This document shows, piece after piece, positions 1 through 51,320 of a DNA stretch of 51,320 nt; the stretch's first letter is position 1, and the number at the start of each line of letters is the position of its first letter. The stretch spans positions 1 to 51,320 of the forward strand of contig PWQX01000148.1 of the NCBI GenBank assembly GCA_003556605.1, given 5' to 3'. The notes under the pieces were generated by a model. The model was not told the DNA's origin and made no database searches. It saw only the letters and a list, made by a program, of their open reading frames with translations. This stretch comes from Spirochaetaceae bacterium. GTDB lineage: Bacteria > Spirochaetota > Spirochaetia > DSM-27196 > SLAA01. Both the position numbers and the translations under genes were made by a program.

Positions 1-2
1 CT

Positions 3-2843
3 GCGTTGTTCACCCTCGCCGGCGACCGCATCGGTCAAGGTGATCTTGATGTGACCGAGCTCGCCGAGCAGGCCGAGCGGGCGGCGGGCCAACTCACACC
101 CGTGATTGAGATGCTCGCTGCTATCGATTTGCGCGGCGGTAGCCGCAGCAAAATCACGGTGGTGGCCGCCAAGGAGCAGGCGCGACAGGCCCGTGCCGAG
201 CACCTCCCGCGGTTTCAAAGCATACGGTTCAGCCTGCGCTCGCTTGAAGATCAGCACCGTCTGTTCGGCTTGCTCGAGCGCTTTCAGCAGCAGGTGCTGC
301 GCGCCCGCCGGCTCGCCGGTGTTCTCACGTACCACGACGTTGTGGTGATGGCGATTGAGCTCCTGCGGCAAGAGCCGGAGCTTCGCAGCTACTACAAACA
401 GCAGTTTGATCGGATCATGATCGACGAGTTTCAAGACAACAATCGCCTGCAGAAAGAGCTGCTGTACCTACTCGCCGAACGGCCTGAGCTCTGCAGTGCG
501 GAGATTCCCGCTCCCGAGCAGCTAATACCTGACAAACTGTTCTTCGTGGGCGATGCCAAACAGTCAATCTACCGGTTCCGCGGAGCCGACGTCGGCGTCT
601 TTCGGGGACTGGCGGCCGAATTGGCAGCCAACGGAGGAGCCGCGCTCGCGCTTGAAGCAAACTACCGCACCCATCCCAATCTCGTGCGTTTTTTCAACGC
701 CGTATTTACGGGTGTGTTTCCGGAACCCGGCGCTGATTACGAGGCCGAGTTCGTCGGGATCGAGCCGCAGCACGCGTTCGAGCATCGCGAGCCCAAAAGC
801 GCGCAGCCGTCGGTTACCGTAGCGTGGTTCGACAGCAGCGCGAACGTGGAGAACGGTGCGCACGAGACGGCGGAGGTTGCCGAGGCTGCCGCGCAGGAGG
901 CCTACTACGTGGCGCGCTACATCTCCGCGGCGGTCGAAGACGGCCGGCTTGCAATTAGCACCCGTGACGGGGTGAGGGCGGCGCGCTACGATGACTTCGC
1001 GATTGTGTTGCGTTCCACCGGAAACCAGATGCAGTTCGAGCGTATGCTGCGTCTGTGCAACGTGCCTTACACCGCATCAGGAATGCGCAGCCTGTTCCTC
1101 GACGCTCCGGCGCACGACATCTACAGTGTACTACAGCTGTGTGTCCATCCCGGCGACCGGGTCTCCTACGCCGCGACCCTGCGATCGCCGTTCGTCGGAC
1201 TATCGGACCACGGAATGCTGGAGGTGCTGCTCGCTGAGCAGCTCCCGTTTGCCGCCTACCGTTTCAGCCGCGCAGCCGATCAGGAACGTTACGACGCGGC
1301 GCGTGAGCGCTTTGCCGCACTGCGGGCGCACGCCGACCGAGTGCCGGTTGCAGAGATGGTTCAGACGCTGTGGTTCGAGCACGGATATCGCTACAGTCTC
1401 CTGAAGAGCGGGGCGTATCATAGCTATCTGGAGTATTACCGCTACCTTTTCGAGCTTGCGGCGGTCCCGCCGGGGCAGACGCTGGCGCAGTTTCTTGACC
1501 GTGTTCGCGAAAACCTCGGCGAGTTCAAGCGTTTGGGTGAGCTCGATATTTTACCGGAAGATCAGAGCGGCGTCCGGATCATGACAATCCACGCCGCGAA
1601 GGGGCTCGAGTTTCCGGTGGTGGTGCTCGCCGATGCCGGCAACGCGGGGCGCGGTGATCAGGGCGGCGGGGTGCCGTACTACGCCTCAAGCAGCTACGGC
1701 ATCTGCCTGAACTTGAAACCGGAGGCGGATAACGATCGCGTGGCGAATTACTTCTACCTCGAAGGCAGGGAGGAAGAGCAGCGCAAGGCCGAGGCCGAAG
1801 CGCGCCGCCTGCTGTACGTGGCGCTCACACGGGCCGAGTCACACGTGGTGGTGAGCGGCGTACTGCATAAGCGCAACCGTAAGTCCAACAGCTCTCACCT
1901 TGCGATGCTTATGGACGCGCTCGGCGCGCACCCGGAAAACCCGGGGGCGTTTGAGCCGGCGGTTCGGTTTGAGATGCACTCGATTAAAGCGGTCGGCGAA
2001 CGCGAGCTGCGCGGAGATGGCCGCGCGGCTACGGTGCCGATTGCTGCGCTTGCGAGCGAGCCCGAAGTGGTGGAGCGCCCGAGCGAGCGCTACGAGTACG
2101 CCGCGACCGAGCTTAGCCGTCGTTACGCGGCACTGCGCTCGGCCGCGGTGAGTAAGTCCGGGACGCCGGGAAGGCCCGCAACCTCTGATACTCCCGGTAC
2201 GCAGAATATCCCGGGACCGCCGGATACGGCGCTGCAGCGCGAGTTGGTTGTCGAGGACACTGCGCTTGCCGCCGATCCGGTGTTGACGAACGAGCTGCGG
2301 CGTACCGCCTTCGGGACGCTGGTGCACCGCGTGATCGATTGGCGCCTTGATCTTCTCAGGCGCGGGCTTCAGCACCCCGATGACCCCGGCGCGTACCGCG
2401 AGCTTGCCGCAACCGAGCTTATCGACGAACTGGAAGATCACGAGCTGGGGCTTGTGCTCGCCGATGCGGTGCAGCTTGCCTTGACGTTTGAGGAGTCGGA
2501 GCTCGGACGTCTCTGTATAGGTGCGCACACTATCGAGAGCGAGGTAGCGTTTACCATGCCGCTTGCGGTGACCGGTCACCCGGTCTGGGTGCACGGGCAA
2601 ATCGACCTGCTCGTGCGGGCCCGCGGGGTGCGCGAATGTATGGTGATCGACCTCAAGACCGACCTTGAGCTCCGTGCCGAAGACTACCTGCTGCAGCTTG
2701 CGATATATCGTGACGCCGCCGCTTCGATCACCGGTATGCCGGTGCGGTGCTACTTGTTCTGGCTGCGTGCCGGACGCAAGCTCGAGGTGCGGCAGGCACC
2801 GGAGCCGGCACAAGCCGCGGCTGAGCTGCTTGGGCGCGCGTAG
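3..2843 (+). CDS. addA: AddA/RecB-like ATP-dependent helicase-nuclease subunit, 5' end cut by the window
   Basis: The reading frame is already open at the left edge, so this is the C-terminal ~945 residues of a UvrD-family (SF1A) helicase. The Walker A segment must lie upstream. Visible helicase motifs: DEFQD (about residue 140 of this fragment), VGDAKQSIYRFRGAD (about 180), EANYRTHPNL, MTIHAAKGLEFPVVVLAD (about 525) and LLYVALTRAESH (about 605). The C-terminus carries a RecB-type PD-(D/E)XK nuclease: GTLVHRVIDW, then QIDLLV, VIDLKTD and YLLQLAIYRDAA. A nuclease fused to a UvrD helicase is the layout of AddA or RecB, the double-strand-break resection and Chi-regulated recombination enzymes. 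An AddB or RecC partner would be expected to the left, outside the window. The first in-frame TTG near the edge is unlikely to be the true start. Family call is firm; AddA versus RecB is less certain. Confidence 0.88.
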   Translation, partial: ALFTLAGDRIGQGDLDVTELAEQAERAAGQLTPVIEMLAAIDLRGGSRSKITVVAAKEQARQARAEHLPRFQSIRFSLRSLEDQHRLFGLLERFQQQVLRARRLAGVLTYHDVVVMAIELLRQEPELRSYYKQQFDRIMIDEFQDNNRLQKELLYLLAERPELCSAEIPAPEQLIPDKLFFVGDAKQSIYRFRGADVGVFRGLAAELAANGGAALALEANYRTHPNLVRFFNAVFTGVFPEPGADYEAEFVGIEPQHAFEHREPKSAQPSVTVAWFDSSANVENGAHETAEVAEAAAQEAYYVARYISAAVEDGRLAISTRDGVRAARYDDFAIVLRSTGNQMQFERMLRLCNVPYTASGMRSLFLDAPAHDIYSVLQLCVHPGDRVSYAATLRSPFVGLSDHGMLEVLLAEQLPFAAYRFSRAADQERYDAARERFAALRAHADRVPVAEMVQTLWFEHGYRYSLLKSGAYHSYLEYYRYLFELAAVPPGQTLAQFLDRVRENLGEFKRLGELDILPEDQSGVRIMTIHAAKGLEFPVVVLADAGNAGRGDQGGGVPYYASSSYGICLNLKPEADNDRVANYFYLEGREEEQRKAEAEARRLLYVALTRAESHVVVSGVLHKRNRKSNSSHLAMLMDALGAHPENPGAFEPAVRFEMHSIKAVGERELRGDGRAATVPIAALASEPEVVERPSERYEYAATELSRRYAALRSAAVSKSGTPGRPATSDTPGTQNIPGPPDTALQRELVVEDTALAADPVLTNELRRTAFGTLVHRVIDWRLDLLRRGLQHPDDPGAYRELAATELIDELEDHELGLVLADAVQLALTFEESELGRLCIGAHTIESEVAFTMPLAVTGHPVWVHGQIDLLVRARGVRECMVIDLKTDLELRAEDYLLQLAIYRDAAASITGMPVRCYLFWLRAGRKLEVRQAPEPAQAAAELLGRA

Positions 2844-2863
2844 GCGGCTCGCGGAGGCGTGAA

Positions 2864-2887
2864 AAAGCCCGCCGGGCGGCGGGCTTT
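2864..2887 (-). terminator. Bidirectional intrinsic terminator between addA and dps
   Basis: A perfect 10-bp stem (AAAGCCCGCC paired with GGCGGGCTTT) with a 4-nt loop lies between the convergent helicase and dps genes. Five A residues at 2862-2866 become a U-tract on the minus-strand transcript, so it should work best for dps. The stem itself ends in UUU in the plus direction. Confidence 0.8.
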
Positions 2888-2932
2888 AGGCCGGTTTCGG
2901 CTGTACGCGGCCGGTAATGACGGACGCAGTGC

Positions 2933-3403
2933 TCAGCCGAGATGCGCACTGAGCATCCAAACGGTCTTTTCGTGCGCGCGCAGCTCTGCGATCGCGAGGT
3001 CTGCGCTTCCTTCGTCGTTACTCTCGCCGGCCACCTCGATGATTCCGCGAAGAGTCTTTATCAGGTACTGGTGATCGGCCAGGAGGTCGCCGACCATGTC
3101 TTGATCGCCGATCTTGCGGCTTTCTACTTCCTTGATCTTCGCGTGCGCCTGATAATCCCCGAGCTTCGTGAGCGGGCGATGGCCGATCATGAGAATGCGC
3201 TCGGCGATTTCATCAATGCTTTCCGCGACGGCTTCATAGATTTCCTGGAGCTTCTCATGCAGCGGAAAGAACATCGGTCCCTCGATGTTCCAATGATACG
3301 CGTGCAGTTTAGCGTACAGGATGTGCAGATCAGCCAAGTACTGATTCAGGCCCTCAGCGGTCTTGGCGGTGCCGTTTTTGTCGAGTCCAATGTCAGATAC
3401 CAT
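2933..3403 (-). CDS. dps: Dps-family ferritin-like DNA-protection protein
   Basis: The 156-residue product has the Dps four-helix-bundle pattern. Dps dodecamers oxidise Fe(II) with peroxide, store the ferric core and shield DNA. The ferroxidase signature is visible: LHAYHWNIEG, then FPLHEKLQEIYE and ESIDEIAERI, supplying the His, His, Asp and Glu ligands shared between two subunits. The C-terminus (ELRAHEKTVWMLSAHLG) is also typical. The ATG at 3403 was chosen because AAAGGAG precedes it by about 6 nt, and because longer in-frame extensions read into the perR coding region. It lies directly downstream of perR on the same strand and has its own promoter overlapping the perR stop codon, so peroxide-responsive expression is likely. 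Call is firm. Confidence 0.93.
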   Translation of the reverse strand: MVSDIGLDKNGTAKTAEGLNQYLADLHILYAKLHAYHWNIEGPMFFPLHEKLQEIYEAVAESIDEIAERILMIGHRPLTKLGDYQAHAKIKEVESRKIGDQDMVGDLLADHQYLIKTLRGIIEVAGESNDEGSADLAIAELRAHEKTVWMLSAHLG

Positions 3404-3475
3404 GGGTTTCTCCTTTGTGGTGGTCTGTAATACACTTGTATCCTGCGTCCCGTAAAAATCGGAACGATTACTAAC

Positions 3476-3504
3476 AATGTACTGAGCCCTGTTCGAAACG
3501 TCAA
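3476..3504 (-). promoter_or_regulatory. Sigma-70-type promoter of dps
   Basis: Read on the minus strand: TTGACG (3504-3499), a 17-bp spacer, then TACATT (3481-3476). The -35 box overlaps the perR stop codon, so dps can be transcribed apart from perR. An imperfect AT-rich dyad (TAGTAAT-C-GTTCCGA) lies just downstream, but it matches a Per box poorly. A small inverted repeat, ATACA-CT-TGTAT, sits in the leader at 3430-3441. Confidence 0.6.
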
Positions 3505-3914
3505 TAACCGGCTTTGCCTCTTGCGCAATTTGCGCACAATCCGAAGAACTCCAGGCGCGCGCGCGTTGCATGGTGCGGCTCGGTCTCGTTGAGCTTGCGC
3601 GTGAGATGGTCAATTGCCTCGAGCGGGAGCTGCAGATCAACAATCGCGCCGCAGCGCTCGCACACCAGATGGCAGTGCGGGTTTCCGACCGCCTCGTAGC
3701 GGTCGAACGTGCTGCCGCCCTCGATCCTCTCGATCAGCCCTTGCTCAACAAGGATGTGCAGATTGCGGTAGACGTTTCCCAAGCTCAAACGCGGAAACTC
3801 GTCCTTGAGGCGATCGTAGATCCAAGCTGCGGTCGGGTGCTCTGCGGTAGAATGCAGCAGCTCGAGGATTCGCTGACGCTGCCTGCTTGTCCGCAGCTTG
3901 TTGCTTGCCGCCAT
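3501..3914 (-). CDS. perR: PerR-type peroxide-sensing Fur-family repressor
   Basis: A 137-residue Fur-family metalloregulator: winged-helix DNA-binding domain (residues ~5-80, with LSLGNVYRNLHIL as recognition region) followed by a dimerisation/metal domain. PerR senses H2O2 through oxidation of metal-bound histidines. The regulatory-site ligands of Bacillus PerR can be aligned: His in EHPTA (H37), Asp in STFDRYE, two His in PHCH, and Asp in CGAIVD. The structural zinc site is CERC plus CANC. This pattern fits PerR better than Fur or Zur. Its immediate neighbour is dps, a classic PerR target. A good promoter, a Per-box-like operator and a GA dinucleotide tract precede the gene. Annotation as PerR rather than another Fur paralogue is inferred from ligands and context. 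Confidence 0.85.
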   Translation of the reverse strand: MAASNKLRTSRQRQRILELLHSTAEHPTAAWIYDRLKDEFPRLSLGNVYRNLHILVEQGLIERIEGGSTFDRYEAVGNPHCHLVCERCGAIVDLQLPLEAIDHLTRKLNETEPHHATRARLEFFGLCANCARGKAGY

Positions 3915-3921
3915 GACTCAA

Positions 3922-3943
3922 CTCTCTCTCTCTCTCTCTCTCT
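3922..3943 (-). repeat. Dinucleotide microsatellite (GA)11 in the perR leader
   Basis: Eleven uninterrupted CT units on the plus strand, read as AG/GA units in the perR mRNA. They end 7 nt before the ATG at 3914. The purine tract occupies the Shine-Dalgarno position and offers many overlapping GAGAG matches to the anti-SD. Adjacent on the upstream side is a short AAT triplet run (3944-3957). Tracts this long are uncommon in bacterial leaders and are prone to slippage. Confidence 0.95.
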
Positions 3944-3949
3944 TAATAA

Positions 3950-3964
3950 TAATAATGATTCTGA
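3950..3964 (-). promoter_or_regulatory. Per-box-like operator upstream of perR
   Basis: On the minus strand the 15-mer TCAGAATCATTATTA matches the Bacillus Per-box consensus TTATAATNATTATAA at 11 of 14 informative positions, with a 7-1-7 inverted arrangement. It lies about 10-25 nt downstream of the predicted perR transcription start, a position suited to repression. This suggests autoregulation; it is a visual match only. Confidence 0.5.
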
Positions 3965-3979
3965 TATTCTCGTACGCTT

Positions 3980-4008
3980 AAAATAGTGCTCGCACGCGCG
4001 CGAGTCAA
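3980..4008 (-). promoter_or_regulatory. Sigma-70-type promoter of perR
   Basis: Read on the minus strand: TTGACT (4008-4003), 17-bp spacer, TATTTT (3985-3980). Each box has five of six consensus bases. The predicted start is near 3973, giving a leader of about 59 nt that contains the Per-box-like site and the GA repeat. Confidence 0.65.
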
Positions 4009-4066
4009 TCCCGCCGGCACCCCCAATCACCGTCGCGGCCCGTACAGCGTGCCTGCGGTGATGACA

Positions 4067-4096
4067 TTGCCGAAAGCGAAGACTGCATGGTACCGT
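4067..4096 (+). promoter_or_regulatory. Candidate promoter of the MoxR operon
   Basis: TTGCCG (4067-4072), 18-bp spacer, TACCGT (4091-4096) preceded by TGG, an extended -10. Transcription from here would begin at about the ATG at 4102, giving a leaderless message and excluding the upstream ATG at 4087. The same extended TACCGT hexamer appears before fabD. Confidence 0.4.
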
Positions 4097-5106
4097 GCAG
4101 TATGCGCGCGCGGGCTGAACCACAGTATCCGGCCGACTCAAAGTTAGAAAGCGCGCCGGATGCCGTTGCCGCCGGGGAGGTCGGCGAACGGATTCTTAGC
4201 GGGCTTGAACGCGTCTTGTTCGGGAAACGGCCCTTTCTTACTCGGCTGCTCGCGTGTTTGTTCGCCGGCGGGCACGTTTTGATCGAGGACCTTCCCGGCC
4301 TGGGCAAGACCGGCGTCGCCAAGGGCTTGGCCGGTTTGCTGTCGTCGCAGGCGCAGCCGGTGGTATTCCGGCGGGTACAGTTCACTCCCGATCTCCTGCC
4401 CTACGACATTACCGGCGTAGACGTGTTCGATCCGGATCGGCGCGAGTTCGTGTTCTCACCCGGCCCGGTTTTTGCCAACATCCTCCTCGCCGACGAGCTC
4501 AACCGTGCGACCCCAAAGGTACAGTCGGCGCTGCTGGAGGTGATGGCTGAGCATCAGGTAACCGTGGGCGGGGTCACCCATCGCCTGCAGGAGCCGTTTT
4601 TCGTTATTGGAACGCAGAACCCGGTGGAGTTCACCGGCACCTATCCCCTGCCGCTCGCCCAGATAGACCGCTTTCTGATGCGCTTAAAGATCGGGTATCC
4701 AAGCGATGAGGTGGAGCTCGAGATCCTGAAAAAAGACCCTGAACACACCGCGCTCCCAAGTGTCACTCCGGTCGCCGAGCGCGCGCACTTGCTCAGCGCT
4801 CGCGAGGCGGTGCGTGCGGTCTATGTTGAGGAAACGTTGCTGCGAGCCGCGGTGTCGATCTCTAAGGCCTCGCGCGCGCGTCCCGGAGTAAGCTTCGGGA
4901 TCTCACCGCGTGGGAGCTTGATGCTGGTGGCCGCCGCGCGTGCCTACGCACTCCTCCACGGGCGTATTTACGTTATCGATCAAGATCTCATTGATCTCGC
5001 ACCTGATGTGCTTGCGCACCGCTTGGTGATCGAGGATGGGGCAGTTGACGCTCGTACGCTCACGCAGGAGCTTGCTTATGAAGCCGTCGCTGCGATCCAT
5101 CGTTGA
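4087..5106 (+). CDS. MoxR-family AAA+ ATPase
   Basis: A 339-residue AAA_3/MoxR ATPase. Visible motifs: Walker A in DLPGLGKTGVAKG (about residues 67-79), FTPDLLPYDITG, Walker B in ILLADELNRA, sensor region FVIGTQNPVE, and PLAQIDRFLM. A C-terminal lid (AAA_lid_2 type) follows. MoxR ATPases act as chaperone-like factors with VWA- or DUF58-domain partners and are commonly encoded next to them, as here. The next gene starts 29 bp before this stop, indicating translational coupling. The start is uncertain: ATG at 4087 is given, but ATG at 4102 fits better if the candidate promoter at 4067-4096 is real. Neither has a clear Shine-Dalgarno sequence. Substrate of the system is unknown. Confidence 0.9.
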   Translation: MVPCSMRARAEPQYPADSKLESAPDAVAAGEVGERILSGLERVLFGKRPFLTRLLACLFAGGHVLIEDLPGLGKTGVAKGLAGLLSSQAQPVVFRRVQFTPDLLPYDITGVDVFDPDRREFVFSPGPVFANILLADELNRATPKVQSALLEVMAEHQVTVGGVTHRLQEPFFVIGTQNPVEFTGTYPLPLAQIDRFLMRLKIGYPSDEVELEILKKDPEHTALPSVTPVAERAHLLSAREAVRAVYVEETLLRAAVSISKASRARPGVSFGISPRGSLMLVAAARAYALLHGRIYVIDQDLIDLAPDVLAHRLVIEDGAVDARTLTQELAYEAVAAIHR

Positions 5107-6451
5107 GGCGCTTGGCAATCCGGGCGGGTTGCACTTTCGCGGATGGTGTTTCTTTTTTCTCTCGGTGCTGCTGCTGCGCTTGGGGTTGGTGCGAGAGGAG
5201 CTGTTTGCCGCCTTGTGGGGTGGCGCATTCCTCGCTGTAACGGTCTACGTTTGGCTCTCGGTACAGATCGCGGCCGTAATGCTCACTCCGGGGTGTTCGG
5301 CCCCCGTTAGTTCACGCGCGCGCTCGGGGTGCAACCGGCGAGTGCGCGTTGCGCTCGCGCTGTCGGAAGCCGGTATGGTGCCGGGCGCGTCTCGCGACGG
5401 CGAGGTTCACATTACACTGCCGCGGCTTCTGCCTCCTGCGGTGCGGACAGAGTATCTCCTGCGGCTCACCTGGCACGGTGTGACGATGCAGGACGTGGTG
5501 CGTTTACGCGCCGGGGAACAGCGGGTGCAGGTACGGCTGTACGCGCCGTGTCGCGGACAGTTCGAGGGGCCCGAAGGGTATCTGGTGATCTCGGACCTGC
5601 TGGGGTTGGCGGCGCGCAAGGTAACTGTGCCCGGAGAGCGTGAGATTCGCGTCTATCCGGAGCTCAGGGAGCTCAAGCAGGCACATCGCAGCTTGGATTA
5701 CGGTGGTGAGCATTCCGCCCGCAAGCTGGAGCGCCGCCGCAGCGACGAGCTGATTGAGTCGCGCCCGTATGTTCCGGGCGATGATCCACGCCGCCTGAAC
5801 TGGAAGCTGTACGCCCACCTTGGTGAGTTGCTGGTCCGTTTGGGTGAGCATGCGCCGCCGCCGTCTGCCGCGCTCGGTATGGTCTTAGACACAGCGCGTG
5901 GTCCGGATTGGGAGCAGCGGTCCGGGCATCGCTACCTCGACCGCCTGATCGCGGTATACTGCGCTGCGGCGCTTAGGCTGCTGGAGGCGGGACGCGCGCT
6001 TACGCTATGGTGGCCGGGGCTGCCGGCGGCGGTAACGCTCACCGCGCAGCAGCCCGAGCGGCTGCTGTGGCACGCGGCCGCCTTGTGGTGGGACGAACGC
6101 CCGGCGGACTCAGCGCCGGAGCTGCTGGCCGGTTTCAATGCCCAGCGCGCCTTGGTGTTCGCGCCGGTCGGCTCGCCGCGGGCGGGCGCGCTCATCCGCG
6201 AGTTGCAGGCTCGGGGGACCGCGTTGGAGCTCTTGATCTGCGAGTATCCCAGAGATGACACCGGCGAGCCGGATAAGGTGCGCAGCCTCGCTTCGCGGCT
6301 GCTGTTGCGTGAAGGCGCTCGCTTGGAGGAGCACGCCGCGCGCATGCCGCGGCAGCCTGTGCAGCCGGCGGAGTTTTCGCGCCGGTTGCACAGTGATATA
6401 CTGAGGTATAGCCGAGATGAGTGGAGCCTCGACAGAGTCGCTAGCGTATAG
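5078..6451 (+). CDS. DUF58-domain membrane protein
   Basis: 457 residues. Two hydrophobic segments near the N-terminus (about residues 22-37 and 44-66) are followed by an Ig-like/beta-rich stretch and the diagnostic DUF58 block around residues 223-256 (ELIESRPYVPGDDPRRLNWK). After this comes a von Willebrand A-like region. DUF58 proteins are the usual partners of MoxR ATPases; their biochemical role is poorly defined. The ATG at 5078 is chosen because AGGAG lies 7 nt upstream, inside the end of the MoxR gene. The product overlaps the following transglutaminase gene by 35 bp, so the three genes form one coupled operon. Confidence 0.87.
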   Translation: MKPSLRSIVEALGNPGGLHFRGWCFFFLSVLLLRLGLVREELFAALWGGAFLAVTVYVWLSVQIAAVMLTPGCSAPVSSRARSGCNRRVRVALALSEAGMVPGASRDGEVHITLPRLLPPAVRTEYLLRLTWHGVTMQDVVRLRAGEQRVQVRLYAPCRGQFEGPEGYLVISDLLGLAARKVTVPGEREIRVYPELRELKQAHRSLDYGGEHSARKLERRRSDELIESRPYVPGDDPRRLNWKLYAHLGELLVRLGEHAPPPSAALGMVLDTARGPDWEQRSGHRYLDRLIAVYCAAALRLLEAGRALTLWWPGLPAAVTLTAQQPERLLWHAAALWWDERPADSAPELLAGFNAQRALVFAPVGSPRAGALIRELQARGTALELLICEYPRDDTGEPDKVRSLASRLLLREGARLEEHAARMPRQPVQPAEFSRRLHSDILRYSRDEWSLDRVASV

Positions 6452-9400
6452 CCGCGTGACTCGTGCGGCGAAGGGCGTGGCGAAATGCCTGAGCGCAGCC
6501 GCGCTGCCGGTGCTGCGAACCGGCGCGGCGGGGTTTGTGGTGCTGCACTACCGGCTTCAACTGGGAAGCGCTGCGGATCTGCCGGCGCTGCTCGCTGTTG
6601 GGCTTGCCGCCTTGACGACCGGCAGGCTGCTTGCCGGCTCGCGCCTGCGTGCGTGGGCCGCCGTAGCTGCGGTTGCCGCGTTGCCGTGGGTGCTGCGCGG
6701 AGTGCTGAGCACCGCGTTTGGCGCCTGGCTGTCCTGGCTCAGCGCCGGTGCGTTCGACCCGGTGGTCTTGCAGGGCCAGGGCGCCGTGGGGGCCGCGCTC
6801 CGTACCCTCCCCCTACAAGTCGATCTGGTGTTCTATCCCGGCTTGCCGCTGTTCTATCTGCTCGCGGGCATGAGCCTCTTGGTCTATCGACGACCGAGTG
6901 CTGTGACTGGAGAGGTGGGCGTCTACGCCGCGTTACTTGCGCTGCTGTTTTGGAATCAAGCCGGAGACGAGTTCAGCCTGTACGAACACCCCGGTATGCT
7001 GGCGGTAGCGGTCGCGGTGTTTGTGCTGCTGGAGCTGGGGTTGCTGTTTCTCACCCAGCGTGCCGAACCGGCCCGCCCGGCGAGGGTCCCGAAGCGGACT
7101 CGCGGCGCACCGCCGGCGGTCGACCGCTTTGCGTTGCACGACACCAATGCACTCCTGTGGGGTGTTCTGCCGGTGGTGTTCATCGCTTTGTTCGCAGTGC
7201 TCGGTCAGTACCGCGATCAGGCCTTGGCTCGGCGCGGCGGCTTGTTGCAGCCCACCTTGTTGAGCTTTGAGCTCTCCGACTACCTTGCGCTCGAGAGCGA
7301 GATCAGCATCAGCGCCGAGCTTTTGGCTTTATACCGTGCCGAGAACGCCGAGCTGTCTTCTGCCGGGCAGCATAAGCTGCTGCGACGCTTTGTGCTTTCG
7401 GGCTACAGCCCGCGACGAGGCTTCTACCGCGAGCACGAGCGCGAGCCCGATCCGGTTCCGGAGCGCGTCCAGCGGGACGCGGTTGCTTATCCGCAGCCCC
7501 CGGCCGAGTATAGCCGCGGTGCGACGGTGCGCCAAGACATCTATCTCATCAACCTTGATCCGCGCGCGTTGATCGGGTTGAACCAACCGGTACAGTCGCA
7601 GCCGCTGCCGCTCGGGCAGGGCGGGTCGTTCGCCGCCGCCTACCGGCTTGCGAGTATAGCGCCGGTCTCTGCGGAGCGCGTGCCGGCACAGACGCCCGAT
7701 GCGAGTGCCGAGACCGTCGGGCCCGAGCGCCACAGCTACTACACCGAGTACGGTGATGACTCCCGCGTACGGCGCTTGGCCGAGGAGGTGACCTGCGGCG
7801 CCGCGAGCAGCGCCGAACAGTTGCGCAGGATCGAAGCCCACCTGCAGAATGAGTTTTACTACTCGCGGCGCCCCGGTATCGCCGCCGACGGGAATCAGCT
7901 TCATCACTTCCTGTTTGAAAGCAAGCGGGGCTACTGTAGCTACTTTGCCCACGCGATGGCACTCATGGCTCGCAGCCTGGGCGTCCCCGCCCGTGTGGTG
8001 GTGGGCTTTTCCGTAGTGCCCGAGCTCGAGCTGATGGGCTTTCACCCGGTTCGAGCCGACATGGCGCACGCGTGGGTAGAGGCCTATCTACCGGGCCTTG
8101 GATGGATGCAATACGACCCAACCTCCGGCGAGGTCGTCCCCGGCGAGGAGTTAGACGACCCCGCGCCGCCGGAGCGCGTGCACCTGGCAGCACTTGTAGA
8201 GGAGATCTTTGCCAACGAGTCGGAAAACGGTCTGCCCGTGACGCCCGGCGCGGTTCGCGAGCTCGATCCGGTTTCCGGGCTGCGACGCCTCGATTGGATG
8301 GTGGTGCTTGTGACCGCGCTGCTCGGTATCTACCTCGTTGCGTTAGCGGTGCCTCGCGGCGCTCTTGCGGTTGCCGTGCGGCGGGCTGGTGACCCGCGCC
8401 GGGAGGCGCGCCTGCGCTTTCGCCGCGCACGCTCACGGCTGCAGCGCGCCGGCTTGGGCTGGAGTACAGGTGAGTCGGTCCGCGAGTACGCCGAGCGGGT
8501 GGACAAGTACGGGCACGCTTTGGGTCCGCTCGCCGAGCAGTACCTGGCAGCGTGCTTTGCGCCGCGGTTCGGCGGCGCGGATCGGCAAACCGTGCGCGCC
8601 GCTGAGGGCAGTTTCAATTCGGCATTTCGTTCGGCGGTGGGTCCGGCGCGCCGCGTGTGCGCGCTGCTGCGCCCGGATAGCGTCTCGCCGGCGCGGCGAG
8701 ATTCGCGCCGGGGCGGCCGCGAGCGCGGCCTGGACCGTAACGGCACGCGCGGGCGCCGCAGTCCGCGAGGGCTGATCGTGATCGGGGTGCTGGTGGCGCT
8801 GATCATGCTCGCGGCGCTGGTCGCCCGGCGTATCGCCGCAGAGGAGGACGCCGGCGGGCGCGGGGCGGCCGAGCTTGAGATGAGCGAGTACGCGGTAGAC
8901 GCCGAGCAGGCGATTCGGCAGCAGCACTACCGTCACGCGCGTGAGCTGTTGCTGGAAGGCATTCAACACTACCCCAACGCGGTGCGGCTGCGCCTAGTGC
9001 TCGGGGATCTGTATTTCGGTCGGGGACTGTATCGCCGCGCGCTGGAGTCTTATCGCGAGGCAGAGCGGATCAATCCCAACAGCTACGCCGCGTTGGAGAG
9101 CTTAGCCGCCACGCTTGGACGGCTCAATCGCGAGAACGAAGCGGCCGGGTATCTCGAACGGTTTCTAAAGCTGTATCCCGGTCGACCCGGCGCGATCAGC
9201 GATCTCGGATGGCTGTACTACAAGACGCGGCGGACCGATGAAGGGATCGCGCTTCTGACCGGGGCGCTGAATGAGCATCCCGAGAACCGTAGTCTGCATA
9301 TGACGCTGGGAACGCTTTACGCGGGGCAATACGAACACGGTGCGGCAGCCGAGTCGTATCGCGAAGCGATCACGATCGCCGAACGGGACGGTGACCGGCT

Positions 9401-10607
9401 CTTCGCGGCGGTCGCCTACTACAATCTCGCGATCCTGGAACGGCGCTTCGACCGTTACGAGCAGGCGTATGCGGCGGCTAACGACTCGGTTACCGCGATG
9501 AAACGCCCTACCGGATACATGGCGCTCGGCGGGCTGTATGAACGGCGCCTGGACCGCGAGAAGGCCGAGAGCGCGTATCGGCGTGCGTATCAGCTGGAAC
9601 GCGACGCTCCGCTGTCACGCATGAACCTTGCCGGGCTCTTCAGCCGCTTTGGTGAGCCGGAGCGGGCCGCAGCGTACGCGCGCTCGGTGTATCAAGAAGA
9701 GAAGCGCAGTTGGATGTTTCAGTACGGCATCGATCTGCAACGCCACCGTATGGGCGTGGACCGACAATTGAGCGAGATCTACGCAGATATCGTGGAGCAT
9801 CGTCTGCTGACTCCGGCGGAATCTCTCGCCGGGCTGCTGCGCCTGCGGGGTGAAGCGCTCGCGTATCGGACGCTTGCCCTATACCACGATCTTTCGCACC
9901 GGCGGCGCGCGCACGCCATTGGATTCTCGCTGCTGCGAAGCGGAAACGTAATAGACGGCGGGTTGATGCTGAGACAGGCAACCGACCGGCACGCAGAACT
10001 TGCGGCGCGGTATCTGGACGTTGCCGCGCGCCGCGAGCTTGAGGTAAACCCCGGTTCCGAAGCCGCTTACCGAGCGCAACGTGCGGCGCTCCTCGCGGAT
10101 TCCGAACAGCTGCGTGCTGCCGTCGACGAGCTTGGCTCGAAATGGGAGCGTCGCCGGCGGGCCGATGCACTGCAGACGCTTGTTCGGCTGTACCGCCGCA
10201 GCGGCGATCAGCGAGAGGCCGCCCGCGCGGCGGGCGAGCTGTACCGTTTGAACCCCGCCGCGCTGCGCAACGCCGGCCTACGCTTGCCGGTGGTGTTTGA
10301 CCTTGACCCCGAGCTCTCATCGCAGGAACAGGCGCGGGTGCGCCGCGCCATGCACGCCGCCGGCTTTCAGCCGATGGCCGCAGTCACTGCCGAGGCGTTG
10401 CACCTGCGCTTACACCGCTACGGCGATGACCGGCTGGTCTACGTTCTCGAACTGATGCGGGCACAAGAGTACCCGAACGACCGAGGGCACGATCCCGAGC
10501 GCGGGCGTGAGGTGCTGCGGCGAGGGGTGGTGGACTACGAGTCCAATAGCGCAGGAGCGGCGCGCTCGGCGCGGGCGCTCGCGCAGCAGGTCTTCTCCAC
10601 GCGCTAG
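6417..10607 (+). CDS. Transglutaminase-like membrane protein fused to a long TPR domain
   Basis: A single uninterrupted frame of 1396 residues. The N-terminus has several transmembrane segments (about residues 25-270), then an external region and a transglutaminase-like cysteine protease fold with triad C507 (GYCSYFAHAMALM), H551 (AHAWVEAYLPGLG) and D567 (YDPTSGE). A further membrane helix at ~625-650 precedes a DUF4129-like tail (~660-750). A basic linker and another helix (GLIVIGVLVALIMLAALVA, ~783-803) lead into at least eight tetratricopeptide-like repeats from ~820 to ~1110 and a helical C-terminal region to the end. The first half is the usual third member of MoxR-DUF58-transglutaminase operons; the ~600-residue TPR half is an addition. 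It overlaps the DUF58 gene by 35 bp. A cell-envelope role is likely, with substrate unknown. Confidence 0.85.
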   Translation: MSGASTESLAYSRVTRAAKGVAKCLSAAALPVLRTGAAGFVVLHYRLQLGSAADLPALLAVGLAALTTGRLLAGSRLRAWAAVAAVAALPWVLRGVLSTAFGAWLSWLSAGAFDPVVLQGQGAVGAALRTLPLQVDLVFYPGLPLFYLLAGMSLLVYRRPSAVTGEVGVYAALLALLFWNQAGDEFSLYEHPGMLAVAVAVFVLLELGLLFLTQRAEPARPARVPKRTRGAPPAVDRFALHDTNALLWGVLPVVFIALFAVLGQYRDQALARRGGLLQPTLLSFELSDYLALESEISISAELLALYRAENAELSSAGQHKLLRRFVLSGYSPRRGFYREHEREPDPVPERVQRDAVAYPQPPAEYSRGATVRQDIYLINLDPRALIGLNQPVQSQPLPLGQGGSFAAAYRLASIAPVSAERVPAQTPDASAETVGPERHSYYTEYGDDSRVRRLAEEVTCGAASSAEQLRRIEAHLQNEFYYSRRPGIAADGNQLHHFLFESKRGYCSYFAHAMALMARSLGVPARVVVGFSVVPELELMGFHPVRADMAHAWVEAYLPGLGWMQYDPTSGEVVPGEELDDPAPPERVHLAALVEEIFANESENGLPVTPGAVRELDPVSGLRRLDWMVVLVTALLGIYLVALAVPRGALAVAVRRAGDPRREARLRFRRARSRLQRAGLGWSTGESVREYAERVDKYGHALGPLAEQYLAACFAPRFGGADRQTVRAAEGSFNSAFRSAVGPARRVCALLRPDSVSPARRDSRRGGRERGLDRNGTRGRRSPRGLIVIGVLVALIMLAALVARRIAAEEDAGGRGAAELEMSEYAVDAEQAIRQQHYRHARELLLEGIQHYPNAVRLRLVLGDLYFGRGLYRRALESYREAERINPNSYAALESLAATLGRLNRENEAAGYLERFLKLYPGRPGAISDLGWLYYKTRRTDEGIALLTGALNEHPENRSLHMTLGTLYAGQYEHGAAAESYREAITIAERDGDRLFAAVAYYNLAILERRFDRYEQAYAAANDSVTAMKRPTGYMALGGLYERRLDREKAESAYRRAYQLERDAPLSRMNLAGLFSRFGEPERAAAYARSVYQEEKRSWMFQYGIDLQRHRMGVDRQLSEIYADIVEHRLLTPAESLAGLLRLRGEALAYRTLALYHDLSHRRRAHAIGFSLLRSGNVIDGGLMLRQATDRHAELAARYLDVAARRELEVNPGSEAAYRAQRAALLADSEQLRAAVDELGSKWERRRRADALQTLVRLYRRSGDQREAARAAGELYRLNPAALRNAGLRLPVVFDLDPELSSQEQARVRRAMHAAGFQPMAAVTAEALHLRLHRYGDDRLVYVLELMRAQEYPNDRGHDPERGREVLRRGVVDYESNSAGAARSARALAQQVFSTR

Positions 10608-10618
10608 CCCGCCGGCGC

Positions 10619-11608
10619 CTACCAGGCCACGAGATTGGCGCCGTATGTCAGCCCGGCGCCGAAGCCGATCGTCACGATGAGGTCACCGCGCTCGAGCAAT
10701 TCCTTTGTGTTCATCTCATCGAGCGCAAGCGGGATCGACGCCGCCGAAGTGTTGGCGTACTCATGCATATTGAGATAGAAGCGATCGATCGGGATTCCGA
10801 CCCGCTTAGCCGCCGCCTCAATAATGCGCCTGTTGGCCTGATGCGGCACGAAGTAGCGCACATCTTCGAACCGGAGATTGTTGCGCTCAAGGATCTCAGT
10901 GATGGTGTCCACAACCGCGCGTACGGCGAAGATGTATACGCGGCGCCCGTCCATCTGCAGAGCCAGCTCTGATTCAGGCGTTTGTCCCGGCACGTACGCG
11001 CTGCGCGTACCGCCGCAGGGTCGCATCAGTGCGGTGGCTCCGTTGCCATCCGAACGCAGAATGGAGTCGAGGATGCGGCTCGGGGCCGCGTCGTCGTGCA
11101 CCGGCGAGACGATAACCGCGCCGGCGCCGTCGCCGAACAAGACGCAGGTGTTTCGGTCGGACCAGTTCATGATCTTGCTGTAGACTTCGGTCCCGGCCAC
11201 GAGAACGTGCCGGGCTGAGCCCGAGCGTACAAACGCGCGTGCGGTTTCAAGGGCATACACGAAGCCGGTGCACACCGCCATTACGTCCATCGCTCCGGCC
11301 TTGGTAGCCCCGATGCCGTCTTGAACGACACACGCGGTTGACGGTAAGCCAACGTAATCCGGGGTTGAAGTGGCTACGATCACCAGGTCGAGCTCGCTCG
11401 CGGCCAGACCGGCGGCCTCGAGCGCTTTGCGGGCCGCCGGTATCGCAAGGTCCGAAGCGGCTTCGCTCTCGTCTGCGATATGACGAAACGAGATACCGGT
11501 GTGCGAGTAGATCCACTCATCTGAAGTATCAACAAGCTGCGCGAGCTCGTTGTTCGACATCCGTCGAGGCGGCGCGTACGCGCCTACCGATTGGATAAAT
11601 GCTTCCAC
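10619..11608 (-). CDS. fabH: Beta-ketoacyl-ACP synthase III
   Basis: 329 residues, normal length for FabH, which condenses acetyl-CoA (or another primer) with malonyl-ACP to start fatty-acid synthesis. The thiolase-fold triad is complete: C113 (AVCTGF), H256 (PHQANRR) and N286 (YANTSAA). DSI and GAGAVIVS segments are also typical. The start is a GTG at 11608 with AGGAG 7 nt upstream. The gene is on the opposite strand to the fabD-fabG-fabF group and separated from it by one gene. Its 3' end is only 11 bp from the end of the convergent transglutaminase-TPR gene. Confidence 0.95.
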   Translation of the reverse strand: MEAFIQSVGAYAPPRRMSNNELAQLVDTSDEWIYSHTGISFRHIADESEAASDLAIPAARKALEAAGLAASELDLVIVATSTPDYVGLPSTACVVQDGIGATKAGAMDVMAVCTGFVYALETARAFVRSGSARHVLVAGTEVYSKIMNWSDRNTCVLFGDGAGAVIVSPVHDDAAPSRILDSILRSDGNGATALMRPCGGTRSAYVPGQTPESELALQMDGRRVYIFAVRAVVDTITEILERNNLRFEDVRYFVPHQANRRIIEAAAKRVGIPIDRFYLNMHEYANTSAASIPLALDEMNTKELLERGDLIVTIGFGAGLTYGANLVAW

Positions 11609-11666
11609 TACGGGACTCCTGTTTGTTCGCGATTCTAAGCATGGACCGCGCTGCGGTCAAGCCATC

Positions 11667-12878
11667 TCAGCGAAACAGGTCTAATGTGCGTTCCACCTGA
11701 TCGTTGATACGCTCCAAGTAGGCGTTCATCCCCGATACGGTAGCCCCCTCCGGTGTCGGGCCGGGGAACCTCCGCACTGCTTCCTCCAAAGTGGAAGCAG
11801 TGATGAAGTCGCGGATCGGCCGGGCCGTGGTGTACTCACCGATCGAGCCGAGCAGTATGTAACCGTCGGCAAGCTCACCGAGCGTCAGATCGGCGTAGCC
11901 GTTGCGATAGGCTCCCGCCGGAATTTCCAACTCGCCGAACGGTCCGGAGCCGAGGTCCAGAGCGGTGCGCCGGCGGTCCTGCGAAAGCTCGGCGATCAAC
12001 GTCTCGAGCACGCCGCCGGCCGGATCGGCGGCTCCGGCGGAGCTTTCGTGATCAGGCCAGGGCGAGTGCAGCATTACCGTCGCCGCCTGTTCGCCGATGT
12101 GGTCGTAGACGTAGTTGCCGGCGCGCCCGGTCTCCGCGAAGCCGAGCGAAGCGATTCTCGCGCTGTATGCCCGATCCTCGTAGCGCGTAAAGCCGTGCTC
12201 GAGCGGTGTGAATACCAGTGCCTTGTGTCCCGGGTCGGTAATCTTTCGCTCGATTGCGTCGGCTATCGCCCGATCGGGCAGACCTGCGGCGAACACTTGC
12301 TGCATCTTTGCCGGGTCATGCAAGTCCGGAGGGCCGTGCAGATGGTGATACTCGGGTTGAACGCTCAGACCAACGACGCGTAGTTGGGTTTCACCTGCCG
12401 ACCTATCACGGTTCAAGCGCCAGACAGCCTCAAGCAGGTCGACATACTCGTGATATCCCCACAGTACTTTGCGATTAAACAGCAACCGCTCGGCCTGGGC
12501 GCGGTCGAAGTGCTCGGCAGTAATCAACTCATCGATCTCAGCTTGATCGGCCGACAACAGGTGCACGACCCCGAGATGGTGCACGCCGGCCGCATGCAAG
12601 GACTCGAGCGTCTCCGCGACGAACTCAGCCTGTTCTCGGATGCGTCCGTACTCGCCGAGAAACACTACGCGGCGGGTTTCGAACAGCTCGCTCACGTACT
12701 CAAGCGGATCCTGATGATACTGCTCGAGGTGCTGCCTCAGCGTTGCAAGAAGCTCTTCGCTTACATCGGTACGCTCCAGGCGTGTCTCTGTCCGCCTGAA
12801 CCCGAAAGGGTCGAGAAATACTACCGCTGCGACCGCAATCGCGATGACAAGGAGGACATGCGGATTAGCGCGCGACAT
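11667..12878 (-). CDS. Membrane-anchored ChaN/EreA-like protein of unknown function
   Basis: 403 residues from the ATG at 12878. An N-terminal signal-anchor helix (about residues 7-23) is followed by a soluble domain beginning VVFLGEYGRIREQAEFV, then LLFNRKVLWGYHEYVDLL, EYHHLH and FTPLEHGFTRY. A conserved GE near the start of the domain followed by scattered His/Glu residues resembles the ChaN/Tiki/erythromycin-esterase superfamily, some members of which bind haem or hydrolyse small molecules. I cannot assign a substrate. The start has no Shine-Dalgarno sequence but lies 7 nt after a TATACT hexamer, suggesting a leaderless message. It is divergent from fabD and downstream of it runs fabH on the same strand. 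Confidence 0.55.
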   Translation of the reverse strand: MSRANPHVLLVIAIAVAAVVFLDPFGFRRTETRLERTDVSEELLATLRQHLEQYHQDPLEYVSELFETRRVVFLGEYGRIREQAEFVAETLESLHAAGVHHLGVVHLLSADQAEIDELITAEHFDRAQAERLLFNRKVLWGYHEYVDLLEAVWRLNRDRSAGETQLRVVGLSVQPEYHHLHGPPDLHDPAKMQQVFAAGLPDRAIADAIERKITDPGHKALVFTPLEHGFTRYEDRAYSARIASLGFAETGRAGNYVYDHIGEQAATVMLHSPWPDHESSAGAADPAGGVLETLIAELSQDRRRTALDLGSGPFGELEIPAGAYRNGYADLTLGELADGYILLGSIGEYTTARPIRDFITASTLEEAVRRFPGPTPEGATVSGMNAYLERINDQVERTLDLFR

Positions 12879-12885
12879 CACCGCC

Positions 12886-12891
12886 AGTATA
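12886..12891 (-). promoter_or_regulatory. -10-like hexamer positioned for a leaderless transcript
   Basis: TATACT on the minus strand (five of six consensus bases) ends 7 nt before the ATG at 12878. No convincing -35 box was seen at 16-18 bp. Confidence 0.4.
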
Positions 12892-12923
12892 GCAAAGAAC
12901 TCGATCGCCAATCCAGTGCGGTG

Positions 12924-12952
12924 TTGACACCCCATGGGGCCCATGCTACCGT
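12924..12952 (+). promoter_or_regulatory. Promoter of the fabD-fabG-fabF operon
   Basis: A perfect TTGACA (12924-12929), 17-bp spacer, then TACCGT (12947-12952) preceded by TGC, an extended -10. A leader of about 25 nt contains AGGAGG (12972-12977) 5 nt before the fabD GTG. Confidence 0.6.
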
Positions 12953-12982
12953 TCCTGCCGAGTCTTCGCTCAGGAGGCAGCG

Positions 12983-13939
12983 GTGAAACGTGCTTTTCTT
13001 TTCCCCGGTCAGGGCGCCCAGTATTCCGGAATGGGCAGAGACCTTCATGATCACAGTCAAGCGGTACGCGAGTTGTTCGACTCCGCCTCGGAGGCAACCG
13101 CGATGGACCTGCGGCGGTTGCTGTTTGAGGGGACAGAGGAAGAGCTGAAGTCAACCGACAAGACGCAGATCGCGATTACGCTCGCAAGCCTCGCCGCGGC
13201 GACGGTGCTGGCCGAACGTGGTGTTCAAGCCGACGGGTGCGCCGGGTTTAGCTTGGGTGAGTACGGCGCGCTTGTGCGAGCCGGCGTGCTGGCTGCTGAA
13301 GACGTCTTTGGCGTTGTTCGCCGCCGCGGCGACTGCATGGAGCGAGCAAGCCGGGAGCTGGAGCGGCGCTACGGTGGGGTGGCCGGTATGGCCGCGATCG
13401 TGGGGCTGTCGTTTCAGCAGGTGCGCGAAACCCTGCAGGAGCACGGATTTGAGCGCGTGTTCCCGGCTATTTGGAATAGCCCGGTGCAGACGGCAATCGG
13501 CGGGGCCGGCGAAGAGTTTGAGCGCGCGCAAAGCATCCTCAAAGAGGCCGGAGCGAGACGTGTGATTCCGCTGAAGGTCTCCGCACCGTTCCACACGCCG
13601 CTGATGGATTCCGCACGGGCGGAGTTTGAAGGGTATCTGGAAACGGTGCGCTTCGCCGAGCCGGTGGCGCCGGTTTACTCCAACGTCTCAGGCGCACGCA
13701 TTTCCACGGGTGACGAAGCGCGCCGGCTGTGTGTACAGCAGGTGGTGTCTCCTGTGGTCTGGGTTGATGAGCAGCGCAGCGTTGTCGCCGACGGCTACGA
13801 TGAATTGCTGGAGGTCGGGCCCGGCACGGTCTTGGGCGGGTTGTGGAAGGCCTTCGCGAAGGTCGAGAGCGGTATAATGATTGAATGTCGGCCTGCGGGC
13901 ACAATAGACGACATCGACGCGGTAGCGGCGGAGTCGTGA
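12983..13939 (+). CDS. fabD: Malonyl-CoA:ACP transacylase
   Basis: 318 residues, standard FabD length. FabD moves malonyl groups from CoA to acyl carrier protein. Visible: FLFPGQGAQY at the N-terminus, nucleophile S90 in GFSLGEYGAL, and catalytic H204 in SAPFHTPLM. The start is a GTG with AGGAGG 5 nt upstream; there is a TTGACA-type promoter just before it. First gene of a fabD-fabG-fabF operon; 23 bp separate it from fabG. Confidence 0.96.
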   Translation: MKRAFLFPGQGAQYSGMGRDLHDHSQAVRELFDSASEATAMDLRRLLFEGTEEELKSTDKTQIAITLASLAAATVLAERGVQADGCAGFSLGEYGALVRAGVLAAEDVFGVVRRRGDCMERASRELERRYGGVAGMAAIVGLSFQQVRETLQEHGFERVFPAIWNSPVQTAIGGAGEEFERAQSILKEAGARRVIPLKVSAPFHTPLMDSARAEFEGYLETVRFAEPVAPVYSNVSGARISTGDEARRLCVQQVVSPVVWVDEQRSVVADGYDELLEVGPGTVLGGLWKAFAKVESGIMIECRPAGTIDDIDAVAAES

Positions 13940-13962
13940 TACCAACGGGGAGGTAACAAACA

Positions 13963-14703
13963 ATGCTACAAGGACGAAAGGCGCTGATCACAGGAGGGTC
14001 GCGCGGTATCGGCCGCGAGATTGTTCTGAAATTGCTCCGCAACGGCGCTTCGGTCTATTATATCGACTTGAATCCCGGAGACTCGCTTGACGAGTTCAAA
14101 GAGCTTGCCGAACAGCACGGCCTGGCGGTGGTGTACAAAGAAGGAAACGTCGCCGATGAGTCCACCATCACCACAGTGGTTGAGGAAATCCTCGCGGAGG
14201 CCGAAGGGATCGATATTCTCGTCAATAACGCCGGTATTACCCGCGACGGGTTGATTTTTCGCATGAGCTCCAAAGACTGGACCGACGTGCTGAACATCAA
14301 TCTCAACAGCGCGTTTTATATCTCAAAGGTGGTAGCTCATCACATGGTCAAGCGGCGTGCCGGCAGCATCGTCAACATCGCCTCGATCGTGGGCGTTATC
14401 GGCAACGCCGGTCAGACGAATTATTCCGCGTCAAAGGCCGGCATGATCGGGCTCACCAAGAGCTTGGCGCGTGAGGTTGCGGCTCGCAACGTTCGGGTAA
14501 ATGCGGTTGCGCCGGGCTTCATTGATACCGTCATGACCCAGAAGCTCAACCAGGAGCAGCGAGAAGCGCTCACCCGCCAGATCCCGATGGGGCGTATTGG
14601 CGAGCCGGAGGAAGTAGCGAAAGTGGTGTTGTTTCTCGCCTCGGATCTTTCCTCGTATCTGACCGGGCAGGTCATTCACATCACCGGCGGCATGGGTATG
14701 TAG
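13963..14703 (+). CDS. fabG: 3-oxoacyl-ACP reductase
   Basis: 246 residues, a classical short-chain dehydrogenase. FabG reduces 3-oxoacyl-ACP with NADPH in fatty-acid elongation. The nucleotide-binding motif is TGGSRGIG (10-17); NNAG is at 88-91; the catalytic set is N113, S141, Y154 and K158 (YSASK). The C-terminus ends in LTGQVIHITGGMGM, as FabG does. GGGGAGG lies about 9 nt before the ATG. It sits between fabD and fabF with very short spacers, which supports the fatty-acid role over other SDR functions. Confidence 0.95.
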   Translation: MLQGRKALITGGSRGIGREIVLKLLRNGASVYYIDLNPGDSLDEFKELAEQHGLAVVYKEGNVADESTITTVVEEILAEAEGIDILVNNAGITRDGLIFRMSSKDWTDVLNINLNSAFYISKVVAHHMVKRRAGSIVNIASIVGVIGNAGQTNYSASKAGMIGLTKSLAREVAARNVRVNAVAPGFIDTVMTQKLNQEQREALTRQIPMGRIGEPEEVAKVVLFLASDLSSYLTGQVIHITGGMGM

Positions 14704-14707
14704 CCTT

Positions 14708-15967
14708 ATGAGACAAAGAGCTGATGCAGAACGAGTAGTGATAACCGGGCTCGGCGCGGTCACCCCAATCGGCAATACCGTCGATGAGTTCTGGAACGCG
14801 ATTCGTTCCGGCAAGAGCGGTGTTGGGCCGATAACGAAGTTCGACGCTTCGCAGTTCACGACCAGGATCGCGGCTGAGGTCAAGAACTTCGACCCGCTCA
14901 CCTACATGGACCGGCGCGATGCGCGCAAAATGGACAATTTCTCGCAGTTCGCGGTAGCGGCCGCAGTGGAAGCGGCTCGCGACGCCGGTCTCACCGACGG
15001 GGGGGTCGACCCCGAGCGCTTAGGATGTATTCTGGGTATCGGTATCGGCGGCTTCGAGACAATCGAGAGCTCGTACTACAACCTCATACAGAAGGGGCCG
15101 TCGCGGGTCGCGCCGATGACGATCCCGAAGCTGATTGCGAATATCGCGCCCGGCAATATCGCGATTCTGCTGAACGCGCAGGGGCCGTGCTACTCGCTGG
15201 TTACCGCGTGCGCTTCCGGAACCGACGCACTCGGCGACGCCGCCCGGCTGTTGCGCGCCGGTGAGTTAGACGTGGTGATCAGCGGTGGGGTCGAGGCCTG
15301 TATCACTCAACTGGGCGTGGCCGGATTCAACGTGATTCAGGCGCTCAGCACCGGTTACAACGACAGACCGGAGGTCGCTTCGCGCCCGTTCGACAAAGAC
15401 CGCGACGGTTTCGTGCTCGGCGAGGGCGCAGGCGTCATCGTGCTCGAGCGGCTCGGCCATGCGAGAAAGCGCGGCGCGCCCATCTACGCCGAGCTGGTAG
15501 GTTACGGAATCACCTGCGACGCTAATCACCTTACCGCTCCGCACCCTGAGGGCATCGGCGCGATCAGGGCAATGCGCATGGCGCTCACCGACGGCGGGCT
15601 GGCCCCGGAAGAGGTTGACTACGTCAACGCGCACGGAACCTCTACACCTATGAACGACCCAATTGAGACCATGGCGATTAAGCAGGTGTTCGGGGAGCAC
15701 GCCTACCGCTTGAAGGTATCGTCAACCAAGTCGATGACCGGGCACTGTATCGGCGCCGCCGGCGGCGTTGAGGCGCTCGCGTGTGTGCTTGCGATCCGGG
15801 ATCAGTTTTTTCCTCCCACTACTAACCTCAACGAGCCGGACCCCGAGTGCGACCTGGATTACGTCGCGAACACCGGTGTCCCCGGCGAAGTTCGCGTTAC
15901 GATCTCGAACTCGCTTGGGTTCGGCGGGCACAACGGCGTTGTCGCGATCGCGCAGTATCGGGAATAA
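14708..15967 (+). CDS. fabF: Beta-ketoacyl-ACP synthase II
   Basis: 419 residues, standard KAS II. It elongates acyl-ACP by condensation with malonyl-ACP. The Cys-His-His triad is present: C168 (TACASGTD), H309 (NAHGTSTP) and H346 (MTGHCIGAAGG). The gene starts 4 bp after the fabG stop. acpP, which often lies between fabG and fabF, is absent. A run of seven G at 14999-15005 lies within codons for DGGVD and is a possible slippage point. A second, divergent fabF paralogue lies at 41183-42427. Confidence 0.95.
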   Translation: MRQRADAERVVITGLGAVTPIGNTVDEFWNAIRSGKSGVGPITKFDASQFTTRIAAEVKNFDPLTYMDRRDARKMDNFSQFAVAAAVEAARDAGLTDGGVDPERLGCILGIGIGGFETIESSYYNLIQKGPSRVAPMTIPKLIANIAPGNIAILLNAQGPCYSLVTACASGTDALGDAARLLRAGELDVVISGGVEACITQLGVAGFNVIQALSTGYNDRPEVASRPFDKDRDGFVLGEGAGVIVLERLGHARKRGAPIYAELVGYGITCDANHLTAPHPEGIGAIRAMRMALTDGGLAPEEVDYVNAHGTSTPMNDPIETMAIKQVFGEHAYRLKVSSTKSMTGHCIGAAGGVEALACVLAIRDQFFPPTTNLNEPDPECDLDYVANTGVPGEVRVTISNSLGFGGHNGVVAIAQYRE

Positions 15968-16048
15968 TAGTCAAATACGCGGACGCCTCCTCGCTATGCG
16001 GAGCAGGCGATTGTGAGGGCGAGACGGATTCGGAGGGCAGGAACGTAG

Positions 16049-16073
16049 GACGGGCAGGCGGCACCTGCCCGTC
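16049..16073. terminator. Perfect hairpin between fabF and rubredoxin
   Basis: GACGGGCAGG pairs with CCTGCCCGTC around a 5-nt loop, in the gap between two convergent genes. There is no U-tract on either side, so it may be a weak or factor-assisted bidirectional terminator. Confidence 0.5.
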
Positions 16074-16090
16074 GGAGCTCGGTACGGGTA

Positions 16091-16252
16091 TTATTCCTCG
16101 ACCGAGAACTCGTCTTTCGGAGCCCCGCAGACCGGGCAAACCCAATCTTCCGGGAGGTCTTCAAAGGTGGTGCCGGAAGGGATGCTGCCGTCCGGATCGC
16201 CTTCGTCAGGATCGTAGATGTACCCGCATACGTCACATACGTACTTCTTCAT
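16091..16252 (-). CDS. Rubredoxin
   Basis: A 53-residue protein: one-iron electron carrier with Fe(Cys)4. It begins [19 protein letters not shown] and has the second knuckle [13 protein letters not shown]. Ligands are C6, C9, C39 and C42; the conserved aromatic core (Y4, Y11, Y13, F30, W37) is present. Length and spacing are textbook. Rubredoxins deliver electrons in oxygen and peroxide detoxification of anaerobes or to alkane hydroxylases in aerobes. It lies 46 bp downstream of a TPR gene on the same strand. No rubrerythrin or oxygen-reductase partner is adjacent. Confidence 0.97.
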
Positions 16253-16298
16253 TGTTCACTACCCTTTGAGCGAGTGTATTTTTTCGGATGCCGGCCGC

Positions 16299-16979
16299 CT
16301 AGGGCCACTGTACATCCGTTAGAAGCGTAAGCTTGGTCTTGGAGCGCTCATCAGTAGGGTTGATCTCGAGCGCTCGGCGGAAGCTCGCGATCGCCGCGGT
16401 GTTGTCGTGCAGCCCGTACTGAACTACCCCGAGCATGTAGTGCACCTCGGCAAACTCCGAGTTCTCTGATACAAGCTCTTCAAGTAACGGCAATGCCTCG
16501 GCAAACTGCTTGTGCTTGATCTTCAACTGCGCAAGGTAGAAGTTCGCGATCAACGATTCTTTGGACCGGCTTCGAAACCGCTCAAAACCGGCGCCCGCTT
16601 CCTCGTCACGCCCGAGAAACAGATTAATCAAGCCGACGAAGTAACTCGCCATCGCGTGGCTCTGACTCTTAGTCTCAATCACCGAGTTGAAGGCCTCTAA
16701 GGCGTTCTCCAGCCGCCCCATGCGGTAGTAACACACACCGAGCTTGTAGTAGGCGATACCAAACTGCGGGTTGATAGACGTTGCCTTTGAGTAAGTTAAA
16801 ACGGCGGTTTCTAAATCACCAAGCGAGTAGTAGACGTTTCCAAGCAGCAGCAGGAGAAAGGTTTCTTCCGGGTATTGCTCGGAAAGCTGCTGGAAAGCGG
16901 TCTTCGCCGCGTCCCACTCGCCGGCCAAGTAATGCGTCATGGCTTGGTTGTAGGCAGGATCCGACTGGTTCAAAGCCAT
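16299..16979 (-). CDS. Tetratricopeptide-repeat protein
   Basis: 226 residues, almost entirely TPR units from about residue 5 to 220 (for example LLLGNVYYSLGDLETAVLTY, AYYKLGVCYYRMGRLENALE and HYMLGVVQYGLHDNTAAIAS). No signal peptide or membrane helix is visible, so it is probably a cytoplasmic scaffold or adaptor with no predicted enzymatic activity. The ATG at 16979 has AAGGAG 8 nt upstream. It likely shares a transcript with the downstream rubredoxin gene. Specific partner unknown. Confidence 0.85.
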   Translation of the reverse strand: MALNQSDPAYNQAMTHYLAGEWDAAKTAFQQLSEQYPEETFLLLLLGNVYYSLGDLETAVLTYSKATSINPQFGIAYYKLGVCYYRMGRLENALEAFNSVIETKSQSHAMASYFVGLINLFLGRDEEAGAGFERFRSRSKESLIANFYLAQLKIKHKQFAEALPLLEELVSENSEFAEVHYMLGVVQYGLHDNTAAIASFRRALEINPTDERSKTKLTLLTDVQWP

Positions 16980-17028
16980 ATGTTCTGCTCCTTGTTGGTA
17001 ACGAATTACAGCGGTATTCGTGCGTAGG

Positions 17029-17057
17029 AGTGTACTATGCAATCTTGCTGAACGCAA
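17029..17057 (-). promoter_or_regulatory. Candidate promoter of the TPR-rubredoxin unit
   Basis: On the minus strand: TTGCGT (17057-17052), 17-bp spacer, TACACT (17034-17029). Overlapping it is a short hairpin TCTTGC-gttca-GCAAGA that could end fumC transcription. Confidence 0.4.
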
Positions 17058-17088
17058 GACGCGCGCGCTCGCGTTGCCTTTGCCGCTG

Positions 17089-18471
17089 CTACAGCATACC
17101 GCGCGGATCCAGGAGCTCGTTCAGCCGCTCCTCGGGCAGCACGCGCTCTTCACGTGCGACATCCCGGATGGTGCGCTGTTCGCGATACGCGCGATACGCG
17201 AGTTTTGAAGCTCTGTCATAACCAATCTCCAGGGCGAGCGGCGTTACAAGCGCCAGCGACCACTCAATCCAGTACTTACAGCGGTCACGATCGGCAGTAA
17301 TGCCTGTGACGCACCGCTCGGCGAGCGCGGTACTCGTCTCAGCCAGCAGCCGCAACGAGCTCAACGTCTCGTACGCGATGAGCGGATGCATCATGTTCAG
17401 CTGCAAGGGACTGTTCTGCCCGCCGATCGTGACCGCGACCGCCTTACCGTTTACGTGTGCCGCTACCTGAATGACCATTTCCGGGATCACCGGGTTCACC
17501 TTTCCCGGCATGATTGAACTGCCGGGCTGCAAGGCCGGCAGCGTGATCTCGCCGAGCGCCCCGCGCGGCCCGCTTGCCAAAAGCCGAAGATCGTTGGCGA
17601 TTTTCATGAGACTTGTCGCATAGGTGTTCAGCATGCCCATGAGCTCCACTTGGGCGTCGCGGGCGGCGATGCCCTCAAAGATGTTGTCAGCACGGCGAAA
17701 CGCAATTCCGGTCTCGCCGGCAATTCCGGCGACGGCGCGCTCGGCGAACTCGGGGTGGCAGTTGATTCCGGTACCGATGGCGGTACCGCCGAGCGGCAGC
17801 TCTTCCAGCCTGGGCAGCGCGGCGGTGAGCCGAGCGATTCCTTTCGCGGTCTGATCGGCAAACGCGCCGAATTCCTGGCCTAGGGTCATCGGCACGGCAT
17901 CCTGCAGATGCGTGCGCCCGAGCTTAACCACATCGGCAAGCTCGGTGCTCTTTGCGCTAAAGGCGTGCCGCAGGTGCTCCATCGCGCTGATAAGCGTACC
18001 GGCCTCCATGCGGCCGGCGATCTGGATTGCAGTGGGGATAACGTCGTTAGACGACTGCCCGCGGTTCACGTGGTCGTTGGGGTGTACCGGCGCGCGCGTG
18101 CCGAGCTCCTGACCAAGCAGCTCGTTGGCGCGATTGGCGAGCAGCTCGTTGATGTTCATGTTCCAGGAGGTACCCGAGCCGGTTTGAAACACGTCGATCG
18201 GAAACTGTTTGTCGTGTTGTCCGGTAAACACTTCGCCCGCGGCGCTCACGATTGCCTCTGCCAGGTGCCGATCGATCAATCCAAGCTCGGCGTTCGTTCG
18301 AGCAGCGTGTTTCTTGATGTATGCCAGAGCGCGAATCAACGACGGCGGAATGCGCAGCTCGGAAACGCCGAAGTTCTCAGTCGCGCGCTGGGTTTGCGCG
18401 CCCCAGTACGCGCTTGATGGAATCGCAACTTCACCCATGGAGTCGGACTCGTAGCGCTGCTGTTTTCCCAT
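17089..18471 (-). CDS. fumC: Class II fumarate hydratase
   Basis: 460 residues, standard length for iron-independent FumC, which interconverts fumarate and malate. The superfamily signature GSSIMPGKVNP is at 317-327, with the catalytic serine on this mobile loop; H188 in GRTHLQDA is the matching general-acid region. TGSGTSWNMNINE (97-109) and SSNDVIPTA are also typical and favour fumarase over aspartase. AGGAGG lies 10 nt before the ATG. It is divergent from the malate dehydrogenase pair, placing two consecutive cycle steps side by side. Confidence 0.94.
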   Translation of the reverse strand: MGKQQRYESDSMGEVAIPSSAYWGAQTQRATENFGVSELRIPPSLIRALAYIKKHAARTNAELGLIDRHLAEAIVSAAGEVFTGQHDKQFPIDVFQTGSGTSWNMNINELLANRANELLGQELGTRAPVHPNDHVNRGQSSNDVIPTAIQIAGRMEAGTLISAMEHLRHAFSAKSTELADVVKLGRTHLQDAVPMTLGQEFGAFADQTAKGIARLTAALPRLEELPLGGTAIGTGINCHPEFAERAVAGIAGETGIAFRRADNIFEGIAARDAQVELMGMLNTYATSLMKIANDLRLLASGPRGALGEITLPALQPGSSIMPGKVNPVIPEMVIQVAAHVNGKAVAVTIGGQNSPLQLNMMHPLIAYETLSSLRLLAETSTALAERCVTGITADRDRCKYWIEWSLALVTPLALEIGYDRASKLAYRAYREQRTIRDVAREERVLPEERLNELLDPRGML

Positions 18472-18584
18472 TGCCTGCGGACCTCCTGTGCTCTCGATGG
18501 TGTTGACCCAAGCATAACCACATTACCGTCTGCGGAGCAACGTCCCCCTGATGCCATGCGCTCCGGCAGCGCCATAGCCGAGCG

Positions 18585-18614
18585 GTGACACGCACCGGCC
18601 GTGCGTATTATATT
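18585..18614 (+). promoter_or_regulatory. Promoter of the malate dehydrogenase pair
   Basis: GTGACA (18585-18590), 18-bp spacer, TATATT (18609-18614); five of six matches in each box. A short leader contains GGAG 8 nt before the ATG at 18639. Confidence 0.6.
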
Positions 18615-18638
18615 AGCGGCTATATAGGAGATTACTGT

Positions 18639-19562
18639 ATGGCAGAAATAGGGATTATTGGAAGCGGCAACCTCGGAGCAAACGCCGCGTTTTTTATGGC
18701 CGAGAGCCAGGTTGGGGACGTCTGCCTGTACGATCTGCAAGCAGGGTTATCTTTCGGAAAGTCGCTTGACTTGATGGAAGCGGCTCCGGTGCGCGGGTAC
18801 CGGGCGGCAGTGGACGGCAGCGACGAGCTGGGGACGGTACTTGATACGCAGGTGTTGATTATCGCCGCCGGGGCGATTCGCGAGCCGGGTCAAGGCAGTG
18901 ACGACCTGCTTGTCACTAACGGCGCCGTAATCAAGGAGATCGCAGCGGCAGTTAAGGATTACGCCGGTGTCGTGATCATCGCAACCGAACCGGTTGATCC
19001 GTTGACCGCACTGTTCGGCCGCGAATCCGGAATAGAACCTCGGCGCGTGTTCGGGTTCAGCGGCATGCTCGATGGTGCGCGGGTGCGGCTGAAACTTTCG
19101 CGAGAGCTCGGCGTTGAGCCTGAAGATATAGACGCGTTGCTGATTGGGCGCCACGATGAACGGCTGATCGCGCTACCGAACTATACCCGGGTCTCCGGGA
19201 TACCGGTCCTGCAGCTCGTGGACGAGGTCCGTCTGCACGAGCTCGTTGCCGAGGTCGGCAAAGCCGAGAGCTTAATTCTTGATCTGGCCAAGAAGACAAA
19301 CTCGTTTTACGGCCCCGCCGCGGCACTTGCCGAGCTTGCCGAGGCGGTAGTGTGGGACAGCGGGCGCGTTACCTCGGTTTCGGTGATGCTGAACGGCGAA
19401 TACGGCATGAACGCCGGAGCGATCGGCCTGCCGGCGATCATCGGCGGTGAAGGGATTCGGCGGGTACTGCTGCCGCAGTTGTCTGAGGATCAACTGTCTC
19501 GGCTACGCCGCTCGGTAGATGAGGTTGTAGAAATGGTGGACAGGGCAGGAGGGCAGGCATGA
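18639..19562 (+). CDS. Malate/lactate dehydrogenase homologue with altered active site
   Basis: 307 residues with the LDH/MDH fold: Rossmann motif GSGNLG (8-13) and an acidic NAD-binding residue in VCLYDLQ. It aligns along its length with the next gene product. Compared with MDH numbering it keeps R81, the Asp and Arg of LDGAR (D145, R148) and a histidine (H172) in the catalytic-His position. It has S87 in place of the second loop arginine and E117 in place of the asparagine of the NP motif. GGHGDS has become GRHDER. It may therefore be inactive on malate, act on another 2-hydroxyacid, or serve as partner of the intact paralogue. The stop overlaps the next start by 4 bp. Start chosen from GGAG at 18627-18630. 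Confidence 0.8.
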   Translation: MAEIGIIGSGNLGANAAFFMAESQVGDVCLYDLQAGLSFGKSLDLMEAAPVRGYRAAVDGSDELGTVLDTQVLIIAAGAIREPGQGSDDLLVTNGAVIKEIAAAVKDYAGVVIIATEPVDPLTALFGRESGIEPRRVFGFSGMLDGARVRLKLSRELGVEPEDIDALLIGRHDERLIALPNYTRVSGIPVLQLVDEVRLHELVAEVGKAESLILDLAKKTNSFYGPAAALAELAEAVVWDSGRVTSVSVMLNGEYGMNAGAIGLPAIIGGEGIRRVLLPQLSEDQLSRLRRSVDEVVEMVDRAGGQA

Positions 19563-20491
19563 AGAAAGTCGCGATTATTGGAGCAGGAAACGTCGGCGCT
19601 ACTACCGCGTACTTCGTGGCGAAACAGCGAATTGCCGACATCGTACTGATTGATGTCGTGGAGGGGTTGGCCCAGAGCAAGGCTGAGGACTTTCTGCATG
19701 CCGGTCCGTTGCAGCGCTATAACGTAGAGATAACCGGTTCTAACGACTACGCAGCCATTAGAGATGCCGACGTTGTGGTTCACACCGCCGGTGTTCCGCG
19801 CAAACCCGGCATGGATCGTATGGACTTGATGAAGACCAACGCCGGTATCGCCCGGATCGCGGGCCGGGCGATCGCAGAGCACGCGCCGAACGCGGTTGTG
19901 ATCGCGGTGGCTAATCCGCTCGACATTATCGCCTTGGCGCTCCTGCGTGAGACCGGCTTCGCGCTTCGCAATGTCGTCGGGATGGCCGGCATCCTCGACT
20001 CCACTCGCTTTCGCTACTTCATTGCCGCTGAGCTTGGGGTAAAGCCCGAAGACGTGAACGCGATGGTGCTCGGCGGTCATGGTGACAGTATGGTCCCGCT
20101 TGCGCGCTACAGCTCGGTAGGTGGTTTCCCGCTGACTGAGTTGCTTGATGCCGAGACGATTGAGCGTCTGGTGAAGCGCACCCGCACCGGCGGCGGAGAG
20201 ATCGTAAGCTATCTGAAGAAGGGCAGTGCTTTCTATGCCCCCGGTGCGGCGGTTGCACAGATGGTAGCGGCCGTAGTGCTCGATCGCAGGCGCCTGGTCC
20301 CGGCGTCGGCATATCTGCGCGGCGAGTACGGACACCGGGGCATCTTTTTGGGTGTGCCGGTTGTTCTCGGCAAGAACGGAGTAGAGCGCATTGTGGAGCT
20401 GGACCTCACCGCCGATGAGCAGGCCGCGCTCGACGCGTCGGCCGAACACGTTCGCGAAGGCGCGAACGAGCTCGACGCGCTGCCGGCTTAG
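19559..20491 (+). CDS. mdh: Malate dehydrogenase (LDH-like type)
   Basis: 310 residues. It oxidises malate to oxaloacetate with NAD. Rossmann motif GAGNVG (8-13) with Asp at the end of the second strand (LIDVVEG). The substrate-binding set is complete: R81 and R87 (RKPGMDRMDL), N119 (ANPLD), D147 and R150 (LDSTR), and catalytic H174 (GGHGDS). Arginine at 81 favours malate over lactate. ATGA overlap with the preceding degenerate homologue indicates translational coupling. It faces citrate synthase, the next enzyme of the cycle, convergently. Confidence 0.92.
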   Translation: MKKVAIIGAGNVGATTAYFVAKQRIADIVLIDVVEGLAQSKAEDFLHAGPLQRYNVEITGSNDYAAIRDADVVVHTAGVPRKPGMDRMDLMKTNAGIARIAGRAIAEHAPNAVVIAVANPLDIIALALLRETGFALRNVVGMAGILDSTRFRYFIAAELGVKPEDVNAMVLGGHGDSMVPLARYSSVGGFPLTELLDAETIERLVKRTRTGGGEIVSYLKKGSAFYAPGAAVAQMVAAVVLDRRRLVPASAYLRGEYGHRGIFLGVPVVLGKNGVERIVELDLTADEQAALDASAEHVREGANELDALPA

Positions 20492-20535
20492 TCGGAGAGC
20501 TGCGGCGTCCGGCAGGAGTTGGGCGCGGTGCGTGC

Positions 20536-21678
20536 TTATCGTTTGCTCATCGGCACAACGGTTTTGTCGCGCTCGCCAACGTACAAGGCCTTGGGCCGGT
20601 AGAGCCGGTTGTCCTGGCGCTGCTCGAGTACATGCGCGAGCCAGCCCGGTGCGCGCGCCATCGCGAATATGGGTGTGAACAGCCGCGTGGGAATCTCGAG
20701 CAGCCGATACACCGCGCCGGAAAAGAAGTCGACGTTCGGGTAGATCGGCTTGCCTTTTTCTTCCATGCGTTCGCGGAACGTGCGCTCTACCTCCTTGAGG
20801 ATCTGGTAGTAGCGGAAGTCGCTCTTCTTCTCCGAAAGCCGGTAGAGGTAGTCCTCCATGATGACCGCGCGCGGGTCTTTGGCCTTATAGACGCGGTGAC
20901 CCATGCCCATGATCTTGCGCTTCTCCTCGAGCGCTTTGTTGACCCACGCTTCGGCCTGCCCGGGCTGCCCGATGTCATCGACCATCTCCATTACTTTCTC
21001 GTTTGCCCCGCCGTGCAGGCTTCCGAACAAGGCGCCGATCGCGGCCGAGATCGCAGAGTAGCAGGTGGAGATTGTGGAAGCAACCACGCGGGCGGTAAAG
21101 GTGGAGGCGTTGAAGCCGTGCTCGGCGTGAAGAATCAAGCAGTCGTCCATGATCTTCGCCTCGAGCTCACCGGGCTCGTGCCCGCTCAGCATGTACAGGA
21201 AGTTCGCGCCGTGCGACAACGACTTACTGGGACGTACGTAGCTGTGCCCGGACTTATATCGTTCGTATGCCGCTACCACGGTGGTCAGCTGGACCACTTG
21301 GTGCAGCGTGTCGCGGCAGTTGCAGTACGCCGAGTGCTCTATCTTGTGCTCCACGTACCCGCTGAGATAGGCTACAACCGATTGGAGCAGTTCCATGGGG
21401 TGCGAGTCGTTCGGAAACTCCTGAATCATGCGCCGAATCGGCTCGCCGATGTCGCGCGAGGCGCGCATATGAGTCTGAAACGACACAAACTCGCCTTCGT
21501 TGGGCAACTTCCCGTACAGCAGCAGATATGTTACCTCCTCGAACGTGCAGTGCTCCACGAGGTCGCCGATGCTGTAGCCCTCGTAATACAGCTTTCCGTT
21601 TTCACCGTCGACCTTACAGATCCTGCTCTCGGCGGCGATTACGCCCTCCAAACCCTTAGAATACTCGACATTCGACAT
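20536..21678 (-). CDS. gltA: Citrate synthase
   Basis: 380 residues, the short dimeric/Gram-positive-like citrate synthase. It condenses acetyl-CoA with oxaloacetate. Catalytic residues H222 (SLHGGANEKV), H261 (MGMGHRVYKAKDPRA) and D317 (NVDFFSG) are present. The ATG at 21678 is preceded by GGGAGGAG at 7 nt. It is the last gene of the eight-gene sdh-suc-lpd operon, starting 16 bp after the lpd stop. A methylcitrate synthase role cannot be excluded from sequence, but the context argues for the citric-acid cycle. Confidence 0.94.
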   Translation of the reverse strand: MSNVEYSKGLEGVIAAESRICKVDGENGKLYYEGYSIGDLVEHCTFEEVTYLLLYGKLPNEGEFVSFQTHMRASRDIGEPIRRMIQEFPNDSHPMELLQSVVAYLSGYVEHKIEHSAYCNCRDTLHQVVQLTTVVAAYERYKSGHSYVRPSKSLSHGANFLYMLSGHEPGELEAKIMDDCLILHAEHGFNASTFTARVVASTISTCYSAISAAIGALFGSLHGGANEKVMEMVDDIGQPGQAEAWVNKALEEKRKIMGMGHRVYKAKDPRAVIMEDYLYRLSEKKSDFRYYQILKEVERTFRERMEEKGKPIYPNVDFFSGAVYRLLEIPTRLFTPIFAMARAPGWLAHVLEQRQDNRLYRPKALYVGERDKTVVPMSKR

Positions 21679-21694
21679 AATCGTTCTCCTCCCG

Positions 21695-23110
21695 CTATGT
21701 GCTGTGAATCGCACGCCCCGCGACGCTGAGCGCGGCCTCTTTTACGGTTTCGCTCAAGGTGGGATGGGCGTGGCAGATCCGTGCGATGTCCTCCGCTGCC
21801 CCGCCGAACTCCATCACCGTCACGATTTCGCTAATCAAGTCGGACGCCCACGGCCCGACGATATGAGCGCCTAAGACGCGGTCGCTACCTTCTGCCGCGA
21901 TGATCTTCACCATTCCGCCGGGGCTGCCCATCGCGAGCGCGCGTCCGTTAGCGGCGAACGGAAAGCGCCCCACGCGATAGGCGATGTTGTCTTGTTTGAG
22001 CTGCTGCTCGTCGCGCCCAACGGCAGCCGCTTCGGGAAAGGTGTAAACCACGTTCGGTATCGCCCCGTAGTTGACGTGACCGGGGCGACCGGCAATGCAC
22101 TCGGCGACGGCAACGCCTTCTTCCTCTGCCTTGTGCGCCAGCATCGGGCCGTGAATGAGGTCGCCAATGGCGTAGATACCGGGAGCGGTTGTTTGATAGC
22201 GTTCGTCCACCCGCAGGTGTTTCCCGCCCTCGAGTCGCTCGACTCCGAGCCCGTCAAGGTCTATCCCGTTGGTGTAAGGACTTCTGCCGACCGCGACGAG
22301 CACCTTATCCGCCTCCATAGTCCGTTGCTCGCCGCCCTCGCCGGCCACCGTTACCACCACGCCGGTCTTGCCTGTCTTGGCGCCGGTGATTTTGGTCTCG
22401 AGGTGGAACTGCAGTCCCTGTCGCGCAAGCTCCTTCTGCAGTGCTTCCGCCGCCTCCGCATCGAACCCCGGAAGGATGCGCGGCATGATCTCAACGACCT
22501 GCACCTCGCTGCCGAGCCGTGCCCAAACGCTTCCGAGCTCAAGCCCGATCGCCCCGGCGCCGACCACAATCAGCCGCTTCGGGATCTGCTTGAACGCGAG
22601 CGCCTCGGTGGAGCTCACGATATGCTCACCGTCGAACGGCATGAACGCGAGCTCGGCGGGGACGCTGCCGGTTGCAAGCACGATGCTCGCGCCCTTCAGT
22701 GTATGGGGCGCCGCGTTTGCCGAACGCACCTCCACGGTATTGCGCTCAGGTAGCGCGCCTGCGCCGTGCACCACCTCTACCTTGTTGTGCTTCATGAGGC
22801 TGCGCAGCCCGCCGGTGAGTTTCCCGACGACCTTGTCCTTGCGTTTCATCATTGCCTTCAGGTCTAAGCTGATGCCGTCGATTGAAATGCCGTGCTCGGA
22901 CGCTTCGAAAGCGGCTTGCGCAAATCGTTCGCTGGAGTCGAGCAGCGCCTTCGAGGGTATGCACCCAATATTGAGGCAGGTGCCGCCGAGTGCCGATTCT
23001 TTTTCCACAAGCGCTACCGAGAGCCCAAGCTGCGCCGCGCGAATCGCGCAGACGTACCCGCCGGGCCCGGCGCCTAAGACTACGATATCGTATTGCTTGT
23101 TCTCAGCCAT
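21695..23110 (-). CDS. lpdA: Dihydrolipoyl dehydrogenase (E3)
   Basis: 471 residues. This flavoprotein reoxidises the lipoyl arm of 2-oxoacid dehydrogenase complexes with NAD. FAD motif GAGPGG (13-18), redox disulphide C45/C50 (GGTCLNIGCIPSK), NAD motif GAGAIGLELG, and C-terminal catalytic pair H449/E454 (HPTLSE). It lies immediately downstream of sucB, so it probably serves the 2-oxoglutarate dehydrogenase complex, and perhaps others. GGGAGAG precedes the ATG. Confidence 0.96.
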   Translation of the reverse strand: MAENKQYDIVVLGAGPGGYVCAIRAAQLGLSVALVEKESALGGTCLNIGCIPSKALLDSSERFAQAAFEASEHGISIDGISLDLKAMMKRKDKVVGKLTGGLRSLMKHNKVEVVHGAGALPERNTVEVRSANAAPHTLKGASIVLATGSVPAELAFMPFDGEHIVSSTEALAFKQIPKRLIVVGAGAIGLELGSVWARLGSEVQVVEIMPRILPGFDAEAAEALQKELARQGLQFHLETKITGAKTGKTGVVVTVAGEGGEQRTMEADKVLVAVGRSPYTNGIDLDGLGVERLEGGKHLRVDERYQTTAPGIYAIGDLIHGPMLAHKAEEEGVAVAECIAGRPGHVNYGAIPNVVYTFPEAAAVGRDEQQLKQDNIAYRVGRFPFAANGRALAMGSPGGMVKIIAAEGSDRVLGAHIVGPWASDLISEIVTVMEFGGAAEDIARICHAHPTLSETVKEAALSVAGRAIHST

Positions 23111-23148
23111 CCGCTCTCCCTATACCGGTGCGGTGTTATCATCGGTGC

Positions 23149-24384
23149 CTACAGCCCGAGCAGCATGCGGCTCGGGTCTTCAATCCGGCGCTTGATCGCG
23201 ATCAAGAACCCGATCGCCTCGCGGCCGTCGACAATGCGATGGTCGTAAGTGAGCGCGAGGTACATCATCGGTCGAATTACGACTTCGCCGTCGATCGCGA
23301 CCGGCCGTTCTTGTATGGTGTGCATACCGAGCACGCCGCTCTGCGGGGGACTCGGGATTGGGGTTGACAGCATTGATCCGAACACACCGCCGTTGGAGAT
23401 CGTGAATGTCCCTCCGGTCAGCTCATCGGGCATGAGCTTCTTCTGCTGCGCGCGCGTAATGAACGACAGAATTTCGGACTCGATTGCTGCAAACGACTTG
23501 TGATCCACCTCGCGTACCACCGGTGTAATCAGCCCGCGGTCGCTCGAAAGCGCTACCGCGATGTTGTAATAGTTGTGATATACGATTTCCTCACCGTCGA
23601 TGCGGGCGTTGATTCCCGGATAGGCTGCCAGCGCCTGTTGGGCGGCTTTCACGAAAAACGACATAAACCCCAGTTTCACCCCGTGCCGGCTTTCAAACTG
23701 TTCGCGGTGGCGTGAGCGAATCTCCATCACCGCCGACATATCCACCTCGTTGAAGGTCGTCAGATGGGCGGAGCTGCGCTGCGAGGCGACCAAACTCTCG
23801 GCGATGCGCTTGCGCAGGCTCGACATCTGCTTGCGCGTCTCGCGCTCTGCGCTCGGCGGCGGCGCGCCCGAGGCGGCCGGTTGGGCGGGTGCGGCCGCCG
23901 GCTTTTCGGCCGGCTCGGCGGACCCGGCCGCCTGCTGCGTCTTAACCGACCCCGCAGCTTCCAGCGCATCTTCTTTGGTGATGCGCCCGCCGGGGCCGGT
24001 GCCGCTGATCGCGGCCGGGTCGAGCCCGTGCTCTTCTACCACGCGCCGCACCGCCGGCGACAGCGCCGGACTTTCGGCACCCGCCGGCACCGGCGTGCGC
24101 TCCGCGGTTTCCGAGGAGGCCGGTGCTGAACGTGCTGCGCCGGCCGCCCCGCCGGTGTCGATTCGGGCGACCGTCTGCCCCACCGAGACTTCGGTGCCCG
24201 CGTCCACCGTGATCTCCAGCACACCGGCCGCTGTGGCCGGGACGGCGAGAGTCGCCTTGTCGGTTTCCAGCTCGAAGATCTCCTCGCCCTCGCCGACGGT
24301 CTCGCCGGAGTTCTTGAGCCACGACGCCAAAATGCCGCTTGATACCGACTCACCAATTTCCGGGACCTGTACGTCCTCTTTCAT
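23149..24384 (-). CDS. sucB: 2-oxoglutarate dehydrogenase E2, dihydrolipoyl succinyltransferase
   Basis: 411 residues with the ordered E2 layout: one lipoyl domain (residues 1-77, lipoyl-lysine K43 in ETDKATL), a Pro/Ala linker, a peripheral-subunit-binding domain (about 108-140, [12 protein letters not shown]), a second Ala/Pro linker, and the catalytic acyltransferase domain (about 190-411) with H382 and D386 in YDHRIVDG. The N-terminal VPEIGESV and single lipoyl domain are typical of succinyltransferases. It sits between sucA and lpd in the operon. Confidence 0.95.
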
Positions 24385-24402
24385 GCTGCTCCTCTTCTGT
24401 GC

Positions 24403-27210
24403 CTATGCGCGGGCCGATTTCGCTTGAGTTGCCGGGATCGCCTGGTGAAGGATCCTTTCAAGCTCCTCGCGATGCTGGTTATGCGTCCCGGCGGCCGGGC
24501 TCGCGCCGGGCGGCCGTCCAATGTATTCGATCCGATCCACCTGCAGGCGCGTGCGCAAGCGGCTTTCGATAAATGTCCAGGCTCCGCGGTTCTGCGACTC
24601 TTCCTGGACCCATTTGATAGAACGAACCTGCGGGTACCGTTCAACGATCTCAGCGAGCTCATCGCCGTGAAACGGGTACAGCTGCTCGATACGCACAATC
24701 GCCGTGCTATCGCCGCCGTGCTGTGCGCGCCGCTCGAGCAGATCGTAGTACACCTTGCCGCAGCACAACAGCAGCGTGTCGGCATCGCGGTAGCGCTCAC
24801 CGTCGTCGATAATGGGCTGAAAGTGGCCCTCGGTCAGCTCCCGAACGCTGGAGACCGCGAGTTTGTGGCGCAGCAGGCTTTTCGGAGTCATCAGCACCAG
24901 CGGCTTGCGGAAACGCTGGTGCATCTGTTTCCGCAGCACGTGAAAGTACTGCGCCGGGGTGGTGCAGGCAGCGACGATCATGTTCTCCTCGGCGCATAGC
25001 TGCAGAAAGCGTTCGAGGTGTGCGCTGGAGTGTTCCGGCCCTTGTCCTTCGTAGCCGTGCGGGAGCAGCATCACCAGACCGCTTGCGCGGAACCATTTAA
25101 CCTCGCCGGATGCGATGAAGTTATCGATAATCACCTGGGCGCCGTTTACAAAGTCGCCGAACTGCGCTTCCCACAGCACCAAGATGCGCGGATGCGCGAT
25201 GGAGTACCCGTAATCAAAGCCGAGTACCGCGAACTCAGACAGCGGGCTGTCGTACACCGAGAACGAAGCCTGATCAGCGGTAAGGTGGCGCAGGGGGACA
25301 TAACTCGTCGGCTTCTGCGTGGAGCTGTCCCACCATCTGGCGTGGCGCTGGCTGAAGGTCCCCCGGGCGCTGTCTTCACCGCTGAGCCGAATCGGGTAGC
25401 CTTCCAGCAGCAACGCGCCGAACGCGAGGCTCTCGGCAAACGCCCAATCGATCCTGTCCTCCGCAAATTGCGCGAGGCGCTGCTCGACGAGACGCTTCAG
25501 TTTGGGGTGCGCCTCAAAGCCCTCGGGGACGGTGTTAAGCGTGTCGGCGACGTGCTGCAGCCGCTCGCGCGGCACCCCCGTTTCAACCGGCTCAGGTGTG
25601 TAGCGCGATTCAAAGTCTTGCCACTCGCCGTGTTCGTAAGCATCGTGCAGGGTGGGCTGCCAACCGCTCTTGGCGAGCTCCAGCTCTTTCTGCAGTACGC
25701 CGCGATACTTCTGCAGGAACGCTTCCTGCTCGTCGTACGAATAGACGCCCTCTTCGTGCAGTTTGCGGCCATACTGCGTTGCCACGCGCTCGTGTTCGCT
25801 AATCATCGAGTACATCAGCGGGTGCGTAAACGCCGGCTCGTCGGCCTCGTTGTGGCCCCGCAGGCGATAGCAGAAGATGTCCACTACCGCGTCATAACCG
25901 AACTTCTGGCGGTAGCGTAGCGCTAGGTCCACGGCGCGAATCACCGCCTCCGGGTCGTCGCCGTTTACGTGAAAGATCGGCACCGGCATCGACTTGGCGA
26001 TATCGGTGGCGAAAAACGTCGAGCGCGCGTCGCGCGAGGCGGTCGTGAACCCAATCTGGTTGTTGACAATGATATGCACCGTACCGCCGGTGCGGTAACC
26101 TTTGAGCTGCGAGAGGTTGAAGGTCTCGGCGACTACTCCTTGTCCCGAAAACGACGCATCGCCATGAATAAGCACCGGCAGCACCTTCTTGCGGTTGAAG
26201 TCACCACGGCGTCGCTGGATTCCGCGGCACTTGCCTTCGACCACCGGGTCCACCGATTCCAGGTGACTGGGGTTCGCGACCAAGCTGATGTGAATCTTAT
26301 CGCCGAGCGGGTTGGTCCAGTCGAAGCTGTGGCCAAGGTGGTACTTCACGTCGCCGCTTCCGCCGTATGTGTGCGGTCGGTAGTTCTCGATAAACATCGA
26401 GAAGGTTTCGGCGCCGCGTTTGCGGAGAGCATTCGTGAACACATTGAGCCGTCCGCGGTGCGACATCCCCAGTACGATCTCCTGCAGGTGATGCTGCGCG
26501 GCGGAGTAAATCAGATAGTGCAGCCCCGGTATCAGCGCTTCGGAGCCCTCCAGCGAGAAGCGCTTCTGCCCTATGAAGGTCGACTGCACAAAGCGCTCAA
26601 ACTCCTCGGCTTTGATCAGATCCTTCTGCAGCCGGATCTTCTGCTCGGCGTCCCACACGCGCCTGGCCTTGGGGCTCTCCAGCTTCTCGATCAGCCAACG
26701 GCGCATCGGCTTGTTCTGGATGTGCAGGAACTCAACACCCATGCGCGAACAGTAGGTCTCCTGCAGCATCTCCACCAGGTGGCGTAGCTTCGCTCGCTTT
26801 GGCTCAAAGTAGCGGCCGGTATTCACCTCCACGTCTAAATCGTCCTCGCTGAGGCCAAAGTCCTGGAGCCGCAGACTCTCAAAATTCGACTCCATAGTGT
26901 AGTACATGTAGTACAGCTCAGGAGTGCTGTAGCGCTTCAGCGGATTCAGATCGGCGTAGATATAGCCGACGTCACGATAGGCCCAGGTCAGCGCATTGAC
27001 CCGGCTCTGCCTGTAAACCGAGCTGATCTCACCCGAGTCGCCGGAGCTTACGGGGACCGGCGGCGCCCCGGCGGGTGCAGCTGCCTCGGTGTCGAGGCTT
27101 TGGAAATAGCGGTCCCATTGGGGTGGAACACCGGCTGCGTTGTGCTGCCACTGTTCGTACAGCGACTGCAGGTATTCGGCATCGGAGAACCTCATGGATT
27201 CGGTACTCAA
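24403..27210 (-). CDS. sucA: 2-oxoglutarate dehydrogenase E1
   Basis: 935 residues, usual length for homodimeric OGDH E1, the thiamine-diphosphate decarboxylase of the complex. Visible: N-terminal SLYEQW (E2-interaction region), GMSHRGRLNVF, the TPP/Mg motif HGDASFSGQGVVAETFNLS (about 348-368), GFTTASRDARST, and the transketolase pyrimidine domain with HGYEGQGPEHSSAHLERFLQ. The start is read as TTG at 27210 because GAGAGG lies about 7 nt upstream; an ATG five codons later at 27195 is the alternative. It follows sucD by 50 bp and is followed by sucB after 18 bp. Confidence 0.95.
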   Translation of the reverse strand: MSTESMRFSDAEYLQSLYEQWQHNAAGVPPQWDRYFQSLDTEAAAPAGAPPVPVSSGDSGEISSVYRQSRVNALTWAYRDVGYIYADLNPLKRYSTPELYYMYYTMESNFESLRLQDFGLSEDDLDVEVNTGRYFEPKRAKLRHLVEMLQETYCSRMGVEFLHIQNKPMRRWLIEKLESPKARRVWDAEQKIRLQKDLIKAEEFERFVQSTFIGQKRFSLEGSEALIPGLHYLIYSAAQHHLQEIVLGMSHRGRLNVFTNALRKRGAETFSMFIENYRPHTYGGSGDVKYHLGHSFDWTNPLGDKIHISLVANPSHLESVDPVVEGKCRGIQRRRGDFNRKKVLPVLIHGDASFSGQGVVAETFNLSQLKGYRTGGTVHIIVNNQIGFTTASRDARSTFFATDIAKSMPVPIFHVNGDDPEAVIRAVDLALRYRQKFGYDAVVDIFCYRLRGHNEADEPAFTHPLMYSMISEHERVATQYGRKLHEEGVYSYDEQEAFLQKYRGVLQKELELAKSGWQPTLHDAYEHGEWQDFESRYTPEPVETGVPRERLQHVADTLNTVPEGFEAHPKLKRLVEQRLAQFAEDRIDWAFAESLAFGALLLEGYPIRLSGEDSARGTFSQRHARWWDSSTQKPTSYVPLRHLTADQASFSVYDSPLSEFAVLGFDYGYSIAHPRILVLWEAQFGDFVNGAQVIIDNFIASGEVKWFRASGLVMLLPHGYEGQGPEHSSAHLERFLQLCAEENMIVAACTTPAQYFHVLRKQMHQRFRKPLVLMTPKSLLRHKLAVSSVRELTEGHFQPIIDDGERYRDADTLLLCCGKVYYDLLERRAQHGGDSTAIVRIEQLYPFHGDELAEIVERYPQVRSIKWVQEESQNRGAWTFIESRLRTRLQVDRIEYIGRPPGASPAAGTHNQHREELERILHQAIPATQAKSARA

Positions 27211-27260
27211 TAGCTCGCCTCTCGCGTAAGATTACGTGCTCGTAAGACTTGTGCCCAGCC

Positions 27261-28127
27261 CTACGAGCGCCCGTGCAGGAGCCCGGGGATCTCATCCGGC
27301 TTCTCGGCAACCGCGACGCCGGCCTCGGTGAAGGCGCGCACTTTAGCTTCGGCGGTGCCTTTGCCGCCGGAGATGATGGCCCCGGCGTGCCCCATGCGCT
27401 TGCCCGCAGGCGCCGAGCGCCCCGAGACGAACGCTACAACCGGCTTCGACATGTTGTCCTTGATGTACTGAGCCGCCGCCTCCTCGTCCTCCCCGCCGAT
27501 CTCGCCGATCAGCACCACACCGGTTGTATCCGGATCGTTCTCAAACAACGCGAGCAGGTCGATAAACCCGGTGCCGATAATGGGGTCGCCGCCGATTCCG
27601 ACGCAGGTGGACTGCCCGAGCCCGGCGGCCGTAAGGTTGTACACCACCTCGTAGGTGAGTGTACCGCTGCGGGATATCACCCCAATGCCGCCGGGCCTGT
27701 GAATGCGCAGCGGCATGATGCCGATCTTGCACTTGCCCGGCGAGATCAAGCCCGGGCAGTTCGGGCCGATCAGACGCACGCCTTTCTCGCCCACGTAGTA
27801 GTAGTTCTCGAGCATCTCGAGCACCGGCACACCCTCGGTAATACACACGATCAACGGCACGCCGGCATCGGCGGCTTCGCGTATTGCCGCCGAGGCGAAC
27901 TTGGCCGGCACAAAGATCACGCTCGCGTCTATCCGATGGGCGAGCTGCGCCTCGGCAACCGAGTTGTACACCGGAATCCCTTCCATCTCGCTGCCGCCTT
28001 TCCCAGGGGTCACGCCGGCCACCACCTTGGTGCCGTCGGCGAGCATGGTCTTGGCGTGAAACGAGCCGTCCCGCCCGGTAATCCCTTGAACGATCACCTG
28101 CGTGTTGTCATCAATCAGAATGCTCAT
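27261..28127 (-). CDS. sucD: Succinyl-CoA synthetase alpha subunit
   Basis: 288 residues. It binds CoA ([12 protein letters not shown]) and carries the phosphorylated histidine H247 in [10 protein letters not shown], with the typical [11 protein letters not shown] block. With SucC it converts succinyl-CoA to succinate with formation of ATP or GTP. It starts 15 bp after sucC stops. Length and motifs are normal. Confidence 0.96.
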
Positions 28128-28142
28128 CGCCGTACTCCTTAG

Positions 28143-29270
28143 CTATACCTGCTTCACGACCTGCTCCACCGCGTCGCTGAGGCGTTCGGCGACCCGGAAC
28201 CCTCTGTCAACGAGCAGCCTACGGCCCTCTACGTCGTTGGTGCCGATCAGCCGAATCACCAGCGGAACCTTGATATCGATCTGATCCATCGCCATCAGGA
28301 TCCCGTTGGCGATGTCGTCGCAGCGGGTGATCCCGCCGAAAATATTGATCAGGATTGCCTTCACTTTGGGGTTGCCGAGAATGATCCTGAGCGCGTTCAA
28401 CACCTTCTCGGGGTTAGAGCTGCCGCCGACATCCAGGAAGTTGGCCGGATCGCCGCCGTAGAGCTTCACGATGTCGAGGGTCGCCATTGCGAGGCCGGCG
28501 CCGTTGACGATGCAGCCGATGGTGCCGTCGAGGCTGACGAAGCTCAATCCGTTGTTCCTCGCCTCGATTTCGTCCTCCGAGTACTCTTCGGGGTTCTTGA
28601 ACCGCTCGAGCTCGGGGTGTTTATAGAGCGCGTTGTCGTCGAAATTGACCTTAGCGTCGAGCGCGAGCAACTGTTCGCCGTCAACCTTGGCGTAGGGATT
28701 GATCTCCACCAGCGAGCAGTCCTTCTCCAAAAACAAGCGGTACAGCTTGTATACCGTATCTTCGGCCTGCTCCCGCAACTGCGGTACCGGGAAGGCTGCG
28801 GAGAGCACGCTGCGCAGCGCCGGGGCGTCGATGCCGGCAACCGGATTGATCGCGAGTTGATGTATTTTTTCCGGAAAGGTGACCGCCAGCTCCTCGATAT
28901 CGACACCGCCTTCGGCGCTCACCATCAACACGATCGTCTTCGAGCCGCGGTCGAGGATCATGCCAAGGTAGTACTCCTGCAGGATCTCCGCCGCCGGGGC
29001 TATCAAGACCTTCTCTACCGGTAGGTCCTTGATCGTGAGCGCGAGGATATCGCCCGCTTTTCGTTCGGCCTCGGCGCCGGAGTCGACGAGCTTCACGCCG
29101 CCGGCCTTGCCGCGGCCGCCGACCAAGACCTGCGCCTTGATCACGACCTCGCCGCCAATGCGCTCAGCGGCGGCGCGCGCCGTCTTCGCGTCAGCGGCCA
29201 CTTCTTGGCGCTGCACCGGAAGTCCGTACTCGCCGAACAGCTCTTTTGCCTGGTACTCGTGAATCTTCAC
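28143..29270 (-). CDS. sucC: Succinyl-CoA synthetase beta subunit
   Basis: 375 residues, ATP-grasp subunit that binds nucleotide. It begins with the diagnostic KIHEYQAKELFGEYG and continues with VVIKAQVLVGGRGKAGGV. Later signatures are VEINPY, FVSLDGTIGCIVNGAGLAMAT and LDVGG. The start is GTG at 29270 with GGAG 6 nt upstream; an upstream extension of the frame reads into sdhB and is not credible. Placed between sdhB and sucD, 37 bp and 15 bp apart. Confidence 0.95.
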   Translation of the reverse strand: MKIHEYQAKELFGEYGLPVQRQEVAADAKTARAAAERIGGEVVIKAQVLVGGRGKAGGVKLVDSGAEAERKAGDILALTIKDLPVEKVLIAPAAEILQEYYLGMILDRGSKTIVLMVSAEGGVDIEELAVTFPEKIHQLAINPVAGIDAPALRSVLSAAFPVPQLREQAEDTVYKLYRLFLEKDCSLVEINPYAKVDGEQLLALDAKVNFDDNALYKHPELERFKNPEEYSEDEIEARNNGLSFVSLDGTIGCIVNGAGLAMATLDIVKLYGGDPANFLDVGGSSNPEKVLNALRIILGNPKVKAILINIFGGITRCDDIANGILMAMDQIDIKVPLVIRLIGTNDVEGRRLLVDRGFRVAERLSDAVEQVVKQV

Positions 29271-29307
29271 ACTGTGCTCCTTCGGTTGTCTGATCGGTGT
29301 TGTGTCT

Positions 29308-30048
29308 TCATTTAGCCTCGGCCGCCGTTTCCCCGCGTGCTTCGCGGTACTTCTTGATCTCGCGTTTGGTGAGGTTGATGAGCTTCGTGATCTTGATGTC
29401 GCGCGGGCACACCCGGGTGCACGCAAAGTGGTTCTCGCACGGCCACACGCCGTTGGGCGTGTCCAGCACATCCAGCCGCGGCTCCAGGCCCTTGTCGCGG
29501 CTGTCAAACACAAAGCGTGCCGCCGCTACGATCGCCGCCGGCCCGAGGAACTCGGGGTTCTCGTCGAGCACCGGGCACGCCGAGTAACAGGCCGAACAGT
29601 TGATGCATTTGGTGGCATCGTCGAAGAGCTTGCGTTCTTCGCGTGACTGAATGAACTCACGCTCGCTCGGCTCCTGATCTGTGATAAGAAACGGCTTGGC
29701 CGCGCGGAACTTCTCAAAGAAGCGGCCCTGATCGACCATCAGGTCGCGCTGCACCGGCATGTGCTTCAACGGAGCCAAGGTGATTACGTCGCCGTCTTGC
29801 TCGGTGACATCCTGGATGAGCGTCTTACACGCGAGCCGCTCCTCGTCATTAATCAGCATCGCGTCGGAGCCGCACACCCCGTGCGCACAGCTCTTGCGAA
29901 AGCTCAGAGTGCCGTCCTGATTGCGGTACACCTCCATCAGAGCGTCGAGAACGCGATCGGTGGGTTCAACCCCTACTTCAAAGCGCTGCTCGTATGGGTC
30001 CGGTCCGGCCTCGGAATTACGGCGTTGTACCGCAAGGGTAACCTTCAT
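29308..30048 (-). CDS. sdhB: Succinate dehydrogenase iron-sulphur subunit
   Basis: 246 residues. Cluster ligands are all visible: [2Fe-2S] C54, C59, D62, C74 (SCAHGVCGSD); [4Fe-4S] C148, C151, C154 with C214; [3Fe-4S] C158, C204 and C210. It passes electrons from the SdhA flavin toward quinone. It follows sdhA by 36 bp. No gene for the cytochrome b or anchor subunits is next to it, which is unusual because SdhB normally docks on SdhC/SdhD. Confidence 0.95.
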   Translation of the reverse strand: MKVTLAVQRRNSEAGPDPYEQRFEVGVEPTDRVLDALMEVYRNQDGTLSFRKSCAHGVCGSDAMLINDEERLACKTLIQDVTEQDGDVITLAPLKHMPVQRDLMVDQGRFFEKFRAAKPFLITDQEPSEREFIQSREERKLFDDATKCINCSACYSACPVLDENPEFLGPAAIVAAARFVFDSRDKGLEPRLDVLDTPNGVWPCENHFACTRVCPRDIKITKLINLTKREIKKYREARGETAAEAK

Positions 30049-30084
30049 GTCTTCTCCTTTCCGTCTCTGAATGTGCTGCTTTGA

Positions 30085-31812
30085 TCAGTACGTGCGCGGC
30101 TTAGGCTCCCATATGCTCGTATCAACCGGCTTATACGTAATTGTGACCGCGCCGCGCTCGATAGCGGCAAGGGTATGCTTGAGCCACTGGTGGTCGTCAC
30201 GCTCGGCGTAGTCCACCCGTGAATGCGCGCCGCGGCTTTCGGTGCGGTTCAGTGCCGAGGCGGCGGTGATCAGCGAGAGATCGAGCAGGTTCTCGAGCTC
30301 CAGGATCGCGAGTACCTCGGTGTTGAAACGCGACTCTTTGTCCTGCACGCGTACGCTCTTGAACGCTTCGCGCAGCGCCTGAATGTCGGCGACTCCCGTG
30401 CTCATCCGCTCTTCATCACGGTAAACGCCCACGTTCTCCATCATGGTGGATTGCATCTTCTCGTAGACTGGGCCGGGGTGCTCGCCGCGCCGGCTTTTGA
30501 GCTCGGCGATGCGCAGGCGCACGGCTTCGCCGGCGTCGGCCGGAACGCTCGGCATATCCGCGCCGGTGACGTACTCGGCGATGTGACGGCCGGCGCGGCG
30601 GCCGAACACCACAAGGTCCACGAGACTGTTCGTCCCGAGACGGTTCGCGCCGTGCACCGAGACGCAGGCGCATTCGCCGGCGGCGTACAGCCCCTCGTAG
30701 AGCGTGTCGGCAGTCACCACCCGGCCGTCGGTGTCGGTGGGGATTCCGCCCATTGCATAGTGCGCGGTAGGCTGAACCGGCATCGGCTGTTCAGCCGGGT
30801 CTATGGCGAGGTAGGTCTTGCAGAAATCGGCGATATCCGGGATCTTACTCTCCACCACTTCGCGTCCGAGGTGGCCGGCGTCGAGCATCACGTAGTCGTC
30901 GATCTTGCGATCGCCGCGCACGCCGCGCCCGGCCTGTATCTCAGTCATAATCGCGCGGCTGACCATGTCGCGCGGCGCCAGGTCCAGCAGCGTCGGTGCG
31001 TAGCGTTGCATGAAGCGTTCGCCCCCGCTGTTCAGCAGGATTCCGCCTTCGCCGCGCACGCCCTCGGTGATCAGGATTCCCATACCTTTGATCCCGGTGG
31101 GATGGAACTGAAAGAACTCCATATCCTCGAGCGGGATCCCGGCGCGCATCACCACCGCCGGGCCGTCGCCGGTGTTGGCGTGCGCGTTTGAGGTGATCCG
31201 AAACATCCGCCCGAACCCCCCGGTGGCAAACAGCACCGCCTTGGCCTTGAAGACGTGCACCTCGCCGCCGGCGAGCTCAAAAACCACCACACCGGTCACG
31301 CGCGTACCGTCGAGCAGCAGCTCGAGCACCTGAAACTCGTCAAAGAAGTGCACCTGGTTCTTGATACACTGCTGGTACAGCGTTTGGAGAATCATGTTTC
31401 CGGTGCGGTCGGCCGCGTAGCAGGACCGGTGTACCGGCGCTTCTCCGAAGTTGCGGGTGTGTCCGCCGAAGCGGCGTTGGTCAATGCGGCCTTCGGGTGT
31501 CCGGCTGAACGGGAGACCGCGATTCTCCAGATCGTATACCGCCTGTACCGCTTCCTCGGCGAGGATCTTGGCCGCCTGCTGGTCAACCAAGTAGTCACCG
31601 CCCTTGATAGTGTCGAAGGCGTGCCACTCAGGATTATCCTCGTCTACGTTGCCGAGTGCCGCTCCGATCCCGCCTTGCGCGGCGCCGGTGTGACTTCGCG
31701 TCGGGTAGAGCTTGGAAATGACCGCGGTCTTGGCAGTCTTGCTTGCTTCCAGCGCTGCGTACAGCCCCGCGCCGCCGGCGCCTACGATCACCGCGTCGAA
31801 TTCGTGTATCAA
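30085..31812 (-). CDS. sdhA: Succinate dehydrogenase flavoprotein subunit
   Basis: 575 residues, normal for SdhA of the E. coli/mitochondrial type. FAD motif GAGGAG (11-16); covalent FAD histidine H41 in [10 protein letters not shown]; active-site region [17 protein letters not shown]; capping [10 protein letters not shown]. It oxidises succinate to fumarate. The start is TTG at 31812 with AAGGAG 8 nt upstream. It is the first gene of the operon that continues through sdhB, sucCD, sucAB, lpd and gltA. A fumarate reductase role in the reverse direction cannot be excluded, but the gene order points to oxidation. Confidence 0.95.
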
Positions 31813-31885
31813 GGCTCAGGCTCCTTATTGTTCGTGTCGGTAGCGTCATCCGTAATGGGAAAGCAATAGGCCGCCCACGCGTGCC

Positions 31886-31914
31886 ATGATAGCATGAGGC
31901 CTGAAGGCGCGCAA
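31886..31914 (-). promoter_or_regulatory. Promoter of the sdhA-gltA operon
   Basis: On the minus strand: TTGCGC (31914-31909), 17-bp spacer, TATCAT (31891-31886) preceded by TGC, an extended -10. The predicted leader is about 67 nt. The 272-bp gap 31813-32084 holds this, the divergent qor promoter and some hairpins, and no small gene that I can see. Confidence 0.6.
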
Positions 31915-31947
31915 TATTCCGTGAGTTTTCTTGTCAGGTTTTCCGGG

Positions 31948-31976
31948 TTTACAATCGACCCGGCAGGGCCTACTAT
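31948..31976 (+). promoter_or_regulatory. Promoter of the quinone oxidoreductase gene
   Basis: TTTACA (31948-31953), 17-bp spacer, TACTAT (31971-31976). The ~105-nt leader contains the inverted repeat CGCTTA-N7-TAAGCG and a GC-rich repeat (GCCGGCG and CGGCCGG), possibly regulatory. Confidence 0.6.
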
Positions 31977-32084
31977 TCTAGACAACCCAACCGCTTATCC
32001 GCTGTAAGCGCGTGGGGTGCGCAGGTTGGCCGGCGCGTACCGGCCGGCGGCGCTAGAGATCACACTAGTAGGAGGCCCGTAGCG

Positions 32085-33056
32085 ATGAAAGCAATTCAGA
32101 TCAGCGAGACCGGTTCCGCCGAGGTCCTGCAGTGGGTCGAGGCGCGCGATCCGGCCCCGGCGGCCGACGGCGTGGTGGTTAAACACCATGCGGTTGGGGT
32201 GAACTTCATCGACACCTATCACCGCACCGGCTTGTATCCGGTGCAACTGCCGTTCGTTCCAGGTCTGGAGGCTGCCGGGGAGGTGGCCGCGGCCGGCGAC
32301 GAGGTGGCCGATTTCAAGCCCGGCGATATCGTTGCGTATACCGACTGCCTGGGTGCCTACGCTGAGCTCGCCGCAGTTCCGGCCGCGCGTTTGGTGCGGG
32401 TGCCGCAGAGCGTCGGCGCCGAGCTTGCGGCGGCTTCGATGCTGCAGGGACTCACCGCCCATTATCTCACCGAGTCGACCTACCCGATTAGAAACGGCGA
32501 CACAGTGCTGGTCCATGCGGCGGCCGGCGGGGTCGGGCTGTTGCTGGTACAGCTCGCCAAGCGCAAAGGTGCGCGCGTGATTGGAACCGTTTCCACCGCG
32601 GAAAAAGAGCGCCTCGCGCGTGAGGCCGGAGCCGATGAGATCGTGCGCTACACTGAGCAGGATTTCGTAGAAGAAGTGGAACGCATAACCGGCGGGCGCG
32701 GCTGTCAGGCGGTGTACGATTCGGTGGGAAAGAGCACATTCCTGAAGAGCTTAGACTGCCTGCGGCCCCGCGGGCTGCTGGTGTCCTTCGGCCAGTCGAG
32801 CGGAAATGTTGAGCCGTTTGCGCCGGGGCTGCTCGCGCAGAAGGGGTCGCTTTTCATGACCCGGCCTTCGCTCATGGACTATGTGCGTGATCCCGAGGAG
32901 CTTCAGCAGCGCTCGCAAGAGCTGTTCGGCTGGTTGGATCGCGGTGAGCTGCGGGTTCGGATCGACAATCGCTTGCTGATGAAGGACGCCGCCGAAGCGC
33001 ATCGCTTGCTCGAGGGCCGCAAGACAACCGGGAAAGTACTGCTGCTGCCGTCATGA
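32085..33056 (+). CDS. qor: NADPH:quinone oxidoreductase, zinc-free MDR family
   Basis: 323 residues of the medium-chain dehydrogenase/reductase superfamily. GroES-like domain with VGVNFIDTYHRTGLYP and PGLEAAGEV, then a Rossmann domain with HAAAGGVGLLLVQLAK. The structural and catalytic zinc cysteines of alcohol dehydrogenases are absent, as in quinone oxidoreductases. These enzymes reduce quinones or enones with NADPH. TAGGAGG lies 9 nt before the ATG. It is divergent from the sdh operon. The in vivo substrate cannot be told from sequence. Confidence 0.9.
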   Translation: MKAIQISETGSAEVLQWVEARDPAPAADGVVVKHHAVGVNFIDTYHRTGLYPVQLPFVPGLEAAGEVAAAGDEVADFKPGDIVAYTDCLGAYAELAAVPAARLVRVPQSVGAELAAASMLQGLTAHYLTESTYPIRNGDTVLVHAAAGGVGLLLVQLAKRKGARVIGTVSTAEKERLAREAGADEIVRYTEQDFVEEVERITGGRGCQAVYDSVGKSTFLKSLDCLRPRGLLVSFGQSSGNVEPFAPGLLAQKGSLFMTRPSLMDYVRDPEELQQRSQELFGWLDRGELRVRIDNRLLMKDAAEAHRLLEGRKTTGKVLLLPS

Positions 33057-33148
33057 TCCCCGCCGGGGTGCAGTGGGTCGGCGCGCAGGCGGGAAATCCG
33101 CCTGCAGCCTCTCGGCGAAGACCCTGTTCGTGCAGTATTATAGGGGCA

Positions 33149-34012
33149 ATGAACGACCATACACGCACCCCGGCGATACGCAGCGAGCGAACCGTAAGGC
33201 TGCTGCAGACCGCGGTACTGTTTATCCTCATGGTGGCGCTCTTCGGCTGGCTCGGTATACGCGCGTTCGGCGGAAACCTGTTTGTCATTTTCTCGGTAAT
33301 GCTCGTAGTTTCGCTCCTGATCAGCTCGGGCGCCTCTCCGCGGCGCGTGCTCGGACGCGGTGTGTTTCCGGTAAACCGGCGCGAGGCACCGGAGATCTAC
33401 TCGATCTTGTCTGAGCTGGCCTCACGCGCCGGACTCCAGAACGTGCCGCACCTGTACTACACCCCTAGTGGGGTGCCGAACGCGGTAACCGTGGGTGCGG
33501 GCGAGAATACGGCTATTGTGGTGACTCAGGGACTCTTGAACCGCCTGACGCGCCGGGAGCTTGCCGGGGTGCTTGCACACGAGGTTGCGCACATCGCCAA
33601 CAACGATGTGCGCCTGCTGACACTCGCCGAGAGCGTGCGTCTTGCAACCACGCTGCTTTCAAAGGTCGGTCAGTTTGTGCTGCTGTTCACGTTTCCGCTG
33701 TTTCTGTTCGCCGGGGAGCCGCTGCCGCTTGGCTTTCTGGCGCTGACGATCTTTGCGCCGGTGGTCAGCCTTCTGCTGCACCTCGCACTGATGCGCGCGC
33801 GCGAGTTCGAGGCCGACCTCACCGCCGTTAGGTTAACCGGCGACCCAAGCGCCCTCGCTGCGGCGCTGCAGCGGCTGAGTGCAGCCGGGCGCAGCTTTCT
33901 CGAGCTGCTGTTCCCGGTCCCGATGCGCAACGAGTTCAGCCTGTTTCGCAGCCATCCGGCCACCGCCGAGCGCGTCCGGCGGCTGATGGCCTTGCAGCGG
34001 AGTCCCGGCTGA
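33149..34012 (+). CDS. M48-family membrane zinc metalloprotease, HtpX-like
   Basis: 287 residues. Two N-terminal membrane helices (about residues 18-38 and 44-60), then the zinc motif HEVAH (H144, E145, H148), a hydrophobic pair (about 171-213), and the third ligand E221 in REFEAD. This is the HtpX layout; HtpX degrades damaged membrane proteins. The ATG at 33149 is chosen because it begins the family-like sequence. An in-frame ATG at 33053 overlaps the qor stop but has no ribosome site and adds a low-complexity leader. A TATTAT hexamer (33136-33141) ends 7 nt before the chosen ATG. Confidence 0.85.
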   Translation: MNDHTRTPAIRSERTVRLLQTAVLFILMVALFGWLGIRAFGGNLFVIFSVMLVVSLLISSGASPRRVLGRGVFPVNRREAPEIYSILSELASRAGLQNVPHLYYTPSGVPNAVTVGAGENTAIVVTQGLLNRLTRRELAGVLAHEVAHIANNDVRLLTLAESVRLATTLLSKVGQFVLLFTFPLFLFAGEPLPLGFLALTIFAPVVSLLLHLALMRAREFEADLTAVRLTGDPSALAAALQRLSAAGRSFLELLFPVPMRNEFSLFRSHPATAERVRRLMALQRSPG

Positions 34013-34117
34013 CCAGCGCCCCGGGTGACCAGCGCGGGATGCCGCAGCGGCGGCCGGTGCCGTACCGCGATCAGGTTGACTGCCGAAACCGTTGAGTGCG
34101 CAGGCGGTCGATCGCAA

Positions 34118-35047
34118 TTAGGCGGGGAACACACCGGTCGACAGGTAGCGGTCGCCGCGGTCGCAGATGATCGTCACGAGCACTCCGGCGTCCTGACCGG
34201 AGTCATCAAGCTCCCGGGCGACATCAATCGCAGCAGCGACGTTGCCCCCTGAAGATATGCCGCAGAAGATTCCCTCACGCGCGGCAAGCGCCCGGGTAGT
34301 CTCCTCAGCGCGCTCCCTCTGTATCTCGCGCTTCTCATCGAGCCGCTGCGGCTCGAAGATGGGCGGCTGGTACTCAGGCGGCCAAGCGCGGATACCGGGT
34401 ACCCCGCCCGCGGAATCGGGCGTCACGCCGACGATACGGACAGCGGGGTTTCGTTCCTTCAAATAACGCGAGGTGCCCATGAGCGTTCCGGTGGTCCCGG
34501 TGGAGGCAACAAAGTGCGTCACGCGCCCGGCAGTGTCTGTCCAGATCTCAGGGCCGGTAGATTCGTAGTGTGCCTGCGGGTTGTCCGGATTAGCAAATTG
34601 ATCGAGGATCACACCGCGGCCCTCGTGCTCCATTGTGCGCGCGGTTTCGATGGACTCCTCCATACTCCCGGCCTTTGAGGTCAACACCAAGTCGGCCCCG
34701 AACGCCTTCATGGTCGCGCGGCGCTCGCTGCTCATATGCTCGGGCATCACCAAGATCATGCGGTAGCCCATAATCGCAGCTACCATCGCCAGCGCAATAC
34801 CGGTGTTTCCGCTGGTAGCCTCGATCAAGGTATCGCCGGGCTTGATGCGTCCCGAGCGTTCGGCATTGCGGATCATCCAGTACGCCGGTCGGTCCTTGAC
34901 CGAGCCGGCAGGATTGTTCCCCTCCAGCTTGCACAACACCAGAGTTGAGCCGGTGTACAGCGCGCGAAGCCGCATCAGTGGAGTGTGCCCAATACATTCC
35001 TCAATCTTGAAGTAGCGCATCCCACTACGAGTGTCTTGTTGTCGCAT
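34118..35047 (-). CDS. cysM: Cysteine synthase, CysM type
   Basis: 309 residues, PLP fold type II. It makes cysteine from O-acetylserine and sulphide or thiosulphate. PLP lysine K51 in NPAGSVKDRPA; phosphate-binding and substrate loops TSGNTGIALA and STGTTGTLMG; C-terminal GISSGGNVAAA. EGNNPAGSVKDR is closer to CysM than to CysK. The ATG at 35047 lies 6 nt downstream of a perfect TATAAT and has no Shine-Dalgarno sequence; ATG codons nine codons further down are an alternative. It lies 7 bp after the DUF362 gene on the same strand. Confidence 0.9.
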   Translation of the reverse strand: MRQQDTRSGMRYFKIEECIGHTPLMRLRALYTGSTLVLCKLEGNNPAGSVKDRPAYWMIRNAERSGRIKPGDTLIEATSGNTGIALAMVAAIMGYRMILVMPEHMSSERRATMKAFGADLVLTSKAGSMEESIETARTMEHEGRGVILDQFANPDNPQAHYESTGPEIWTDTAGRVTHFVASTGTTGTLMGTSRYLKERNPAVRIVGVTPDSAGGVPGIRAWPPEYQPPIFEPQRLDEKREIQRERAEETTRALAAREGIFCGISSGGNVAAAIDVARELDDSGQDAGVLVTIICDRGDRYLSTGVFPA

Positions 35048-35053
35048 GGCTAC

Positions 35054-35059
35054 ATTATA
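35054..35059 (-). promoter_or_regulatory. -10 box of cysM, positioned for a leaderless transcript
   Basis: A perfect TATAAT on the minus strand ends 6 nt before the cysM ATG and overlaps the stop codon of the upstream gene. No good -35 box is seen. Confidence 0.5.
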
Positions 35060-36242
35060 CCGCTTTCGCATTGCGTACGGCTCTTACGATCGCATCTGCG
35101 CTCGGAGGACAGCCGGGTACCGCTATCTCGGCAGGGGGTGAGACTGCAGCGCGCGCGCAGTCGCCGACGGCTATGGCCCGATGTGCCCGGCAGTGCTGCT
35201 GCGCTCGCTTTTCGCCCGCGGCCTCCGCCGCTGTGCCGAAACTCCCGATGTAATAGTGGTCCTCGCCGCTCAGTACGCGTGCTTCGCGCATGCGCTCAAG
35301 CGCGAAGCGCAGGTTCCCGTGGCACGTGCAACACGTGTTGCCGAGCTGCACGGTGCACGGATACGCCCGGAATCCGTCGGTGTCGGTCTCAAACACGCGA
35401 TCGCCGCTTGGGTGGTTCAGTTCGTGGAGCACCGGTTGGAAAGCAGCCGGATCGACTCCGCGGGCGCGCGCGTAATGGGCGATATGAGCGATCGCGGCGG
35501 GCGAGAACCCCAAGGTCGACGCCGCGAAACAGTCGACCGTAAGCGGGTCGCGACCGCCGGCGATGATGCCCAAATTGACCGGCTTGCCGCCGAGCTCGCT
35601 CGACAAGTCACCATACGTTCCGTCGGCAAGCACGAAGTCGGGCGTAACAAGCGCCGCGAGCTGTGCGATAGCCCGTTCTAAGTCTGCGCCGTGAAAGCTG
35701 CTCTTCAACTGCCGGGGCATCACCCCCTTGAGGTTCTTCAAACTGCAGGTCACTCGCGTTTGACAGTGGGCCTTGATCACCGGAACGTTGATGAGGTAGT
35801 CACAGTCCGCGACGGTTTGCGATAGTGCCAGTTTCGAAAACGGCCCGTCGGTAAGTGTTGAGCGCTCGATGAAGCGATCACGATCGATATCCACCAGCCT
35901 CACCCGGTGCTTATCGGCGATCTCGGTGTACCCGCAGATCTTGAACGCACGAGTTGCCGATTCGCCTATACCGCTGCCGTCGGCTATCGTGATGTTGTGC
36001 ACCCCCTGTTCGCGCAGCAGCACGACGAGGCTCTCGACGATCTCCGGCCGTGTGTTGGCGCCGAGCCAGCGCTTACGCGAAAGAACGATGTTGGGCTTAA
36101 TCACCACGCGCGCCTCGGGCGAGAGCGCCTTGAACGGCTGCAAGGTCTCGATCACTTGCCGCACCGATGGGTCGGCGCTGGAGCTGTAGGTTACCGCCAG
36201 GTTCGGATCGGGCTTTCCGGAGCTTGTTTCGGCGTTACGCAT
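35055..36242 (-). CDS. DUF362-domain protein with cysteine-rich C-terminus
   Basis: 395 residues. The DUF362 domain spans about 45-260: VVIKPNIVLSRK, ADGSGIGES, DYLINVPVIKAHCQTRVTCS and NLKGVMPRQLKSSFHG. The C-terminal 100 residues carry C296, C304, C305, C307, C351, C362 and C378, including CCTCHG and a VPGCPPSADAI motif. The latter resembles the proximal-cluster cysteine region of hydrogenase/NuoB-like small subunits. This suggests one or two Fe-S clusters. The biochemical function of DUF362 is not settled; some are fused to ferredoxins. The chosen ATG lies 9 nt after the -10 box described at 36252-36280. Confidence 0.75.
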   Translation of the reverse strand: MRNAETSSGKPDPNLAVTYSSSADPSVRQVIETLQPFKALSPEARVVIKPNIVLSRKRWLGANTRPEIVESLVVLLREQGVHNITIADGSGIGESATRAFKICGYTEIADKHRVRLVDIDRDRFIERSTLTDGPFSKLALSQTVADCDYLINVPVIKAHCQTRVTCSLKNLKGVMPRQLKSSFHGADLERAIAQLAALVTPDFVLADGTYGDLSSELGGKPVNLGIIAGGRDPLTVDCFAASTLGFSPAAIAHIAHYARARGVDPAAFQPVLHELNHPSGDRVFETDTDGFRAYPCTVQLGNTCCTCHGNLRFALERMREARVLSGEDHYYIGSFGTAAEAAGEKRAQQHCRAHRAIAVGDCARAAVSPPAEIAVPGCPPSADAIVRAVRNAKAV

Positions 36243-36251
36243 ACCGGCTCT

Positions 36252-36280
36252 ACTGTAACAAGAACGGCGCCCGATCGCAA
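36252..36280 (-). promoter_or_regulatory. Promoter of the DUF362 gene
   Basis: On the minus strand: TTGCGA (36280-36275), 17-bp spacer, TACAGT (36257-36252). The start codon follows after 9 nt, so the transcript would have almost no leader. Confidence 0.5.
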
Positions 36281-36353
36281 ACCGACAGAACTGCCGCACA
36301 GTGTGTTGGTGCGCTCTTCCACCACCCCGGTTGTTCGCAGTACAATCGGGCCA

Positions 36354-37826
36354 ATGACATTCTACTGGTACGACCTGGAGACGTTCGGCCGCAATCCCCG
36401 CTACGACCGCATCGCCCAGTTCGCGGGTGTGCGCACCGATGCCGAGCTGAAGCCGGTAGAGGAGCCTTTGGTTCTCTACTGCCGTATCAGCGATGATTAC
36501 CTTCCCGACCCGTCCGCATGCCTTGTAACCGGCCTCACCCCGCAGACCACCTGCCGGCGCGGAGCGCCGGAGTTCGAGTTCATCGCGCGCATTCATCGTG
36601 AGCTCATCAGGCCCAACACGTGCACGGTGGGGTACAACAACATCCGTTTTGATGACGAGTTTATTCGTACCTGTCTGTACCGCAATTTCTTCGATCCGTA
36701 CGAGCGCGAGTACTCCTCCGGTAACTCACGGTGGGACTTGTCGAACGTGGTGCGCGCCACACACGACTTACGTCCGGACGGCATGCAGTGGCCGCGGAAC
36801 GAGCGTGATAAGCCCGATTTCCGGCTCGAACGTCTCGCCGAAGCGAACGAGTTGTCCCACGAGCACGCTCACGACGCGCTCTCGGATGTCTACGCGACAA
36901 TTGCGCTTGCCCGATGTATCAGGGACGCGCAGCCCAAGCTGTTCTCGTACCTGTTTCGTCACCGCAAACGGGCGGACGCCGCAAAGGTCATTGATCTGCA
37001 CGAACGCCGGCCGTTTCTGCACACATCGCCGCTGTACACGCGCGGCGGCGGATGCACATCGGTGCTTGCCCCGCTGACGGTGGACCCGAGCAACCCCAAC
37101 GCGGTGCTGTGCTATGATCTACGCTACGACCCGGATCTGTTGCTCGAGGCGCCTGTTGAAACGATCCGCCGGCGTTTGTTCACGCCCAACGACGCCCTAC
37201 AGCAGGATGAGCAGCGGGTGCACGTTATCTCGGTGGCGCTGAACAAATGCCCGGTAGTAGCGCCGGTAAGCGTGCTGGACGACGCCGGTGCCGAGCGGCT
37301 GGACATCGACCTGAACGCCGCGGAGAAGCGCCGCGTGCGGCTGCTCGCGGAGCCGCTGCTGACCCAGAAGGTTACCAGCGCTTTTACCGGGCCCGGCCCT
37401 GAAGCCCCGCAAGACCCCGACCTGCAGATCTACTCCGGCGGGTTTTTCGCGGACGCAGACCGCGAGCGTTTTGCCGAGATTCACGCGGCGGCTTGCGCTG
37501 CAGCCGGCGGCGAAACCGATGCTTTACGCGACCTCCGGCTTTCGTTCGAAGACCCGCGCATTCCCGAGATGCTGTGGCGCTTTATCGGGCGCAATTATCC
37601 GCAGAGCTTTGACAGCGTGCAGCACAAGCGTTGGCTGAGCTTCTGCGCCGGTCGAATTCTCTTTCCGCCGGCCGGCGCCGGTATCGACCTCGCAGAGTTC
37701 GAGAAGAAGTGCGCGAAGTTTGCCCAGGACAAGGATATGCTGCCCGGCCGCAAAGCCACGGTGCACGCTCTCGCGCAATGGGCAGCCCATTTGCGCAAAA
37801 CGGTGCTCGCGTATTCGCCCTCTTAA
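36354..37826 (+). CDS. sbcB: Exodeoxyribonuclease I
   Basis: 490 residues, close to E. coli ExoI. It digests single-stranded DNA 3' to 5' in recombination and mismatch repair. All DEDDh residues align with the E. coli enzyme at a constant offset of eight: D7 and E9 (YDLETFG), D100 (NNIRFDDEF), H173 and D178 (HDALSD). An SH3-like and helical region typical of ExoI follows. The ATG at 36354 lies 7 nt after a TACAAT hexamer (36341-36346) and lacks a Shine-Dalgarno sequence. It is divergent from the DUF362 gene. Confidence 0.94.
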   Translation: MTFYWYDLETFGRNPRYDRIAQFAGVRTDAELKPVEEPLVLYCRISDDYLPDPSACLVTGLTPQTTCRRGAPEFEFIARIHRELIRPNTCTVGYNNIRFDDEFIRTCLYRNFFDPYEREYSSGNSRWDLSNVVRATHDLRPDGMQWPRNERDKPDFRLERLAEANELSHEHAHDALSDVYATIALARCIRDAQPKLFSYLFRHRKRADAAKVIDLHERRPFLHTSPLYTRGGGCTSVLAPLTVDPSNPNAVLCYDLRYDPDLLLEAPVETIRRRLFTPNDALQQDEQRVHVISVALNKCPVVAPVSVLDDAGAERLDIDLNAAEKRRVRLLAEPLLTQKVTSAFTGPGPEAPQDPDLQIYSGGFFADADRERFAEIHAAACAAAGGETDALRDLRLSFEDPRIPEMLWRFIGRNYPQSFDSVQHKRWLSFCAGRILFPPAGAGIDLAEFEKKCAKFAQDKDMLPGRKATVHALAQWAAHLRKTVLAYSPS

Positions 37827-37898
37827 ACATCGCGGCCGGGGGTCTGCGGTCGCAGTGGGCGGGACCGGCACTACCCCGCTGTACGTTCGCCGGGTAGC

Positions 37899-38573
37899 TT
37901 AGGCGACAGGGCTGACCCGCGCAACCCGCGGCACGCGAACTCGGTGGTACAAGCGTGCGTGTGCGCGGCGCGTGACGCGCCGCAACGCGTAGCGCAGGCG
38001 CCGCCGCTCGCTGCTTCCCTGCCGGTAGGTGAGCTGTGTCGTGCCGGAGTGGATACTCCTATACACCGGGCAGCGCTGGGGGCGCAGCCGCGGGCGATTG
38101 CGCGCCACACGGGCGATGAGATGCGATAACCCGTAGCATCGGCGTGCCAACCCGTCACCCGAGTGCTTGAGCTTGCGCGTTACCATCAGCAGCGGTGGCG
38201 CTTTCACTCTTGTCAGTACCGCGCGCACGCGCGGCGCCGGCAGTTGCCGGAGCTTCCATACAAGCGTGCCTACAGCCTGCAGCACGATCAGCGCGATCAG
38301 CAGGTAGGACCACCACGGTAAGTTCCGTCCAAAGAAGAGCACGTACAAGAAGGGCGCAGCGGTTGCAACCAAGAACACCGTGCTCCAGAGCCTGAGCTCC
38401 TCGCGCAACACGTTGAAAAACGCACGAACAACGCGGTACAGAGCGTAATAGTAAACCGGTGCCGAGCCGACGTAAATCATGAGAAACAGCACCGGGTTTA
38501 CCCGGTAGGTCTCCTGACCGATGTGCATGAGCTCTGCGATTTTTCCAACAGTGAAGGTTACCACGTTCTGCAT
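37899..38573 (-). CDS. Small membrane protein with arginine-rich tail
   Basis: I do not recognise this family. 224 residues from the ATG at 38573, which has AGGGA 5 nt upstream. Three hydrophobic segments (about 28-48, 63-82 and 87-106) are followed by a tail of about 115 residues that is strongly basic and rich in arginine (for example SSERRRLRYALRRVTRRAHA). By the positive-inside rule the tail would be cytosolic and could contact nucleic acid or the membrane surface. The tail may also be the product of a frameshift or loss of the original stop. An extended -10 (TGG-TATATT) lies at 38590-38595. Confidence 0.5.
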   Translation of the reverse strand: MQNVVTFTVGKIAELMHIGQETYRVNPVLFLMIYVGSAPVYYYALYRVVRAFFNVLREELRLWSTVFLVATAAPFLYVLFFGRNLPWWSYLLIALIVLQAVGTLVWKLRQLPAPRVRAVLTRVKAPPLLMVTRKLKHSGDGLARRCYGLSHLIARVARNRPRLRPQRCPVYRSIHSGTTQLTYRQGSSERRRLRYALRRVTRRAHARLYHRVRVPRVARVSPVA

Positions 38574-38589
38574 CACGTTCCCTGGGCGC

Positions 38590-38595
38590 AATATA
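38590..38595 (-). promoter_or_regulatory. Extended -10 of the small membrane-protein gene
   Basis: TATATT on the minus strand preceded by TGG. It leaves a leader of about 10 nt with AGGGA. The remainder of the 186-bp divergent gap shows no clear motif. Confidence 0.4.
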
Positions 38596-38759
38596 CCACA
38601 AGTTTCTGCACTGCGACTACTTCTGCGCGGTCGTTCGGCCCCCCGATTCGCTACCGCCGTCACCGCTGCCGAGATACTGTTTCGCAGTTCTCGGTAGTTC
38701 TCAGGCAATCCGCGCGTAGCGCTTGCAGAACACCCGGCGGCGCACTAACCTATAGGAGT

Positions 38760-40973
38760 ATGGGCCGGAAAAAAGCCGAAAAGAACAGAGCTCGCCCTTC
38801 GCTCGGTGAGGTGGTGCGTGAAATCGCCGAGAAGCTCGAGCACCCCATCGGGTTGGTTGCTTTTCTGGGCCGATTGGTGTACGCGGGGGTAGATCTGGAC
38901 CAGCCTACGACCGAGCGTGCGCTTGAGTTGCTCGACGAGACCGGGCTTGTGGTTATTTCGGGTAAACGCATAACGCCGAAAGCGACGGTGCTGCCCGGCT
39001 CCCGTGTGCTTGCACGCCTCAGCGACGACGAGCTGGAAGACGGCGTGCTGTTACCTGAACAACGCCTTATGGGGCTGGCGCCTCCCGGTATAGAGGTGGG
39101 CCGTTATCAATTCGTTGGCCCGAATCAGGAAGCTCTTGCGGTGAGACGGGTCACGCGCCCCTTGTACCAGTTCGCCGAGCACGCGCCGCTGGTGGTGCCG
39201 CAGGACCTTCTGCGCTCGGTGGAGGCGCAACACCGGCATAGCGCGGATTCGGCGTATTACCGGCGTGTTGATCTGCCCGCGGTTGAAATCGGCGACTTGC
39301 TTACGCAGAGCGACGCCGAAGAACCGCCGTTACTTGAGATCGAGCTGCTCTCATTCTTAGACGCGGTCTTTCGTGTCACGGTAGCCACCGAAGAGGCGGT
39401 GCGCGGTACCATTGAGCAACAGCAGCGTTGGCTCGATTGGATGGATCGCGAGCTTGGGCGCGCCTTTGAATGTCACGGGCCCGACGTAGATGCTCCTACG
39501 CAGCTCGCGCATGCCTACACCTTGGGGCCCAAGACGATGCGTACCCGGCCGCGCTTTGCGCTTGAAGAGTACTTGGAGCGAACCGAGACGGTCGCGGTGT
39601 ACACCTATGAGGGGGTGCCGATTTTGTGGTACGCCCACGATGAGCCCGAGCCGGCTCTGGTGTTCCCGGGGTTCGAACCGTCCCGCGGCGCCCGTGACTC
39701 GCTGGACGCAATTTTCGATGATCTCGGGATCGACCTTATGGAAAGCGAGCTTGTTGCGTTTTTCCGAGATGCAGCGTTGCAGGGGGGCTCGGAACCTCAA
39801 CAGCCGTTACGGCGTGCGCTGGCCGGGCGTGAGCTGTTCTTTCACGATGAGCTGCAGAAAAACAGCTTCGAAGAGTTGGTTCAGGAGCTGTGGGATCAGC
39901 TCTCTCAGATTCCAATCAGCGGTGCCGAACGAGCTGCAGCGGCTCTACGCGCCGAGGTCTTGAATCTGATTGTGGAGCAGCGGCGTTGGCTCATCGGGCT
40001 TGATTGGCGCGGTATTGATCCGGCGGAGTTTCCTATGGATGAGACCAGCAGGCTCGCTCAGCTCAGCGGCCGCCTATCGCAGTTTATTGAGATACTCAAT
40101 GAACCTGAAGCTCTGGACGAGTTCACGCTCAAGCGCTACGAGCCGCTGATCAAGCAGCTTGGAGAAGCGCTGGAGTCCGGCCGGCAGCAGGTAGAAGCGG
40201 CGTTCGACTCCGGCCTTGACTGGGACGAAGATGCGCGCCCGGGTACCCGGTTTGAGCTCGTGCGGGGGGGCAACAATATCGCCGAAGGGCTGTTCAACGT
40301 GGAGAGCGGCCCCGATCTGCCCGGCTACGAGGGTGCGGATTTGCGGGAGGCCGCCGGTGAGCGCTTGCCGAGACCCCCGTGCCGCTTGCCGCTGCGGATC
40401 CGTTATCGACTCAAGATTGTGCTCGACGGCTCTGCACCGTCGATTCAGCGCACCGTCGCGGTACCGGGCAACCTTACGCTCGGTGAGCTCCACGTCGTGA
40501 TCCAAGAGGCGTTCGGATGGAGCGATACGCACCTGCACGTGTTTGAGATCGGACAGGCAACCTACGCCGAGCCTTCCGGCGAGATCGCTTTCGAGACCAA
40601 AGATCACGACGAGCACCGCTACTTCCTGCAGGACGTAGCGCCGGCCTCCGGTAAGAGCTTCTGGTACGTGTACGATTTCGGCGACGGCTGGCGTCATCTG
40701 GTAACGGTGGCCGATGCCGACCGGGACTGCGATTCTGAACCGAACGTGAGTGAGATCCGCTGCACCGACGGTGCGCGTTCGCGACCGCCTGAAGGCATTG
40801 GTGGAATGGACTCGTATCTGGACCTCATGAGCGCAGCTACCGACCCCTGTCACGAGGAACACGCGTTTGCCTGTGAGGTGTTCGGCCCTACCTTTGATCC
40901 GGAACGCTGTGATCTCAGCAGCGTCAACAAGCGCCTCCGGGAGTTTGCGCGCCGGCGAGGGTTCGCCGGCTAG
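38760..40973 (+). CDS. Large protein with C-terminal pRiA4b ORF-3-like domain
   Basis: 737 residues. Residues about 545-720 form a clear plasmid-pRiA4b-ORF-3-like domain: RYRLKIVLDG, then LTLGELHVVIQEAFGWSDTH, YDFGDGWRHLV, and the C..GARSRPPEGIGG segment. The N-terminal 540 residues are unfamiliar, largely helical and acidic, beginning with a possible winged-helix stretch (about 10-75). The ORF-3 domain is widespread, found on plasmids and chromosomes, and has no established activity. The ATG at 38760 has AGGAG unusually close (1-2 nt), so a start slightly downstream is possible. A 14-bp tandem duplication covers the stop codon; a seven-G run lies at 40264-40270. Confidence 0.75.
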   Translation: MGRKKAEKNRARPSLGEVVREIAEKLEHPIGLVAFLGRLVYAGVDLDQPTTERALELLDETGLVVISGKRITPKATVLPGSRVLARLSDDELEDGVLLPEQRLMGLAPPGIEVGRYQFVGPNQEALAVRRVTRPLYQFAEHAPLVVPQDLLRSVEAQHRHSADSAYYRRVDLPAVEIGDLLTQSDAEEPPLLEIELLSFLDAVFRVTVATEEAVRGTIEQQQRWLDWMDRELGRAFECHGPDVDAPTQLAHAYTLGPKTMRTRPRFALEEYLERTETVAVYTYEGVPILWYAHDEPEPALVFPGFEPSRGARDSLDAIFDDLGIDLMESELVAFFRDAALQGGSEPQQPLRRALAGRELFFHDELQKNSFEELVQELWDQLSQIPISGAERAAAALRAEVLNLIVEQRRWLIGLDWRGIDPAEFPMDETSRLAQLSGRLSQFIEILNEPEALDEFTLKRYEPLIKQLGEALESGRQQVEAAFDSGLDWDEDARPGTRFELVRGGNNIAEGLFNVESGPDLPGYEGADLREAAGERLPRPPCRLPLRIRYRLKIVLDGSAPSIQRTVAVPGNLTLGELHVVIQEAFGWSDTHLHVFEIGQATYAEPSGEIAFETKDHDEHRYFLQDVAPASGKSFWYVYDFGDGWRHLVTVADADRDCDSEPNVSEIRCTDGARSRPPEGIGGMDSYLDLMSAATDPCHEEHAFACEVFGPTFDPERCDLSSVNKRLREFARRRGFAG

Positions 40974-40986
40974 GGTTCGCCGGCTA
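40959..40986. repeat. Two tandem copies of a 14-bp unit across a stop codon
   Basis: GGGTTCGCCGGCTA occurs twice head to tail (40959-40972 and 40973-40986). The first copy encodes the last residues of the ORF-3-domain protein and begins its TAG; the second is noncoding. It looks like a recent slippage duplication. Confidence 0.9.
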
Positions 40987-41182
40987 GGACGAGATGTCGG
41001 GTGTGGCTATGGGTGTACGTGACGCCGGTAAGCACAACGGAGCAGGCTGCGCGGGTTTTGGAGCCACCAGCTTCTCGCCCAAAGGCGCCTCGCGCAGCAA
41101 CTGCGCAGCGCGAGAGCTCGAAAGGTGCTCAGAAATGGTCGCGGCCCCGGCGTGGCGTATACCGGCGGGCCTGCGCGATGTC

Positions 41183-42427
41183 TCACACGCGTGCGAGTAC
41201 GAGACTGGAGTTGTGGCCTCCAAAGCCGAACGAGTTTGAGAGCGCAACGCGCAGCGGCTTTTCAACAATTTCCACCGGCAGCTGTACCGGAGGCAGTTCG
41301 GGATCGGGATTGAACAGATTGATGTTCGCGGGGACCACCCCTTCGCGTATCGCCTGCACCGTGAGGATCGCTTCAACCCCCGCAGTGGCCCCGAGCACGT
41401 GTCCGTGGTACGACTTGGTAGAGCCGATATGTGTGTTCGCGACGCTGTTCTTGATGAGCTCGTAGATGCCGTTAATCTCCGCGAGGTCTCCTACCGGCGT
41501 TGAGGTGCCGTGCGTGTTGATGTAGTCAAGCTCATCCGCATTCAGCCCTGCGAGCTCAAGCGCCATGCGCATCGCGTACGCGGCCCCTGCCCCGCTTGGA
41601 TCGGGCGCAACGAAGTCATACGCATCGCCCGACATCCCGCAGGAAAGGACCTCGCACAAGACCTCAGCTCCGCGTCGTTTGGCGTGCTCGTACTCCTCGA
41701 GCACCAGGATACCGGCGCCCTCGCTCAAGACGAACCCGTCGCGGTCGCGATCGTACGGGCGCGAGGCGGTCTCCGGGGAGTCATTGCGGGTGGAAAGCGC
41801 CTGCATATTGCCGAAACCCGCGATCGTAATCTCGTTAAGGGTCCCTTCGGTGCCGCCGGCGACCATCACGTCGGCCATGTTGTCCTGAATAATCATTTGC
41901 GCCGAAGCGATCGAATGGTTGGCGGTTGCACACGCAGTCTGCAGGCTCAGGTTCGGGCCGAGCAGACCGTACATCATGCTCAGCACGCCCGCGGCCATGT
42001 TGCCGATCGACATCGGAATGTAGAACGGGCTGACCCCCCGGGGACCTTTGCCGGATATGGCAATGCTGTTGTTGTGCTGTATGCTGAGGCCGCCGATGCC
42101 GCTTCCGACCGCGACCCCGATGCGGCGGCTGTCCGGCAGCTCGGCGAGTCCGGATTGCTCTGCGGCTTCCTTCACCGCAGCAGCCGCGTAGTGGCAAAAG
42201 GTGTCCATGCGCTTGGCTTTCCTGCGCATATCGTTGTCGAAGTACTGCGTGTAGTCGAACTCTTTGACGTCTCCGGCGATCCGGCACGCAAGGTTCGATG
42301 CGTCAAAGCGCTCGATGTTGCGGATTCCGGACCGCCCGGACAGCACAGTCTGCCAGCTCTCGTCCACCGAGTGACCCAGGGGATTCACCGTTCCCATCCC
42401 GGTTATTACAACGCGTCGTTCTCGCAT
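41183..42427 (-). CDS. Second beta-ketoacyl-ACP synthase (FabF paralogue)
   Basis: 414 residues, KAS I/II family with complete triad: C166 (TACATANHS), H306 (NTHGTSTP) and H343 (YHGHVLGATAG). It is clearly different in sequence from fabF at 14708-15967 and stands alone, without other fatty-acid genes. Possible roles are a chain-length-specific or regulated elongation step (FabB-like unsaturated, branched or secondary acyl chains). The ATG at 42427 has AGGA about 9 nt upstream; the longer frame upstream is not credible. It is divergent from an AraC regulator, which might control it. Confidence 0.88.
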   Translation of the reverse strand: MRERRVVITGMGTVNPLGHSVDESWQTVLSGRSGIRNIERFDASNLACRIAGDVKEFDYTQYFDNDMRRKAKRMDTFCHYAAAAVKEAAEQSGLAELPDSRRIGVAVGSGIGGLSIQHNNSIAISGKGPRGVSPFYIPMSIGNMAAGVLSMMYGLLGPNLSLQTACATANHSIASAQMIIQDNMADVMVAGGTEGTLNEITIAGFGNMQALSTRNDSPETASRPYDRDRDGFVLSEGAGILVLEEYEHAKRRGAEVLCEVLSCGMSGDAYDFVAPDPSGAGAAYAMRMALELAGLNADELDYINTHGTSTPVGDLAEINGIYELIKNSVANTHIGSTKSYHGHVLGATAGVEAILTVQAIREGVVPANINLFNPDPELPPVQLPVEIVEKPLRVALSNSFGFGGHNSSLVLARV

Positions 42428-42569
42428 GGTATCCGATCCTGCCTCCGATAACTGGAGACCGCGCGCAAGGCGCGATTTCGATAGTAGCTTATCGAGTTCA
42501 GCCCGCCGGTGTCGTTCGCAATAGTCGGTTTCTTTTGTGCGATTGTCTGATTCTGTCGGGCTGTTCCCT

Positions 42570-42598
42570 TGTACAACGTCCTTTTGTTCCGTTACAGT
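42570..42598 (+). promoter_or_regulatory. Candidate promoter of the AraC-alkA pair
   Basis: TGTACA (42570-42575), 17-bp spacer, TACAGT (42593-42598). In the same divergent gap the inverted repeat CGATA-N6-TATCG (42479-42494) is a possible operator, facing the fabF paralogue. Confidence 0.4.
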
Positions 42599-42610
42599 TG
42601 GGCAATAGCC

Positions 42611-43444
42611 ATGAAGTTGCTGTTCTTTATCCGCAATATCGCCTTCAGCAGGAGAACCACCGGATGGGAGCACGACCCGAGAGAGCGGTCCACGCACGAG
42701 TTGTTGTTTTGCCGCTCCGGCGAAGGCACCTTGGTGACCGGCACGTCTCGAACGCAGGTGCAGGCCGGCAGCCTCATGTTCAACCCGCGCGGCAAGCTCG
42801 TCTCGGCGCGCAACGCGTTATCCGTGGTGCAGGTCTTGTTCTCTGAACAGCTGTTCTCGCCGTCGGTGCACATGGACAAAGAGGCGTTGTACGTCCTCGG
42901 AATCATCAAGCTGTACGCGCAGAAGCAGAATCACCTCACGCTGTCGCGCATCGGTACCGAGCGCGTGGCGTCGCTTGTCGACGCAATGCTCTGGGAGTTT
43001 CAGAACCGCTATCGGGGATACTCCTGGGCGCTGCGGCTCAAGCTGATTGAGCTTCTGATCACCGTGATGCGCGACACACAGTTCAAGATTCCGATCAAAG
43101 GGCTAAAGCCGCTGTCGAGCACCCGGATTCAAGACGCGATCTCGTATCTGAACACCGAGTACATGAACCCGGTCAGCGTTGAGGACGTTCTGAGATCGTG
43201 CGGAGTGAGCCGCAGCCATTTTCACGCGCTGTTCAAGCAGGAAACCGGTACGACCTTCGTGCAGTATCTCTCGGCGCTCCGCTGCGCCAAGGCCGGTGAG
43301 CTGTTGGTTACCACTGATCGGCCGATTGTCGATATCGCGCTGGAATGCGGATTTCGTAGCCTTAGCCACTTCTACCACGTGTTCAAGCGCGAGAAGCATA
43401 TGAGCCCGAAAAACTACCGCGTGCAGGTGGGCGCAACGCCGTGA
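42611..43444 (+). CDS. AraC-family transcriptional regulator
   Basis: 277 residues. The N-terminal part (about 1-85) is a cupin-like sensor domain (HELLFCRSGEGTLVTG, then LMFNPRGKLV). The C-terminal AraC domain (about 172-270) holds two helix-turn-helix units, NPVSVEDVLRSCGVSRSHFH and DIALECGFRSLSHFYHVFKR. The methyl-accepting zinc cysteines of Ada are absent. Its stop overlaps the start of an AlkA-like DNA glycosylase gene by 4 bp (GTGA), so both are on one transcript. No clear Shine-Dalgarno sequence precedes the ATG; an upstream TTG at 42569 is less likely. Confidence 0.87.
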   Translation: MKLLFFIRNIAFSRRTTGWEHDPRERSTHELLFCRSGEGTLVTGTSRTQVQAGSLMFNPRGKLVSARNALSVVQVLFSEQLFSPSVHMDKEALYVLGIIKLYAQKQNHLTLSRIGTERVASLVDAMLWEFQNRYRGYSWALRLKLIELLITVMRDTQFKIPIKGLKPLSSTRIQDAISYLNTEYMNPVSVEDVLRSCGVSRSHFHALFKQETGTTFVQYLSALRCAKAGELLVTTDRPIVDIALECGFRSLSHFYHVFKREKHMSPKNYRVQVGATP

Positions 43445-44079
43445 GCGTGCTGCGCTCGTGGGATCAGGCCTGCAGCGAGCTTTCCGGCCGCGACTCGATC
43501 ATGGCGGCGCTTATCGCGCAGCACCGCGGAGACCGGCTGCGCGGCAGCGGCGAGGGGTTTCAGACGCTGGTCAACGCCATCGTTGGACAGCAGATTTCGG
43601 TTGCGGCTGCCGCCGGCACGTGGGAGCGCCTGTGGCGGGCATACCCGCGCTTTCGTGCCGAGGATTTCCTCGCGAGCACGCCCGAATCGTTACGGGCGCT
43701 GGGGCTGTCGCGGCGCAAAGCCGAGTACATTATCGGCATAGCGCGTGCGGTGCACACCGGCGAGCTCAACCCCGCCGCCTGGGAATCGATGGGCGACGAG
43801 GAAATACGCGGCGATTTAATGCGATTGCGGGGAATCGGCAGGTGGACGGCCGACATGGTTCTGATATTCTATCTGCATAGACCCGACGTTCTTCCGATTG
43901 GTGACCTCGGGCTGGTGAACGCGGCTATTCGACTGTACGCAAACGGCAGCGAAACGGGCGCGCCGTTACGCGCGCGGCAGAACTGGCTCCTGGATCACGC
44001 CGAACGATGGCGCCCGTGGCGAACGGTCGCTACGTGGTTCATCTGGCGCGACCTGGACGCTGAACCGGTGGTGTACTGA
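43441..44079 (+). CDS. AlkA-like DNA-3-methyladenine glycosylase II
   Basis: 212 residues of the HhH-GPD superfamily. These enzymes excise alkylated purines. VGQQISVAAA (about 48-57) is the AlkA-type substrate pocket region; the helix-hairpin-helix is LRGIGRWTADMVL (129-141); the catalytic Asp is D155 in LPIGDLGL. The cysteine ligands of Nth/MutY Fe-S clusters are absent, supporting AlkA/MAG rather than endonuclease III. It lacks the extra N-terminal domain of E. coli AlkA, as many short MAG-type enzymes do. It starts with GTG inside the preceding regulator stop. Confidence 0.9.
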   Translation: MSVLRSWDQACSELSGRDSIMAALIAQHRGDRLRGSGEGFQTLVNAIVGQQISVAAAAGTWERLWRAYPRFRAEDFLASTPESLRALGLSRRKAEYIIGIARAVHTGELNPAAWESMGDEEIRGDLMRLRGIGRWTADMVLIFYLHRPDVLPIGDLGLVNAAIRLYANGSETGAPLRARQNWLLDHAERWRPWRTVATWFIWRDLDAEPVVY

Positions 44080-44169
44080 GGAGCATGGCCTTCAGGAGCG
44101 CACGCGTATGCGCGATGCGCGGGCGACAAGTGTGCGGCGCACATCCACACCGGTGTGGTATATGAGCGC

Positions 44170-44216
44170 TACCTGCGTGACGCCGCCGCGCTGTTTGAAG
44201 AGTTACCTGCGTGACG
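44170..44216. repeat. Direct repeat of 13 bp in an intergenic gap
   Basis: TACCTGCGTGACG occurs at 44170-44182 and again at 44204-44216. One frame through this gap reads VVYERYLRDAAALFEELPA before a stop, which could be a trace of a lost gene. I assign no function. Confidence 0.6.
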
Positions 44217-44217
44217 A

Positions 44218-44247
44218 TTTACGTCTCGTGCCGGCCTGCCGTATACT
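44218..44247 (+). promoter_or_regulatory. Promoter of the thioesterase gene, leaderless arrangement
   Basis: TTTACG (44218-44223), 18-bp spacer, TATACT (44242-44247). The ATG at 44254 follows after 6 nt, at the expected transcription start, and has no ribosome-binding site. Confidence 0.5.
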
Positions 44248-44253
44248 TGGTCA

Positions 44254-44754
44254 ATGGAACAACACGAGAACCGCGGACGTCGAATCAGAAATCCCTACGC
44301 AGGCTCGGATACGTATTGTTGTTTCGGCTGCGCGCCCCACAACCCTATCGGCCTGAAGCTCACGTTCCTACTCGAAGGCGAGGCGGTAACCGCCAGTTGG
44401 GACCCGCGAACCGAGCTCGAAGGATATCCGGGTGTGGTGCACGGCGGCATCCAGGCCACCCTGGCCGATGAGACCGCGGCGTGGTTCATCCACGCGGTGA
44501 TGGGGACCGCCGGGCTCACGCGTGAGCTGAGTGTCACCTACCACCAGCCGGCCGAATCCGAGGACAGGCCCTTTCGCATCGAGGCACGTGCCGGTGAGAT
44601 TTGCGGGAAGTACGCTACCATTCACGTCAGTATTGGCGGCCGCAGCGGTACCGTTTTTACCACCGCCGTCTGCCGCTACGTGGTGTTCAGCGAGGAGGTG
44701 GCGCGCAAGCGGCTGAGCTTCCCCGGCGCCGATGCATTCTTGGACGACCGTTAA
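44254..44754 (+). CDS. Hotdog-fold thioesterase, PaaI/4HBT family
   Basis: 166 residues. These enzymes hydrolyse acyl-CoA or related thioesters. The N-terminal CFGCAPHNPIGLKL block and GVVHGGIQATLADETAAW (about 70-87, with the active-site Asp/Glu on the long helix) are typical of this group. Most likely a cytoplasmic acyl-CoA thioesterase of unknown substrate. It stands alone, convergent with the large unknown gene to its right. Confidence 0.87.
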   Translation: MEQHENRGRRIRNPYAGSDTYCCFGCAPHNPIGLKLTFLLEGEAVTASWDPRTELEGYPGVVHGGIQATLADETAAWFIHAVMGTAGLTRELSVTYHQPAESEDRPFRIEARAGEICGKYATIHVSIGGRSGTVFTTAVCRYVVFSEEVARKRLSFPGADAFLDDR

Positions 44755-44837
44755 GCCGCTGCGGCACCGTGTTTCGTATGCCGTGGCGGATAGCCGCTAC
44801 CCCGCGCCCCTGGTCTTACCGTAGTCCTGCCGGCAAG

Positions 44838-46673
44838 CTACCGGCCGGATTGGTGCGTCGCTGTGGTGGGCGTACCGAGCAGCGGGTTTACCGTGCTCAT
44901 GTGTAGCAGTTGCTGCTTCACCACCGCCATCTCCGCGGGAATCCGTGCCTTCCAGTCGGCGTAATCCTCGCCGAGGGTCGCCATCAGCCTGCGATAGTAC
45001 TCGATTCCGTCGAGCAAATTGTCGCGATACTTGCGAAGCTCTTCGGCGCTCCTGGTGCCCCGTGCGCGCGCCGAGTTGAACAGCTCGCGTCCCAAGCTGC
45101 TCACACAGAGCTTCAGTTCGTTCACAAACATATGCGGGCGCTTAGAGCCGACGATGAGGTTCATTCGCCCGTAGATATGATCCACCATCTGATGCAAGGT
45201 CGTGACCTTTGTGAAGAACGCCAGGTTCGGTCCCGGGCAGACCGCCGGTGTTGCCTTTTCGCGGTAGCGACCGGTGCCATAGTTGATCTCTACCGTGCCC
45301 GACAGATCACGGCAAAGACACGCCGGTTCGATGATCTCCTGATAGCGGCGCTCACGCTCCTCGCTGTCGAGTTCTTGCGTCTCGAGCTCCGCGAGCTTCT
45401 TCTCCAGGTATGGGCGCGATGCAACGCAAATCGGCTTCTCGGTAAACTCGGAGTTGAACTTCAAGTACCCTTTCGGACAATTACTGCCGGGCTTGCCTTC
45501 GCGCGCAAGCGCGTATTTGAACTGCTCGGATGCGGAGTTCACCAGGTTGCTGAAGCGTACGCCCAGCGGTGAGGCGCCGCTGGAAACGACCTGCTCCTCG
45601 CCTGCGGCCGCCAGCTTTGCAAGCGTATCGGGATCCAGATTGACCGTTTCGGGAACCAGCAGGAAGGGGGAGCCCCACCCGACTGCATCAATGTCATAGT
45701 GGCGCCGGAGAAAGCTGTGTTCGCGGGGGGTCCCCACGCCGCCTTGCACCGTGATCCGGAACTCCGGGCGCGGGCGCGCCGTGCCGGTACGCTTGGTCAC
45801 TGCAGCCTCGTACACAGAGTGCGCGGTTTCAAACAGCTCCGCCCGCCGCGATTTAAACTGCTCGAGGATCGGACCGAGTAACGAACCGTCGCCGTCAAAG
45901 GTGTGGCCACCGCAGTTGAGCCCCGACTCAACGCGGTATTCCGAGATCCAGACTCCACCGCGTGCGAACATCTTGGCCTGAGTAAGCGCCGAGCGAAAGT
46001 CACTGACCTTGAGCACAACTTTCTTCTTGAACACGCCGTTGGAGTCGGCCTGAAAATCGGGGAAACTCTCGAGGTACTTCGTGAGTCGCCGATTGAAGCC
46101 GGCCGACAGCACAATTGAAGACTCTAGGTCACTGCGGGCGAATCCGCGAAGTGCCGCCATGGCATCGCCGTACTCCGGGGGCCGCTTTTCTCCGTTGGTG
46201 TAGCGGTCGCGGTCCACCTTCACCATGATGTTCACATCGATATCGCCCGGCTGAACGGCGGCACGGAGCTCGCCTTGAAGCTTTGCGCGTTCGTCCGGGT
46301 CTGCAGTGTTCAGCATGGCGGTGTACTTGGAGCGAAGCTCTGAATCATCCGGCAATAGCTCAAAGTAGGTTGTGATCTCTGAGCCCGGTTCAAACGGCGC
46401 GTTACGCAGTGCCTCGGTGCTTTCCGAGACCATCGTTTTCAAGAGATTGAGATATGCGGTGAAGCGCCGCGCGCGGCAGTCATCATCTGAGTTGCGGATC
46501 GGTATGTACTCTTCACCGCGCTGGCGCTTGTAGTGCTCGCGGAGGTTTTCCGCAAGCTCGTCGTCTACCAGAGAAATGACCGACGAAATACCGTACTTCG
46601 CCACCTTCGCCGGAGTGTCAACCGAATAGCCGACGCCGAGCACGGGTATATGAAATGTGTGGGGTGTTTGCAA
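44838..46673 (-). CDS. Unknown 611-residue protein, possible TIM-barrel oxidoreductase-like fold
   Basis: I cannot name this family, though it looks conserved. The start is TTG at 46673 because CAGGAG lies 7 nt upstream; a GTG 27 codons earlier is the alternative. The protein opens with HIPVLGVGYSVDTPAKVAKY and SSVISLVDDEL, later GLNCGGHTFDGDGSLLGPIL (252-271) and TVQGGVGTPREHSF followed by VGWGSPFLLVPE (331-342). Strand-like segments ending in glycine-rich loops recall FMN-dependent TIM barrels such as nitronate monooxygenase, which is inference only. Eight cysteines (C66, C254, C399, C416, C452, C454, C479, C523), five of them at 399-479, may bind metal. No signal peptide or membrane helix. 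No functionally linked neighbour. Confidence 0.7.
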   Translation of the reverse strand: MQTPHTFHIPVLGVGYSVDTPAKVAKYGISSVISLVDDELAENLREHYKRQRGEEYIPIRNSDDDCRARRFTAYLNLLKTMVSESTEALRNAPFEPGSEITTYFELLPDDSELRSKYTAMLNTADPDERAKLQGELRAAVQPGDIDVNIMVKVDRDRYTNGEKRPPEYGDAMAALRGFARSDLESSIVLSAGFNRRLTKYLESFPDFQADSNGVFKKKVVLKVSDFRSALTQAKMFARGGVWISEYRVESGLNCGGHTFDGDGSLLGPILEQFKSRRAELFETAHSVYEAAVTKRTGTARPRPEFRITVQGGVGTPREHSFLRRHYDIDAVGWGSPFLLVPETVNLDPDTLAKLAAAGEEQVVSSGASPLGVRFSNLVNSASEQFKYALAREGKPGSNCPKGYLKFNSEFTEKPICVASRPYLEKKLAELETQELDSEERERRYQEIIEPACLCRDLSGTVEINYGTGRYREKATPAVCPGPNLAFFTKVTTLHQMVDHIYGRMNLIVGSKRPHMFVNELKLCVSSLGRELFNSARARGTRSAEELRKYRDNLLDGIEYYRRLMATLGEDYADWKARIPAEMAVVKQQLLHMSTVNPLLGTPTTATHQSGR

Positions 46674-46811
46674 AGCACTAACTCCTGAAGAGGCAACACA
46701 AGATGCCCAGGTAATCAAATAGCAGGGGTGAGCGTTCCCTGCTTCGTCTACCACTATATCACATGAGACTCTCCCTGTCTCCCGGTAACCGGGCTCCTGC
46801 TGTGCGCCGCT

Positions 46812-49800
46812 TCAACGGATCGTCGCGTACACCGGAAAATGATCCGAAGGGTAGCGGCCGTTGTCACTGCGCCGGTCGATCCCGGCCTCCAGCACCTTAA
46901 CGGTAGCAGGGGCGAGCACAAAGTCGATCTTCGTCGTCAGCGGCTCCCCGCCGAAATCGTGGAACGTGCCGATGTCTTCCTTGTCAGGATGTACAGCTCG
47001 AAAGGTGTCGTGCAAAGGTCGCGGATCGCGCCCGCTGCGCGAGGATTCCTCAAAAAGGAGACGCAACGCCGGATTGAGCTCGTTGGCATTGAAGTCGCCG
47101 GTTACCAGTACGAGCCCATCGGTTGGACGCTGCAGCATTCGTTTCAGCAGCAGGCGCGTGCTGTTTTCACGCGCTGCTTGAGAGGCGTAATCAAGGTGAA
47201 GGTTGTACAGGTGTACGCGCTCACCGGTGCGGCGGTCAGCGAGCTGTACCCAGGTGCAGATTCGCGGAAGCGCAGCGTCCCAGCTGCGGCTTCCGGGCTC
47301 AGCCGGGTCCTCGGAAAACCAGAACGTCCCATGGTCCTTGAGCTCAAACCGGTCTGAGCGATACATCACCGCGTTGAACTTACCCGCCGCCGATTCGTCG
47401 TTTACGTCGGCGCCGTCCTCGCTGGAACGGCCGACGAAGCTATAGTCTTCGAAGCGCTCCCGCAGCTCGCGAATCTGGACAAGCTCGGGCTCCTGTAGCC
47501 CCGCGAGATCCGGGTCGTGGTCAGCGATCACCTCGAATACCATTTCGCGCCGGTGCTCCCACCCGTCCTCACCGTCGGGCGCGCTCGCAAGCCGCACATT
47601 GAACGACAGGACCGTGAGCGGTTCATCGCGGCCCGGGTTGCCACGCCGATCGGCGGCGGGCGCCGATCGTGAGTTACCCCGCGCCGCGCTCGGAACTTCG
47701 GAACACGCGCCCGGCTCCAGGTCGTCGGTGTAGATTGAGCTCGCGCCGAGCTCTCGCAGGCGGTAGTACTCCTCACACGAGTTGATGGTGTGTGCGTAGC
47801 TCGGGATCCCGGCTTCGGCCAAACGCGCCGCCGTCCCGTCTTCCACCACCGCCACGGGCATCGCCACCGCCAGCAGCGCTTGGCCATGCGAATCCGCAAG
47901 CGCCCGGGCCTCCGACACCACCCGTTGCGGGTTGCGGTTTGCGGCGTACCGGTAGAGCGTCCAGATGATTCGCTCGTAGCCAAGCTCAAGCGCCTCGCCG
48001 AACTCATCGGGATGATACACTTGAGGAATGATGCGGCGCTCATGCCCGTCGATCCGCTCTGCGATCTTGGCTAACGCGCCGATGTTGTCGGCTTTCACAT
48101 CCGTAACGATCGCCGCGCGGGGGTGGTCTAACAGAAACTGCCGGAGCTGCATGAGGTCCACAGGCGTGACGCCGAGCGGGCTCTCAAGCTCACGGAGCTC
48201 GTCGTAGCGCAGTGGCTCCTCCGGCAGGAACCCGTACAGCCGCTCGAAGATCACCTCCCAGTCATGCAGTCCGATCAGCCGCTTGTCTGCCGTCCACTCA
48301 AAATCAAGTTCAAAGACCCGGTGCGCTGCGGCGTTCGCCTCGAGCGCCTCTACCGAATTGGTGTAAGTTGCCCCGGCGTAGCGGCCGCCGGCGTGTGCTA
48401 CGGGTACGAGCCGCGGCTCCCGCATGCGGTTATTGGCGCCGGCCTCGGTAATCGCGCGCGCGGCGTCCGCCGGAGACGCGGTGCCGCTCGGCCGCACCTC
48501 AAAGCGCTCGATTCGCGGTGCAAGGTGGTTCGCGCCTTCTTCATCCGCGGGCGCTGCGGCTCTCGGCTCGAGCTCGAGGCTGAGCCGGCGAACCGTGAGC
48601 CCGGCCGGCTGGTCGTCACGTAACGACTGCACCCGCAGATCTATCCACACGCGCTTGAGCGTCTCCGTGGTGGAGAACGCAACGCGGGCCTCAAACACCT
48701 CGCCGGGCTTCAGCGCGGGCATGGCGGGAAGCTCGAGGTCGAGCGCCTCATATTCGGCCAGCACCTGGAGTGCCGGGCGCAGCGCCGCTTCGCCCGGCGC
48801 CGGTTGTTCGCCGTCGGCGCCGGGCGGGTCTTCGCATTCGGCCACCGCCTCGAGTTCCAGATGAAGCGTCACCCTCGAGTCGGCCGGAATCTCGAGATAT
48901 TGGGCGCTGGTGAGCATCTTGCGCTCGCGCGGCGACAGCGTGTGAGCCGCGTTCTCCATCAGTACCCAGCTTCGCTCGCGCGGTATCGAGGGTTCGACAG
49001 TCTCGTCATCCGCGCGTGCGAGCGCATACTCTACCCCGGGAATATGGGTGGCGGCCAGGTACGCCGAGCGTAAACGGCCGGCGAGCTCCTGGTGGTCATC
49101 CTCGCAGTCCCGGCGGCGGGCGTAATCCGGAGCGAAAACCGCTCCGGTGCTCGGCACGTAGCTTGTGATGTGCCCGCGCTCCGGTACGTGGTACACCAGC
49201 GGCGCGGAAGCTCCGTGAGGGACCTTTGCGATGTAGGGACCGAAGAGCATCCGGTGCGGTGTGTCGTAGCTCCGCAGGAAGCTTCGTCCGGCGAAGGCGC
49301 GAGCGCGCTCATCGGCAGCGAGATAGTCGAGTACCGAGATCGGAAGGTCCCGAAGACCAACCAACTCTTCTTGGAGCACCGGCACATCCCCTGCCCCGGC
49401 CCGGTTCAGCTCCGGGGTTCTGATCACGGTAGTGCCCCAGTAGCGTCCAAAGACGTGACCGGTAACGCCGTGCGACTCATCGGACACAATGAACACCGCA
49501 GTGTTTTCCAAGTGCCCGTCGGCCTTGAGGCGTTCGAAGAAGTCGCCGAGCGCCTCGTCGAGGTACGCCACGGCCGCAATCTTGCGGCTGGGATAGCGCT
49601 CGGCGTATTCATCGCTGACGCCGTACGGATGGTGCGTACCGACCGTCAGGAGGCTGAGAAACCACGGCTTGCCTGCGGCGCGCTCGCGTTCAAGATCGTC
49701 GATGAAATCGGCAACCTGCTCGAGATACGCTTTGTCGTCCGGACCCCACTCGAACGGCACGTGGTTGTACTCAAACGCCTCTTTGCCGAGAACGTGCTCG

Positions 49801-51020
49801 AAGCCCGTCTCGGGCATGAATTGATCTTTGGACATATACGACAAGTCGGCCGCCTGCAGATAGACCGTCTCATAGCCGAGATCGCGCATCATTGCCGGCA
49901 GAGCCGGTGGTCGCAGCCGTTCGTCGGCCTGTATGTACGGGTAGATCTTGGGGGTAGATAGGTCAAGGCGGGGGTAGTCGCCGGTGAAGGCCGAATACAA
50001 CCCCCGAATTGTCTGCCGCGCGTGCGCTACCGACTGGGTGGCGATCAGGCCCGAGTCCGCAATCTTGCTCAGTGCCCCCATTTCTACCGGATAGCTCACC
50101 GCGGTGGCTTTCTGCACCTGGCGCAGGTAGACGCCCGGGATACCCTCCAGCATGAGTATCAAGACGTTGTGGTTATTCTCAGCCCGGGGAATCAGCAGCT
50201 CACCGTCCAGATCCCCTTGCAGTGGCCGTGCTCCCTCTTCGAACTGATCGTTGGCCTCCGCGGGGGTGCGGCCGGGTATCACGCGATCCGGAGCCGCCGA
50301 AACGTCGGAGCGGCCTATCCCGGCGCGCCGCAACGACTCGCGAACCGAACCGCTCACCACGCTGTCTTCCTGCCAAGTCAGCCCGGCCGGCGCCAAAGTC
50401 AGCACAGCAAGCCCCAACGCCGCAACGAGGCCGGCGCGCGCCAAATCCGCGCGGCCTGCAACCCTTCGACCCGCAAGTCTTCCGGCACCCGCGCGGCCGC
50501 CGGGCCGCCGGCTCCTCGATCGGCTCCTACGCTCATGCACGCCGAGACGCTCGCGCTGTGCACGCGCGGCGGCCACAGCGTACAGGCCGCACGCCACCGC
50601 AAGGGCCACCGCAAGCCATGCAAAATGGACCCGCGTAGCGCTCCCGCGCAGGAACACCTCGTGGGTCGCAAACACCGCATCCTGGACTTCCACAACGGTA
50701 TCCATCGCGGCGAGCATCTCGAGGTTGGCAACAAAGAACAGCGCGTAGAGCACGCCGAGCAGCACTGCCGGTAGGGTGTGAAGCGCCGCCAAAAGGTAGA
50801 TCGCCGCCAACACCACAGCCACCACTGTGAGCTCCAACGCCGGTGCGCGGATCGGCAGCTCCGCTGCCGGCAGCAGCCGCACGAGCAGCACTCGAGCGGC
50901 CATTGCCAGTGCCGCCGTTGCAACAGCCGCCGCTGCGGCACGACGCCGCTCGCGATACTCGACTCCGGTAAGCAGATGCATCGCAACACGCATCACAAGT
51001 CCACACCTATCTCGTATCAT
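46812..51020 (-). CDS. Membrane protein fusing LTA-synthase-like, GDPD-like and EEP-like domains
   Basis: 1402 residues in one unbroken frame. (1) N-terminal membrane segments (about residues 25-230) followed by an alkaline-phosphatase-fold domain (about 285-600) like lipoteichoic-acid synthases or membrane sulfatases; metal ligands match E292 (MLEGIPG), nucleophile T337 (RQTIRG), and D514/H517 (SDESHG). (2) A beta-rich linker (about 600-865). (3) A PI-PLC/GDPD-like domain (about 870-1110) with H876 (AHAGG), E904, D906 (ELDFEW) and H919 (HDWE). (4) An endonuclease/exonuclease/phosphatase domain (about 1135-1402) with N1141 (SFNVRL), E1177 (LQEPEL), GDFNAN, and D1393/H1394 (SDHFP). All three catalytic sets look intact. 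The orientation of the helices would place the enzymatic part outside the cytoplasm. The ATG at 51020 is chosen; a GTG at 51032 is possible. Confidence 0.85.
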   Translation of the reverse strand: MIRDRCGLVMRVAMHLLTGVEYRERRRAAAAAVATAALAMAARVLLVRLLPAAELPIRAPALELTVVAVVLAAIYLLAALHTLPAVLLGVLYALFFVANLEMLAAMDTVVEVQDAVFATHEVFLRGSATRVHFAWLAVALAVACGLYAVAAARAQRERLGVHERRSRSRSRRPGGRAGAGRLAGRRVAGRADLARAGLVAALGLAVLTLAPAGLTWQEDSVVSGSVRESLRRAGIGRSDVSAAPDRVIPGRTPAEANDQFEEGARPLQGDLDGELLIPRAENNHNVLILMLEGIPGVYLRQVQKATAVSYPVEMGALSKIADSGLIATQSVAHARQTIRGLYSAFTGDYPRLDLSTPKIYPYIQADERLRPPALPAMMRDLGYETVYLQAADLSYMSKDQFMPETGFEHVLGKEAFEYNHVPFEWGPDDKAYLEQVADFIDDLERERAAGKPWFLSLLTVGTHHPYGVSDEYAERYPSRKIAAVAYLDEALGDFFERLKADGHLENTAVFIVSDESHGVTGHVFGRYWGTTVIRTPELNRAGAGDVPVLQEELVGLRDLPISVLDYLAADERARAFAGRSFLRSYDTPHRMLFGPYIAKVPHGASAPLVYHVPERGHITSYVPSTGAVFAPDYARRRDCEDDHQELAGRLRSAYLAATHIPGVEYALARADDETVEPSIPRERSWVLMENAAHTLSPRERKMLTSAQYLEIPADSRVTLHLELEAVAECEDPPGADGEQPAPGEAALRPALQVLAEYEALDLELPAMPALKPGEVFEARVAFSTTETLKRVWIDLRVQSLRDDQPAGLTVRRLSLELEPRAAAPADEEGANHLAPRIERFEVRPSGTASPADAARAITEAGANNRMREPRLVPVAHAGGRYAGATYTNSVEALEANAAAHRVFELDFEWTADKRLIGLHDWEVIFERLYGFLPEEPLRYDELRELESPLGVTPVDLMQLRQFLLDHPRAAIVTDVKADNIGALAKIAERIDGHERRIIPQVYHPDEFGEALELGYERIIWTLYRYAANRNPQRVVSEARALADSHGQALLAVAMPVAVVEDGTAARLAEAGIPSYAHTINSCEEYYRLRELGASSIYTDDLEPGACSEVPSAARGNSRSAPAADRRGNPGRDEPLTVLSFNVRLASAPDGEDGWEHRREMVFEVIADHDPDLAGLQEPELVQIRELRERFEDYSFVGRSSEDGADVNDESAAGKFNAVMYRSDRFELKDHGTFWFSEDPAEPGSRSWDAALPRICTWVQLADRRTGERVHLYNLHLDYASQAARENSTRLLLKRMLQRPTDGLVLVTGDFNANELNPALRLLFEESSRSGRDPRPLHDTFRAVHPDKEDIGTFHDFGGEPLTTKIDFVLAPATVKVLEAGIDRRSDNGRYPSDHFPVYATIR

Positions 51021-51191
51021 CGAGCCCCACACCTTTTGGAGTCTTACAGAGCCCCGTACTAAATCACCAGCTCAAGTGTGACCCCGGTACGCCCCCTGAG
51101 TCAATTGGGGCTACGGATGCGCCGGGGCAGGTGCAGCGGGGAGCACCAGCTGGGCAAAACACATGGTGTGACCTCAGCATTTTGCAGCAAG

Positions 51192-51240
51192 GTTAACACC
51201 GGCTTTGGATGTTAACTTGCGCGCAAGTATACATGTTAAC
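51192..51240. repeat. Three GTTAAC sites with a central near-palindrome
   Basis: GTTAAC occurs at 51192-51197, 51211-51216 and 51235-51240. Between the last two, 51215-51228 (ACTTGCGCGCAAGT) is a perfect 14-bp palindrome, extending to an imperfect 22-bp palindrome at 51211-51232. It is upstream of the large fusion gene and AT-richer than its surroundings, so it may be an operator. The rest of the 300-bp stretch 51021-51320 holds no gene that I can see. Confidence 0.7.
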
Positions 51241-51275
51241 TTTGAAGCAAAACGGTGAGGGTACGCGACGCGTTT

Positions 51276-51318
51276 TCGCCTGCCCGCCCGCACGCCCGCC
51301 GGCACGCCCGCCCGCCCC
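51276..51318. repeat. C-rich degenerate repeat at the window edge
   Basis: A nearly pure pyrimidine/GC stretch with repeated GCACGCCCGCC (two copies) and shorter CCCGCC units. It runs to the end of the window, so its full extent is unknown. Confidence 0.6.
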
Positions 51319-51320
51319 GC

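Follow-up and report, generated by a model that had tools for sequence, protein, structure and literature searches.

A tandem pair of malate dehydrogenase paralogues in spirochaetes and other bacteria: a candidate heteromeric, trans-activated enzyme

Malate dehydrogenase (MDH) is a textbook homo-oligomer, and to our knowledge a dedicated non-catalytic subunit has not been described for any bacterial MDH. In an open-access library, nothing relevant was found on heteromeric or pseudoenzyme forms of the enzyme. In the lactate dehydrogenase (LDH)/MDH family, the helices αB, αC and α2F constitute what we take, from established structural knowledge, to be the main dimer interface. Duplications within this family presumably gave the LDH and MDH of Cryptosporidium and other apicomplexans, which we regard as MDH-derived paralogues and which are adjacent in Cryptosporidium according to the PDB entry name of 2fn7. 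In these parasites each copy is active with its own substrate, whereas in the pair presented here catalytic residues are gone from one copy, and the tandem is ancient and fixed.

In LDH-like MDH, the dimer is the active unit (PMC4250060). According to Iorio et al. (PMC9486893), residue 68 of one subunit lies against Arg171 of its neighbour. In a type 3 MDH (4CL3), Glu68 forms a salt bridge to Arg171, which is retained in the active site, while His68 in allosteric LDHs leaves Arg171 free to swing out (PMC9486893). Known type 3 members (TIGR01763; Chloroflexus 4CL3, Thermaerobacter 7AOB) are homodimers or homotetramers with Glu or Gln at position 68. The allosteric bacterial L-lactate dehydrogenases and the 'intermediate group' MalDH (Archaeoglobus fulgidus; PMC9486893), which possess His68, are also homo-oligomers. 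A functional analogy, and no more than that, is offered by the mitochondrial NAD-isocitrate dehydrogenase (yeast IDH1/IDH2, human IDH3), which two sources (PMC5241874, PMC7752914) present as a citric-acid-cycle dehydrogenase under allosteric regulation, composed of a catalytically altered paralogous subunit and a catalytic subunit. This enzyme has an unrelated fold and catalyzes another reaction, and for MDH both the heteromer and any effector are predictions.

The window analyzed here is the whole stretch of 51,320 nucleotides from a Spirochaetaceae bacterium, with spirochaete metagenome-assembled genomes (MAGs) as close relatives; from the names of these MAGs, we would guess that the relatives come from soda-lake sediments. 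The initial annotation reported two adjacent MDH homologues of 307 and 310 residues, here called A and B, overlapping by ATGA. Both open reading frames were verified on the forward strand (Table 1).

Table 1. Positions within the window of the A/B gene pair, its neighbours and the residues discussed in the text (equivalent LDH positions in brackets)
Feature	Position	Strand	Remark
Divergent neighbour, class II fumarase/aspartase family	17089..18471	-	
Ribosome-binding site of A	18626..18631	+	aggaga; from sequence
Gene A, MDH-like subunit of the Asn119→Glu clade, 307 aa	18639..19562	+	ATG start; LDH/MDH fold predicted intact
A Glu47 (LDH 68)	18777..18779	+	Glu in 79/79 A proteins
A Arg81 (LDH 102)	18879..18881	+	retained in 95% of A proteins
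A Ser87 (LDH 109, normally Arg)	18897..18899	+	genus-specific
A Glu117 (LDH 140, normally Asn)	18987..18989	+	change that defines the A clade
A Asp145 to Arg148 (LDH 168 and 171)	19071..19082	+	Arg148 invariant across A
A His172 (LDH 195)	19152..19154	+	retained in 98% of A proteins
Ribosome-binding site of B	19547-19552	+	aggagg; within A
Overlap of A stop and B start	19559..19562	+	ATGA
Gene B, apparently catalytic LDH-like malate dehydrogenase, 310 aa	19559..20491	+	full catalytic set
B His47 (LDH 68)	19697..19699	+	His in 70/74 paired B, 1/120 solitary MDH
B Asp86, in mobile-loop motif GMDR[ML][DE]L	19814..19816	+	motif in 69/74 paired B, 0/120 solitary MDH
B Asn119 (LDH 140), catalytic	19913..19915	+	
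B Arg150 (LDH 171), substrate-binding arginine	20006..20008	+	proposed to be held in trans by A Glu47
Convergent neighbour, citrate synthase	20536..21714	-	followed by lpd, sucB, sucA, sucD and sucC up to 29513

A and B are 34% identical, and each of them has matches to Pfam Ldh_1_N and Ldh_1_C. B exceeds the two NCBIfam thresholds for MDH (406.5 vs 351.85 for TIGR01763; 415 vs 283 for NF004863) and A falls below both (233 vs 351.85 and 266 vs 283, respectively). The key residues are as first described for B (R81, R87, N119, D147, R150, H174 and GGHGDS) and for A (R81, S87, E117, D145, R148, H172 and GRHDER). Position 47 equals LDH position 68, since a true LDH placed in the same alignment for checking the numbering (L217) displays H47, Q81, T224 and I228, the published LDH signature. 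In LDH numbering, B carries Arg102, Arg109, Asn140, Asp168, Arg171, His195 and Pro250, as expected of MalDH type 3, which it also resembles in fold and length. B nevertheless departs from this type by a histidine instead of an acidic residue or Gln at position 68, and by its co-inherited partner. His68 is the residue of the allosteric LDHs (its contact with the neighbouring Arg171 is taken from PMC9486893), but unlike those enzymes and the 'intermediate group' MalDH, B combines the MDH-type Arg102 and Pro250 with a partner carrying Glu68. The L-lactate dehydrogenase signature, Gln102 with Ile250, is found in neither copy as both possess Arg81 and Pro. A shares with MalDH type 3 the fold, the NAD-binding fingerprint and its best structural matches; it differs in the absence of the catalytic Asn140, which is replaced by Glu, Asp or Gly in 79 of 79 sequences. 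The spirochaete genome (99.4% complete) has no Ldh_1 genes other than A and B, and malate:quinone oxidoreductase (Mqo) is also absent from it. B must therefore be the citric-acid-cycle MDH of this organism, barring an unrelated enzyme.

The tandem recurs well beyond the window. In a scan of species genomes, the best 80 loci were kept, so that the taxonomic spread given here is a minimum. The comparison comprises 79 A sequences, 74 paired B and 120 solitary MDHs, nearly all from MAGs, and about 44 A/B pairs are non-redundant. Among the matches listed, B lies directly downstream of A on the same strand at all 79 A loci, and no A was seen apart from B in any of the varied gene neighbourhoods. The recurrence of the arrangement at 79 loci in several phyla argues against chance. 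The pairs are full length in 74 of the 79 cases, the remaining five being affected by a contig end, a frameshift or an insertion. The spacing from the A stop to the B start, always on the same strand, has a median of +8 and equals -4 in 19 of 74 pairs. Within the order of the window, nearly every genome with an A match holds the tandem. Outside this order, the matches listed place the pair in other spirochaetes, Desulfobacula/Desulfotignum, Opitutia, Acidobacteria, WOR-3, another Thermodesulfobacteriota genome and unclassified bacteria. Wider surveys indicate that the pair is rare in Desulfobacterales and in the class Opitutia, where two adjacent matches occurred in the seed genome only of each sample. 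At the phylum level, Spirochaetota beyond the order of the window mostly have one canonical MDH, or none at the survey threshold. Two deviations from the usual layout can be mentioned. In one genome (G130; L116/L210 locus), a gene for a predicted membrane protein of 314 aa is inserted between A and B (L210 2088-3032). In two MAG loci (L047 6783-7684 and L077 5176-6193), B is apparently frameshifted, by sequencing error or true inactivation.

In a tree rooted with LDH, the A sequences form a clade with support of 100/98, and A together with paired B form a clade (98/97) which leaves the solitary MDHs outside. Paired B alone is not firmly one clade, being a single branch in 27% of the bootstraps of this tree. 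A larger tree of 116 rows was also built. The A and B subtrees match in order: WOR-3 with L084, L089 with L097, Opitutia with Acidobacteria, L061, and spirochaetes with Desulfobacteraceae. Distances among A correlate with those among B (r = 0.83), as expected for any co-inherited genes. The mirrored trees thus point clearly to a single ancient tandem duplication in an MDH ancestor, which evidently gave A and B and was followed by their co-inheritance across several phyla.

The initial annotation singled out Ser87 and Glu117 and raised the question of whether this form is a conserved clade, with simple decay as the meaning of substitutions unique to one genome. The two positions behave differently. 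At the position of the catalytic Asn119, the 79 A sequences comprise 75 Glu, 2 Asp, 2 Gly and no Asn; here the clade across phyla is confirmed and uniqueness to one genome fails. Ser87, in contrast, is found only in the genus of the window (5/5 congeners), so that conservation across the clade does not extend to this residue and the objection partly applies to it. As a consequence of this confinement, Ser87 is ruled out as the key change. GRH takes the place of GGH in the majority of A proteins from spirochaetes and Desulfobacteraceae and is missing from the WOR-3, L084, L089 and L097 types.

Other catalytic residues (numbered as in B) are lost from subsets of A. Arg87 is missing in the genus of the window and in L041, L058, L115 and L209, Arg81 in L058, L115, L116 and L209, and His174 in L115. 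Asp147 is replaced by Asn in one family-level clade and by Ser or Thr in Acidobacteria/Opitutia. These losses beyond Asn119 took place independently in separate A lineages. Two residues are invariant among the A sequences examined, Arg148 (LDH Arg171) and Glu47 (LDH 68). The pair at L209 1475-3318 (G059) has a very degenerate A, devoid of Arg81, Arg87 and the normal glycine motif (GANDMG), in which Glu117 and Glu47 are nevertheless retained; it adjoins a normal His47 B.

Could A simply be a decaying pseudogene or a recent degenerate duplicate? The lost catalytic residues and the confinement of Ser87 to one genus would fit. However, the clade is conserved across phyla, the frames are intact and dN/dS within close pairs is low, mostly 0.05-0.2 for A (about 0.11) compared with about 0.05 for B, even if A changes about twice as fast as B. 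The AlphaFold2 model of A (pLDDT 90.4, pTM 0.90) presents an intact MDH fold, for which the closest PDB structures are tetrameric MDHs (Z about 40). Neither frame disruption nor relaxed selection nor isolated occurrence, as expected of a pseudogene, characterizes A. Conservation and selection rule out simple decay, and this explanation as a whole is extremely improbable. Judging from the substitution patterns, A is under purifying selection, but apparently not for catalysis.

A second explanation is that A remains an active dehydrogenase, re-specialized for another 2-hydroxyacid or an amino substrate whose new group is recognized by Glu117, and located beside B for pathway reasons only. Arg81 (95%), Arg148 (100%), His172 (98%) and, mostly, the NAD fingerprint are retained across A, and since most A proteins also hold Arg87, some activity of A is conceivable. 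Malate-related substrates moreover vary with context (LarA-type racemase homologues at L071 and L084, fumarase and malic enzyme at L097). We consider this explanation unlikely: the catalytic Asp, Arg109 and even His195 have been lost independently while Glu117 and Glu47 were kept, no A stands apart from B across the different neighbourhoods among the matches listed, and the reciprocal changes at the interface of B, presented below, would be left unexplained. That A is not an MDH by itself is very likely.

When paired B are compared with solitary MDHs, 8 of the 10 strongest differences are located on helices αB, αC (and the short helix after αC) and α2F, and the other two in the mobile loop. 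The clustering of B-specific positions on these helices is significant (Fisher p = 5e-5, in a test that groups related sequences and assumes independent positions). This observation bears on the idea that A and B form separate homo-oligomers, A being a free regulator (for example a sink, a sensor or an RNA/protein-binding protein) co-expressed with B. Tandem expression alone can explain co-inheritance. On the other hand, the substitutions of paired B cluster on helices contacting the neighbouring subunit, and if B paired with itself, His68 would loosen its own Arg171. Separate assemblies are thus quite unlikely, and a physical A:B complex is probable. As a stand-in for the complex, a read-through chain from A through its stop into B was modelled (L009 and six other loci have A and B in one frame); this fused-chain model gave a pTM of 0.52, a value that carries no information on the interface.

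Helix αC is asymmetric within the pair, since A keeps the ancestral residues at positions 40, 45, 46 and 47 and B has departed from them. At position 47, Glu is present in all 79 A, His in 70 of 74 paired B, and solitary MDHs have Glu (103), Gln (16) or His (1). The four exceptions among paired B are Glu in L071, L076 and L084, basal pairs with Glu47 in both subunits, and Gln in L061; the His68 switch is therefore not universal to the pair. The sole solitary protein with His47 (L197 1468-2406, reverse strand) is an MDH-like sequence on a long branch; it belongs to a genome in the sample of the class Opitutia and has an unusual loop, GRTRQPGMTREEL.

The same asymmetry would be produced by a neutral ratchet, in which complementary degeneration after duplication makes both copies necessary, and A becomes a structural or stability subunit with no regulatory gain. 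The complementary pattern at position 68 and on helix αC (ancestral residues in A, lost from B), the faster evolution of A and the older Glu/Glu state of the basal pairs agree with such a scenario, and relaxed constraint, rather than regulation, may lie behind the His68 of B. Nonetheless, position 47 of B is specifically His (70/74), which is not a random outcome and is the residue of allosteric LDHs, and Glu117 of A is nearly fixed, beyond expectation for a vestigial pocket. We regard the ratchet as rather unlikely.

The explanation we favour is a heteromeric MDH with A and B as its two subunits, in which A, itself non-catalytic, probably supports the active site of B in trans. The proposal of the initial annotation that A is a non-catalytic or re-specialized partner agrees with the monophyly of the A clade, its obligate linkage to B, the mirrored trees, purifying selection and the reciprocal changes in B; its suggestion of hetero-oligomers is one that we also infer. 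With Glu68 in A and His68 in B, the most economical interpretation assigns residue 68 of A to the active site of B and sets that of B against the disabled site of A, which requires A:B pairing across the residue-68 interface. The subunits would meet where residue 68 of one contacts Arg171 of the other, as a heterodimer or an A2B2 tetramer, either way with a single functional active site for each A:B. Glu68 of A would form a salt bridge to Arg171 of B and keep this active site ready for the substrate, and His68 of B would face Arg171 of the disabled A site. B alone, with His68 against Arg171, would drift to an inactive, T-like state of the kind seen in allosteric LDHs and be weak or sigmoidal, so that A would be an obligatory activating subunit. 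On balance, we lean towards this role of Glu68 in trans. More speculatively, the pocket of A (Arg81, Arg148, His172, the NAD motif and the new Glu117) may bind a regulatory metabolite which tunes B; an analogue with an amino group, for instance aspartate, would go well with its glutamate. Ligand sensing by A is a tentative proposal. Equally tentative is the complete scheme of an ancient, obligate heteromeric MDH whose disabled paralogue provides Glu68 in trans and whose remade pocket (Glu117) turns an unregulated homo-oligomer into a ligand-regulated A:B enzyme.

Like IDH3, the pair comprises a paralogous subunit with catalytic residues lost, co-inherited with a catalytic subunit. We see in it a candidate, amenable to testing, for a heteromeric MDH activated in trans. 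If correct, this would represent a new mode of regulating a central step of the citric acid cycle. The residue which separates allosteric from non-allosteric enzymes would be split between two subunits, and the pair would constitute a natural experiment on the origin of allostery in the LDH/MDH family, a long-running question. Annotation would also be corrected, as A genes are otherwise labelled as a second malate dehydrogenase.

The initial annotation also raised the possibility that A tunes flux into the adjacent cycle operon, an idea for which proximity is the only argument. In the window, gltA-lpd-sucB-sucA-sucD-sucC converges on the pair from the other strand and the fumarase/aspartase gene diverges from it, which places A/B outside the cycle operon. 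The product of this divergent gene (17089-18471, reverse strand) scores above the aspartate ammonia-lyase subfamily cut-off and below the fumC and aspA equivalog cut-offs. Outside spirochaetes, general malate or cycle genes accompany the pair in some contexts, with no other fixed neighbour: the L071 and L084 pairs adjoin homologues of LarA-type (malate) racemases and L097 adjoins fumarase and malic enzyme. The LarA-family proteins which flank the WOR-3-type pair (L071 4444-9284; L084 6984-8390) have LarAH6, a nickel-dependent malate racemase, as their nearest family but do not reach the NCBIfam cut-off, and this flanking suggests D/L-malate metabolism around the pair.

Lastly, several spirochaetes of the order contain a second MDH-like tandem, with degeneration of both genes (L204 283-2105, L205 1454-3297, L206 1393-3341, L207 949-2792 and L208 1351-3320). 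The first copy is nested in the A clade and keeps Glu117 and the His; the second shows Asn119→Gln and Arg150→Trp and is devoid of the catalytic His. In L205 and L208, this tandem is followed by a FAD_binding_5 gene of the molybdenum hydroxylase type.

Follow-up and report, generated by a model that had tools for sequence, protein, structure and literature searches.

A genus-level fusion of OpgB/LtaS-like, GDPD and EEP domains in a membrane-anchored spirochaete protein, with a possible role in glycerophosphate chemistry

Our analysis showed that a single open frame encodes a membrane module, an OpgB/LtaS-type domain, a beta-sandwich, a GDPD TIM barrel and an EEP (endonuclease/exonuclease/phosphatase) domain, in this order, and that this three-enzyme protein is a real, conserved and evolutionarily maintained fusion. 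The literature searched contained no description of the order LtaS-like, GDPD and EEP, as had been claimed in the original prediction, which was made from the letters of this DNA without database searches, and no described member turned up for this branch of the LtaS/OpgB superfamily. We tentatively regard the protein as a membrane-anchored envelope enzyme for glycerophosphate-type phosphodiesters, in which one type of decoration would be written, cut and cleaned, or turned over; taken together with the fusion, this scheme has a little less than an even chance of being right. The features found in the window, i.e. the whole stretch of 51,320 nucleotides analysed, are listed in Table 1. The host is a soda-lake spirochaete.

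Table 1. Features of the three-enzyme gene and of the gene downstream of it in the window.
Feature	Coordinates	Strand	Basis
Whole three-enzyme ORF	46812..51032	-	one open frame, 1406 aa; same fusion in G001 and G002
N-terminal membrane module, residues 1-220	50373..51032	-	hydropathy scan, four to five hydrophobic segments
OpgB/LtaS-like alkaline-phosphatase-superfamily domain, residues 283-612	49197..50186	-	Pfam, PDB profile, hhalign, VIA
Beta-sandwich (jelly-roll) spacer, residues 613-875	48408..49196	-	AF2 model, pLDDT 65
GDPD domain, residues 879-1112	47697..48398	-	PF03009, AF2, VIA
EEP domain, residues 1135-1406	46815..47630	-	PF03372, phmmer
Downstream ORF, 638 aa, possible partner	44838..46754	-	directly downstream, same orientation in G001 and G002

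The single polypeptide that had been predicted was confirmed as one frame of 1406 codons, and the same fusion was found in two further species of the genus. In G002, residues 338-1406 lie within one 1061-aa frame (contig PUPD01000298). The G001 copy is spread over two contigs that have an identical end of 121 bp in common, and together these yield an uninterrupted protein of 1323 aa in which every domain is present. Since these two species carry the fusion on independent contigs, it is not an assembly join, the error against which the prediction was to be tested, and assembly error was rejected. Pairwise comparison within the genus gave dN of 0.14-0.22 against dS of 1.0-1.9 for the LtaS-like, GDPD and EEP domains, which shows that each catalytic domain is under purifying selection. 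The start of the frame is a GTG at 51032, with further in-frame ATG codons at 51020 and 50993; the gene end given earlier, 51020, is thus an in-frame ATG at codon 5.

The three domain assignments made earlier all found Pfam matches (PF00884, PF03009 with the domain scanned alone, and PF03372). In the full protein, the sulfatase family PF00884 matched residues 289-526 (E 1e-34). Matches of the same domain to PDB profiles, which are independent of the structure model, were 3lxq (4e-25), LtaP (4e-20) and LtaS (1.5e-13). An hhalign comparison with E. coli OpgB (phosphoglycerol transferase I) gave 98.4% probability, E 4.7e-15 and 25% identity over 265 columns, which take in E296, T341, the WG.DD and THHP motifs and D518. 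In the VIA comparison the domain matched LtaS (2w5q) with Z 16.1 over 266 residues at an rmsd of 3.9, in a part of the model with low pLDDT (25-80); Z was 15.6 for LtaP and 13.8 for GacH. All six complete proteins scanned by hydropathy have four to five hydrophobic segments ahead of this domain, and a multi-pass N-terminus is likewise found in LtaS, LtaP and GacH. The envelope location predicted earlier is supported by this membrane module, and also by the separate EEP orthologues, whose N-termini are signal-peptide-like or lipoprotein-like.

The site residues of the LtaS-like domain are E296, T341 (the candidate nucleophile), H467/H468 and D518-E519-S520-H521. T341 is invariant in 13 of 13 family members, and both T341 and E296 align with the OpgB Thr and Glu. 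However, the Asp-His metal pair of OpgB and LtaS (D475-H476 in LtaS, SDH in OpgB) is D518-E519 here, and DESHG is present in all 13 members. H521, two residues after E519, could compensate for the missing metal His. Because DE(SH) replaces DH in every member, transferase activity is not to be assumed. OpgB (MdoB) of E. coli is also a membrane-anchored protein of the alkaline phosphatase superfamily, but it has neither GDPD nor EEP; LtaS, LtaP and GacH differ from our protein in its extra domains and its diderm spirochaete host.

On the full protein, PF03009 matched residues 888-1105 with 20.6 bits, below the cut-off of 23.6, while the GDPD domain scanned alone scored 27.9 bits and 12 of 12 homologous domains matched. 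The domain was modelled with pLDDT 75-88, and its top VIA matches were nearly all GDPDs (Z 18-20; 19.9 to 2pz0 and 19.8 to B. subtilis GlpQ), which indicates a GDPD-type TIM barrel. Its site residues are H880, E908, D910, H923, D978 and K980. When the GDPD profile was aligned by hhalign with E. coli UgpQ, no more than the final 60 columns were covered (38.7% probability), and the active-site residues were therefore assigned by motif: H880, H923, E908 and D910 to H43, H85, E70 and D72, the named active-site residues of GlpQ (PMC7086022). These two catalytic His and the E.D ligands are conserved in all homologues covering them. Unlike in the GlpQ family, the phosphate-binding arginine of the HRG motif is alanine, as HAG or HAA in 11 of 11 members covering the site (HAGG here), and the domain stands behind a transferase-like domain and ahead of an EEP. 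The earlier statement that the catalytic residues are in place thus holds for most positions, but not for the metal pair of the first domain or the HRG motif. Matches of the GDPD profile to designed SAKe proteins were discarded, since they amount to 27 residues aligned by chance with a repeat.

PF03372 (Exo_endo_phos) matched residues 1142-1398 of the full protein (E 2e-12), and the EEP residues are N1145, E1181, H1279, D1313, N1315, D1370, D1397 and H1398. The phmmer matches were 3g6s (8e-34), 3mpr (1e-33) and 4c1r (2e-33; Bt3783, a mannosyl-6-phosphatase by its deposited name), and the whole motif set (N, E, H, D.N, D, SDH) aligned to identical residues in 3g6s. By these alignments the domain appears closest to the mannosyl-6-phosphatase group. 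The members of that group are separate proteins, whereas this EEP is fused C-terminally.

The distribution of homologues forms a nested series. Those of Paenibacillaceae consist of the membrane module, LtaS-like domain and sandwich, lacking GDPD and EEP. In several spirochaete families a GDPD follows in a single frame ending right after it, and only in the genus of the window is the EEP in the same frame, so the domain joints predicted earlier are intact within the genus, but elsewhere the EEP is a separate gene. In relatives with the two-enzyme form it is an exported protein 50-63% identical to ours. Seven of the 46 genomes of the order contain a close EEP orthologue, and all 7 have the LtaS-like+GDPD gene as well. 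This GDPD family was present in 13 of 395 genomes of the class and met only attached to an LtaS-like domain; truncated contigs and one decayed copy (G030) apart, none of the 395 has it as a complete stand-alone gene. Since the EEP is a separate gene in other families, the three-enzyme form is a genus-restricted fusion of proteins that already co-occurred, most simply by joining of the exported EEP onto an older LtaS-like+GDPD protein. Two genomes of the genus, out of five, lack the three-enzyme gene; their completeness is 76% and 92%. Gene neighbourhoods of homologues were uninformative; in Paenibacillus and in genome G012 the neighbours include GH31, GH2, sulfatase, apiosidase-like enzyme and GH9 genes, and such sugar-utilisation neighbours fit a catabolic role equally. 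A kinase gene overlapping the start of the separate EEP gene in G040 was rejected as a glycerol kinase, since xylulokinase is the only family whose cut-off it passes.

Domain fusions point to enzymes sharing one substrate. The nested series, with the separate EEP only beside the two-enzyme form, suggests three testable activities in one pathway. The original prediction was an envelope enzyme that builds or trims a glycerophosphate-containing molecule and then processes the headgroup, and we infer a similar order of events. The headgroup donor of OpgB and LtaS is phosphatidylglycerol. In the proposed scheme, the LtaS-like domain would transfer a phospholipid headgroup, via a phospho-Thr341 intermediate, to a sugar or glycolipid close to the membrane; the GDPD would hydrolyse the resulting or related glycerophosphodiesters; and the EEP would strip the remaining phosphate monoester from a sugar phosphate or glycerol phosphate. 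LtaS-type enzymes deliver sn-glycerol-1-phosphate, which is not accepted by GlpQ-type GDPDs and not directly used in glycerol-3-phosphate metabolism. A phosphatase would make sense for this enantiomer, though this rationale for the EEP is speculative. It is rather unlikely that one polypeptide is writer, diester eraser and phosphate remover, with their balance setting the level of modification, and that the Asp-Glu metal site marks an LtaS-like subfamily new to glycerophosphate transferases. The predicted link to glycerophosphate chemistry was strengthened, because the first domain aligns with OpgB and folds like LtaS, but the acceptor was not found. The biosynthesis of the glycolipids in spirochaete envelopes is poorly understood. 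The OPG backbone gene mdoG (PF04349) was absent from all 46 genomes of the order, with a positive E. coli control, and an NdvB-type synthase (PF10091), which 18 of the 46 have, was not found in the genus; an OPG or cyclic-glucan acceptor made via MdoG or NdvB is thus unsupported in the genus. Membrane-anchored trimming has a precedent in WhyD of S. pneumoniae, an extracytoplasmic GDPD that trims teichoic acid (PMC9208761).

Alternatively, the protein might be a purely degradative ectoenzyme with three hydrolases, which would free phosphate and glycerol from phosphorylated glycans, lipids or polymers resembling teichoic acid, for P or C scavenging and not for building the envelope. This is a less probable reading, at about one chance in three. 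It would explain three phosphoester hydrolase folds in series, an EEP closest to a mannosyl-6-phosphatase, a glycan-processing enzyme by its deposited name, and the sugar-utilisation genes beside some homologues, and the unusual metal pair might be the sign of a hydrolase. YejM/PbgA, whose LtaS-like periplasmic domain has Arg451 at the His-equivalent metal position, has reported Mg-dependent phosphatase activity (PMC7576196), although it lacks GDPD and EEP and its replacing residue is not Glu. However, among characterised proteins the first domain is most closely related to OpgB, a transferase, and the anchor is a conserved multi-pass module typical of lipid-headgroup transferases. Moreover, no Pho or uptake genes adjoin the gene within the window, and the LtaS-like domain with the sandwich exists without the other two domains.

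A reading in which catalysis is confined to one or two of the domains is unlikely; in it, either the GDPD, with its HAGG, or the LtaS-like domain, with DE for DH, would have become a substrate-binding or regulatory module. Both do deviate from canonical active sites, but the conserved GDPD His and E/D ligands and the invariant rather than decayed DESHG speak against loss, and dN/dS in both is as low as in the EEP. An assembly or binning artefact linking unrelated genes is extremely improbable: the gene lies 288 bp from the end of a draft contig and the contigs of relatives also break within it, but the same junction occurs on separate contigs of two other genomes with different linker sequences, and in all three the synteny extends to the downstream gene.

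That downstream ORF had no match in Pfam or NCBIfam. GTTAAC repeats upstream of the gene are not conserved upstream of the G001 and G002 genes, and a plasmid search gave a single 23% match, to an unannotated stretch. The AF2 model of the full protein (pLDDT 55, pTM 0.35) is too poor for the relative orientation of the three sites. Matches of the sandwich to IBDV VP2 (Foldseek, VIA), and of the sandwich with the GDPD to the phage phi812 spike 9eul (rmsd 15), were not accepted as homology. The sandwich gave weak jelly-roll matches, including CBM4/16/61 (Z about 8), and was found to be fast evolving, with dN above that of the catalytic domains.

Our analysis showed an uninterrupted frame of 1406 codons in the window, which is a contig in full, 51 kb out of a draft genome of 3.9 Mb. 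The nearest relative bearing a name is the Spirochaetaceae MAG B1Sed10_113R1, which we take from that name to come from a soda-lake sediment sample. Pfam placed the Sulfatase, GDPD and Exo_endo_phos domains in this order, with four to five hydrophobic segments ahead of the Sulfatase domain, which bears out the original prediction of three phosphoester enzymes in one polypeptide. A join produced by assembly error is contradicted by two other species of the genus. In G002 (PUPD01000298), the equivalent of residues 338-1406 lies within a single frame, and in G001 two contigs with an identical 121-bp end give an unbroken 1323-aa protein with all domains present. The linkers between GDPD and the endonuclease/exonuclease/phosphatase (EEP) domain differ in length and sequence among the three species, and the downstream gene is identical in kind. 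Within the genus, dN was 0.14-0.22 against a dS of 1.0-1.9 in all three catalytic domains, indicating purifying selection on each; evolution is more rapid in the membrane part and in the beta-sandwich. The fused architecture is true and conserved; it is so far undescribed, and its parts are known.

Three architectures, the window's included, were seen among homologues. Those of Paenibacillaceae (L021-L023) comprise membrane module, LtaS-like domain and sandwich, about 730 aa, and nothing beyond. A single frame continuing into GDPD, and stopping at its end or shortly past, was found in three families of the order (f3, f5 and f7) and in more distant spirochaetes (L018, L020, G063/L054). Separate encoding, which if universal had been named as evidence against the fusion, holds for EEP in other families, but in the window's genus, and only there, EEP is fused behind GDPD. 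Its orthologue is a separate gene in four genomes, G020, G040, G032 and G017 (in the last a fragment at a contig end), 50-63% identical across the domain; general EEP paralogues reach only 30-37%. Where complete, these EEPs carry an N-terminal hydrophobic segment, with a lipobox-like AAC in G032. Seven of the 46 genomes of the order have a close EEP, and all seven also have the LtaS-like+GDPD gene. That gene was counted in 10 of the 46, plus one decayed copy; the hypergeometric probability of the overlap is about 6e-6 by hand, optimistic given genome relatedness. This particular GDPD family occurs in 13 of 395 genomes of the class, with no complete stand-alone gene seen among the 395. The architecture is most simply read as assembled from known parts through stepwise fusion. 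The fused gene is absent from 2 of 5 genomes of the genus and is therefore accessory.

In the PDB, the LtaS-like family profile matched VP1736 (3lxq, 4e-25), LtaP (4e-20) and LtaS (1.5e-13). In an hhalign comparison with E. coli OpgB (98.4% probability, 4.7e-15), E296 and T341 aligned, as did D518 and the motifs WG.DD and THHP. Directly behind the metal Asp, OpgB and LtaS have His, whereas the window protein family has Glu, in a DESHG motif invariant even in distant homologues. YejM is a precedent for alteration at this position, retaining activity with the residue changed (Arg451) (PMC7576196). Either E519 or H521 may bind the metal. The GDPD region was modelled with pLDDT 75-88 and matched GDPDs at Z 18-20. 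H880, H923, E908, D910, D978 and K980 are conserved; they were assigned by motif to the GlpQ residues of PMC7086022, because no full-length alignment to UgpQ was obtained. The expectation of catalytic residues in place was correct for most, but in two places the active sites deviate consistently from the canonical ones, with the DESHG Glu and with an Ala for the Arg of the GDPD HRG motif. The closest solved structures to EEP were 3g6s, 3mpr and 4c1r (mannosyl-6-phosphatase) (E about 1e-33), and its motif residues align with those of 3g6s. Predicted alone, the sandwich formed a jelly-roll (pLDDT 65) with undistinguished structural matches, several carbohydrate-binding modules among them (Z near 8). 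Glycan binding would be compatible with these matches, which are no evidence for it.

OpgB, LtaS and GacH transfer glycerophosphate from phosphatidylglycerol to glycans. The LtaS-like domain would likewise transfer it, GDPD would remove the transferred groups, and the EEP phosphatase would perform the last step. Removal of glycerophosphate groups is known for GDPDs, including the membrane GDPD WhyD (PMC9208761). The glycerophosphate supplied by LtaS-type enzymes is the sn-1 enantiomer, which GlpQ leaves uncleaved (PMC7086022); speculatively, the HAGG variant of the GDPD could reflect different stereochemistry. Sugar-utilisation genes neighbouring homologues in Paenibacillus and the genome G012 lend weak support to a purely degradative protein. 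By its predicted activities, the fused protein would either write and erase or only degrade. mdoG was found in none of the 46 genomes of the order, and an NdvB-type synthase in 18 of them and none of the window's genus. With neither as acceptor source, a glycolipid or some other polysaccharide may serve as acceptor. The NdvB-like synthases (L059-L063 and others) are mostly about 3000 aa.

Features of the window and of related loci
Feature	Position	Strand	Remark
Fused gene	window 46812..51032	-	1406 codons
Downstream gene, 638-aa protein	window 44838-46754	-	directly downstream of fused gene in three species
GTTAAC copies	window 51192, 51211, 51235		upstream of fused gene
Paralogues	L019:9881-12229; L020:2705-5818		about 30 kb apart, same contig
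Decayed remnant (G030)	L038:9697-10350		LtaS-like domain gone
Separate EEP (G020, family f7)	L031:8993-10030		
Separate EEP (G040, family f3)	L034:2529-3515		

The downstream protein had no match in Pfam or NCBIfam. The three GTTAAC copies lie within 50 bp, with only one further copy in the whole 51-kb window, and are possible regulator sites; they are not conserved upstream of the G001 and G002 genes. One of the two paralogues lacks exactly GDPD, its frame resuming at the last GDPD residues, and the other lacks the membrane module, reflecting either module loss or a MAG assembly artefact. The decayed remnant retains a shortened GDPD with a small membrane piece upstream. The separate EEPs of G020 and G040 cluster with strong support across different host families, hinting at transfer.
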